The notes beneath the pieces are model-generated. The model saw only the letters and a list, made by a program, of their open reading frames with translations. It did not search any database and was not told where the DNA came from. 38,531 nucleotides of DNA from a virus. The stretch spans positions 1 to 38,531 of IMG/VR virus record IMGVR_UViG_3300011187_000022; one strand, written 5' to 3'. This document shows, piece after piece, positions 1 to 38,531 of the stretch. The translations under genes and the position numbers were made by a program. Numbering within the stretch: position 1 is the first letter of the stretch; the number at the start of each line of letters is the position of its first letter.

Positions 1-111
1 ATCAACTTTAATACTACCACCCGTTGCAGGAAGACCTTGAGAAGCATCTGTCTGAGGAAGAAAGATATTATTAGCGTCTTGGTTGTCTTTATTGTCTATT
101 AAAAGTCTCAT
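1..111 (-). CDS. Partial CDS at left edge, unknown (probable virion protein)
   Basis: The first 37 codons of a leftward gene start at the ATG at 111-109 and run off the left end of the window. The visible protein begins MRLLIDNKDNQDANNIF and is rich in Asn, Gln and Gly, with no recognisable motif. It continues the direction of the structural operon and is separated from its upstream neighbour by 59 bases containing a small hairpin, so it is probably another virion or tail protein. Its beginning loosely resembles that of the 313-residue protein at 2841-3782 (short hydrophobic start, then Asn/Asp-rich), but the match is too short to prove kinship. Confidence 0.6.
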   Translation of the reverse strand, partial: MRLLIDNKDNQDANNIFLPQTDASQGLPATGGSIKVD

Positions 112-141
112 TTGGCAGATGTAATGTGTTAATTCAAATTA

Positions 142-162
142 GGTAAAATCGTTGACTTTACC
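142..162 (-). terminator. Weak hairpin between two late genes
   Basis: An inverted repeat (GGTAAA on one side, TTTACC on the other, with further A/T pairing) lies just after the stop codon of the 248-residue gene on the minus strand. The T-run that follows is poor, so it may be a weak terminator or an mRNA processing or stability hairpin. Confidence 0.35.
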
Positions 163-170
163 AATACTCA

Positions 171-917
171 CTATACCGTATTTGGCACATGAAACATATT
201 TTGAGTTGATGCTTTTTCAATTGGATTATTGAAATCTCCGGGAATAAGCTTAACCCAATTTTGTTCAAATCTTCTGTAATCTTCAACATCAGGCATATAA
301 AGATCAGCTCTTGCTCTTGAGCAGGCTTCTTCCCATTCGTTTTTCTGTTGATAAAAATTCAACCCGGCAGGATGTTTCCAACCTCTTGTCATCATTTTGA
401 AGATCATATGTTGAGATATGGCTTCATGAACTCTTGGATTATCAGGTATAATTGGAAACCCTTCACTGTCAAGAGGAAATGCTTTATAAAGAAGCAATAT
501 AAAACGATCATCAATTGATGTCTTGATATATCCCCCATCAACTTTATAATAATGAGGACTCGCTGATTTTAAACTTGGAGAATATTGATGGTGATATTGT
601 CGGCTTGAAGCAAAATCATTGCCGGCATATCGCATTACTTCTCTGTAATTTTCTTTTGATGTATCTTTGTTAAAATCCTCTTGACCAATATAAATGACAT
701 TAATCATTTCAAAATTAAAAGGAAGTTTGACTGTATTATTTTTAATACGAAGAATAATATCTTGATCTACCAGTGATGGAGCGACACCAATTTTATAAAG
801 TGCTTCGGCTCCCCATTCAATCATATCATCTTGAAAACTATCCGAACGGATGTTATAATCGCGATATGTTTTAGCGATTGTTTGTTTGATTGATACGAAT
901 TGATACTTGGCGCTCAT
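171..917 (-). CDS. Conserved phage virion/neck protein candidate
   Basis: A 248-residue protein without signal peptide or membrane segments. The N-terminal part contains DDMIEWGAEALYKIG followed by a beta-rich stretch (residues about 45-80), a layout I associate with conserved neck or ring proteins of crAss-like and related Bacteroidota phages. The C-terminal half contains an aromatic-rich helical stretch (HPAGLNFYQQKNEWEEACSR). Its start codon overlaps the stop of the upstream gene by 4 bases (ATGA), so translation is probably coupled. The virion role rests on position in the late operon and general resemblance; no catalytic motif is seen. Confidence 0.55.
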   Translation of the reverse strand: MSAKYQFVSIKQTIAKTYRDYNIRSDSFQDDMIEWGAEALYKIGVAPSLVDQDIILRIKNNTVKLPFNFEMINVIYIGQEDFNKDTSKENYREVMRYAGNDFASSRQYHHQYSPSLKSASPHYYKVDGGYIKTSIDDRFILLLYKAFPLDSEGFPIIPDNPRVHEAISQHMIFKMMTRGWKHPAGLNFYQQKNEWEEACSRARADLYMPDVEDYRRFEQNWVKLIPGDFNNPIEKASTQNMFHVPNTV

Positions 918-1393
918 GTTGTAAAAGAGAAGTTTAGCTTATTTATAGGATCATCTTTAATAAATTGCTTGAGTCTTGTTGAAAGTCCTTTTTTTCCTCT
1001 ATTCGATATGAATCTGTAAACAGTCTTATTTGGAACAGAACACATTATTCTATACCAATGAATATAGCAATAATCATCGTCAGTATGGAGTACTAAATAT
1101 TCTTCCCCTTCTCCGGTTTCATTATCATATAACTTTTTACCTTCTTTGAGAAGTTGTTCTTTTCTTTTATTAGTAGCTCCCCAATTAACTCTTGTGTTTT
1201 TAAAATTTCTATGAGCACGGCATATTTGCATACTTCCGAGACGACCACCAAGATTTACAGGAATACCGGTTAAAAGTTTACCAATAAGCATTTTATTAAA
1301 CTCATTAATTACTTTTTTGTAAATCTTTTTTGAAAACATTCCACGACGCTCATTTACGTAATAGTCGTAGTGGTCATTAAGATACCATTCCAT
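914..1393 (-). CDS. Conserved phage protein of unknown function, basic N-terminal half
   Basis: A 159-residue protein, Lys/Arg-rich in its first half, with the order KKVINEFNKMLIGKLLTG, then LGGRLGSMQI, then VNWGATNKRKEQL, and C-terminal YRFISNRGKKGLSTRLKQFI. This arrangement recurs in my memory of a conserved hypothetical family in the structural module of crAss-like phages, but I know no function for it. It overlaps the upstream gene by 17 bases and the downstream gene by 4, so it is embedded in the late operon. A head-to-tail or tail-assembly role is possible, inferred from context only. Confidence 0.55.
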   Translation of the reverse strand: MEWYLNDHYDYYVNERRGMFSKKIYKKVINEFNKMLIGKLLTGIPVNLGGRLGSMQICRAHRNFKNTRVNWGATNKRKEQLLKEGKKLYDNETGEGEEYLVLHTDDDYCYIHWYRIMCSVPNKTVYRFISNRGKKGLSTRLKQFIKDDPINKLNFSFTT

Positions 1394-2099
1394 CGTCTTC
1401 GAGGTCTAATGTTTTATCTTCGGGAATACGAGTTTGATTATAATACCGTTTTAACAAAGATTCAATTATTCTCATTTGCATTTGAGAAGGTGTTGGATAT
1501 CGCGATTGAGAGTCAAAAGAATCAATTTCGCTCGGATCTTCAAATATACCATAAAATGTTGCTGAAACAGGTATATCTTCACTTTCGATAATGTTATCGA
1601 AGTTATTGTTATCTATTTGAAACTCGTTATGCTCCATCAGGGTATCTACATATGCGATATAGATATCACCTTTATAAATAGTTGCAACAAGATTTTTAGA
1701 ACTGTATTTATTGAAACCGTGTAGAGAAAAACGATTTGATTCTACAAATTTAATTGAGCCAAACTTGTTTGTCGTAAGTCTTGCCGGTATTTCATCAGCA
1801 ACACTACACAGTTGAGGTATCGCTGTTGATGATTTATAAATTTCAACATTAGCTTCTGAAGTAATTGACATAAAATTAATTTCAGGCGCATCAATAGTAT
1901 CATTTACTTCAGAAAAATTAAGATCAATACTTTGGTAAAAATCTTGAGGATTTAAATTTCTCCATTCACGACGAACCATTGTTGATCGAAGTTGATTAAC
2001 ATCATATTCAATTTGTTTAGGGGATACATCACTATTATTCGTTGATTGTCCACCTGAAACATGATTGCGAATACGATATACAATTTGCTGAAGTGTCAT
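1377..2099 (-). CDS. Virion neck/ring protein candidate
   Basis: A 240-residue protein. The N-terminus (MTLQQIVYRIRNHVSGG then KQIEYDVNQLRSTMVRREW) is typical of phage adaptor or ring proteins in which an amphipathic helix pair starts the chain. The middle is beta-rich, and the end holds the helix RYPTPSQMQMRIIESLLKRYY before an acidic tail. The start overlaps the upstream gene by 4 bases. The assignment to the neck or tail complex is inferred from these features and the position between capsid and tail genes. Confidence 0.5.
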   Translation of the reverse strand: MTLQQIVYRIRNHVSGGQSTNNSDVSPKQIEYDVNQLRSTMVRREWRNLNPQDFYQSIDLNFSEVNDTIDAPEINFMSITSEANVEIYKSSTAIPQLCSVADEIPARLTTNKFGSIKFVESNRFSLHGFNKYSSKNLVATIYKGDIYIAYVDTLMEHNEFQIDNNNFDNIIESEDIPVSATFYGIFEDPSEIDSFDSQSRYPTPSQMQMRIIESLLKRYYNQTRIPEDKTLDLEDDGMVS

Positions 2100-2632
2100 A
2101 CAGTTATTGTTTCAGAAATTGGAGGTTTGAATGTAACTGTGATTTCACAATCTTCGAGAGGTTCGCATTCATGGTTGAGGTTTTTTATAATGGTGTAAGA
2201 CGAACCTTCATTTAAAATAATTATATTTGTTTCAAGAGTAAGTTTTAAAACACCTGAGATAATATGGATTGTTTCCATGTTGGGGTGGGAATGCATCGGA
2301 AGAACAAAACCTTTTTTACCTTTTGCGTGAAATATATCTTTCGACTTATCTACATAAATGAGCTTTAATGTCCATCCTTTAGCAATACGAATTGACGTTT
2401 GCATCAAACGAGGTATTACTACCAACCGTCCATCTGTAATAGACTTTTCAATACTATTCTGAAATTGTGTAACAGCTTCCTTTAGTTTCGATCTGTGGTA
2501 TTCATATTCCCTCTCCTTTCGTAGAATAGATTGGTTTCTTCGATCACTCTGTTCCTGATCTCCAAATCTTCTATCCTTTCTGTCAGTAATGCTTCGTATT
2601 TCTCCTCGATCGATATGTGTTTTTGCTTCCAT
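2096..2632 (-). CDS. Metal-binding cupin-domain protein
   Basis: A 178-residue protein. Residues 108-127 match the classical cupin motif 1, G(X)5HXH(X)3E(X)6G: G108, H114, H116, E120, G127. Residues about 143-154 give a degenerate motif 2 ending in H154. The full metal-binding set (two His, Glu, His) is therefore present on a single small beta-barrel (about 85-172). Residues 1-70 are highly charged and probably helical. The first 151 bases overlap the preceding gene in another frame; an internal start at M77 (base 2404) would leave only the barrel. Cupins range from enzymes to sugar binders, so no substrate can be named. Possible roles are in lysis, cell-surface sugar handling, or as a virion component. 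Confidence 0.65.
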   Translation of the reverse strand: MEAKTHIDRGEIRSITDRKDRRFGDQEQSDRRNQSILRKEREYEYHRSKLKEAVTQFQNSIEKSITDGRLVVIPRLMQTSIRIAKGWTLKLIYVDKSKDIFHAKGKKGFVLPMHSHPNMETIHIISGVLKLTLETNIIILNEGSSYTIIKNLNHECEPLEDCEITVTFKPPISETITV

Positions 2633-2757
2633 TCTTTATTCTCCTTTATGAGATAAAATATTACTAAAGACAAAATCACGAATAAAATAGATGAAACTCC
2701 CAATTGCTCGTAATTCAGGCTTTCTATCGAGGGTGGAATCAGTAACAAGAAAACCAT
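2482..2757 (-). CDS. Small membrane protein with coiled coil, holin/spanin-like
   Basis: A 91-residue protein with one hydrophobic segment (about residues 19-38, LGVSSILFVILSLVIFYLIK) followed by a charged coiled-coil (KENKEWKQKHISIEEKYEAL and on). The same build is found in BhlA-type holin-like proteins and in Rz-type inner-membrane spanins. No lipobox partner and no endolysin are visible in the window. The start ATG at 2757 is the first possible start after an in-frame stop. It lies after a terminator-like hairpin and overlaps the downstream cupin gene by 151 bases. A lysis function is inferred from build and late-operon position. Confidence 0.6.
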   Translation of the reverse strand: MVFLLLIPPSIESLNYEQLGVSSILFVILSLVIFYLIKENKEWKQKHISIEEKYEALLTERIEDLEIRNRVIEETNLFYERRGNMNTTDRN

Positions 2758-2796
2758 ATAGTATTGTCATTGATGTGGCATTAATTCTTCCATTAT

Positions 2797-2826
2797 TAGA
2801 AAAGTAATAGGGAGAAGCATTCTCCC
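2797..2826 (-). terminator. Intrinsic terminator-like hairpin
   Basis: A 7-bp perfect stem (GGGAGAA/TTCTCCC) with a 3-base loop stands directly downstream of the 313-residue virion gene on the minus strand and is followed by TATTACTTTT. It probably reduces read-through into the lysis-type gene. An open frame running through this hairpin was rejected as a gene. Confidence 0.55.
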
Positions 2827-2840
2827 CCCTATTCATGATA

Positions 2841-3782
2841 TTAGGCTAATCCAAACAATCCGTTGAGAGTTGTTTGAGTAATACTGTTAGCAGCAAGAAT
2901 GCTATCACCAGCATCATTTCCGGCAGCAGGAAACGCGAGCGTCAACTCGTATGTCTGATTGCCAATAGAAGGATCAAGTCCTGCATCAATACTGAGCTGA
3001 ACAAGATCGTATCCTGAAATTTCACCTGTGGTGCCATCAGAATTTGCGTTTGATACAGCAGTTCCAATCATGTTACCAATGTAATCTTTGAAATTATATG
3101 GCAACCATGCACGACTAATTTGTCCGCGAACACCAAGCATATGCTGATTGATTTCTCGAAGATGGCTAATTGTACCAATACCACGAGAAGGAGCATTGCC
3201 GGCAGCAATAGTTCCAATTTGCTCATCATCATCATTGTACACTTGAGTTACAAATGAAACATATCCGTTTTTACCGGTGAAAGTAAGCGTAGTTGTAGAT
3301 CGTGATACAGTAAAGAAACGATCATTCTCATCAATAGCGTTGATTGCAGCTTCCAACTCAGTAGCTGAATTAGTAGCTGTAGATTCTGCTTTAATGGTAA
3401 AATTGAATGTTTTCTCTTTGTATCCCTGATCAAGTCGGGTGAGTTTCAGATTGATGTTACCTGTAGTAGGTAGTGAAGTAAGCGTAGTTGTTTGCTTAAC
3501 TTCAGGAGAAAACAAACTAAGCTTAGCTCGTTTTACCTTATCGGCAGTAATTAATCCACTTTGGATAATAGACTCACCATCTTCATTCAACTGATAAACA
3601 GAGAATGGTTCAGTAATTTTAGTATTGCTTGTAATGTCAATAACACTACCGTCAATATCGACAAGTGCTATTTTACCGCTGTCACTACCGGGTTGTCCGG
3701 GTTCAACATCGGGCGTAGATTTAAATATATCACCTGATGTTAACAGCGCTTCTTTATTTTGGAGGAAAAGTAATCGACTCAT
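2841..3782 (-). CDS. Virion structural protein, beta-rich, unknown position
   Basis: A 313-residue protein rich in Thr, Ser, Gly, Ala and Asn with no Cys and no membrane segment. Internal stretches such as TTTLTSLPTTGNINLKLTRL and SRSTTTLTFTGKNGYVSFVT suggest beta-sandwich folds. The C-terminal part ends in a small-residue helix (SILAANSITQTTLNGLFGLA). Such composition is typical of phage head-decoration, tail-tube or neck proteins. It follows the 246-residue neck-type gene by only 4 bases and is followed by a terminator hairpin, which suggests a strongly expressed structural subunit. Which part of the particle it forms cannot be read from sequence alone. Confidence 0.55.
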   Translation of the reverse strand: MSRLLFLQNKEALLTSGDIFKSTPDVEPGQPGSDSGKIALVDIDGSVIDITSNTKITEPFSVYQLNEDGESIIQSGLITADKVKRAKLSLFSPEVKQTTTLTSLPTTGNINLKLTRLDQGYKEKTFNFTIKAESTATNSATELEAAINAIDENDRFFTVSRSTTTLTFTGKNGYVSFVTQVYNDDDEQIGTIAAGNAPSRGIGTISHLREINQHMLGVRGQISRAWLPYNFKDYIGNMIGTAVSNANSDGTTGEISGYDLVQLSIDAGLDPSIGNQTYELTLAFPAAGNDAGDSILAANSITQTTLNGLFGLA

Positions 3783-3786
3783 TGTA

Positions 3787-4527
3787 TTATTCTGTTTCGT
3801 TGAGGTTTATAAGTTGTTGTTGTTCACCAAGTTTTCCAACATCAGAAAGCATACTCTTTACAGCAAGAGCAATAATTTCATCATGTGTTTGTTCTGGCAA
3901 ATCACAATCAACACTGTTACTTGAAGTGTCAACATCATAGAAAACAGTAGCTGGTTGTTTAAGATAAGTGATTAATGCAGTATCTACAACACAGTTTTGA
4001 GGAGTATAGATTGAAAACCCATCCCCAAACTCATTATAGACTACACCTTCTTTTGAAGGTTTGTTAAAAGGATCTTCTAAAATGATATTTATATCATCGT
4101 GAGGAATATATTTAGCTTGAGCTATATATGTTTTTATAACTGAAACAACGCGTCTTTTAATTTTTTCATCAATCATTTCAGTTGTAATATCTCCTTGTTT
4201 GAGAATTACTGAACCTATAGATAATAAATAGAGATAATCATCAGGTCGTTCTATATAATCAACCTCTATTGACTGAACATCTCCTCTATACAAAGCATCT
4301 TTAGTTTTGTAAGAAACAAGTGTATTAAGATCAGCAAGCCGTTTAGGAGAAGATTCAAATCCTCTCCTGAAACGATTGCTTAATGGCTCGATTCTATCCT
4401 TTACAAATGACGTAATAGCATTATTCAAATACACATCAAGTTCACCGGGAACTAAGTCACGGTTACGGTATGCTCCAACTTTATTAAGTCGAAGGAGCGC
4501 TTCTTGGTGCATTTGTTCTATTGTCAT
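3787..4527 (-). CDS. Neck/ring (head-tail connector) protein candidate
   Basis: A 246-residue protein. The N-terminal part (MTIEQMHQEALLRLNKVGAY then PGELDVYLNNAITSFVKDRI) forms two helices, the centre is beta-rich, and the C-terminus has LPEQTHDEIIALAVKSMLSD. That last element (LPE-x-x-H-x-E-I-x-x-x-A-V) is a recurrent feature of connector and tail-completion proteins in Bacteroidota podovirus-like phages. It lies two genes downstream of the major capsid gene with a 2-base gap to its upstream neighbour. The role is well supported by context but not by any unique motif. Confidence 0.6.
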   Translation of the reverse strand: MTIEQMHQEALLRLNKVGAYRNRDLVPGELDVYLNNAITSFVKDRIEPLSNRFRRGFESSPKRLADLNTLVSYKTKDALYRGDVQSIEVDYIERPDDYLYLLSIGSVILKQGDITTEMIDEKIKRRVVSVIKTYIAQAKYIPHDDINIILEDPFNKPSKEGVVYNEFGDGFSIYTPQNCVVDTALITYLKQPATVFYDVDTSSNSVDCDLPEQTHDEIIALAVKSMLSDVGKLGEQQQLINLNETE

Positions 4528-4529
4528 TG

Positions 4530-5456
4530 TTATTCAGACTTAGTTGTTTCTTCCTCTTCAGGCACAGTTTTACGCTTGGCTTTAGCAGCTTTCGCTTTGT
4601 GTTTTTGAGGATTCAATTCTCTCAACTGAGCTTTAAACTCATGGAGTCTTTTAGAATTCTTTTGTGATTTCAAAAAGTTCACCATTTCAGATTCTGACTC
4701 AGCAATCGGATCACCTTTATACATGTATGTACCGGCAATATTTTCAACAATATTGTATTCAACAAGTTCTGAAATCATAGACTTGAACTCAAGATTTTTA
4801 TCTCGTACAACTTTGAGAAACTTTTCGGGGTCTTTTTTCAAAAGCCGGCTGGCAACATTCTGTCGCTTCTGATGGCTCATTTTATCTACCATTGTTTCAC
4901 CGAGTGTGCGAAGAACGTATTCGAGTTGTTCTTCTTTATCAGATATCATAGCAAGTTCTTTGTAAGCATCAATTTCAAGCTGAACTTTTGTGTTCTCTTC
5001 AGTTTGAGATGCTTTAACATCATGGATATAAAACCGAACATGATATTTATTATCTGCGTCTTTTTTCGAGTTTGCCACATCTATATGTTTTGTAGCAAGC
5101 TTATAACGGAACCAGTCAATTGAGTTCTTCAAGTTACCATTTGCATCTTTTCCAACTTCAAGAAGGACACCATGAAAAGGAACTTTAAGAACAAGATCTT
5201 GCCAAAAACGCTTTGTTTTCGTTCGGGCATCACGATCTTCTTCTCTGATATCAAGATACGGATAAAGGTATTTAACCTCTTCCTCATGGTTGATGGGGCG
5301 CATGACTGCACCATCTTCAAACTGCGAACCTATACGCATTTCCTGATCTTCCTGTACTGATTTTGGAAGATGAGTATTTCGTATAATCGGTTTGATATAT
5401 ACGGTATGTTCATCTAATGATGCTTGTTTTTCAAGCAAGCTTTCTGAAGTATTCAT
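4530..5456 (-). CDS. Conserved virion-associated protein next to the capsid gene
   Basis: A 308-residue protein with an ordered N-terminal two thirds and a Lys/Ala/Glu-rich C-terminal tail (about 280-308). Visible elements are KRFWQDLVLKVPFHGVLLEV (about 82-101), IDWFRYKLATKHIDVA, a KYHVRFYIHD strand, and a helical block LLKKDPEKFLKVVRDKNLEF followed by MISELVEYNIV. I recall this order in a conserved gene just after the major capsid gene in crAss-like phages, where auxiliary capsid or head-assembly roles have been proposed. The gene begins 90 bases after the capsid gene, across a terminator-like element, so it may be made at a lower level than the capsid protein. Confidence 0.55.
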   Translation of the reverse strand: MNTSESLLEKQASLDEHTVYIKPIIRNTHLPKSVQEDQEMRIGSQFEDGAVMRPINHEEEVKYLYPYLDIREEDRDARTKTKRFWQDLVLKVPFHGVLLEVGKDANGNLKNSIDWFRYKLATKHIDVANSKKDADNKYHVRFYIHDVKASQTEENTKVQLEIDAYKELAMISDKEEQLEYVLRTLGETMVDKMSHQKRQNVASRLLKKDPEKFLKVVRDKNLEFKSMISELVEYNIVENIAGTYMYKGDPIAESESEMVNFLKSQKNSKRLHEFKAQLRELNPQKHKAKAAKAKRKTVPEEEETTKSE

Positions 5457-5470
5457 ATTGTTTCTTCTTC

Positions 5471-5530
5471 TTTGATTAATAAAAAATGCGGTTCAGCCCG
5501 GAAGAAGAATTCTTTCTCTACCGGACCTCC
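5471..5530 (-). terminator. Terminator-like element after the major capsid gene
   Basis: On the minus strand, right after the capsid gene stop, a near-palindromic stretch (CCGG...AAGAATTCTT...CCGG) and an ACCG repeat are followed by TTTTTTATTAATCAAA (5486-5471). The same T6ATT...AATCAAA junction occurs three times on the plus strand near the tmRNA. The hairpin plus T-run fits an intrinsic terminator that separates the abundant capsid mRNA from later genes. Confidence 0.5.
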
Positions 5531-5546
5531 CCGCAAGTTGTTTAAG

Positions 5547-6980
5547 TTACGATAATTTACATTCTAAAATGATAGAAGTATCAAATCGCTTCAGGATAAC
5601 GCCAGCTTCTTTCAAGAAGTGAACACTGAATCCATCAATGTCTGAAGATCGAAGGAAATCCTTCTGACCTTGGAATCCATTGGGAACAGTAGATCCCGCA
5701 GTAGCCCAACGCTTCATTGAACGTCCTTTACGAACAATCATCTGAAGGTTGTTTTCTCCTTCATACTGAGTCTGATCAATAAAGACCATCTTGTATGATT
5801 CAATAGGTTTTCCTGAGATGGGGTGTTTTGGAGAAGCTTGTGCTTTCGCTCCCATATCAAACAGGTTTACTCGTGCGACAGTTACTTCGTGACCATCATT
5901 GTGACGATAGATAGTGAAGTATTTACCGAGAGAAAGACTTCCGCCTTTATCATTAACAAACACACCATCGTTAAACTTAGCGTATTCGTTGTCGTTAAGA
6001 TACGCTTTCATTGCGTTATCAAACTCTTCCATTCCACCAAGACCGGTATAGAGTGTAACCTTTCGGTTGTCTCCATCAGTCATTCCGTAGAAAACATCAC
6101 CAATAATATTTTTGATTTTGTTTTCACTAAGGAAAGAATAGGTATCACGGTTTATAACCTGATCAAAGATACCGGGACCGATAACAACAGGCTGTCCGCG
6201 TTCGTCAACCATTGTTGAGTGACCGCTTTCATCGTAGTTCTGCTTTCCGTACCAGTAGTACATCTCGCATTCTTCCAACCATGAGATGTAATGGGTGTAC
6301 TCTTCCCAATCCATCCACATGTTAGTGGTTCCTTTATTCGTCTTGAAATTGAAATCAGCAACGTAGTTAGGAGCATTACCATCCATATGGTAAGACTTAC
6401 GTACCGTTGTCAATTTATGACGAATGGTTTCAGCACCTTCCCAGTTGGATTTGTTACCTCTTGACAAAGACTGACCAACAGGAGCAAACATTTGCGCCCA
6501 TAGTTTACCTGCACCAAGAGAAGATGCGGGAATAAATTCAGAAGGATCATTACCAACGATCTGACAGAGATATACATATCCGCCTTCTCCGGCATATGGT
6601 TCTTCCATAATTCTAACCTGAGTATTAACACCATCGGTCAACACATAGTCCTTAATGAACCATTGATCAGGAAAGACGAGTTTGAATTTAGAGAACCCAA
6701 GACCAACTTTATCTGTTCCGGCAGGAGAAGATAACAGCGGACGGGTTTTGCGCGTACGAACTTTTACATCGTATTCGTATGCTTGTTTCTTTGACTCATA
6801 AGGGTCAACATTTCCCATACCTTGGGTCATCCAAGTTAAAGGGAATTTGTCTTTTTCCTTACCAGCTAAGTGAATCAACGAAGGAGTGATCTTCTCAGGT
6901 TTTTCCGCAAAAGCATTAGCGATTGCGTTTTGAGTAGTCATCCCCGTATCATTATAGTATGTTTTGCGTACTTGTGGCAT
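5547..6980 (-). CDS. Major capsid protein
   Basis: A 477-residue protein with the long, Gly/Asp-rich, mixed alpha/beta composition of an HK97-fold capsid subunit. Regions I recognise from Bacteroidota-phage (crAss-like) capsid proteins are GLGFSKFKLVFPDQWFIKDY (about 93-112), SLSRGNKSNWEGAETIRHKL, MWMDWEEYTHYISWLEECEM, the IIGDVFYGMTDGD/LYTGLGGMEEF pair, and the C-terminal end SIILECKLS. It sits directly after an acidic scaffold-like gene and is followed by a terminator-like element, the usual order portal, scaffold, capsid. The protein would assemble around the scaffold to form the prohead shell. Codons are richer in C-ending forms than in flanking genes, as expected for an abundant product. 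Confidence 0.85.
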   Translation of the reverse strand: MPQVRKTYYNDTGMTTQNAIANAFAEKPEKITPSLIHLAGKEKDKFPLTWMTQGMGNVDPYESKKQAYEYDVKVRTRKTRPLLSSPAGTDKVGLGFSKFKLVFPDQWFIKDYVLTDGVNTQVRIMEEPYAGEGGYVYLCQIVGNDPSEFIPASSLGAGKLWAQMFAPVGQSLSRGNKSNWEGAETIRHKLTTVRKSYHMDGNAPNYVADFNFKTNKGTTNMWMDWEEYTHYISWLEECEMYYWYGKQNYDESGHSTMVDERGQPVVIGPGIFDQVINRDTYSFLSENKIKNIIGDVFYGMTDGDNRKVTLYTGLGGMEEFDNAMKAYLNDNEYAKFNDGVFVNDKGGSLSLGKYFTIYRHNDGHEVTVARVNLFDMGAKAQASPKHPISGKPIESYKMVFIDQTQYEGENNLQMIVRKGRSMKRWATAGSTVPNGFQGQKDFLRSSDIDGFSVHFLKEAGVILKRFDTSIILECKLS

Positions 6981-7026
6981 TGTTTTCTGGGGTTTAGGGT
7001 TATATTCGTGTCAACAAATGTATGTC

Positions 7027-8130
7027 TTATTTCAAGTCATTTACGTCAGGAATCTCAAAATCTTCGTCTTGATTCTGAGGAGCGTTTCCGCCTCTCGCGC
7101 GATTCTTTTTAAGTTTTTCCTTTAACGAATTAGAGCTTATTGTTTTAGCTTCGTTTTTAACAAGTTTGTCAAGATTCATTCCGCTTTTAACAAGTTGAGC
7201 AACTAATAGCATTTGCTCTTGTGTTAAATCCTGAGCATCCAGCATATATTGTGATGGTTTTGTCGGATCGTTTCCGTAAAGATACTCATCAATGTTTTCA
7301 TCAACCTTAATAGGAAGCTTATTACTTTTTGCTATCTCTTTAGCTTTCTCTTTTGTCTCATTGTATTGCTTGATAGCTTTTTTACGCTCTTCATCTTGCT
7401 GTTCGAGTGCTTGCTCTTTTTGAACTTTAGCATTCTTTTTCATTACATCAAGATTCCGCTGAGCGCGAGCAAAAAGTTTATCACCTTCTTCAAGTTCACC
7501 AATCTCTTCTTCAACTGCGCTATCATCATATCCCTGAGCTTTCAGATTCTCACGTACAATGTTTCGTTGAAGAGTGACATCTTCTTCTGAAACTTCAGTG
7601 TTTTCAAGAGATACTTCTTGAGAACGCATTTCAAAATAGTTATCCGGCGATCCTCCGTTTTTACGATACTCAAGGTATTCGCGAACATCATCAAATCCAC
7701 CATACTCTTCATTAAACTGCTCTTCAGCTCGTTTAGTTGCAATGAGATTAACAGCTTTGTCAAGAGACTCTTCGGTATCATCAATGTTTCCAAGCTCTTC
7801 ATCAGTAAATTCATATCCTGAATCAGCAAGCAAAGAAACAACAACTGAATCTTCATCATCATCTTGATTATCATTGTTTTCACTTTTGCTCTTGTCAGAA
7901 TCATCATCAGAAGAACTGTCATCTGGGTCATCATCAGAATCGTCAGACTTTTGATCTTTATTGTTTGATTTTTTCTCTTTAGATGAGTCATCACTATCAT
8001 CATCTATAGGAAGAGTACGATCTTCATCTTGCTTATCATCAGGATCACCAAGTACAATATCATCAAGATTGAAATCATCTTGATTTTGATTCTTTTCTTT
8101 TTCTCTTCGTTTTCTTTCTTCTTCAGTCAT
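7027..8130 (-). CDS. Head scaffolding protein candidate, acidic and coiled-coil
   Basis: A 367-residue protein. Residues about 15-105 are extremely rich in Asp, Ser, Lys and Asn (runs such as DDSDDSSKEKKSNNKD), and the rest is helical, charged and lacks Cys or Trp. A coiled-coil segment lies around residues 215-265 (QRNLDVMKKNAKVQKEQALE). The C-terminus is basic then mixed (KEKLKKNRARGG). This build, together with its place between portal and capsid genes, is characteristic of phage scaffolds, which fill the prohead and leave or are degraded before packaging. No protease gene is evident in the window. Confidence 0.7.
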   Translation of the reverse strand: MTEEERKRREKEKNQNQDDFNLDDIVLGDPDDKQDEDRTLPIDDDSDDSSKEKKSNNKDQKSDDSDDDPDDSSSDDDSDKSKSENNDNQDDDEDSVVVSLLADSGYEFTDEELGNIDDTEESLDKAVNLIATKRAEEQFNEEYGGFDDVREYLEYRKNGGSPDNYFEMRSQEVSLENTEVSEEDVTLQRNIVRENLKAQGYDDSAVEEEIGELEEGDKLFARAQRNLDVMKKNAKVQKEQALEQQDEERKKAIKQYNETKEKAKEIAKSNKLPIKVDENIDEYLYGNDPTKPSQYMLDAQDLTQEQMLLVAQLVKSGMNLDKLVKNEAKTISSNSLKEKLKKNRARGGNAPQNQDEDFEIPDVNDLK

Positions 8131-8222
8131 TGTCTCATTGTTTTGATTTAAAGTAACTCAATTAGGTACAAGAATGCCATTTTTTTACAATGATGTACTT
8201 ATAGCACTTATTGAGATTTTGA

Positions 8223-10430
8223 TTAATTTTGTTTATTCGCTTGTTTGCGTTTTATAGCTTCATCAGCTTTGTTGCTACGCTCTTTTTCACTAAGCTCTCG
8301 CTCTTTAAGACGTATATCATCTTCATGCTTTTTCTTATCGAAAGAGTCATCTTCAGGAAGAGTTTGTTTCATTTGAGCTTCTTGAAGTTTGCCATCAATC
8401 TCCATTTGCTTAATGTTTCTCTCATGTTGCATGTTCTCTTTTTCAAGATCTGCTTTTTCCTTCTCAATCTGCTCTTCCATTTCTCTCATCTGCTGACTTC
8501 TTTGAGCCTGAGCTTTTTCCATGTCTTGAATTTTATTCTTGAGTTCAGCAAAATTACGTGAACGAATAGTTTCAGCTACCGCACTCATAGGCGCACCATT
8601 CTGAACCATTGCCTGAGCAAGACCTCTCATCTGTTCTAAATCATCAAGATCACGAATATCGTTGGTAACAAATACATTGTATTCACTTTCAAGATGTTGT
8701 ATTCCATCAATCTCGTAGAACTCGGCTTTATTTCCATCACTGTGATAATGAAGCTTTTTACCATCAAGCCATGCTGCTTTGGAGTAATCAAGCAAACTTT
8801 GAAAAAATACTTGTTCAAATTGACCAAATTTAAAAAAGTAATCTTCTGTAATATGAGAGCTTTGAATAACAGCACGTTCTGTAGTACCCTTTCCTTCATA
8901 AGCTCCAACCTGACCTTGACGCTGAGGGTTAATACCGGTCAAGCGTTCAACCGCTTCAAGGATAAACCGGAGAAGCTCAATGTATGAACCAATAGACTTA
9001 GCAGTAAGATCAATGTAACTTTGATGTGTTGGGGAACCACGATAGTTTTCCTTGTTATAATCAACAAAGGCTATCCCTGTTTTATCCATCCAGTAAAAGA
9101 ATTCATCAAAACTTTCAAACTTAGATGGTAGAAAATTAATATCAAACACTGCAATTGTATCTCGTGATTTAGCAATAGCGCGTTCAAGACGATACATGTA
9201 CACGTTAAATAAATACTGGTATGGTTTTACAATAGAAACAAGTGATATTGGACGTTTGTAATAATCACTATACACTCTTCCATTTATAGGTAGTTTGTTA
9301 CCGCCATTACGTGAAAGCATTGATCGCTGCACCGGCACAGGTTCAACATTGACATAATAAGAATTGTCAATACGTGTTCCTCTCCATACTTCCTCATCCC
9401 AATACCATTCAACTTCTTCGTACTCTGCGGGCTTATAACCATCTTCAACATCATTTGTGTAGAACTGACCTGTAGTAGGATCAATTCCTTCAACAATACC
9501 TACTTTCTTTTGAGATACCCACCATACATTAAAGTATTCAATTTCAGGAAAGATGTTTTGTGGACCTTCATTTTTACCAGTTCCGTTATCAACATCAGAA
9601 ACCATTAGTGTTCCCTCTGCGTTTTCTCCATTTGAAGACTCTATTTCAGCAATAACTTTTTTTCCATATTTATCCTGAAGTGCTGATCCATACCGGCGAA
9701 GAATATGAGTATGGGTAGTCGAACGTCTTCTCATTGCCCAAGAGCCATCTTCTATAAACTCTATTTCCTGATCAGGATCAAATGAAATCTGAAGGTTATC
9801 CGGAAAGTCAATGAAAAGTTCATCATCAATCAACTCAACAACAACTGTGACCATCCCATCAATAAGAAATCCCTTGAATGCTTTCTTAAGTTTGTAATTG
9901 AGATTCTTGCTGTATCGAAGATAGTTTAGCGAATGCTGTCCGCGTATTGTACGCTCATCACTATATGACTTTGAAAACTCTTCAGCAAATTCTTCATAAT
10001 CAATTTCTTTACCGGAACCCTGTTGTTTGAGTTCACGCATGAATTCTTTATAAATGGCTTGCTTAAATTTTTCAAAAAGCTTTTCTCTGTATTTTGAAAC
10101 AACATCATCATTGGAAGAAGTAACAGAATCAGATATCGGACGCTTTTGTTTTTCACCAGTCAGTATATCAACAAGAGGCTTTACAATATTGTAATTGGTA
10201 ATATTAGGCATGTTTTCCCTGTCTTTACCAAATGGTTTTAAAACATCTTCATAATTACTCTCATTAATAACCCCATCATAAAGATCTCTAAATGATTTTC
10301 TTGCGCGTTTGCTCGAACTGTCATGGTTAGAAGCCATTTCAATTATAGCATCAACACATTGTTCTTTCCATTGTTTATCTTTTTGAGAAGAAGTTTTTTG
10401 TTGTGAAGGTAAGCTGTTAAGACTGCTCAT
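8223..10430 (-). CDS. Portal protein
   Basis: A 735-residue protein, the length of large portals. It lies directly downstream of the terminase with a 4-base ATGA overlap and upstream of the scaffold and capsid genes. Visible portal-like elements include KPLVDILTGEKQKRPI near residue 90, a long mixed core, the helical wing LLRFILEAVERLTGINPQRQ (about 480-500), then GAYEGKGTTERAVIQSS. The last 100 residues are a Glu/Lys/Gln-rich coiled coil. The portal forms the dodecameric DNA gate at one vertex and docks the terminase. The coiled-coil tail probably lies inside the capsid and may contact scaffold or cargo proteins. Confidence 0.8.
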   Translation of the reverse strand: MSSLNSLPSQQKTSSQKDKQWKEQCVDAIIEMASNHDSSSKRARKSFRDLYDGVINESNYEDVLKPFGKDRENMPNITNYNIVKPLVDILTGEKQKRPISDSVTSSNDDVVSKYREKLFEKFKQAIYKEFMRELKQQGSGKEIDYEEFAEEFSKSYSDERTIRGQHSLNYLRYSKNLNYKLKKAFKGFLIDGMVTVVVELIDDELFIDFPDNLQISFDPDQEIEFIEDGSWAMRRRSTTHTHILRRYGSALQDKYGKKVIAEIESSNGENAEGTLMVSDVDNGTGKNEGPQNIFPEIEYFNVWWVSQKKVGIVEGIDPTTGQFYTNDVEDGYKPAEYEEVEWYWDEEVWRGTRIDNSYYVNVEPVPVQRSMLSRNGGNKLPINGRVYSDYYKRPISLVSIVKPYQYLFNVYMYRLERAIAKSRDTIAVFDINFLPSKFESFDEFFYWMDKTGIAFVDYNKENYRGSPTHQSYIDLTAKSIGSYIELLRFILEAVERLTGINPQRQGQVGAYEGKGTTERAVIQSSHITEDYFFKFGQFEQVFFQSLLDYSKAAWLDGKKLHYHSDGNKAEFYEIDGIQHLESEYNVFVTNDIRDLDDLEQMRGLAQAMVQNGAPMSAVAETIRSRNFAELKNKIQDMEKAQAQRSQQMREMEEQIEKEKADLEKENMQHERNIKQMEIDGKLQEAQMKQTLPEDDSFDKKKHEDDIRLKERELSEKERSNKADEAIKRKQANKQN

Positions 10431-12484
10431 CGGGAAACACCGTGGTATATACTTTTAAAGAATTCATCTTGTTTTTTTTCTTCTTCTGCATTTTCTCTCA
10501 TTGGCTTAAACTGAAGTTCTTTCATATAGAACATAGCAATAATCAGTGAGGATACTCTATCGAAATTACCGCTTTCATTGTATTTAATCAATTCTTCAAG
10601 TAAACCAACATCATAAATAAATTCATAACGCAAGATTTCATTGTCATTCATGTCATAAGCAACCGGTTCAAGCAACCAGTCTCTCATATAAATCAACGCT
10701 TCTCTCTTACGATCTTGAGTAGCGTGCATACCAAATTTTCTGCGAACTTTTGATTTAAGTTCTTCTTTATAATCAAACTCAAACTCTCCTTCAAGCTTAT
10801 GAAGCTGTTTGGTGGCACGCGCATGAGCAATTGTATTACCACGATCATTTTCAAATCCTATCTTACAATTATAATATTCAGCAAGCAAGAAAAGAGTTTT
10901 ATTAAAATCAGCAAGTTTATCAGGACGACCTACATAGCTTGCAACCGGGAGACTGTGATAAGTGGGCGAGTAAGGGGTAGAACGTTTAAACACATATGCT
11001 GACCCCACACTCGTTTTATCTTCAGCATCTTCAATCGCATAAGGATCAAGCGATATAAAATACATGTTGTCATAAGGACGCGTAGTTTGAGGATTTATGA
11101 TAGCTTTCTCCCAAACTCTTACAGCACCTTCAAGATTATCATTGTCTTTATGAGGATAATGGTCAAGAGGTTTAAGATCTAAATCAATTTTGAAATGAAC
11201 GTCTCCATCTTTTTTATAGAGTTTCCCGCATGTACTCATATTGTCAAGCTTTTCAGCTATAACGTATGCTTTTTGCTGAGAGAGTTCGAGCGTAGGAAGA
11301 ATATTCTTTCTTGTCTCCATTAATGCTTCCGCAGGAGTAAATGGCTTCTCTGCCACATACTGACTATATGCTTCCTGAGAACTTTGTTTTTTCTTTTCTC
11401 GTATCTTCTCTTCAGACTCTTTGGCAAGATAAAGATCAGAGTTCCCATCTTCATCCATGTAGCCAACTTTGTTTTTATGAATCGGAACAAAGTACCCGCA
11501 ATACGTATTCTCAAGACCTTCTTCCCATTGGTTATATACAGGAAGTATTTGATAGGCTTCAGGCTTTCTAAATAATTCTTCAAGACCAACCATGTCAAAT
11601 CCACCTGAACCACCGGTTCCAAAAGCAATCATTATACCTACAGTATAATCACCATCTTCAGCAGTAGAGGCTGCAATCGACCATGATTTTATCAAGTCTT
11701 TAAACTTACCAGCTTCTTCCCATAATGTAAGTTTGGAAGAACCACCACGAGACTTATCAGGGTTATTATGAAAACCAACACCACGTATCGAATTCAATCT
11801 TCCCGCATCAATCTCTTTACCATCTACAACTTTTGTATAACCAGCTTGCTTATACAAATTTTGATCAATAAGGAAAGGCTGACCCCACGGGCAATGTTCA
11901 TTATTATGATAAACTCCAACCCATGTCTTGTCTAAAAGTGCATCACCAAACAGATAATCTTCATCATAAGCAAACGCGTTATTCATTGTGTTGCGTAACA
12001 AATGAAAATTTCGAGTAAGCATTGCAGCACCTTTATACGAAAATCCTTTACGTCGGGCTTTGACACATACAAGATGTTGACCACCAATCTCCACATATTC
12101 AGGAGCAACATCAACTCCAAGGTTAAGTGTCTTGTACTTTTCAATTTTCATTCCGAATTCAGCAATATGAGTAAGCCAAAACCAATCATAATCTCCATCC
12201 CAGAAGGCAGGAAACTCTTTGACCTTCTTTGCAGATTTCATTGACTTTCCTTTGACAATAGTACGCTGTATTGGAAAGAAATTAAGATACCAGTAATGAT
12301 ATCCTGTAATCTTTTGACCACCTATCGAGTATCCTTCAATGCATCGTCTTTTCTGCTCTACCCAGTAATCGTACCAATCTTTTGTACCCCGCGGAGCATC
12401 ATTATAAAACCCACCATCATTAAATCCTCCTGAAGAGCGAAACTGATTGGCGGCTGGGGAGAAAAGATTAGTATTTACCAGCAT
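10427..12484 (-). CDS. terL: Terminase large subunit
   Basis: A 685-residue DNA-packaging motor. The ATPase half shows a Walker A-like VKARRKGFSYKGA (about 141-153) and a Walker B region SKLTLWEEAGKF with the paired Glu. The nuclease half shows the acidic clusters of an RNase H-like fold: ISLDPYAIEDAEDKT, then IGFENDRGNTIAHA, then RVSSLIIAMFYM near residue 660. The protein cuts concatemeric DNA and pumps it through the portal, whose gene overlaps by 4 bases. No clear small terminase is seen; one of the small helical genes at 13274-14916 could play that part. The leader MLVNTNLFSPAANQF follows the Tad2-like gene by 8 bases. Confidence 0.9.
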   Translation of the reverse strand: MLVNTNLFSPAANQFRSSGGFNDGGFYNDAPRGTKDWYDYWVEQKRRCIEGYSIGGQKITGYHYWYLNFFPIQRTIVKGKSMKSAKKVKEFPAFWDGDYDWFWLTHIAEFGMKIEKYKTLNLGVDVAPEYVEIGGQHLVCVKARRKGFSYKGAAMLTRNFHLLRNTMNNAFAYDEDYLFGDALLDKTWVGVYHNNEHCPWGQPFLIDQNLYKQAGYTKVVDGKEIDAGRLNSIRGVGFHNNPDKSRGGSSKLTLWEEAGKFKDLIKSWSIAASTAEDGDYTVGIMIAFGTGGSGGFDMVGLEELFRKPEAYQILPVYNQWEEGLENTYCGYFVPIHKNKVGYMDEDGNSDLYLAKESEEKIREKKKQSSQEAYSQYVAEKPFTPAEALMETRKNILPTLELSQQKAYVIAEKLDNMSTCGKLYKKDGDVHFKIDLDLKPLDHYPHKDNDNLEGAVRVWEKAIINPQTTRPYDNMYFISLDPYAIEDAEDKTSVGSAYVFKRSTPYSPTYHSLPVASYVGRPDKLADFNKTLFLLAEYYNCKIGFENDRGNTIAHARATKQLHKLEGEFEFDYKEELKSKVRRKFGMHATQDRKREALIYMRDWLLEPVAYDMNDNEILRYEFIYDVGLLEELIKYNESGNFDRVSSLIIAMFYMKELQFKPMRENAEEEKKQDEFFKSIYHGVSR

Positions 12485-12492
12485 TTATTCTA

Positions 12493-13017
12493 TTATTTGC
12501 CAGTCATCTGATAACATGTCTGTGTTTGAGAAGCAAGCCAACCGGTAAGAACTTTCTTATCTGCTGTCCACATGCGAATAGACCCATATGTATCAAACGT
12601 ACTTTTCCCTGTTTCACTTTCAATAACTTCACGAAGATTAGGATCGTTAATTACTTTTGTGGGAATATTATCGTTTGCAGGAAGCAGGAACAAAAACATG
12701 TTTTTTCCATTCCATCCTTTACGTGCAACGCGCTTACCCTTCTTTAAAGCCTCAAGAGCCAATCCGAATGAAAGACCAGTTGTTTTACGATAAGCATCAT
12801 CGAATTCTTTCTTAGGACTCCATGAAATATATCCTTCATGGTTTGGATGTACTTTGTTATCACTGTTTAGATATTCTACCAAGTATCCTTTATCAGATGG
12901 ATCTTCATCTTCCGGTATTACCCAACCTCTATAATTGTTGTATTCTCCGCGAGTCATTGGAGTTGCTTTAATAAGCTTTGTTCCAATGTATTCTTTCATG
13001 TCATTATTCTTTATCAT
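12493..13017 (-). CDS. tad2: Tad2-like (DUF2829) anti-Thoeris protein with extra N-terminal domain
   Basis: A 174-residue protein of two parts. Residues 81-172 match the DUF2829/Tad2 family: LSFGLALEALKKGKRVARKG (82-101), WNGKNMFLFL, then SIRMWTADKKV and GWLASQTQ. Tad2 proteins are established phage sponges that bind signalling nucleotides such as 1''-3' gcADPR and so block Thoeris immunity. Residues 9-79 form a separate phage domain (PMTRGEYNNYRGWVIPEDED ... GYISWSPKKEF). The usual family ending SQTD-x-L-x-x-DW is replaced here by SQTQTCYQMTGK, so the ligand pocket may differ. It sits in the late operon directly before terL. The start could be M1 or M7. Confidence 0.8.
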   Translation of the reverse strand: MIKNNDMKEYIGTKLIKATPMTRGEYNNYRGWVIPEDEDPSDKGYLVEYLNSDNKVHPNHEGYISWSPKKEFDDAYRKTTGLSFGLALEALKKGKRVARKGWNGKNMFLFLLPANDNIPTKVINDPNLREVIESETGKSTFDTYGSIRMWTADKKVLTGWLASQTQTCYQMTGK

Positions 13018-13271
13018 TGTCCTTTATTTATTAGTTCGATTACTTCTTCGGGTGTTTCTCGGCATGTAACTCCAAACTCAGCATTAAATGTAGAAATATG
13101 GGTAGTTCCACTCTTGTTGATGTATATCTCAAAAATATTATTCACATTAACATATATGGGTTTCCATTCAAAAAGCTCAAATGAGTTATCAACATTGATA
13201 CCCATTGATTCAAAATTCGGTCTTTCATCATCTTGATAAAATGCACCATGAATTTTAATAAACTGAACCAT
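13014..13271 (-). CDS. Small beta-rich protein, FlbD-like shape, unknown
   Basis: An 85-residue protein reading MVQFIKIHG ... PIYVNVNNIFEIYINKSGTT ... TFNAEFGVTCRETPEEVIELI. The order of strand, 'V-N-x-x-x-I' turn, strand, then 'T/E-x-PEEVIELI' terminal helix resembles small FlbD-like domains found in phages and flagellar loci. That is a fold impression only. It overlaps the Tad2-like gene by 4 bases, so the two are probably translated together. It may be a nucleic-acid- or protein-binding accessory; no catalytic residues are recognisable. Confidence 0.5.
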   Translation of the reverse strand: MVQFIKIHGAFYQDDERPNFESMGINVDNSFELFEWKPIYVNVNNIFEIYINKSGTTHISTFNAEFGVTCRETPEEVIELINKGQ

Positions 13272-13273
13272 AC

Positions 13274-13801
13274 TTAATCATTAAATTCGTTAATAACAAC
13301 TCCTCTACGAAGCTTTTCTTGTGAGACTTCTTCTTCATTACGAACTTTCTTTTCAAGCTTCGATATCTCATCTGCTGCATTGGAAAGTTCCTTCATCGTA
13401 CTCAATACATCTTTGGGTTTATACACCGCACTCCCTGAATTTGTACGCTCATTAAAGTCAACAGTATCAAAAAATGTTTTAATCCTGTGGAGAAGGCTTT
13501 GAGCTGAATCCAGAGAGCGAGTTAATGGTGTATGGGATAATACTTTATACTTTTCAAGAGCATCACAAAAAGCTTTTGATTCAACAATTTTATGATCACT
13601 ATTAAGAACATCCTCAACAACCTTTGTAACCCTCATATCTTCATTGTACTGAGAATATGAAGAAAGAGGATTAACAAGATGATACATTGCGGTTAAACAC
13701 TCAAGATGTTTAGAATGGTTCAATATAGCTTCAAAAGCCTTGATTTTTACAAGGTATGGTGAAACAGTAAGCTTTTTTGTCTTGATATCGTATTCAAGCA
13801 T
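13274..13801 (-). CDS. All-helical conserved phage protein, unknown
   Basis: A 175-residue, largely helical protein with the segments VKIKAFEAILNHSKHLECLT, SLDSAQSLLHRIKTFFDTVD, and a C-terminal coiled coil (MKELSNAADEISKLEKKVRN). Proteins of this helical make-up occur just upstream of terminase genes in several Bacteroidota phages. A small-terminase or head-assembly role is possible but unproven. Its ATG shares one base with the upstream gene's stop (TAATG), and a 2-base gap leads to the next gene, so it is part of a coupled operon. Confidence 0.5.
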   Translation of the reverse strand: MLEYDIKTKKLTVSPYLVKIKAFEAILNHSKHLECLTAMYHLVNPLSSYSQYNEDMRVTKVVEDVLNSDHKIVESKAFCDALEKYKVLSHTPLTRSLDSAQSLLHRIKTFFDTVDFNERTNSGSAVYKPKDVLSTMKELSNAADEISKLEKKVRNEEEVSQEKLRRGVVINEFND

Positions 13802-14118
13802 TACTCGATAATTCCTTTGGTTTCTCTTTCCAAACGCTGTACAGCAAATACAGAACTCTCATGAAAAACCACAAGCCGTCCTTCATTGGTAACAATCTCC
13901 ATTGGTTGCGATCCGGGAATAAGATATACGACATCCCCCACCTCAAAACGTTCCGAGGAAGACAAAACAAGTCTCATATCACTCTTTGCATTTTTCATTT
14001 GAGAGGTATCAATCATCTTACTGATATCCTGTATTCTCATTGCTACATAACCGGGAGCAAGGATATGGGTTTTAATCGGTAACTTACTTCTGTTGGGATC
14101 AATTTTTACTCTATCCAT
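13801..14118 (-). CDS. GroES-like co-chaperonin candidate
   Basis: A 105-residue protein whose C-terminal half resembles the second half of GroES/Cpn10: FEVGDVVYLIPGSQPMEIVT then EGRLVVFHESSVFAV, compared with the family pattern V-x-x-GD-x-V ... G-x-E-(I/V) ... YL-(V/I)-x-x-x-DILAV. The N-terminal part has HILAPGYVAMRI, as in the first strand of GroES, and the insert around residues 31-55 could be the mobile loop that contacts GroEL. Phages such as T4 (gp31) carry their own co-chaperonin to fold the capsid protein, so placement in the head-gene operon fits. Length (about 100) also fits. Evidence is by eye only. Confidence 0.5.
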   Translation of the reverse strand: MDRVKIDPNRSKLPIKTHILAPGYVAMRIQDISKMIDTSQMKNAKSDMRLVLSSSERFEVGDVVYLIPGSQPMEIVTNEGRLVVFHESSVFAVQRLERETKGIIE

Positions 14119-14122
14119 AATA

Positions 14123-14353
14123 CTATTGAGGTGTTAAAATTATATTTCCATTTCTTGTGAACATCTTTACACGATATTGATATCCAAACAATTCAATCTC
14201 TTCCCCAGAGACTAACTTACGTACCTGATTAACCGGCTTATTCTCATCGACTGGCTCAGCGATCTTAGCTAACTTGTTTTTAGCCTCGCTTTCAAGGATT
14301 GTTTTTGTTGGGTCGGGAAGAGGTTGATTTCCCTCATCATTTCTATTTTCCAT
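14123..14353 (-). CDS. Small phage protein, unknown
   Basis: A 76-residue protein if translation begins at the ATG at 14353 (MENRNDEGNQPLPDP), which overlaps the end of the IHF-like gene by 11 bases and seems more natural than an upstream in-frame start at 14410. The first half is polar and probably disordered. The second half (VRKLVSGEEIELFGYQYRVK then FTRNGNIILTP) looks like a small beta barrel or ribbon. No function is recognised. It is transcribed with the GroES-like and IHF-like genes. Confidence 0.45.
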   Translation of the reverse strand: MENRNDEGNQPLPDPTKTILESEAKNKLAKIAEPVDENKPVNQVRKLVSGEEIELFGYQYRVKMFTRNGNIILTPQ

Positions 14354-14582
14354 CTTCTTCTTTAGCTTTGTTCTTGGTTTGCCTGTCAACTTTACGCTGC
14401 AGGAATTCACTTACTTCAAACTTTCCGAGATACCGGACATGAGAAGTTTCTTTTCGCTTCATTGCCTCTGCTGTAGCATGAAACTGAGACTTAACAGCTT
14501 TCTCAACTTCATTAATCTCAAGTCCATACTTCAAGGCAATAGAACGTATAATTTCATCCTTTGTTTGTCTAACTTCACTCAT
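14343..14582 (-). CDS. IHF/HU-like DNA-binding protein candidate
   Basis: A 79-residue basic protein (start ATG at 14582; an in-frame TTG at 14600 is less likely). The pattern KDEIIRSIALKYGLEINEVE then KAVKSQFHATAEAMKR and VRYLGKFEV follows the HU/IHF plan: two N-terminal helices, a long helix, then the start of the beta arm with the G-K-F signature. The DNA-wrapping arms seem shortened or replaced by a Lys/Arg-rich tail (FLQRKVDRQTKNKAKEEDGK). crAss-like phages carry IHF-like genes at this end of the structural block. It would bend DNA during packaging or control the divergent promoter region next door. Confidence 0.6.
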   Translation of the reverse strand: MSEVRQTKDEIIRSIALKYGLEINEVEKAVKSQFHATAEAMKRKETSHVRYLGKFEVSEFLQRKVDRQTKNKAKEEDGK

Positions 14583-14916
14583 CTGCCCATAAGAAATCAA
14601 AGGTTATACTATCAACCCTATTAATTATCTTACGAATCACATAATGGAATTGATACTTAGGCTCTTTATTCTCCTGATTAATTACTTGTTTAGACTTGAG
14701 CTTGGCAATGTAGGTATTTAAAAACACATAGTCGGACTTACCCATCTCATTTGCTATCTGTTTTTTACTGTCAGTAGAAAAGGCATAACTACCAGTATTC
14801 ATTTCATATTCAATAAACCGAACAAGAATATCTATTTCTGTATCAGTTAAATTAAACATACCGTTCAGCAATCGTATGGCTTTTGGAACGGTTGCATTCT
14901 TAAATTGTAGTTTCAT
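14575..14916 (-). CDS. Small winged-helix-like protein, first gene of the late operon
   Basis: A 113-residue protein. The segment NLTDTEIDILVRFIEYEMN then FSTDSKKQIANEMGKSDYVF and LNTYIAKLKSKQVI reads as a winged helix-turn-helix: a helix, a two-helix DNA-reading unit (IANEMGKSDYVFLNTYIAKL), then the wing up to ITFDFLWADE. It is the first gene of the leftward operon and its end overlaps the IHF-like gene. It may be a transcription regulator, or a small-terminase-like DNA binder given the downstream terL. The fold is read by eye; the role is inferred from position. Confidence 0.5.
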   Translation of the reverse strand: MKLQFKNATVPKAIRLLNGMFNLTDTEIDILVRFIEYEMNTGSYAFSTDSKKQIANEMGKSDYVFLNTYIAKLKSKQVINQENKEPKYQFHYVIRKIINRVDSITFDFLWADE

Positions 14917-15148
14917 TTCTTCTTCCGGGTTGAAACTGTTAATAAATCTTTAACAGAAGATATACTCTTCTTATATAGAAGTCAAGCATATAATCCACGG
15001 GGTCTATTTAACCCCCCCCACTCTATTATCCCCCCCCCTACATACATAATTCGGGTACTTTTATGAGACGAGGACCACCTTGAGTAAATCCCCCATCAGG
15101 TTCGGACATTCAAACTATCCCCCCTAATATATTCAAAGAGGTTACAAA
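14917..15148. promoter_or_regulatory. Divergent intergenic control region with poly-C runs
   Basis: This 232-bp region lies between the leftward and rightward first genes, so it must hold promoters for both. Besides the minus-strand promoter candidate it contains four C-runs on the plus strand: 15012-15019 (8), 15030-15038 (9), 15090-15094 (5) and 15119-15124 (6). A GGGGT...ACCCC inverted repeat also spans about 14999-15015. No open frame is convincing here. Confidence 0.6.
14957..14985 (-). promoter_or_regulatory. Putative sigma-70-like promoter for the late operon
   Basis: On the minus strand TTGACT (14985-14980) and TATCTT (14962-14957) are separated by 17 bases, 41 bases before the first leftward start codon at 14916. 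Spacing and position fit a promoter. The sequence is AT-rich, so a chance match is possible. Confidence 0.4.
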
Positions 15149-15460
15149 ATGAACGAACTTTTTACGCAACTCAAAAATGAATACAAAGTTTCTGATCCTG
15201 AAACACAATTTAAGAAAATGCCGAAAGGCGACTTCGTATCCGTAAATACCACGGACAACGAAGGAAACGAGGTATTTCTTGTTGCGCATAAATCAGCAAT
15301 AAGAATGTTGTTTGGTCTTGAAGAAGTACCAGACGATAGAACACTCAAATTGGTCGACAAAGGACCAAAACTTGATTCAAATGATCGTGAATACCGAAAG
15401 GTAGTTCTCGGTGATTTCACGGATCGCAAGAGCTTGAAAGAACTCGACTGGCTCAATTAG
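15149..15460 (+). CDS. Early protein of unknown function
   Basis: A 103-residue soluble, charged protein, the first rightward gene. The start is supported by AAAGAGG placed 7 bases before the ATG, one of the clearer ribosome-binding sites in the window. Codon use is notably more C/G-ending (for example AAC, TTC, CTC) than in most rightward genes, which suggests strong expression. No domain was recognised; segments such as NEVFLVAHKSAIRMLFGLEE suggest an alpha/beta fold. A large hairpin lies immediately downstream. As the gene next to the divergent promoter it may act very early against the host or as a regulator, but that is inference. Confidence 0.6.
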   Translation: MNELFTQLKNEYKVSDPETQFKKMPKGDFVSVNTTDNEGNEVFLVAHKSAIRMLFGLEEVPDDRTLKLVDKGPKLDSNDREYRKVVLGDFTDRKSLKELDWLN

Positions 15461-15465
15461 TCTCA

Positions 15466-15508
15466 CACAAATCTCCTCTCGTGCCACCAAAGGCATGAGA
15501 GATTTGTG
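15466..15508 (+). terminator. Long hairpin after the first early gene
   Basis: CACAAATCTC (15466-15475) pairs perfectly with GAGATTTGTG (15499-15508), and the inner arms CTCGTGCC/GGCATGAG pair with one wobble. It begins 5 bases after the stop codon. There is no T-run, so it may stabilise the mRNA end or act as a factor-dependent terminator rather than a simple intrinsic one. Confidence 0.5.
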
Positions 15509-15581
15509 ATTATAATTGTTAACGATTTAAATAAGGTAGAGGAGAGTAATTTCTCCTGTTTGCTATTATAATTGTTAACGA
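15503..15581 (+). repeat. Two copies of a 23-base direct repeat flanking a hairpin
   Basis: Copies at 15503-15525 and 15559-15581 share TTTG, two variable bases, then ATTATAATTGTTAACGA (21 of 23 identical), 56 bases apart. Between them lies an AGGAGA...TCTCCT inverted repeat. The shared part contains GTTAAC, so each copy may be a protein-binding site or a duplicated promoter element. Confidence 0.65.
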
Positions 15582-15585
15582 AATT

Positions 15586-15609
15586 ATGTTAGAAATCATG
15601 TTAGAAATC
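15586..15609 (+). repeat. Tandem 12-mer, two copies
   Basis: ATGTTAGAAATC occurs twice head to tail at 15586-15597 and 15598-15609, directly after the second 23-base repeat. The unit length is slightly more than one helical turn, which suits cooperative protein binding. Confidence 0.6.
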
Positions 15610-15639
15610 GTGCATTTATTGCTCTAAAACCTAACGTAA

Positions 15640-15668
15640 TTGACAACTCATAAGCTATTGTTTATTAA
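15640..15668 (+). promoter_or_regulatory. Putative sigma-70-type early promoter
   Basis: A perfect TTGACA (15640-15645) is followed after exactly 17 bases by TATTAA (15663-15668). It points rightward, about 770 bases before the next plausible start codon, so a transcript from here would have a long structured leader or be a non-coding RNA. Confidence 0.45.
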
Positions 15669-15838
15669 ATGTTTAACTTGTGGTTGTTAATAGATGATTA
15701 GCCCTGTCAAGTACTATTTACCCTTCATTTACCAATAGGGTAAAATAGATTGATTTATTGAATTATAACACTAACCAACAAATTGAGGATTAATAAATTA
15801 CATTCTATTGAAACTATTTGTATTTATTTACGAGATGT

Positions 15839-15875
15839 AGAGAATCCCTAAGAAATTAATCTTACATGATTCTCT
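15839..15875 (+). other. Strong two-stage hairpin
   Basis: AGAGAATC (15839-15846) pairs with GATTCTCT (15868-15875), and inside it TAAGA pairs with TCTTA, leaving a six-base loop. It has no following T-run, so it looks like an RNA structural element or operator rather than a simple terminator. Confidence 0.5.
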
Positions 15876-16109
15876 TGGGTTGATGTGTTTTAGTGGACCA
15901 GTTCATTCCATGTACCCTTATCCACTATTATTCATCAACTATTTGTGTCAATATCGGTGAAAACTCAGCATCTATGTACAATCGTGATGCTTACAAACCG
16001 ACTTCTACAATGGTGATTGTCGTGGGTTTCACGCTCTTTCCATCGGGATCAACTCGTTCCCTGTTGAGTTGCTGACAGATTTAAGGTAAGGCATTACTCA
16101 TGCGATAGC

Positions 16110-16160
16110 AACATGTATGAGATATGTAATTACATAAAAGATATGTATGATACATGTATA
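16110..16160. repeat. Cluster of ATGTAT/ATACAT palindromes
   Basis: Within 50 bases the sequence holds ACATGTAT (16111-16118), GATATGTA, ATGTATGATACAT (16143-16155, inverted repeat) and the perfect palindrome ATACATGTAT (16150-16159). Such clustering suits an operator array or origin-binding protein sites. Confidence 0.45.
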
Positions 16161-16434
16161 AATGGACAATATAGCACTTGTTTAATTACACATAGATTAT
16201 ACATATAAAGAATAGATTAGCGAAACTACCATGATGGGGGGATATACCCACATGTAGTGAGAAACAAAGGGATTGAGGAATATTAGTACTCTTCCGGAAG
16301 ACTCGGAGTTTTTAGTTGTTTTTCTTGTCAACAGAATAAAACAACAAATTGCGTTTCTACAATAATAACATTGATCACGATAAGAAATATGTTATTAAAA
16401 AAACATTGGAATTTTATACAAAAGAGGTACAATC

Positions 16435-16779
16435 ATGATTTATGAATTAGTAGTATTCACATTAATAACATTGATTGCATATTTTGCAGTCATATTTTTC
16501 ATCAACAAAACAGTTCATCAGAATGGCGAACCGCAAATTGATGAATCATCATACGATTTTAAAAGTCGTATTAATAAGAAGATTAACCAATACGAAAAGA
16601 TTGCTACTGTTCAAGCGGTAGTAATTTATGTAATCTATTGTTTACACATCATTGTAACAATGTGGTCTTTTACAATGCTTTCATCATATACAACGGGTGT
16701 TATAGGAGCTATCTTTGGTACAATTGCAATTGTGTTAGGATTATATTTTAGACAAGAATACAAAGCTAAAAGACCATGA
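16435..16779 (+). CDS. Small integral membrane protein, three segments
   Basis: A 114-residue protein with hydrophobic segments at about residues 2-23, 62-85 and 88-108, and a charged loop between the first and second (HQNGEPQIDESSYDFKSRIN). It ends in a basic tail (RQEYKAKRP). The ATG has an AGAGG ribosome-binding site. It overlaps the next gene, another membrane protein, by the four bases ATGA. Early phage membrane proteins often block superinfection or alter the envelope; a holin role is less likely because the gene is far from the late operon. No family recognised. Confidence 0.65.
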   Translation: MIYELVVFTLITLIAYFAVIFFINKTVHQNGEPQIDESSYDFKSRINKKINQYEKIATVQAVVIYVIYCLHIIVTMWSFTMLSSYTTGVIGAIFGTIAIVLGLYFRQEYKAKRP

Positions 16780-16937
16780 ATATGGAATTGTTATCCGCAG
16801 CAAGCCTTGTAATAGGCTTGCTGATTGCACTCTTTATAGAGTCTTTTGAATCATCTAAAATAAGAAAAATAGCTCTTGCTATAATGATTGTGTTTATCAC
16901 AATTGGAGTAGTAATGGCATTATTACTAAACATATAG
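16776..16937 (+). CDS. Very small membrane protein, two segments
   Basis: A 53-residue protein starting at the ATG at 16776, inside the stop codon overlap of the preceding membrane-protein gene. Hydrophobic segments occupy about residues 5-21 (LLSAASLVIGLLIALFI) and 31-52 (IALAIMIVFITIGVVMALLL), joined by a short charged turn (ESFESSKIRK). Coupled translation with its neighbour suggests that the two act together in the membrane. Its size puts it below usual gene-calling cut-offs. No family recognised. Confidence 0.6.
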   Translation: MNMELLSAASLVIGLLIALFIESFESSKIRKIALAIMIVFITIGVVMALLLNI

Positions 16938-16945
16938 AAATTTTT

Positions 16946-17212
16946 ATGCTGGCAGCTAACGAAATTGAAGTAAGAAATGGAATTCACATTATGTTCAATA
17001 ATGATGGTTCTACAACTGTATTCAACGACAATACAGGAGTAGTCATTGAGAAAAACATAAGAGGTGAGGTTTTATTTCAAGAATCAGATAATGTGTATGT
17101 ATCAGCTGTTCGCGGTATGATACAGTATGGAATGAATAACTTTGTCAAAGCGCCATTGCTTGACATTGATTTGTTCATCAACCCGATAATTCCAAATATG
17201 AGGGCTTTATAA
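16946..17212 (+). CDS. Early protein of unknown function
   Basis: An 88-residue, beta-rich protein (IEVRNGIHIMFNNDGSTTVF then GVVIEKNIRGEVLF). It begins 8 bases after the small membrane gene and its stop shares one base with the next start (TAATG), so it belongs to a four-gene early operon (16435-17535). No signal peptide, membrane segment or recognised motif. Confidence 0.55.
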   Translation: MLAANEIEVRNGIHIMFNNDGSTTVFNDNTGVVIEKNIRGEVLFQESDNVYVSAVRGMIQYGMNNFVKAPLLDIDLFINPIIPNMRAL

Positions 17213-17535
17213 TGAAAACAAAAGAAGAAATCTACGAGGCTCTTGATGAGCTTCGTAGAAAAGAAGAAGAATTAGAGATTGTAACAGGTTTACTTGAAAA
17301 AGCATCAAGTGAAACTAATGAAAACGATTTATCAGTTTGTCTTTATGGACAAGCTGATACACTTCAACTATCTATTGAACAAGCATTGTTCGGAAAAGAT
17401 TCTAAAGGATCATCAATTAGAATTAATGTTAGATTTAATGAGTTTATTGTAATTGGGCAAATAGTAAAAGATCAACTGGAAATTGAAATTGACAAGCTTA
17501 ATAAAAAACTTAAAACTGTACTTAATATATATTAA
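17212..17535 (+). CDS. Early coiled-coil protein, unknown
   Basis: A 107-residue helical protein. Residues 1-32 (KEEIYEALDELRRKEEELEI) and the C-terminal segment (VKDQLEIEIDKLNKKLKTVL) form coiled coils around a short polar middle. It is the last gene of the early operon starting with the two membrane proteins. Its final codons lie in an 18-base perfect palindrome (about 17519-17536), just before a terminator-like T-run and the tmRNA. No function recognised. Confidence 0.55.
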   Translation: MKTKEEIYEALDELRRKEEELEIVTGLLEKASSETNENDLSVCLYGQADTLQLSIEQALFGKDSKGSSIRINVRFNEFIVIGQIVKDQLEIEIDKLNKKLKTVLNIY

Positions 17536-17544
17536 GTCAGTAAA

Positions 17545-17585
17545 AAAAAAGAATTCTTGTCGGTTTTTTATTATTTTTAATCAAA
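17545..17585 (+). terminator. Terminator-like junction before the tmRNA
   Basis: AAGAATTCTT, GTCGG and TTTTTTATTATTTTTAATCAAA (17564-17585) directly precede the tmRNA. Hairpin strength is modest (the AAGAATTCTT palindrome plus A-run/T-run pairing). The T6ATT...TAATCAAA motif recurs at other gene junctions in this window. Confidence 0.4.
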
Positions 17586-17586
17586 T

Positions 17587-17945
17587 GGGGATGTGTGTAA
17601 TTGGCATCGACATTACGTAGTCGTTATAATTATCAACATGACATCTTGGAAAGACAAGAATGTCAATGCAAATGACACTAAAAAAGAAGCATCTATATTT
17701 AATCTGTTCGGAGCAACAAAAGTTGTTGCTGCCTAAAATAGGATTAAATATCAGGGTTTAGCCTAACCTTGTTACCCAATAGGCGATACCACAAGAGTTA
17801 TTGGCTATACCAATTATCTAACCAAATAACATTAACATGTTGTTTGATAGTAACATGAGGAGGCATCCTTTATATGCAAAATTGTTGTAACCGAGTAATT
17901 ATAATAGAACGATGATGGACCGGGGTTCGACTCCCCGCATCTCCA
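17587..17945 (+). ncRNA. ssrA: tmRNA (one-piece, phage-encoded)
   Basis: Transfer-messenger RNA of about 359 bases. The tRNA-like part has a 7-bp acceptor stem (GGGGATG at 17587-17593 with CATCTCC at 17938-17944, one G-U), a T arm CGGGG-TTCGACT-CCCCG, and a D-like TTGGCATCGACA. A long P2 helix joins TCGTT/ATAATTA of the 5' part with TAATTAT/AACGA of the 3' part. The CCA end is not encoded. A hairpin (GACAT-CTTG ... CAAG-A-ATGTC, about 17640-17664) stands just before the probable resume codon GCA at 17668. The tag frame has 22 codons (begins ANDTKKEA, ends ATKVVAA) and stops at TAA 17734-17736. It would rescue stalled ribosomes and mark proteins for proteolysis. A terminator follows at 18094. 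Confidence 0.93.
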
Positions 17946-18001
17946 CAATTAGTAACAAGTAGCTTAAAATTAAATGCTATCGTAACAGTTAAAAAAGAAT
18001 G

Positions 18002-18024
18002 TCATTGTAGTGAGATAACAATGA
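18002..18024 (+). other. Short hairpin downstream of the tmRNA
   Basis: TCATTGT (18002-18008) and ACAATGA (18018-18024) form a 7-bp stem. It lies between the tmRNA 3' end and the terminator at 18094, so it could be part of the 3' trailer that is removed during tmRNA maturation. Confidence 0.35.
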
Positions 18025-18093
18025 AATATATAGTGAAAAAGCATGTATATGTGGGTAAGTATTTAAATTAAAATCACTTTACCTCAAAGAACG

Positions 18094-18130
18094 AAGCCTA
18101 TTGCCTTGACTGGTAGTAGGCTTTTTTATT
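18094..18130 (+). terminator. Intrinsic terminator after the tmRNA
   Basis: AAGCCTA (18094-18100) pairs with TAGGCTT (18117-18123), with additional TGCC/GGTA pairing inside, followed by TTTTTTATT. This is a good intrinsic terminator and ends the tmRNA transcription unit. The T-run leads into TTTTAATCAAAA just before the next gene. Confidence 0.75.
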
Positions 18131-18159
18131 TTAATCAAAAAGGAGTAGTTATCATTACA

Positions 18160-18390
18160 ATGAATTGTATTATGAGCAAAAAATTACCGTTGGAACATAG
18201 GCTTACAGCAGTAGAGAAACAAGAGCTATTGCGAGAAAATGCAGGTAACAATTATTCATATTGGTGTCTTTTAAATGAACGTCTGCATTATCACACAACA
18301 GTTTATGATTTGCTAACCCAATCACACCTATTCTTTTTAAACTATAACCAAAGGCTATTGAGGAGTAACCTTAACGGGTGGAACGGATAA
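18160..18390 (+). CDS. Small early protein, unknown
   Basis: A 76-residue protein from the ATG at 18160 (MNCIMSKKLPLEHRLTA), preceded by AGGAG at 18141-18145. An earlier in-frame start at 18106 lies inside the terminator and is rejected. The protein is helical and aromatic-rich (NAGNNYSYWCLLNERLHYHT). The 3' end overlaps the 5' arm of the next terminator. No motif recognised. A single small gene bracketed by terminators suggests an independently controlled early peptide. Confidence 0.45.
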   Translation: MNCIMSKKLPLEHRLTAVEKQELLRENAGNNYSYWCLLNERLHYHTTVYDLLTQSHLFFLNYNQRLLRSNLNGWNG

Positions 18391-18416
18391 ATCCCTTTAG
18401 TCTTTGGTTTTTTATT
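18346..18416 (+). terminator. Terminator-like inverted repeat
   Basis: AACCAAAG (18346-18353) and CTTTGGTT (18402-18409) form an 8-bp perfect stem, followed by TTTTTTATT. The loop of about 48 bases contains the stop codon of the upstream gene and may fold further. The T6ATT...TAATCAAA junction appears again here. Confidence 0.5.
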
Positions 18417-18434
18417 AACCTAATCAAAATACCT

Positions 18435-18629
18435 ATGGAAATAACAGAATCGTACTGTGTAGTACGAAATCGTGAAACAGGTGATCGCTCACGATTCTTC
18501 AAAAAGTTCAGTACTGCAAATGATCGTACTGGAAAGGATAATACAGTCATGACTCGTACTATGTATGAGCAAACATATGACGCTGTAGATCCAAAAGATC
18601 CCAATCATAAACAAAACAACTTATCATAA
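18435..18629 (+). CDS. Small early protein, unknown
   Basis: A 64-residue basic, polar protein from the ATG at 18435 (MEITESYCVVRNRETGDRS), chosen over an upstream in-frame ATG at 18378 that lies in the terminator. The sequence looks soluble and partly disordered (SRFFKKFSTANDRTGKDNTV, ending in PNHKQNNLS). It lies 14 bases before the next gene and probably shares its transcript. No family recognised. Confidence 0.45.
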   Translation: MEITESYCVVRNRETGDRSRFFKKFSTANDRTGKDNTVMTRTMYEQTYDAVDPKDPNHKQNNLS

Positions 18630-18643
18630 AACTAATAACGATT

Positions 18644-19279
18644 ATGAAAACTGCAAAAGTAGCAAACATCGTAGGAATCAAACCAACCAAAAGTCCTAAA
18701 AAAGTTCAATTACATTTCACGCAAGAAATTCAGAAAGTAAAAATTTCTGCATTACAACTTGCTAATGAAGATGATGAGCGTTTTGGATCAATTAAGCCAC
18801 AACATGCTTGGATGAATTTTGAAGTATCGAATGCGAGAAAGCTTTTTCCTTTTTTAAATGAGGACATTGACTTTGTTGAAGAAAACGCAGATGAGTTACT
18901 CAAAGAAAATGAAGAACATCCTCTTGGGTTTAAGCATCAGGCAGTAGCTACTCATGATGGCAACAAATACCGGTTTAATATCCGTATTGTTGAAACAACT
19001 GAGATCAGTAAAAACAATGCTGAATGGCAAATTGCTAATCTTGATCGTGTCTTTAAGCAGAACGGTGAAGGTGATTATTGTGTCACTGAAGAAGGGTTTG
19101 GTATTATTACTAACAAATTAATCGAAGTAGGAGATGTTGATCACCAGTATATTTCTCATGCTGGCTTTACAACTGAGTATGAAGATTTACTATACCATTA
19201 TGACGGTATGGTGTGTAAAGGATCAAATGTTGAAGTTGTCGAAGAGGCAATGGAAACAAATTCTCCTGTCATTGCCTGA
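18644..19279 (+). CDS. Early soluble protein, unknown
   Basis: A 211-residue acidic, soluble protein with a beta-rich beginning (MKTAKVANIVGIKPTKSPKK, VQLHFTQEIQKVKISALQLA) and a central HDGNKYRFNIRIVETTEISK strand pair, with no membrane segment. No catalytic motif was recognised. It is followed by a strong terminator, so it ends the unit that begins at 18435. Its position upstream of the DNA polymerase suggests an early role, but nothing more can be read from the sequence. Confidence 0.55.
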   Translation: MKTAKVANIVGIKPTKSPKKVQLHFTQEIQKVKISALQLANEDDERFGSIKPQHAWMNFEVSNARKLFPFLNEDIDFVEENADELLKENEEHPLGFKHQAVATHDGNKYRFNIRIVETTEISKNNAEWQIANLDRVFKQNGEGDYCVTEEGFGIITNKLIEVGDVDHQYISHAGFTTEYEDLLYHYDGMVCKGSNVEVVEEAMETNSPVIA

Positions 19280-19297
19280 TAAGGCTTGATTTACGTT

Positions 19298-19332
19298 GGG
19301 GAGGCAGGTAAGCTGCTTCCTCATTTTATTTT
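19298..19332 (+). terminator. Strong intrinsic terminator
   Basis: A 10-bp stem (GGGGAGGCAG at 19298-19307 with CTGCTTCCTC at 19313-19322, two G-U pairs) with a 5-base loop is followed by ATTTTATTTT. It ends the unit containing the 211-residue gene. Confidence 0.75.
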
Positions 19333-19352
19333 GAATGTTAATTGTTAGAACT

Positions 19353-19712
19353 ATGTCTGAAGTAATAGATACCAAAAATACCCAAATGACTGTTTACAAA
19401 TATCAGAACAAAACGGTTCCAATGAGTGAAATGCGTAGTGAAGAGAAACTTGCTGCAATGATTAGTTTGTTGAATCGTGCTGAAAAAGCCGGTCAGAAAA
19501 TGAATGAAGCAATTACAGATAAAAGACGAGCTGAAAAGCAGATTGAGATTCAAGATTCTCGTATTGTCACATTCAATACGTTAATGGAAAATCTTCGTCA
19601 TTTTCTCGAAAGAGATGATGATATTACTGTTACCGATAATATGTCGGTTAAAGAGCTTCATGATATAAGACAGAAAATACTTGAAAATTGGAAACACCGA
19701 GTTACTGCATAA
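19353..19712 (+). CDS. Early coiled-coil protein, unknown
   Basis: A 119-residue helical protein from the ATG at 19353 (MSEVIDTKNTQMTVYKYQNK); an in-frame ATG at 19335 is also possible. Residues about 25-80 are a coiled coil with many Glu, Lys and Arg (EEKLAAMISLLNRAEKAGQK), and a second helix (VKELHDIRQKILENWKHR) ends the chain. It sits between two terminators as a single-gene unit just before the polymerase. No function recognised. Confidence 0.5.
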   Translation: MSEVIDTKNTQMTVYKYQNKTVPMSEMRSEEKLAAMISLLNRAEKAGQKMNEAITDKRRAEKQIEIQDSRIVTFNTLMENLRHFLERDDDITVTDNMSVKELHDIRQKILENWKHRVTA

Positions 19713-19726
19713 ATTTTATGCATAAC

Positions 19727-19756
19727 TTGATTTAGTGTAAAGAAATTCATTATATT
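19727..19756 (+). promoter_or_regulatory. Putative promoter for the polymerase operon
   Basis: TTGATT (19727-19732) and TATATT (19751-19756) are 18 bases apart, 15 bases after the previous gene. An intrinsic terminator (19806) then lies between this promoter and the polymerase start (19865), so either the terminator is an attenuator or the true promoter is further down, for example around TATAAT at 19846-19851. Confidence 0.4.
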
Positions 19757-19805
19757 CTTTCTGTGTCAACATTAGTCTTGAAGGCTTAATTGTTTTTGAG
19801 GTTTG

Positions 19806-19838
19806 AGCCGGAGGTGAAATACCCTCTGGCTTTTTTTA
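19806..19838 (+). terminator. Strong intrinsic terminator / possible attenuator
   Basis: AGCCGGAGG (19806-19814) pairs with CCTCTGGCT (19823-19831) including one G-U, followed by T7ATT. It lies 27 bases before the DNA polymerase start codon. Confidence 0.8.
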
Positions 19839-19864
19839 TTCATGTATAATTTATATATAGAAAT

Positions 19865-21787
19865 ATGGAATCAAACAATGATGTAACTAACAGAAAACTA
19901 TGGGTTTATGATTTAGAACAACTTGTAAATTTCCATAGTGGAGTATTTATTAACGTTGATACTGATGAGATTAAAGTATTTTATTTACATGATAGCGTTA
20001 CTACATTAAAAAATATACAAGACTATAAAGAATTTTTACTTAATGAAGTAAAAGGGCTTATTGGATTCAATAGTAAAGGATATGATTCATTTCTTATTGA
20101 CAAAATATTAACAGCTAAAAATTTCTTCTCCGTCTCCCACCTTATATCAATGTTGTATAAAGAGGGTAATCGCGTTATTCAAGAAAATGTTACTAATTGG
20201 AAACCTCTTATTCCGGATCAAGATTTGTTTCGGATGATGCATTTCAATAATAAAGCTCGTTCTACAAGTTTAAAAGCTCTTCAAGTAGCTATGAAGTGGT
20301 ATAATGTACAAGATATGCCTATTCATCATTCAACTTCTGTTACAGAAGATATGATTGATGACATATTGAGTTACAACAAAAATGATACGTTATCAACTCG
20401 TCAGTTCTATACTGAAGTACATGATCTTATTGATTTAAGAAGACAACTTTCTCATAAATACAACAAAGATTTATTTAGTGCTGATGATCCTAAGATGGGA
20501 ACAGAGATTTTCATGTATTATCTCTCTCGACATTTAGGTATTCCAGAGTATAAACTCAGGAAAATGCAGACGCGCAGGCTTACTGTTGATTTAAAAGATT
20601 GCGTGATTGATGGACTCAGATATAATTCTGATAAAATGAATCGTGAAATCATTGATTATTATAGCAATATGGTTATTACAACTAATGTTAATAACCCTAA
20701 AGCTAAACCTACTTCAGTTGCTAAAGACGTTGTGTATAAGGGATTCAAATATAGCTTTGGCGCAGGAGGAATACATGGTGGTAAGCGTGGAATATTTGAA
20801 GCTGATGACAATCATATTATCAGAACAGTAGATGTTGAATCATATTATCCAAACCTTTCTATTAAAAATGGATTTTATCCTGAACATCTTGGTAAACGAT
20901 TTTGTGATGTTTATGAAAGCATTTTTGAAGAGCGTAAGCTTTATCCAAAGAAAACACATTTTGCATTTAACTATGCTTATAAAATTGCTCTTAACGGAAC
21001 ATTTGGAAAGAGTGGTGATCAATATTCTCCTTTCTTAGATCATAAATTTCTATATCAAATTACCATTAATGGTCAAATACTATTAACTATGCTTTCTGAA
21101 CGACTTCAGGATGCTGGGTTTGAAATGATTATGATCAATACAGATGGTATGGAATTTAAAATTCTAAAAAACAGAGTTGAGCTATTTGATAACATTTGTA
21201 AAGAATGGGAAAAAGAAACTAAGCTCAATCTTGAATATGATGAGTACAAAGCACTCTATATTCGCGATGTTAATAATTACATTGGTTTGTTTAGTAATGA
21301 CAGTGTTAAGCTTAAAGGTGATTTTGAAATAGATAAACAATGGCACAAAGACCCATCATTCAGAATTGTACCTATTGCTGTTAAAGAATATTTCGTTAAT
21401 AAGCGATCTATTGAACGTGTTATTACTGGTCAACCTTTTGAATTTATCAATGATGATGAAAAAGAGACTACTGATCATTTTGATTATATGGGTAGATATA
21501 AAGGAACCAAAAAGTTTACAGTGATCCTCAATGAAATTGAAAATAATAGCATGTCTGAAATAAAATTAAGTAAAACAGTTCGCTATTACATTACCAAACG
21601 ATCAAAAACACTTTACAAAGTATCAGATAAATCACGTATAGCTATTGAATCTGGTTGGAATACTCAACCTATGAATTTATATGATCCTAAGCATGATTTT
21701 AAATTCGATCTAAAGTATTATCGAAAAGCAGCGAGAAAGCTGATTGAAACAATTGAAATTGAACACCGACAACAACGATTATTATGA
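19865..21787 (+). CDS. Family B DNA polymerase
   Basis: A 640-residue replicative polymerase. The proofreading domain shows Exo I (WVYDLEQL, D16 and E18), Exo II (GFNSKGYDSF, D74) and Exo III (YNKND, D174). The polymerase domain shows motif A DVESYYPNL (D323), motif B KIALNGTFGKSGD (from K373) and motif C MINTDGMEF (D427). All catalytic Asp residues are present, so it should be active. Motif C has TDG where most families have DTDS. It is short compared with the roughly 800-900 residues common in family B and lacks an obvious protein-priming insertion. It is the first gene of the large replication operon, with a 3-base gap to the helicase. Confidence 0.92.
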   Translation: MESNNDVTNRKLWVYDLEQLVNFHSGVFINVDTDEIKVFYLHDSVTTLKNIQDYKEFLLNEVKGLIGFNSKGYDSFLIDKILTAKNFFSVSHLISMLYKEGNRVIQENVTNWKPLIPDQDLFRMMHFNNKARSTSLKALQVAMKWYNVQDMPIHHSTSVTEDMIDDILSYNKNDTLSTRQFYTEVHDLIDLRRQLSHKYNKDLFSADDPKMGTEIFMYYLSRHLGIPEYKLRKMQTRRLTVDLKDCVIDGLRYNSDKMNREIIDYYSNMVITTNVNNPKAKPTSVAKDVVYKGFKYSFGAGGIHGGKRGIFEADDNHIIRTVDVESYYPNLSIKNGFYPEHLGKRFCDVYESIFEERKLYPKKTHFAFNYAYKIALNGTFGKSGDQYSPFLDHKFLYQITINGQILLTMLSERLQDAGFEMIMINTDGMEFKILKNRVELFDNICKEWEKETKLNLEYDEYKALYIRDVNNYIGLFSNDSVKLKGDFEIDKQWHKDPSFRIVPIAVKEYFVNKRSIERVITGQPFEFINDDEKETTDHFDYMGRYKGTKKFTVILNEIENNSMSEIKLSKTVRYYITKRSKTLYKVSDKSRIAIESGWNTQPMNLYDPKHDFKFDLKYYRKAARKLIETIEIEHRQQRLL

Positions 21788-21790
21788 GAA

Positions 21791-23173
21791 ATGAAACCGA
21801 TTAGTAAAATAATCAATGCAATAGGTTCAAGTTTTGATAAAAAACGATTTTCACGACAAGTTGAAAATTTTACTGCTTGGAAAGATGCTGGTTATAAAGG
21901 AACTATAGTTGGAGCTACTGGTTATGGTAAATCAATGGTAGGTATGTTAGCTGTTCGACATATGTTTAAGCAATTTCTAACGCAAGATGTATTAATAGTT
22001 GTTCCAAGTAATTTTTTACTTGAGCAATGGAAAAAACATCTTAAAGAACATGAACTTGAGAACGTAAGAGTAATGACCATTCAGGCGTTAATTCGTACTA
22101 CGGAAAAGGCGACATTACTTGTACTTGATGAAATCCACCGGTATAAAGCGGAGGAATTCGGTAAAGTATATGATCGCGTATCTTACCAATACGTTCTCGG
22201 ATTAACAGCTACTCTTGACACTTCTGATCCTAAATATGATATCATCAAATGGAAATCTCCTGTTGTTGATACTGTTACAGTTGAAGAGTGTCATGAGAAT
22301 GGCTGGATATCAGATTACATTGTTATGGTCATGCCATTAAAACTGCAAATGAAAGAACAACAAAAATATGATGAATATCATCGTAAGTTTGTACGATTCT
22401 TCGGACAGTTTGGTCATGATTTTAACATGATGAAACGAGCATTAAATCCAAAATACCGAAAAGGTATAGCTCGAAAACTTAGATGGACTGAAGACCGAGT
22501 TGCAATAGCAGCTTCAAATGGTTTTAGGTTTATGGGAAAACGAAGGGAAGTTGTTGAAGAAGCCAGTAACAAAGTTGCTATGGCTGACAAAATACTAAGT
22601 CACTTTACTGATAGGAAAATTGTAACGTTTAGTAAAAAGACCTATACAGCAAATCAGCTTTCACAAAGTGAAGGAAGAGCAGCATATCACTCAAAATTAC
22701 CTACACTTATTATTGATAAGAAAACTGGTAAACAAGTCGGAGAAAAGCTTGAAACAGAAGGACGAGCGATGTATATCGTAAACGGTTTACCGGTATCAGC
22801 AAAAAAACTTGATCTTAAAAAGTATGAGCGAATATCAGCTAAGCGTCAACTTGATCAAATCATTAAAGATTTTGAACAAGGTAAATACTATGCTCTTAAC
22901 ACAGCACAGGCAATTGATGAAGGAGCTGATATTGAAATGATTGATTTCCTTCTTACAATAAGTGGAGATTCTTCTTATCGCAGAGCTACACAGCGTAGAG
23001 GACGCGGTACGCGTAAGTATGGTGATAAGGTGACTATAGACCTTCACTTATACCTTGAAGACACTCCTGACGAGAAATGGTTAAACTCACGACTCCATGG
23101 AGTAGGTAATATTCAAATAGTACATTCAATATCCGAGATCGAAGATGCGTTGACACAGAAATTTGTCACGTAA
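21791..23173 (+). CDS. Superfamily 2 DNA helicase (UvsW/SNF2-like)
   Basis: A 460-residue ATP-driven helicase or translocase. Motif I is GATGYGKSMVG (41-51), motif II VLDEIHRY (D113, E114), motif III LGLTATLD, and motif VI QRRGRGTR (about 401-408), which is the standard SF2 order. The spacing between the two RecA-like domains includes about 70 residues rich in Lys/Arg (around 200-260), which may bind DNA. Phage SF2 proteins of this type unwind branched or R-loop structures, as T4 UvsW does, and switch or restart replication. Its partner genes are the polymerase upstream and the loader-like gene downstream. Confidence 0.88.
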   Translation: MKPISKIINAIGSSFDKKRFSRQVENFTAWKDAGYKGTIVGATGYGKSMVGMLAVRHMFKQFLTQDVLIVVPSNFLLEQWKKHLKEHELENVRVMTIQALIRTTEKATLLVLDEIHRYKAEEFGKVYDRVSYQYVLGLTATLDTSDPKYDIIKWKSPVVDTVTVEECHENGWISDYIVMVMPLKLQMKEQQKYDEYHRKFVRFFGQFGHDFNMMKRALNPKYRKGIARKLRWTEDRVAIAASNGFRFMGKRREVVEEASNKVAMADKILSHFTDRKIVTFSKKTYTANQLSQSEGRAAYHSKLPTLIIDKKTGKQVGEKLETEGRAMYIVNGLPVSAKKLDLKKYERISAKRQLDQIIKDFEQGKYYALNTAQAIDEGADIEMIDFLLTISGDSSYRRATQRRGRGTRKYGDKVTIDLHLYLEDTPDEKWLNSRLHGVGNIQIVHSISEIEDALTQKFVT

Positions 23174-23186
23174 TTTAATAACTAAT

Positions 23187-23831
23187 ATGATAGAACACCC
23201 CGGAAAGTATGTAAGCTTTCTAATTGATCACAAGATTACAGAACGTCAGTTTCTCTTGTGTTATTTGCTCTACACAGATGGAGTAAAACGTCTTCCTGAT
23301 GGCAGATTTAAGTACATTGATAAAAAAAGAGCAGAGCAATCAAGCCCTATTGCAAATATGTATCGCTTTATAGATTATTGCAATAAAGAATTTGATGAAC
23401 CTGCTTGGTCTAATGAAGATCTTGATGTGCTTATTAAACGTGGATTTGTTGAACGTCATGGTAATAGCAAATCTCCTGATATGCTTAAACTTACTGATAA
23501 GTTCATTGATTCACTATTTGCCACAGATACTGAATTTGAGCAGTTTTGGGATAGTTACCCGTCACACATTGATAACTTCACCCACCATAGCGGTCCTTCT
23601 ATACCATTAAAAGTGACAGATAAAGAAAAACTTGAAAATAGGTTTTTGAAAATTGTCAGGACAAAACAGGCGTTCGCTGAATTGATGGGAATGCTCGAAT
23701 GGGCAAAAGAAAACAATCAAATTAATATGAACATTGAAAATTATTTGACCAGTGAGCAATGGAAAGAAACAAGAAAACTCAAAGAAAAGTATCAAGAAAA
23801 ATCAGGATTTCTTGGATCAGACGAATTATGA
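23187..23831 (+). CDS. Replication accessory protein, possible helicase loader
   Basis: A 214-residue protein from the ATG at 23187 (MIEHPGKYVSFLIDHKITE); an upstream TTG is less likely. The first 110 residues read as a winged-helix region (ITERQFLLCYLLYTDGVKRL ... EDLDVLIKRGFVERHG), and the C-terminal part as a small helical domain (FWDSYPSHIDNF ... ENYLTSEQWKE). The same two-part plan is found in phage replication initiators or loaders of the lambda O/DnaD kind. Its 3' end overlaps the DnaB-type helicase gene by 80 bases, consistent with a loader and its helicase being made together. Function is inferred. Confidence 0.5.
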   Translation: MIEHPGKYVSFLIDHKITERQFLLCYLLYTDGVKRLPDGRFKYIDKKRAEQSSPIANMYRFIDYCNKEFDEPAWSNEDLDVLIKRGFVERHGNSKSPDMLKLTDKFIDSLFATDTEFEQFWDSYPSHIDNFTHHSGPSIPLKVTDKEKLENRFLKIVRTKQAFAELMGMLEWAKENNQINMNIENYLTSEQWKETRKLKEKYQEKSGFLGSDEL

Positions 23832-24795
23832 GTTAGAAACATATCAGTTTACTCATATATCTGATGCTTACGATAGTGCTGTCAATCGAATTGATGCATA
23901 TCGAAGAGGGGAAATTAAACCTCTCCATGTTGGATTTCCACGATTAACAAAAGGTCTTGGTGGTGGGGTGCATGAATCGACGATTTATGTAATAGGAGGA
24001 AGACCGGGAACAGGTAAATCAACTATTTGTAATCGCATATTGTTTAATATATGTGATTGTAATGATGATCAAGATTTCATGATCTTGTACTGGAACTTTG
24101 AGATGCCAAACTGGCAACAAGTTTTTAGAGAGATTTCAGCTAAACAAGGCTACACTATGGATGATTTGCGAAGTGCGGAACACCGTATTGCAGTTGAAGA
24201 AATGGCTAAAATTCGATCTATGAAAGACTTGTTTTCAAGTTATCCTCTTTATTTTAATAACTCTCCACGAAGCGCTGAGTTCATAGAAAATGCAACAAAG
24301 AAAATTTACATTGCAGAAAAAAAGAAAAATCCGAAGATCAAGCTTATCAATGTATTTGATCATTCAAGGTTAATTACTTCATCTAACGAAAGAGATGAAG
24401 AAAAACGCATTACTAAATTATTCTCTATGTCTCATGGTCTTAAAATAGACTATGGTATATCATCAATAATTCTTTCCCAGCTTAATCGTAACATTGAAAA
24501 TACTAACAGAATAACAAACCTTGGACCAGTTCCTCAAGGATCTGATTTCTTTGGTGCTGATTCTGTACAACAGTATGCCAATGTTGCTATGATTATCCAG
24601 TCTCCTGATATGTATCAGGGTCTTGGTTCTTATATGGGTATTCCTCGCAAAATATTTGAAGGAAAAGCTTTTTTACACATTGTTAAAAACCGTGATGGAA
24701 GTCTCGGATGGATAACATACAAGAAGCAATTTCAGAATTATCAAGTGGAAGAATACTCAAAAAAAGAATGGAAAGAATTAGTGAAACAGGGGTAA
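23752..24795 (+). CDS. DnaB-type replicative helicase core
   Basis: A 347-residue protein matching the RecA-like half of DnaB: KGLGGGVHESTIYVIGGRPG then TGKST (Walker A, about 82-91), an aligned ILYWNFEM, a Walker B-type KLINVFDHSRLI, SSIILSQLNRN, and the C-terminal KAFLHIVKNRDGSLGW. It would form the ring that unwinds the fork. The usual N-terminal primase-binding domain of DnaB (about 150 residues) is absent. The frame opens with a GTG at 23752 inside the upstream gene, and no ATG precedes Walker A. The end is 46 bases before the next gene. Confidence 0.85.
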   Translation: MSNGKKQENSKKSIKKNQDFLDQTNYELETYQFTHISDAYDSAVNRIDAYRRGEIKPLHVGFPRLTKGLGGGVHESTIYVIGGRPGTGKSTICNRILFNICDCNDDQDFMILYWNFEMPNWQQVFREISAKQGYTMDDLRSAEHRIAVEEMAKIRSMKDLFSSYPLYFNNSPRSAEFIENATKKIYIAEKKKNPKIKLINVFDHSRLITSSNERDEEKRITKLFSMSHGLKIDYGISSIILSQLNRNIENTNRITNLGPVPQGSDFFGADSVQQYANVAMIIQSPDMYQGLGSYMGIPRKIFEGKAFLHIVKNRDGSLGWITYKKQFQNYQVEEYSKKEWKELVKQG

Positions 24796-24841
24796 CTTTT
24801 GTATATTATTCATCCTTTCTAATCAATAAAAATAATACTTT

Positions 24842-25507
24842 ATGGCAAGAGGATTACTTACAATTGGACTAACTGGAACAGGCAAAACACACGCTACTCA
24901 GTTCCTTGATCCGAATGAAACATACTTCATAAATTGCGCGAATAAAGACCTTCCATTTAGAGGTTCACGCAAGATGTATAATGTCGACAAGAAAAATTAT
25001 GCATCTATAATTGAGTCGGAAAAAATTGAGCAGTTCATCATTACTATATCTAAAAAGGCAACACATGTAAAAGTTATTGTTGTAGATGATGCTCAATATA
25101 TCATGGCAGATGAGTTTGTCGAAAAAGCCTTGGAAAAAGGATATGATAAATTTACCATGATGGCAAAGCATATGTATGATATCATGTCTCCAAGATTTCT
25201 TAAAAGTCTTCGTGATGATCTGACTATTATCTATTTGTCTCACAGTGAAGAGACAAAAGATGGTACGAAGATGAAGACGATTGGGAAAATGTTGGATGAA
25301 AAGGTAACTCTTGAAGGGTTATTTACCGTGGTTCTCCATACACATGTGGAACATAAAGGTCCGGGAAAGCCAAGTACATACAAATTTCTCACAAATACCG
25401 ATGGGTATTATATCGCAAAATCTCCGCAAGGAATGTTTGACGATATGCTTATCGACAACAACTTCAAGAATGTATTGAAAAAAATGGACGAGTATTACAA
25501 CTCGTAA
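24842..25507 (+). CDS. Sak4-like recombination ATPase
   Basis: A 221-residue P-loop ATPase. Walker A is GLTGTGKT (9-16), followed closely by FLDPNETYFINCANKDLPFR, an arrangement typical of phage Sak4-type RecA-like proteins. Walker B is KVIVVDDAQYI, and then come a HMYDIMSPRFLKSLRDD helix and IIYLSHSEE. Sak4 proteins are short RecA-core proteins that pair or anneal single-stranded DNA, usually together with a phage SSB. Consistent with this, the next two genes look like ssDNA-binding proteins. The assignment rests on motif spacing and context; a generic AAA-type ATPase is the alternative. Confidence 0.65.
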   Translation: MARGLLTIGLTGTGKTHATQFLDPNETYFINCANKDLPFRGSRKMYNVDKKNYASIIESEKIEQFIITISKKATHVKVIVVDDAQYIMADEFVEKALEKGYDKFTMMAKHMYDIMSPRFLKSLRDDLTIIYLSHSEETKDGTKMKTIGKMLDEKVTLEGLFTVVLHTHVEHKGPGKPSTYKFLTNTDGYYIAKSPQGMFDDMLIDNNFKNVLKKMDEYYNS

Positions 25508-25542
25508 ATTATACTTAAAACACACAAAACTCTCTTATTATT

Positions 25543-26013
25543 ATGGGCTACAATTTCGATGCTCTCAAAAAAGTAGAAACATCAAACCCTCGTGGTGGAA
25601 CTTCAAATTACGATCTGAAGTATTTCAAGAAGAACAATCAGTTTGCTGTCGGAACCGGCTTCTTTGAGGAAAACAATCTCGAAGACAAAGGAATGACACT
25701 ATTCAACAGTCCAAATCCAAGCGATCCTGTGTTTATCGGTCTTGCTCCTGAAGAGGATTCAATCTTTCTGAAAAAGAAAGAAGGCGCTGAAAACAAAGGT
25801 CGTCGTGTTACGAATCGAATGCTGAGAAAAGCACTCGACAACGCCGGTATCAAAACTGTTGAAATGAAACTTGAAGCTGCCGGAGAACACGAAGATTACG
25901 AAATGTTCGTTGTTAAACCTGTTGAAGAATCGGGTTTGTACGAAGAAGATGAGTCTGAGGACGATGAAGATCTCACTGTAGAAGACGAGATTCTTACAGG
26001 CGACGAAGGGTAA
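25543..26013 (+). CDS. Conserved recombination-block protein with acidic tail
   Basis: A 156-residue protein. Residues 1-115 are mixed (NQFAVGTGFFEENNLEDKGM, NRMLRKALDNAGIKTVEMKL). The last 30 residues are strongly acidic (DEDLTVEDEILTGDEG at the end), as seen in ssDNA-binding or DNA-mimicking proteins. It lies between the Sak4-like ATPase and the SSB-like gene and ends at a strong terminator. Codon use is clearly more C/G-ending (AAC, CTC, GGC) than in its neighbours, suggesting a high copy number. A DNA-binding accessory or structural role in the recombination complex is likely but unproven. Confidence 0.55.
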   Translation: MGYNFDALKKVETSNPRGGTSNYDLKYFKKNNQFAVGTGFFEENNLEDKGMTLFNSPNPSDPVFIGLAPEEDSIFLKKKEGAENKGRRVTNRMLRKALDNAGIKTVEMKLEAAGEHEDYEMFVVKPVEESGLYEEDESEDDEDLTVEDEILTGDEG

Positions 26014-26021
26014 TCAACAAG

Positions 26022-26059
26022 CCGGTACAGGTATAATACTTGTACCGGTATTTTTTTTT
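26022..26059 (+). terminator. Strong intrinsic terminator
   Basis: CCGGTACA (26022-26029) and TGTACCGG (26041-26048) form a perfect 8-bp stem, followed by TA and T9. It separates the acidic-tail gene from the SSB-like gene. Confidence 0.85.
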
Positions 26060-26082
26060 CAAATTTAACATAATTGAATTCT

Positions 26083-26901
26083 ATGGAAGGTTTTAATGAC
26101 GATAAAGAAGTACTACAAGACGACGTAAAACTTTATACAGGTCTTGCAAAATGTGATGTAGTAGCTTTGAATCCAACAATGACGGAAGCTGAAAAACTCG
26201 GTATTTCGATGAACAAAGAACCGGTATATGCTGATCAGGATGATGAAGGCAATGCTCGTGTTCGACATGATGTATGGGTTCAGTTACCTACTGATACACC
26301 TACATTCACGAAAATTTCATTCTTTCTTACTGATAAACCTCGCAAATCAAAGAGTGAGAAGTTTCAGTGGAAAAATGAAAAAGGTCAGTTTGCATGGTCT
26401 GTTGAAGAAGCATCAAATAAATATGATTGGTTTTCCGATAAAGGAGAACGTAAAGCATATCCTGATGAAGAAGCTCTTGATAATTTCATGAGAATGTGGG
26501 GTAACGCAGATGCTAATGCATCATTCAATCATGATTATCGCAAAACATTCAATAAGGGAGAACCTATTGAGTTTGGTGATATTTTTGAATACATCAATAC
26601 ACGCATGTCTAACAACAAAATAGATGTGCTTTTGATTATTCAGAATGGTCAATATCAGGGAGTTTACAAAGGTAAGTTCGGACGCGGTAACGCCAAAAAC
26701 GTTCGCATGTTTAATAGCTATCTCAAAAAGCAAAAAGAAAGCTCTGAGAAAAGCGGATATAACTTTAACCTTGAGTTTCAAAACTCACTCAAGCTTCAAG
26801 AATATACTATTGATCCTGATCAAGTTTTTGAAACGGTTGATGAACAACCCGGCAAAGCAAAAAAAGGTGATAGCTTTAAAGATGATGAATTACCTTTTTA
26901 A
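26083..26901 (+). CDS. Single-stranded DNA-binding protein candidate
   Basis: A 272-residue protein from the ATG at 26083 (MEGFNDDKEVLQDDVKLYTG). The core (about 15-230) is beta-rich with many aromatics (KFQWKNEKGQFAWSVEEASN, NKYDWFSDKGE), suiting an OB-type ssDNA-binding fold. The decisive feature is the C-terminus, a disordered Lys/Glu linker ending in FKDDELPF, which matches the acidic tip (D-D-x-(I/L)-P-F) by which bacterial and phage SSBs recruit partner proteins. It is larger than typical bacterial SSB (about 180). It sits between recombination and primase genes, flanked by terminators. Confidence 0.75.
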   Translation: MEGFNDDKEVLQDDVKLYTGLAKCDVVALNPTMTEAEKLGISMNKEPVYADQDDEGNARVRHDVWVQLPTDTPTFTKISFFLTDKPRKSKSEKFQWKNEKGQFAWSVEEASNKYDWFSDKGERKAYPDEEALDNFMRMWGNADANASFNHDYRKTFNKGEPIEFGDIFEYINTRMSNNKIDVLLIIQNGQYQGVYKGKFGRGNAKNVRMFNSYLKKQKESSEKSGYNFNLEFQNSLKLQEYTIDPDQVFETVDEQPGKAKKGDSFKDDELPF

Positions 26902-26923
26902 ATAGTCATCTCATTGTTATTAT

Positions 26924-26951
26924 GAGGGGGTAACAAACCCCCTCTTTTATT
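26924..26951 (+). terminator. Intrinsic terminator overlapping the primase start
   Basis: GAGGGGG (26924-26930) and CCCCCTC (26938-26944) form a 7-bp GC-rich stem, followed by TTTTATT and, with no gap, the primase ATG at 26952. Translation of the primase would thus begin on the T-run of the terminator, so some read-through or a second promoter is needed. Confidence 0.8.
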
Positions 26952-27920
26952 ATGACAATCGACGGATTTAATAAACAGTTGACACCTGAATCTGTTTTAC
27001 GCCAAGTCTCTCAAAAACAGATCTTTGAGCATTATCTGGGAGCATCCATTTCTGAAAATTATAAAATACGGTCACCGTTTAGAAGTGATTCTAATCCATC
27101 ATGTAGTTTTGCAAAACTTGGAAATGATTGGGTATTAAAAGATTTTTCAACAGGTGATTCTTGGAAGTGTTTTAAATTTGTTATGGATATGTTCGACATA
27201 TCTTTTACTTCAGCTCTCAATAAGATTCATGAAGACATGAATTTGTTTGAAGTTCAACAACCGGTTATTACTGAGTTCAAACAATCAGAATATGTAAAAA
27301 GAACCAAACCGCGAATTGTTGTAACTACTCAAGAGTTCACAACTTTTGATCAAAAATATCTTTCTCAATATGGTATAACCAGAGAGCTTTGTAATAAATA
27401 CAACGTGTATAGCATTAGAAATGCATGGATGAATAATCGTCATGTTGCTCAATACACGAAATCAACTCCGACTATTGGTTATTATTTTGGAACCGATGAA
27501 AAAGGTAATCATAAATGGAAACTCTATTTCTATACCTCCACCAAAAAACGATTCTTGACAAACACTAATCGCATTCAAGGTTGGGTGCAGATCCCTGATA
27601 GAGGAAATCATCTTGTTATTACCAAATCACTCAAAGATGTGATGGTCATTGACAAATTAGGATTTCCAACAATAGCTCCACAGGGAGAGAGTTTTGTATT
27701 TTACGATTACATTATTGATTCATTAAAACAACGATTTTCAACGATCCATGTACTTTATGACAACGATAAGGCAGGAAGAGAAAATGCTAAATTTTTAAAA
27801 GAAAAGTATGACCTGAATATCATTTTCCTCGATGAGGCAAAAGATATCAGTGACTTGGTAAAAGTAAAAGGAATTTTACATGCAAAAAAAACAATCCATA
27901 AATCCATTTATAGATCTTGA
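26952..27920 (+). CDS. DnaG-type primase
   Basis: A 322-residue primase. The N-terminal domain keeps the shape of a CHC2 zinc-binding domain (IRSPFRSDSNPSCSF ... WVLKDFSTGDSWKCFKFVMD, about 37-80), but the usual Cys/His ligands are mostly replaced. The TOPRIM domain begins at about 218: LVITKSLKDVMVIDKLGFPT with K-S in place of the usual metal-binding Glu, then the D-x-D motif VLYDNDKAGRENA (about 266-278). This Glu-lacking pattern is known to me from primases of Bacteroidota phages. The protein is short because the C-terminal helicase-interaction domain is absent. It overlaps the downstream gene by 41 bases. Confidence 0.8.
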   Translation: MTIDGFNKQLTPESVLRQVSQKQIFEHYLGASISENYKIRSPFRSDSNPSCSFAKLGNDWVLKDFSTGDSWKCFKFVMDMFDISFTSALNKIHEDMNLFEVQQPVITEFKQSEYVKRTKPRIVVTTQEFTTFDQKYLSQYGITRELCNKYNVYSIRNAWMNNRHVAQYTKSTPTIGYYFGTDEKGNHKWKLYFYTSTKKRFLTNTNRIQGWVQIPDRGNHLVITKSLKDVMVIDKLGFPTIAPQGESFVFYDYIIDSLKQRFSTIHVLYDNDKAGRENAKFLKEKYDLNIIFLDEAKDISDLVKVKGILHAKKTIHKSIYRS

Positions 27921-28587
27921 ATTTATTCAAGAATTAGAAGTTCCGAAATACCCGCTTCGGATGCCTGTTACAAAAAGCAGGAACAAGCGATACTTTAGAT
28001 TAAAGTACAGCAAAGTAAAGGGTGAAAAAATATGGAAGCCAAGACCGCTTCCAAAAAAACATCAACAAAAATTAAAAGCCGGTATCTATTCAGTAAATAA
28101 AGGATACCTCAGAGATGGTAATAACAATAAAGTTGTTGCAAATACCCTATCTCACGGCACTCCAAAGTATGAAGGGTATAGCGGTAATGATTTCAGTTCC
28201 GGAAATTACCATCCGTATCGAAGAAATGCTCTTGTAGCTTATCTTAAAGATTTCTATCGACCATTTGTACGGACTCTTGAAAAAATGCATGGTGATGTTC
28301 CAATACGAGTTGTAACCATCATGAAAACAACACTTGATCAAAATACTCAAGACGCTTCAAATTATTGGTTTTATTATAAATATTTTGAAGACTGTTTATT
28401 TGAAACAAACCATCCTGTAACAGGAAAAAGTATTGATCCAATTATACCCGATGACTCATTTGAATTTGTAAGTCAGCCGGGATCAGGTCCATTATTTGTA
28501 CCTGTTAAAAAGCTCACACAACGAGCATTTATTTTTCAATTTTATAAAGATTTACGACATGAATACAGAACTGCTATCAGGTCTTAA
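27880..28587 (+). CDS. RusA-like Holliday-junction nuclease candidate
   Basis: A 235-residue basic protein (N-terminal half with KKHQQKLKAGIYSVNKGYLR). The centre has VRVVTIMKTTLDQNTQDASN followed by YWFYYKYFEDCLFE and then PIIPDDSFEFV. The order D-x-x-N-x5-K-x-x-x-D-x-L followed by I-x-x-DD matches RusA family catalytic acids that cleave four-way junctions. Other elements (KYEGYSGNDFSSGNYHPYRR) are unfamiliar. The gene overlaps the primase by 41 bases and the nuclease gene by 29, so it is part of the tightly coupled replication operon. The call is plausible, not certain. Confidence 0.45.
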   Translation: MQKKQSINPFIDLEFIQELEVPKYPLRMPVTKSRNKRYFRLKYSKVKGEKIWKPRPLPKKHQQKLKAGIYSVNKGYLRDGNNNKVVANTLSHGTPKYEGYSGNDFSSGNYHPYRRNALVAYLKDFYRPFVRTLEKMHGDVPIRVVTIMKTTLDQNTQDASNYWFYYKYFEDCLFETNHPVTGKSIDPIIPDDSFEFVSQPGSGPLFVPVKKLTQRAFIFQFYKDLRHEYRTAIRS

Positions 28588-29734
28588 CCCTGAAGAATAC
28601 AAAAATCCATTTGAACATCTTGATATCAAAAAAGAGCATCTTCCAATGCTTTCACTTACTTACTCAGATGAAGATGGTGAAAGTGTAGAAGTTATTGTTA
28701 GCAACCGGTATCGCGTGACTGATATTACAATGGAAGCATATAAAGCAATTCCCGCAGTACGTCAGTCAACACTCAAAGATGTATTTGATGATCCATCAAA
28801 AGTTGATAAAGAATACGATCAAAATAAAGGCATGGAGCTTGGAAGTTTGGTTGATTCTATTATTGCCGGTACATTCAAGGAAGATTATTTTGTTGGGGGG
28901 GAGACATCCGTTAGCGATACCATGAAAGCTATGATTGAGGAAGTATTTAATATTCAGAAACAACAAGCTTTTGTTGATAATTCTGAAATTCCTGATTACA
29001 TGGAAGAAGCTACTATTATGCTTGCTCGTGATAAATTCCAATGGAACATGAACTGGGGAAAAGATACTATTGTCAAACATTTTAATTCGGGTTCCAATAA
29101 AGGAACACAAGACGGTTTGGACTATTATAATTTCCTGTTATTAGCTGATGGTAAAATAATAGTAAGTCAAGACAAACTTGATGTAGCTGAAGACCTGTCG
29201 AAATATATCAAAGATAATTATGGTAAAATTCTTGAGGATTCAGGTCGTCAAGTAGCATATGTTGGAGATGTACGTATCATATACAAGAAGAAAGAAGTAG
29301 AAATGACGCTTAAAGCGCTCATTGATATTGATGATGAAAGTAGAGTATACGATCTCAAAATTATAGGTCGTAGTCTTAATTTATTTGGTCCATCTTATTA
29401 TCGCGGATATGGATATAGGTATCAAGATACTGTATATCATTTGCTAACCGGTAAACCATTTTATTTCATGTGTGTTTCCACCGCTTATCCTCAAGCTATG
29501 TTTTTACGTTCTCTTGATGAAGATGAGAATACTGGTCAACGATATTTTGAAAATATCATTTCTCATGTAAATGAAAGAGGGTATCATCAAATAGGTCTTG
29601 CTACGATGATAGCTGAATTCAAATACTATCAGAAAAACGGATTTACTATTCCAAGATCAGTACGAGATAATCCTGTCGGAACTATCTCAGAAAATGATGA
29701 GAAATATTCTCATTTAACATTCTTTAAAAAATGA
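28559..29734 (+). CDS. PD-(D/E)XK nuclease
   Basis: A 391-residue protein from the ATG at 28559 (MNTELLSGLNPEEYKNPFEH). The family signature is ALID (D256) followed nine residues later by YDLK (D265, K267), then a tyrosine-rich strip GPSYYRGYGYRYQDTVYHLL. These match the PD-(D/E)XK exonuclease branch used by phages for recombination (RecE/lambda-exonuclease/RecB-like). An upstream Glu is likely supplied by GMELGSLVDSI. It would resect DNA ends for the Sak4/SSB pairing system encoded upstream. A run of seven Gs lies at 28895-28901. The stop overlaps the uracil glycosylase start. Confidence 0.75.
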   Translation: MNTELLSGLNPEEYKNPFEHLDIKKEHLPMLSLTYSDEDGESVEVIVSNRYRVTDITMEAYKAIPAVRQSTLKDVFDDPSKVDKEYDQNKGMELGSLVDSIIAGTFKEDYFVGGETSVSDTMKAMIEEVFNIQKQQAFVDNSEIPDYMEEATIMLARDKFQWNMNWGKDTIVKHFNSGSNKGTQDGLDYYNFLLLADGKIIVSQDKLDVAEDLSKYIKDNYGKILEDSGRQVAYVGDVRIIYKKKEVEMTLKALIDIDDESRVYDLKIIGRSLNLFGPSYYRGYGYRYQDTVYHLLTGKPFYFMCVSTAYPQAMFLRSLDEDENTGQRYFENIISHVNERGYHQIGLATMIAEFKYYQKNGFTIPRSVRDNPVGTISENDEKYSHLTFFKK

Positions 29735-30432
29735 TAGCATTTAATGTACTCTCTAATGTTATAGGGGAGAAATGGGCTAAGCTCTTATACAAAGAGTTTA
29801 AAAAGTCCTATATGGTTAACTTGAGCGTTCTTCTTAAACGAGAACGCTCTCGTAATATCGTTTATCCTCCTCAAAAGGATGTTTTCAACGCTTATAAATT
29901 GACTCCTTATGACGATATTAAGATTTTGGTATTAGGACAAGATCCTTATCATCAACCAAATCAAGCACATGGACTTGCGTTTAGTGTTGCTGATCCATAC
30001 ATAACCACGCCTCCCCCATCACTCAGAAATATTATGAAAGAGGTTGAAAAAGACATAGGATTCAATATGAGTCTTACTGATCTTGACTTAACTCGTTGGG
30101 CAACACAGGGTGTATTTTTACTTAATACATCACTTACTGTTGTCAAAGGAAAACCTAACTCTCATAAAAATTTGGGATGGCTCAAGTTTACTGGCAAGAC
30201 AATTGAGCTTGTTGCTAAAAAAGAAGAGTCTGTTGTATTTATGTTGTGGGGAAATAATGCAAAATCATACAAGCCTCTCATTGAAAATAATGCAGAAGCT
30301 GATCATTTAATTCTCACCTCTTCCCATCCTTCACCGTTTTCATATACGCGTGGATTTAAAGACTCAATGCATTTTAAAAAAGCAAATGAATTTCTTGAAA
30401 AACATGGAAAGAAACCTATTAACTGGATATGA
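29731..30432 (+). CDS. ung: Uracil-DNA glycosylase (family 1)
   Basis: A 233-residue enzyme of family 1. The water-activating motif GQDPYH is at 69-74 with the catalytic Asp at 71, and the DNA-intercalation loop HPSPFSYTRGF at 199-209 (the usual Leu is Phe). Other family landmarks are TPPPSLRNI, WATQGVFLLNTSLTV and MLWGNNA. It removes uracil from DNA, whether from cytosine deamination or dUTP misuse. It overlaps both neighbours by four bases (ATGA). Length matches the family norm of about 220-230. No inhibitor gene is recognised in the window. Confidence 0.95.
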   Translation: MIAFNVLSNVIGEKWAKLLYKEFKKSYMVNLSVLLKRERSRNIVYPPQKDVFNAYKLTPYDDIKILVLGQDPYHQPNQAHGLAFSVADPYITTPPPSLRNIMKEVEKDIGFNMSLTDLDLTRWATQGVFLLNTSLTVVKGKPNSHKNLGWLKFTGKTIELVAKKEESVVFMLWGNNAKSYKPLIENNAEADHLILTSSHPSPFSYTRGFKDSMHFKKANEFLEKHGKKPINWI

Positions 30433-30809
30433 AACTTATAACCTTTAAGCCATTTACAACAAATGATGGTGTACAGTATTTTCATGATGAAGAAGGAAAC
30501 ATATTCATGGAAAAGCCTGATAAAGAGCCAATAAACATTGGCAAGCTTCTTATGCTGCGTTCAGGCAGATCACTTCATCGCTGTTACATTAAACATGAAG
30601 AAGAAAGTCAACGATTCCGAAAACTTGATGCTTGGAGCATTAATGAGTCTATACTTCATTTGTGTGATATGATTTTTTACATCACTGAAAAAGACAAGTA
30701 TAAAATTAGCAAAACATTTGCTTTGACAGCCGGTGTATTTCGAGAATATAAAGGAGAATCCAAACTTTACGTACCTGTTAGCTACTGGCAAAAACAATCT
30801 GAACTATGA
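30429..30809 (+). CDS. Small soluble protein, unknown
   Basis: A 126-residue protein (MKLITFKPFTTNDGVQYFHD ... MEKPDKEPINIGKLLMLRSG) with mixed alpha/beta composition and several basic patches (KHEEESQRFRKLDAWSIN). It has no known motif. It is translationally coupled to the uracil glycosylase upstream and the rIIA-like gene downstream by ATGA overlaps on both sides, so it is likely produced together with them. Its first half shows a repeated FH/EEG style suggesting a small beta domain. Confidence 0.5.
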   Translation: MKLITFKPFTTNDGVQYFHDEEGNIFMEKPDKEPINIGKLLMLRSGRSLHRCYIKHEEESQRFRKLDAWSINESILHLCDMIFYITEKDKYKISKTFALTAGVFREYKGESKLYVPVSYWQKQSEL

Positions 30810-33052
30810 AACAAGAAACAGTAACATATGATAGACAAAGCAACATAAGCCAAAATCAATCTATTGATATAAGTATTGATCCTAACAATATGATTCAGGC
30901 TTTTGAGGCATTCGTCAATTACAGTTATCCTTTAAAATCAATAATAAGAGAAATTACATCAAATTGTTTTGATGCCCATATTGCTATTGATATAGATCAT
31001 CATGTTGAAATCAGATATAGTAAAACTGAATTTGGAAGAATGTTAATATTCAGAGATTTTGGTATTGGTCTTGATGAAGATCGGATGAATAACATATTCA
31101 TCCACATGTTTCGATCAGACAAGCGAGAAAGCAATCGTTTGATTGGAACATTCGGAATGGGTTCTAAATCTCCGTTTGGTTATACTGATATGTTTTATGT
31201 TGAATCATGGGTTGAAGGAACACATTACCTTTACCAACTTGAAAAAACAGAACGTGGATTTGGTGTAACACCACTTGAAGAAAATCCTTATGATGGTGAG
31301 AGGCGAGGAACTGATATTAAAATTCCATTAAAAGATGAAACATCAGATGATGATCTTGTAAAAGCTATTAAAAGCGAACTCAGCTATTTCCATAATGTCA
31401 TTTTTACCGATGATGAGTCGTTTTTGCGTCCTATGGCAATGGAAAAGTTTAATGAAATGACTATTTATGAAGATAGTGAGTTTAAGCATAGTACTGCTAC
31501 AACACATACTAATCTTCATTTATCAATGGGTCCGGTATCATATCCTATTGACAGAAGTAGTTTTGATATCCCTGATGATCTTTGGAATACACCTATTGCT
31601 ATACGCTTTGAAATAGGTGATCTTGATATTGTATGGAATAGAGAAAACATTAAATACAATAAAAAGAACATAACCACTATTCAATCCCGTATTGACAAAC
31701 TTCATGAACGATTTGAGGAAGAATCAGCATCACTTTCTCCTTTAATTGACACTAAAAAAGATTTTGAAAAGCTACTTAATGCTGCGTTTACTAATTCAGT
31801 TATTGATATTAAACGTGATATACCATCTCACATTACCAAAGAGTATGTAGATAAAGTACTTTCTCAATATCCAAATAATATTTTCTTTAGTGAAGATTTT
31901 CTTTATCGGTATAATGATGTTGATAAAGGTGATAAAAAAGGTAAACCGTATAAATATCAAAATAATAGTCGCATACTTTATTCTGATGTAACTACATTTG
32001 TTGAAGAAAGCTATACGCGTAAATTACGATCTCCTAAAAATCATTATAGTAAAAAATATTTGGTTGGTGAGAATGAAAGTGTACCTAATTACATTCTTAA
32101 ATGGTGTAGCTATAATGGTCATAAAGTTTTCAAGCTAAATACTAAACCAAGCTATAATGCAGAAGGGTCTATTAATGTATTACAAAAATCATTAATAGCT
32201 CATGTTAGCAATATTGGAGTAGATAAAGCTAAAGAGTTTATTAAACAATCAACAATTCCTATTCAAACACTCTTTGGAGTTGTTAATAAACCAAGTGGAA
32301 GAGAAAAGATTGCAAAACAATATGTGTATATACCGGTATTTAACTATAATCAAGATTATGCGAGACAAACTGTTGATGATACACTTGGTAGTAAAACACA
32401 AGTCATAATATGGATACCATATAATGTTAAGCATGATGCTGAAACCAAGAATAAAATTGAAGATATTAGAAAATTTACCAATAAAGGTAACAGTTATGTA
32501 TTTTCAAAAAATAGAACATGGTATAACTTTTATTCTATTTTTAGCTCTTCTCAAGATGTATATGAAATTGTAAAAGAAGCTTATCCTGAAATAGATGTTT
32601 ATCAAATTGATGAATTTCTAATGGAAAATAAATACAGAATGCAAAATTGGTTTTTCAAACGATCAGTTAATACTGTTGATGATAACATGTCTTCCAATGT
32701 CAATAAGCGAAAAATGTATTCTGAAAATAAGAAGCATTTACCTTTTGATAAATTTTTTAAAGGTCGCATTGAAACAAAGCATTTTGATTGGTCACATCCT
32801 TTTTATCAGGGAATGATAAATCTTCATAATCATCAAGTATCTTATTATTCCGAGGTATATAATGAAATTATAAGAGAACCAGTTTTCGATATCATTGACG
32901 CAATGCCTCAAAAAGAAGGTTTTAAACAATATGATGAGCTTTATGAAAAAGGTATTATACCTTCATTCAGAAAAACCTATCTTAAAGCAAAACACAAACC
33001 TCAATCAAATAAAAAAGAAGAAGAATATGAGTATAAAGTACACATATCGTAA
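30806..33052 (+). CDS. rIIA: rIIA-like GHKL ATPase
   Basis: A 748-residue protein with an N-terminal GHKL ATPase fold: N-box REITSNCFDAH (48-58), G1 box DFGIGL (84-89) and G2 box GTFGMGSKSPF (114-124). The remaining 600 residues are unfamiliar and Lys/Asn-rich. The domain order and the directly following rIIB-like gene match the T4 rIIA/rIIB pair, which lets phage grow in hosts carrying membrane-acting exclusion systems such as lambda RexAB. It overlaps the rIIB-like gene by 26 bases. The precise target in this phage is unknown; a general role in controlling lysis or exclusion is inferred from T4. Confidence 0.8.
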   Translation: MKQETVTYDRQSNISQNQSIDISIDPNNMIQAFEAFVNYSYPLKSIIREITSNCFDAHIAIDIDHHVEIRYSKTEFGRMLIFRDFGIGLDEDRMNNIFIHMFRSDKRESNRLIGTFGMGSKSPFGYTDMFYVESWVEGTHYLYQLEKTERGFGVTPLEENPYDGERRGTDIKIPLKDETSDDDLVKAIKSELSYFHNVIFTDDESFLRPMAMEKFNEMTIYEDSEFKHSTATTHTNLHLSMGPVSYPIDRSSFDIPDDLWNTPIAIRFEIGDLDIVWNRENIKYNKKNITTIQSRIDKLHERFEEESASLSPLIDTKKDFEKLLNAAFTNSVIDIKRDIPSHITKEYVDKVLSQYPNNIFFSEDFLYRYNDVDKGDKKGKPYKYQNNSRILYSDVTTFVEESYTRKLRSPKNHYSKKYLVGENESVPNYILKWCSYNGHKVFKLNTKPSYNAEGSINVLQKSLIAHVSNIGVDKAKEFIKQSTIPIQTLFGVVNKPSGREKIAKQYVYIPVFNYNQDYARQTVDDTLGSKTQVIIWIPYNVKHDAETKNKIEDIRKFTNKGNSYVFSKNRTWYNFYSIFSSSQDVYEIVKEAYPEIDVYQIDEFLMENKYRMQNWFFKRSVNTVDDNMSSNVNKRKMYSENKKHLPFDKFFKGRIETKHFDWSHPFYQGMINLHNHQVSYYSEVYNEIIREPVFDIIDAMPQKEGFKQYDELYEKGIIPSFRKTYLKAKHKPQSNKKEEEYEYKVHIS

Positions 33053-34118
33053 GCAAGATGATTATCTCGGTATTGCACCGAAGTTATCTGCTGTAATCAA
33101 CGGAAAACATTTCCATATTGATCACCCTGATTACATTGAAAAAATCATGAAAGCTATTACCGAATACGAAAACGGTAGTAAATTTGATGAACAAGACATT
33201 CTCAATATTTTAACCTATGGTCGTTACATAACGTTCAAAGATGTTAAAGGAATCAGTGTTGAAAATGGTCATGTTTATCTTGAAGGTATTAAAATACCAA
33301 TGCCTAAGCCTCTTGTGAATAAGCTTCAGGATGCTAATGACAAAAAGCAAATTGAGTCATTGAAAAACTTTTGGTTCAATTGCCTCCTCAACCCCAACAA
33401 ACAAGCACGTATTGATTTCTACAAATATGTAGAAACATTCGGTGTTCCGATATCCGTACATGGATATGCAATTCTCTATAAAAGTGTTGCTTCTGTAAAA
33501 AATCGCGTTGATGATAAATTGGTTGAAAAAGCTAATCGCTTTATGGTCAAAAATGGTCTTGCTTCAACTGAAGTATTTATTGTTGACGGAGAGCCGGCAA
33601 GCATTCTTTCTGATGGGGTAGAAGGAGAGACGTTTGCAGAATATCTTGAATCTAACCCAACCCACAGTTACACATCTTTCCATAAAGGACCGTATGGTGG
33701 TAAAATCTCTATCGGCAAACCGGTAAAAATGCCAAGAGAAAAATGTGATCCTGATATCAATCAAGACTGTTCTTACGGTCTTCATGTAGGCTCGTACACG
33801 TATGTTAATGCATTTAACCGTCATTCAGAACGAGTTATTCTTGCATGTTACGTCAACCCTGCGGATATTGTCGCATTGCCTGAGTATGATCACTCTAAAA
33901 TCAGAGTATCAGAATATACTCCGTATGCTGAGATGGCAACAGATGACAACGGAGACTGGGAAGAGATCAAGCAAGGATTTACTGAAGATGAGTATTTAAA
34001 CTATGACAAGTCACGGTTTGAGAAAATCTTTAATGGTCTTAGCAATCTTGATGACCGTGATGATGAAGAAGAAGCTATTTATAAAGTACTCGAAAAACGA
34101 GTAAAAGCTTTCAACTAA
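33027..34118 (+). CDS. rIIB: rIIB-like protein
   Basis: A 363-residue protein from the ATG at 33027 (MSIKYTYRKQDDYLGIAPKL), inside the end of the rIIA-like gene. The centre holds SLKNFWFNCLLNPNKQARID followed by FYKYVETFGVPISVHGYAIL and YKSVASV. This matches T4 rIIB, where the same W/N-x-x-x-NP ... G-x-x-x-x-YK spacing occurs. The C-terminus is acidic. Codon use is more C-ending than in the rIIA gene, suggesting stronger expression. With rIIA it likely forms a membrane-linked complex that counters phage exclusion. A strong terminator follows. Confidence 0.8.
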   Translation: MSIKYTYRKQDDYLGIAPKLSAVINGKHFHIDHPDYIEKIMKAITEYENGSKFDEQDILNILTYGRYITFKDVKGISVENGHVYLEGIKIPMPKPLVNKLQDANDKKQIESLKNFWFNCLLNPNKQARIDFYKYVETFGVPISVHGYAILYKSVASVKNRVDDKLVEKANRFMVKNGLASTEVFIVDGEPASILSDGVEGETFAEYLESNPTHSYTSFHKGPYGGKISIGKPVKMPREKCDPDINQDCSYGLHVGSYTYVNAFNRHSERVILACYVNPADIVALPEYDHSKIRVSEYTPYAEMATDDNGDWEEIKQGFTEDEYLNYDKSRFEKIFNGLSNLDDRDDEEEAIYKVLEKRVKAFN

Positions 34119-34127
34119 ATCTGTGTT

Positions 34128-34176
34128 CCCCTCTTTTTCCTTTTTTGTAACTTTTGGGAAGAAGAGGGGTTTTTTA
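34128..34176 (+). terminator. Intrinsic terminator after the rIIA/rIIB unit
   Basis: CCCCTCTT (34128-34135) pairs with AAGAGGGG (34162-34169), with further inner pairing, followed by TTTTTTATT. The T-run reaches the ATG of the next gene at 34179. Confidence 0.8.
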
Positions 34177-34178
34177 TT

Positions 34179-34361
34179 ATGATTGATATCATAGAAGAAC
34201 AGGATTTTATCGACAATCCTCAACGCGTTCTCAATAACGCTAAAAACAAAATATCCTCTCTTATAAAAGACGAAGATGGGAATATCACTACCATTCTAAC
34301 CCATCATGAATCATTCACTGAATTATTAGCACAAGAAATTTTAAAATTATATGGAAAATGA
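34179..34361 (+). CDS. Small protein, unknown
   Basis: A 60-residue acidic helical protein (MIDIIEEQDFIDNPQRVLNN ... ILTHHESFTELLAQEIL). The ATG follows a terminator T-run directly (TTTTTTATTATG). It overlaps the MazG-like gene by 11 bases. No domain recognised; it may be a translational leader or partner of the MazG-like enzyme. Confidence 0.5.
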   Translation: MIDIIEEQDFIDNPQRVLNNAKNKISSLIKDEDGNITTILTHHESFTELLAQEILKLYGK

Positions 34362-34956
34362 TAATAACTTAAGCGCTATGGAACCGCTTATTAGCTATGA
34401 GTTATTTGAAAAAATGTCAAAAACTGCTCACGAGGTAGCTAAAGCAAAAGGATGGTGGGATGATGTAACAGATATGGACTATCACCTCAAACGAGCTAAA
34501 TTACTTGTTTATTCCGAATTGTTTGAAGCGTTTGAAGCAACGCGAAATGACAATTACGCTAACCCGGCTCAACTTAAATACGCTATGTCAAATGATGTAG
34601 AATATTTTCAAACATATTTTAGAGTAAACATTAAAGATACATTTGAAGATGAGCTTGCTGACACTGTTGTAAGAATATGGGATATTTCCGGTTATCTTTT
34701 TGATAAAACTACCGGACATACTCGTCAAACCTTTAAACCAAATAAAGGATTTATTTCAAAGAAACCATTCGCTTTAGAGAACTTTACGTTTGTTGAAATT
34801 CTCGATTATTTAAGAGGTCGTTCATATAATCCATGGGAGATTCTTTATTACATTGAGCGAATTTCTCAACTACGAAAGTTTGACATTGGAACTCACATTT
34901 TAACCAAAATGAAGTATAATGAAGGAAGAAAGCATAAGCATGGAAAATCGTTCTAA
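34351..34956 (+). CDS. MazG-like nucleotide pyrophosphohydrolase
   Basis: A 201-residue all-alpha NTP-pyrophosphatase candidate. The metal-binding set E-x-x-E plus E-x-x-D appears as SELFEAFEA (E56, E59, E62) and EDELADTVVRI (E101, D104), preceded by HEVAKAKGWWDD, as in MazG/MazG-like helices. Such enzymes cleave (d)NTPs or the alarmone ppGpp to keep the host from entering starvation responses and to clean the nucleotide pool. The C-terminal 90 residues are an extension not seen in minimal MazG domains (about 100 residues), so it may bind a partner. It overlaps both neighbours. Confidence 0.75.
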   Translation: MENDNNLSAMEPLISYELFEKMSKTAHEVAKAKGWWDDVTDMDYHLKRAKLLVYSELFEAFEATRNDNYANPAQLKYAMSNDVEYFQTYFRVNIKDTFEDELADTVVRIWDISGYLFDKTTGHTRQTFKPNKGFISKKPFALENFTFVEILDYLRGRSYNPWEILYYIERISQLRKFDIGTHILTKMKYNEGRKHKHGKSF

Positions 34957-35383
34957 TGGGAACGCAGCAAATCTTTATAAGATACTATTTAGTGATTACT
35001 TTGAGGATTTAACGTATTGCATGACAACAAAAAAAGAGCCTTTTACTTTAATACGACATGCAATACGCTCTTTTTTAGTTACAAATGTTAATATTCGTCG
35101 AAGCACTATTGGCAGAATTGAAAAATCACTTGGTGGTAATAAAATAAGCAATTCTGCTATAAGTAATAGTCTCGACTACCATTCAGCTAATATGGAGCTT
35201 TATGATGTTTATAAAATATCATATTTCACTGCTTTCAAAACGTATTACAGACTTGAAGATGTATCTGAAAGTACAGAAATGACAAATTGGACTGAAGCTA
35301 TTAGAATAATTGAATCAAGTACAAGTACATACAAAGAGCTTATTGATCAATTATCTGATGTATTCAAACTTATCAAACTATGA
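34919..35383 (+). CDS. Helical protein with DnaA-IV-like segment, unknown
   Basis: A 154-residue protein (start ATG 34919; M8 at 34940 is an alternative). Residues about 45-95 (LIRHAIRSFLVTNVNIRRST then IGRIEKSLGGNKISNSAISN, SLDYHSA) recall the DNA-binding domain IV of DnaA (helix, helix-turn-helix, then S-x-x-x-x-A/S-L-x-x-H), but the match is weak and may only mean a helix-turn-helix. It could bind an origin or an operator. It overlaps the MazG-like gene by 38 bases and the next gene by 4. Confidence 0.4.
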   Translation: MKEESISMENRSNGNAANLYKILFSDYFEDLTYCMTTKKEPFTLIRHAIRSFLVTNVNIRRSTIGRIEKSLGGNKISNSAISNSLDYHSANMELYDVYKISYFTAFKTYYRLEDVSESTEMTNWTEAIRIIESSTSTYKELIDQLSDVFKLIKL

Positions 35384-35598
35384 ACGAATTTACTCCACTC
35401 ATAAAAGAAGAAATGAGAGAGTATCTTGATGAAATAGGAGATACTCGTCCATATTTAATTATGCCTTTTGGTAAATTAAAAGCTACATATGATTCAGTAG
35501 GACAAGAACTTTTTACTGAATTTATGAAAAAGTCACTTATTCAAACTGACAAAAAAGGTTTTGAATTTATTGAGAAACATGCCAAAGACAAAAACTGA
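35380..35598 (+). CDS. Small protein, unknown
   Basis: A 72-residue protein (MNEFTPLIKEEMREYLDEIG ... FEFIEKHAKDKN), helical and charged. It starts in an ATGA overlap and ends inside the next gene with a 20-base overlap. No motif recognised. Part of the dense small-gene cluster 34179-38121. Confidence 0.45.
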   Translation: MNEFTPLIKEEMREYLDEIGDTRPYLIMPFGKLKATYDSVGQELFTEFMKKSLIQTDKKGFEFIEKHAKDKN

Positions 35599-35902
35599 TT
35601 TCTCATCTCTCCATCCCCACCGAAAATATAAGCCCGACGACAATGAACCGGGTCATCTCGCCTCTAAAGAAGGTCATCATGTTATGGGAGACATTCAACA
35701 TGATGATTGGCAACTTTGTGAAGTTTACAACGAAGTAGAAGGGTTCTATATAGGAACATGGGTAGCTTACTCTGAAGTAAAAAATGTTCTATTTCCTAAA
35801 TCAAATACAAGAGTTCTTACTAAAGAAGAAATTTCATTTCTTAAAGAATCAGTAAATATAAAAACACCTGAATGGATTTATAATGATAGCAAAAATCTTT
35901 GA
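35579..35902 (+). CDS. Small protein, unknown
   Basis: A 107-residue protein from the ATG at 35579 (MPKTKTDFSSLHPHRKYKPD), which is preferred over a TTG at 35561 that lies deeper within the upstream gene. It contains HHVMGDIQHDDWQLCEVYNE and several Trp/Tyr residues, suggesting a compact beta fold. It has no recognised domain. It is followed by a 14-residue mini-gene in an overlapping chain. Confidence 0.45.
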   Translation: MPKTKTDFSSLHPHRKYKPDDNEPGHLASKEGHHVMGDIQHDDWQLCEVYNEVEGFYIGTWVAYSEVKNVLFPKSNTRVLTKEEISFLKESVNIKTPEWIYNDSKNL

Positions 35903-35905
35903 TCA

Positions 35906-35950
35906 ATGAAAAAATCAGATATCAGAAAAATATTTAAAGAGCAATTATGA
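35906..35950 (+). CDS. Mini-cistron of 14 residues, coupled to next gene
   Basis: ATG at 35906 opens a 14-codon frame (MKKSDIRKIFKEQL) whose stop TGA (35948-35950) overlaps the ATG of the next gene (35947) as ATGA. A similar 14-codon frame with the same overlap occurs at 36865. Both may be leader peptides that deliver ribosomes to the following start. The evidence is the repeated arrangement; a peptide product is not proven. Confidence 0.35.
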   Translation: MKKSDIRKIFKEQL

Positions 35951-36255
35951 AAGAGTTTGATTTAGAGATAATTGAAAAGATTGCAACATGGCAAAAGTCT
36001 GAAGTTACTGTTAAAGCTAATTCCAGAGAAGAAGCTGAAGAACTTGTATTTAAGAATGGTACAAGGGAGCTTGTTAATGGACCGGTTGAAGTAAATGACA
36101 GTGAAATTATGAATGAAGCATCTCGTGTACTTACTGAAAAAGAAAACTTTGCTCTTGAAGCAGTAGATCATGTAATGCATGGAATACCTGAATCAGATTA
36201 TAAAAATGGTGAATATGCTACTCAAGAAATTATAGAAAATCATGGAAAAGTATAA
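35947..36255 (+). CDS. Small acidic protein, unknown
   Basis: A 102-residue acidic protein (MKEFDLEIIEKIATWQKSEV). The N-terminal part (W-Q-K-S-E-V-T-V-K-A-N-S-R-E-E-A-E-E-L-V) follows a common 'strand then EEA helix' pattern of small phage beta-alpha domains. The C-terminus has HVMHGIPESDYKNGEYATQE. No function recognised. It is coupled to the preceding mini-cistron and lies 29 bases before the next gene. Confidence 0.45.
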   Translation: MKEFDLEIIEKIATWQKSEVTVKANSREEAEELVFKNGTRELVNGPVEVNDSEIMNEASRVLTEKENFALEAVDHVMHGIPESDYKNGEYATQEIIENHGKV

Positions 36256-36284
36256 CAAGATTGGGAAAATTTTAATAAAGAATC

Positions 36285-36563
36285 ATGGATGAAATAATTA
36301 AACAAGTAAGTAAATCTGTAATAAAAGAATCAGAAAAAGAATTTCTTAAAGCTATAGATGAACTTTATGATAAGCAACGATTGATTCTTAATGAAGCTTT
36401 TCCTGATGGTGAAATAGGCGATAGACACTTTTATAAAACTGCAAAACTGTGGCACATCCATAATGAAAAAGGATTACGTCTTATAATAAGTGAAATAAAA
36501 CATTCTTTTGAGGTGGGGAGCATGAAATTCACCTTTAATTACAAGATTATTGACCAATCTTAA
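36285..36563 (+). CDS. Small helical protein, unknown
   Basis: A 92-residue protein (MDEIIKQVSKSVIKESEKEF ... LYDKQRLILNEAFPDGEIGD), strongly helical and charged in the first half, with a mixed C-terminal half (LRLIISEIKHSFEVGSMKFT). No motif recognised. It ends 5 bases before a long hairpin, the largest non-coding element of this cluster. Confidence 0.45.
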   Translation: MDEIIKQVSKSVIKESEKEFLKAIDELYDKQRLILNEAFPDGEIGDRHFYKTAKLWHIHNEKGLRLIISEIKHSFEVGSMKFTFNYKIIDQS

Positions 36564-36568
36564 CAAAT

Positions 36569-36618
36569 ATCCTCGTAAGTTATTGAGCGCCAATCATTTA
36601 TAGGTGGCTTATGAGGAT
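36569..36618 (+). promoter_or_regulatory. Structured RNA hairpin enclosing a start codon
   Basis: ATCCTCGTAAG (36569-36579) pairs with CTTATGAGGAT (36608-36618): eleven pairs with one G-U. The 28-base interior has further pairing possibilities. The ATG of a 20-codon frame (36611) sits inside the 3' arm, so the structure may block or time its translation. There is no T-run after it, so it is not a typical terminator. Confidence 0.5.
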
Positions 36619-36673
36619 TGATCCTAAGGCGATATCTCGACCTAAGCAATGGCATAGTATGGCTAAATTTTAA
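36611..36673 (+). CDS. Candidate 20-residue peptide
   Basis: ATG at 36611 opens a 20-codon frame (MRIDPKAISRPKQWHSMAKF) ending at TAA 36671-36673. The peptide is basic with Trp and His, and its codon use is unlike random AT-rich sequence. It could be a small regulatory peptide or a remnant of a longer gene. Its start is inside the hairpin at 36569-36618. Confidence 0.3.
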   Translation: MRIDPKAISRPKQWHSMAKF

Positions 36674-36700
36674 TCAAAAACTATTAATTGGTATAAAATC

Positions 36701-36868
36701 ATGAATGTTTATACTGCAATAGGAGCAATGGCTCAAATTATTCACGCATTGCTACTGTCTGAATTTGGAAAAGATCGTTTCAAAAAAATAAAAGATATAG
36801 ATAGATGTAATAGAACCATCAAACTTAAAGATGGTTCTGTTTATAAAATGAAATTGGAGAAATTATGA
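36701..36868 (+). CDS. Small protein of 55 residues, unknown
   Basis: ATG at 36701 opens a 55-codon frame with a hydrophobic beginning (MNVYTAIGAMAQIIHALLLS), then a basic Lys/Asp-rich part (FKKIKDIDRCNRTIKLKDGS). The first 20 residues could be a membrane anchor or amphipathic helix. It ends at a TGA overlapping the ATG of a 14-codon mini-cistron. No family recognised. Confidence 0.45.
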   Translation: MNVYTAIGAMAQIIHALLLSEFGKDRFKKIKDIDRCNRTIKLKDGSVYKMKLEKL

Positions 36869-36909
36869 ATATTGAAATAATACTTGATCAATTTGGAGTT
36901 GAAGTATGA
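36865..36909 (+). CDS. Mini-cistron of 14 residues before dCMP deaminase
   Basis: ATG at 36865 opens a 14-codon frame (MNIEIILDQFGVEV) whose stop TGA at 36907-36909 overlaps the deaminase ATG (36906) as ATGA. It also begins inside the preceding gene's stop. It mirrors the mini-cistron at 35906. It may work as a translational relay rather than for its peptide. Confidence 0.35.
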   Translation: MNIEIILDQFGVEV

Positions 36910-37346
36910 CTTGGCATGAAAAATGGATGGATGCTGCATATCAAATCGCAAAATGGAGCAAAGACCCATCTACTAAAGTAGGAGCTGTTATTGTAAATAG
37001 TGATAACAGAAGGTTATCTGAAGGATATAACGGTATTCCTGTTGGCGTTAAAGATCTCGAAATACGTAATGTTAGACCTGATAAATACCATTGGTATGAA
37101 CATGCAGAGCGTAACGCGATTTACTCAGCAGCTCGTCTCGGTCATTCTGTTATGAATGGTATTATGTATGTCACGAGCTTTCCATGTAGTGATTGTGCAA
37201 GAGGTATTATTCAATCTGGCATAACTACGCTTATTTATGATCAAGATGATCTTAAAAGCAGAGAGCATTGGAATAAAAACATGGTTATTTCAACCAACAT
37301 GCTCAAAGAAGCAAACATTAAAGTTATAAATTTTAAAAACTTATGA
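36906..37346 (+). CDS. dcd: Deoxycytidylate (dCMP) deaminase
   Basis: A 146-residue zinc enzyme. The catalytic signature is HAERNAIYSAA (H66, A67, E68) plus SFPCSDCARGII (C94, C97), which hold the zinc and the proton-shuttle Glu. The N-terminal ASTKVGAV-type loop reads SKDPSTKVGAVIVN (18-31). It converts dCMP to dUMP, feeding dTMP synthesis. No thymidylate synthase or dUTPase gene is visible in this window, so they may lie elsewhere or be supplied by the host. The symbol is the conventional one for this activity; the phage gene may carry another name. Confidence 0.88.
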   Translation: MTWHEKWMDAAYQIAKWSKDPSTKVGAVIVNSDNRRLSEGYNGIPVGVKDLEIRNVRPDKYHWYEHAERNAIYSAARLGHSVMNGIMYVTSFPCSDCARGIIQSGITTLIYDQDDLKSREHWNKNMVISTNMLKEANIKVINFKNL

Positions 37347-37606
37347 TTACAGATTGGTTTGTACACAAAGAAAAGAATAGAAATATAATTACTGGTATAG
37401 ATAAATTCGGCACTCTTGGTGATATAGCTTATTGTGAAGAATGGAATGAAGCTGTAACAATGTCTCAATCACAAAATATGCTTTTGTTATTAGAAAGTAT
37501 TTCTAATAATAGCAAAAGTTTTGATAGTCTTACCGCTGAACAGCAAGGTCAACTAAATGCCATAATTCAAAAAATAAACCGATTATGGGGTATAGAGGAT
37601 ATTTAA
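37343..37606 (+). CDS. Small protein, unknown
   Basis: An 87-residue protein (MITDWFVHKEKNRNIITGID ... NSKSFDSLTAEQQGQLNAII) with mixed N-terminal strands and a helical C-terminal half. The start overlaps the deaminase stop (ATGA). A 1-base gap precedes the next gene. No function recognised. Confidence 0.45.
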   Translation: MITDWFVHKEKNRNIITGIDKFGTLGDIAYCEEWNEAVTMSQSQNMLLLLESISNNSKSFDSLTAEQQGQLNAIIQKINRLWGIEDI

Positions 37607-37607
37607 A

Positions 37608-37859
37608 ATGAATTACAGAGCTGAAAAAATACTCGAACAAGGATGCAGTAAGTTTGAAAGTTTATATCCTAATGTATTTGAATACATGGATAATAAAGAC
37701 TTACTTGATGAAGCACTTGATGTAACATGGGATAGAGACTTTACAGAAGATTATGTTGTAGATGAACTTGAAATGTATGCAATGAATCATCTTGATGATG
37801 AGTATCTACCTGAAAAAGTGGTAGAAGAAGTAGATCAAATTTTTAAAAATGTAACATAA
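37608..37859 (+). CDS. Strongly acidic small protein, unknown
   Basis: An 83-residue protein with about 23 Asp/Glu and only about 7 Lys/Arg (MNYRAEKILEQGCSKFESLY ... DVTWDRDFTEDYVVDELEMY). Such net charge for the length is the hallmark of DNA-mimic proteins like Ocr, which block restriction enzymes, but composition alone does not prove it. Its neighbours are also unknown small proteins. A helical fold is likely. Confidence 0.5.
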   Translation: MNYRAEKILEQGCSKFESLYPNVFEYMDNKDLLDEALDVTWDRDFTEDYVVDELEMYAMNHLDDEYLPEKVVEEVDQIFKNVT

Positions 37860-37866
37860 CTAAATT

Positions 37867-38121
37867 ATGAAAATTACAGTAATACATAGTGGCGATATCA
37901 TATATGAAGACCTTCGCAGGTTAAAAACAAAAATTGAAACAGAAGATGGTGTAGAAAGTGCTTCATTTGGAGCAAGCGAACCGGAATATATGAATTTAAG
38001 TCATGATCTTCGTGATGCTTATAAGATTGAAAAAATGCTAAAAATGGCTTACGATGCAGGTAGTCGTGGTGAGGAATATCAATCTGAAAGCGTACAAGAA
38101 CAAATAACAAATATGAATTAA
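37867..38121 (+). CDS. Small protein, unknown
   Basis: An 84-residue protein (MKITVIHSGDIIYEDLRRLK ... ESASFGASEPEYMNLSHDLR) with a beta start and a helical, acidic remainder. No domain recognised. It ends the unbroken run of small genes, and beyond it lie about 250 bases without a convincing gene. Confidence 0.45.
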   Translation: MKITVIHSGDIIYEDLRRLKTKIETEDGVESASFGASEPEYMNLSHDLRDAYKIEKMLKMAYDAGSRGEEYQSESVQEQITNMN

Positions 38122-38372
38122 TTCAATGGTATCCTTCTTTACCTAAACAAATGAAAGAAGGTGATATTGTAAGAAAGATAGTAGATTCTACTCGTTATGT
38201 ATGGGCGCTTTCGGAATTAGATGGATTACTGGTCCTCGTTACTATCCACTAAGGCTAAAAAACAAGCTTATACACACGCAAAGAAAACTGGACACAAACC
38301 TTTAAATTAAAATACTAACCATCATAGCGTATTAACTTTATACAATCTTGTACGCTTTTAAAATTACGGATT
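38122..38372 (+). other. Stretch with fragments of reading frames only
   Basis: This stretch holds a 33-codon frame from the ATG at 38151, open in its frame back to about 38080 (YELIQWYPSLPKQMKEGD...), and a 29-codon frame at 38221-38310. The first resembles parts of common phage proteins, so a decayed or frameshifted small gene is possible. A weak hairpin (AGCGTA...TACGCT) lies around 38325-38357, before the last gene. Confidence 0.35.
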
Positions 38373-38531
38373 ATGAAAAACAAAACATTAGGAGATTACG
38401 ATATTTGGTATAAAAAATGCGAGCGTTGTGGCTATGACACGGCAAAAAGCACTAAGCCAAAAGAAGGAAACAAAACCTGTTGGAAGTGCGGAAACTTTGT
38501 GAGCAGAGATTATAGTGATAGAGCTTTGAAG
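38373..38531 (+). CDS. Zinc-ribbon protein, cut off at right edge
   Basis: The first 53 codons of a rightward gene (MKNKTLGDYDIWYKKCERCG). Two Cys pairs, CERC (about 16-19) and CWKC (about 38-41), separated by about 18 residues, form a zinc ribbon suited to binding nucleic acid or proteins. The gene continues past the window, so its full length and function are unknown. Confidence 0.65.
   Translation, partial: MKNKTLGDYDIWYKKCERCGYDTAKSTKPKEGNKTCWKCGNFVSRDYSDRALK

Follow-up and report, generated by a model that had tools for sequence, protein, structure and literature searches.

A one-piece tmRNA gene with a long tag frame in a crAss-like phage, and the recurrence of tmRNA genes among its relatives

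The window, as we call the whole 38,531-base stretch analysed here, is a linear virus record, probably a fragment, and carries a genuine one-piece tmRNA gene on its plus strand at 17587-17945/6, far beyond what chance would yield. A tmRNA releases ribosomes that have stalled and marks their incomplete products with a peptide tag. An earlier note on this DNA had proposed a phage tmRNA at 17587-17945 and suggested running ARAGORN and the RF00023 model on it. ARAGORN reports a single tmRNA at 17587-17946 (+), and no tRNA genes in the window. The RF00023 covariance model matches the same place over all 374 of its positions (1-374), with 46.8 bits and an E-value of 2.4e-17. This match was obtained with an E-value threshold; at the Rfam gathering threshold (47 bits) no match is reported, the tmRNA falling 0.2 bits short. 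The proposed gene is thus borne out by ARAGORN and by the RF00023 E-value, but not at the gathering threshold. The RNA folds with a minimum free energy (MFE) of -102.3 kcal/mol, against -75.2 (s.d. 5.4) for shuffled sequences (z -5.0), and none of 100 shuffles did as well.

Covariation in relatives, which the earlier note had put forward as a check, supports the tRNA-like part. Across 13 phage tmRNAs, including that of the window, the acceptor and T stems are paired in 100% of cells. Compensatory changes occur at 8 of the 12 pairs in these stems, with 31 compensatory cells observed compared with 7.9 in shuffled data and 0-4 in slid structures. The G3.U70 pair is present in 13/13 sequences; in part, the search programs presuppose this pair and the A at -4 relative to the resume codon, whereas they do not presuppose the covariation. 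A P2 duplex is predicted in the window and in all 12 relatives, from differing sequences. A D-like loop is also present, and the elements that had been read by eye (acceptor stem, T arm, D-like loop, P2, pre-resume hairpin and a stop-terminated tag frame) are all confirmed by sequence and folding (Table 1).

Table 1. Features of the tmRNA gene and its 3' flank, in window coordinates
Feature	Position	Strand	Basis
One-piece tmRNA gene, through discriminator A	17587..17945	+	ARAGORN, RF00023, folding z -5.0
Acceptor stem, 5' strand GGGGATG; G3 pairs with U70 (alanine identity pair)	17587..17593	+	sequence, covariation
P2 helix, 5' strand	17611..17638	+	duplex prediction, MFE
Pre-resume hairpin TGACATCTTGGAAAGACAAGAATGTCA at the canonical PK1 place	17639..17665	+	sequence, MFE
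Tag frame GAC...GCC TAA, 20 codons, DTKKEASIFNLFGATKVVAA	17674..17736	+	ARAGORN, -4 A rule
Perfect hairpin GCAACAA-AAG-TTGTTGC within the end of the tag frame	17713..17729	+	sequence, MFE
Probable PK2, GGGT/ACCC interleaved with GCCTA/TAGGC, after the stop codon	17754..17784	+	by eye from sequence
Hairpin GTTATTGG-CTATA-CCAATTAT, PK3 region	17797..17817	+	MFE
P2 helix, 3' strand	17883..17917	+	duplex prediction, MFE
T arm CGGGG-TTCGACT-CCCCG	17921..17937	+	sequence, covariation
Acceptor stem, 3' strand CATCTCC, and discriminator A	17938..17945	+	sequence, covariation
Intrinsic-terminator-like hairpin with T tail, 3' of the tmRNA	18093..18124	+	terminator scan (2 found, 0.8 expected)

CCA is not encoded, the bases after the discriminator A being CAA, so the host must add it. 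The place of PK1 is taken by a plain hairpin, and no H-type pseudoknot was seen there in the sequence or by MFE folding, which is not pseudoknot-aware; tmRNA pseudoknots are replaceable in E. coli (PMC2481249). A sigma-70 promoter scan gave no excess over chance.

The tag most likely comprises 20 codons from GAC at 17674, not the 22 from GCA at 17668 that had been read previously. Nearly every tmRNA has an A at position -4 relative to its resume codon, this base is essential, and changing A86 of E. coli tmRNA to C abolishes or shifts tagging (PMC2481249). GAC is preferred because it has A at -4, whereas GCA has C and so breaks the rule; GAC also lies 8 nt past the pre-resume hairpin, and GCA just 2 nt. 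The choice of GAC by ARAGORN is not independent support, since the program has the -4 A built in (138/138, 82/82); the published rule is independent. A separate structural scan (A at -4, first base G, T or C at -5) returned a single tag, the 20-residue DTKKEASIFNLFGATKVVAA. The base at -5 before GAC is C instead of the usual U, a departure that 19 of 82 phage tmRNAs share and that is evidently tolerated. A tag starting at GCA, with 22 codons and the translation ANDTKKEASIFNLFGATKVVAA, gains from the resemblance of GCA AAU GAC to the common start GCA AAC GAC, and the RF00023 alignment places UGCAAAU at the GCA start with high posterior; with C at -4 and so short a spacing, we regard this start as unlikely. 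The frame closes at TAA (17734-17736), and its VVAA end was read correctly in the earlier note.

Judged by its protein sequences, the window is a crAss-like phage (Crassvirales and relatives). Matches to crAss-like PHROGs were obtained for its terminase large subunit (TerL), portal and major head protein, with E-values of 1.4e-113, 6e-92 and 9e-86, respectively. TerL shares 32-34% identity with Suoliviridae and 32% with Flavobacterium phage FpV4, and the major head protein is 53-54% identical to two IMG/VR relatives. These matches, together with ARAGORN and RF00023, uphold the claim that a crAss-like phage encodes the tmRNA. The relatives point to a Bacteroidota host and an aquatic habitat. 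The window also encodes, at 12493-13017 (-), a protein in which Pfam recognises a Tad2-like domain of Thoeris anti-defence (E 7.5e-15).

Stop-codon recoding is known in crAss-like phages. Several in-frame stop codons interrupt the TerL frames of two records (L018 and L012), and that of L018 fits such recoding, translating fully if TAG is read as Q. Another record has a DNA polymerase frame (G075 C1:4921-6813, L508) with two in-frame TGA codons, possibly reflecting TGA recoding or frame errors. A further crAss-like contig (G009 C1, L236) packs a cluster of 20 tRNA genes into some 2.6 kb.

The earlier note knew of no tmRNA in crAss-like phages, a statement contradicted by one-piece genes in FpV4, Cellulophaga phage phi14:2 and IMG/VR relatives, and by two-piece genes in many Suoliviridae. 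Of 50 records that have a related TerL or polymerase, G026, G027, G004 and FpV4 match RF00023 over its full length and above the cut-off; 50 more with related DNA polymerase added G060, G047, G075, G048 and one further record. Phage phi14:2 matches RF00023 with 46.0 bits (E 6.8e-17), and three more crAss-like records (L409, L425 and L412) carry one-piece tmRNAs. Altogether, about a dozen relatives have full-length one-piece genes. The annotations of FpV4 and phi14:2 contain no tmRNA feature, and we found no literature describing tmRNA in crAss-like phages, most subscription journals lying outside the coverage of our search. An exact tag pattern search of IMG/VR returned no near relatives with the window tmRNA; the nearly identical contigs L009 and L010 stop short of the tmRNA locus, and the window DNA polymerase as a single query retrieved just one distant relative. 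The 3' end identifies no donor, since a 29-base 3' end that is nearly the same recurs across many phyla.

The genomic place of the gene also recurs. In the window, the tmRNA lies between leftward structural and rightward replication genes, on the strand of the latter and 1.9 kb upstream of the DNA polymerase. It is likewise upstream of the polymerase on the same strand in G026 (1.6 kb), FpV4 (4.7 kb), phi14:2 (5.1 kb), G047 (0.6 kb), G048 (1.6 kb), G075 (1.9 kb), L409 (4.7 kb) and L425 (8.6 kb), and in G027 (4.4 kb) if the record ends join; in G060, the exception, it is 6.5 kb downstream. Loci found via the polymerase are biased toward polymerase proximity, whereas G026, G027, FpV4 and phi14:2, found via TerL or chosen by name, are free of that bias. 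The shared place in distant relatives argues against a captured host tmRNA gene that is now decaying and functionless in the phage. So do the uniformly intact stems, because decay ought to break pairs, and the open tag frame, correct resume context and strong fold. Decay would fit the RF00023 score below the gathering cut-off, a window tag unrelated to other phage tags, and the patchy presence of tmRNA on the polymerase tree (7 changes compared with a shuffled mean of 9.2), where the labels partly understate presence, the 'no' for L327 and L328 being wrong according to the structural scan. On balance, we consider decay very unlikely. The patchiness itself may stem either from vertical descent or from repeated capture.

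The tag had been called unusually long, which holds against the 32 sampled Bacteroidota tmRNAs, all with tags of 9-10 residues, but not within phages: of 82 one-piece phage tmRNAs, 25 have tags of at least 20 residues. Tags reach at least 16 residues in 12 of 13 crAss-like or related tmRNAs: against 20 in the window, there are 35 residues in FpV4, L409 and L425, 38 in phi14:2, 42 in G075 and 33 in G048. In related phages, tags are often two to four times longer than in the likely host bacteria. As far as sequences tell, the long tag is a habit of the clade and of phages. Nor does the VVAA end by itself mark an altered degron, as had been suggested, with relatives ending in VAA, VAVAA, LAA and MAA. 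ARAGORN missed the FpV4 tmRNA and cut short the tags of G075, phi14:2, L409 and L425, apparently owing to tags longer than about 33 codons; the ARAGORN outputs concerned are those on L223, L346/L385, L658, L409 and L425.

Some long-tag families appear to be conserved at the protein level, and the window tag falls in none of them. The tags of FpV4, L409, L412, phi14:2 and G075 are alike beyond chance when compared with shuffled tags. Between FpV3/4 and L409, the differences by codon position are 7/6/16, and 12 codons differ nonsynonymously where 18.5 are expected (P 0.001); codon changes in the phi14:2/G075 tag core and in the FEDAM tag core likewise favour synonymous sites. The window tag is not similar beyond chance to this long-tag family (P 0.22-0.90 against shuffled tags) or to other phage tags, except weakly to that of G047 (P 0.05). 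A second long-tag family of one-piece tmRNAs, with a TFEDAMxF-like core, was seen in L279, L380, L408, L443, L542, L551 and L568. The three of these tested for a crAss-like TerL or polymerase match (L380, L408 and L443) had none, and tmRNAs with this tag may therefore move between phages. A third family consists of two-piece phage tmRNAs with tags of 28-31 residues (ANADTFDFSAMSFTGN...), in L526, L547, L549, L560, L582, L587, L594 and L629.

These patterns bear on whether the phage tmRNA serves chiefly to place a different tag, the long tag altering the fate of the protein (by way of the protease chosen, the speed, or a function of the peptide itself) beyond release of the ribosome. The recurrence of long tags in phages, set against the short tags of sampled Bacteroidota, and the protein-level conservation just described speak for such a function. 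However, the window tag resembles none of the conserved families beyond chance, almost all tags carry the usual degron at their end, Ala-Ala preceded by a hydrophobic residue, and constraint at the RNA level could mimic part of the conservation signal; we hold this explanation to be possible but doubtful. We entertain with equal reserve the broader proposal that Bacteroidota crAss-like phages might own a trans-translation tag system, in which a lineage-conserved, selected tag of 16-42 residues would redirect or reprogramme proteins from stalled ribosomes and of which the window tmRNA would be a divergent member.

Comparison with known tmRNAs places the gene further. With the standard one-piece form (RF00023/ssrA) it shares acceptor and T stems, G3.U70, D-like loop, P2, the -4 A resume context, an Ala-Ala tag end and a stop codon, and it differs in its 20-residue tag (9-10 in Bacteroidota), the hairpin at the PK1 place and its low score; it also encodes no CCA, as is common elsewhere. 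The one-piece genes of Flavobacterium phages FpV3 and FpV4 and Cellulophaga phage phi14:2 lie, as it does, on the strand of the DNA polymerase and to the same side of that gene, and likewise have a long tag, G3.U70 and no CCA, but their tags (35 residues in FpV3/FpV4, 38 in phi14:2) belong to a conserved family around ANM from which the window tag is excluded.

Two-piece tmRNAs occur in the same phage group. The RF04321 model detects permuted two-piece forms in 12 Suoliviridae-type records, 7 of them above the cut-off (L644-L655: NC_055895, NC_055899, NC_055901, NC_055897, NC_055875, NC_055888, NC_055891, NC_055903, NC_055898, NC_055902, PV686213 and G002). The carriers are gut crAss-like phages from several Suoliviridae subfamilies; crAss001 has no two-piece tmRNA by RF04321, and RefSeq already labels one such gene (cr124_1) SsrA. 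ARAGORN assigns tags to 11 of the 12, nearly all around a DYT motif (for example, GNVNNIVDYTNVA and GNFYVTDYTRIAA). These tmRNAs have the same expected function as the window gene, but they are circularly permuted, carry tags of 12-15 residues and occupy a different genomic place; unlike them, sampled Bacteroidota carry one-piece tmRNA. Phage tmRNAs had been described as known but rare; known they are, and rare only in relative terms, with 402 of 18,146 phage genomes carrying them in one survey (PMC9004378). The mycobacteriophage Bxz1 group, Bacillus phage G and Melnitz also have virus-borne ssrA, but are unrelated phages, and the Melnitz tmRNA is a two-piece form with a riboswitch (PMC4131195, PMC9004378).

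We think it probable that the one-piece tmRNA gene works and belongs to an aquatic crAss-like phage, acting in rescue and tagging through host machinery; counted against this are the RF00023 score 0.2 bits under the cut-off, the hairpin at the PK1 place and the C at -5. Neither the window nor eight relatives (nine records in all) yielded an SmpB gene, so host SmpB must serve. By the established tmRNA pathway, the RNA would be transcribed during infection, receive CCA from the host and be charged with alanine by host AlaRS. Bound by host SmpB and EF-Tu, the charged tmRNA would enter ribosomes that have come to a halt on mRNAs that are broken or lack a stop codon, adding alanine plus the 20-residue tag to the stalled protein. 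The ribosome would be released at the stop codon of the tag, and the hydrophobic-Ala-Ala end would send the tagged fragment to host proteases. Any benefit to the phage would most likely lie in such ribosome rescue with host SmpB and proteases. The uses raised in the earlier note, namely rescue during host shut-off, competition with the host tmRNA and diversion of tagged host proteins from ClpXP, would be conceivable roles. The tmRNA might instead serve as a decoy, titrating host SmpB or EF-Tu and thereby blocking host trans-translation, for which there is a precedent in the tag-less tmRNA-like RNA of mycobacteriophage DS6A, an inhibitor of E. coli tmRNA (PMC4131195, PMC11915505). Yet a decoy could dispense with the tag frame, resume context and mRNA-like domain, all retained in the window gene, the frame in full, which makes that role very improbable.

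Regarded together, tmRNA genes of one-piece and two-piece form are a recurrent, mostly unannotated trait of crAss-like phages, and the window tmRNA joins the known phage tmRNAs instead of standing as an oddity. Standard tools conceal long phage tags, as the missed FpV4 gene and the shortened tags of its relatives demonstrate. With FpV4 (Flavobacterium) and phi14:2 (Cellulophaga baltica) as cultured carriers, why such phages have a rescue RNA of their own, and why its tag is long, become directly testable questions.
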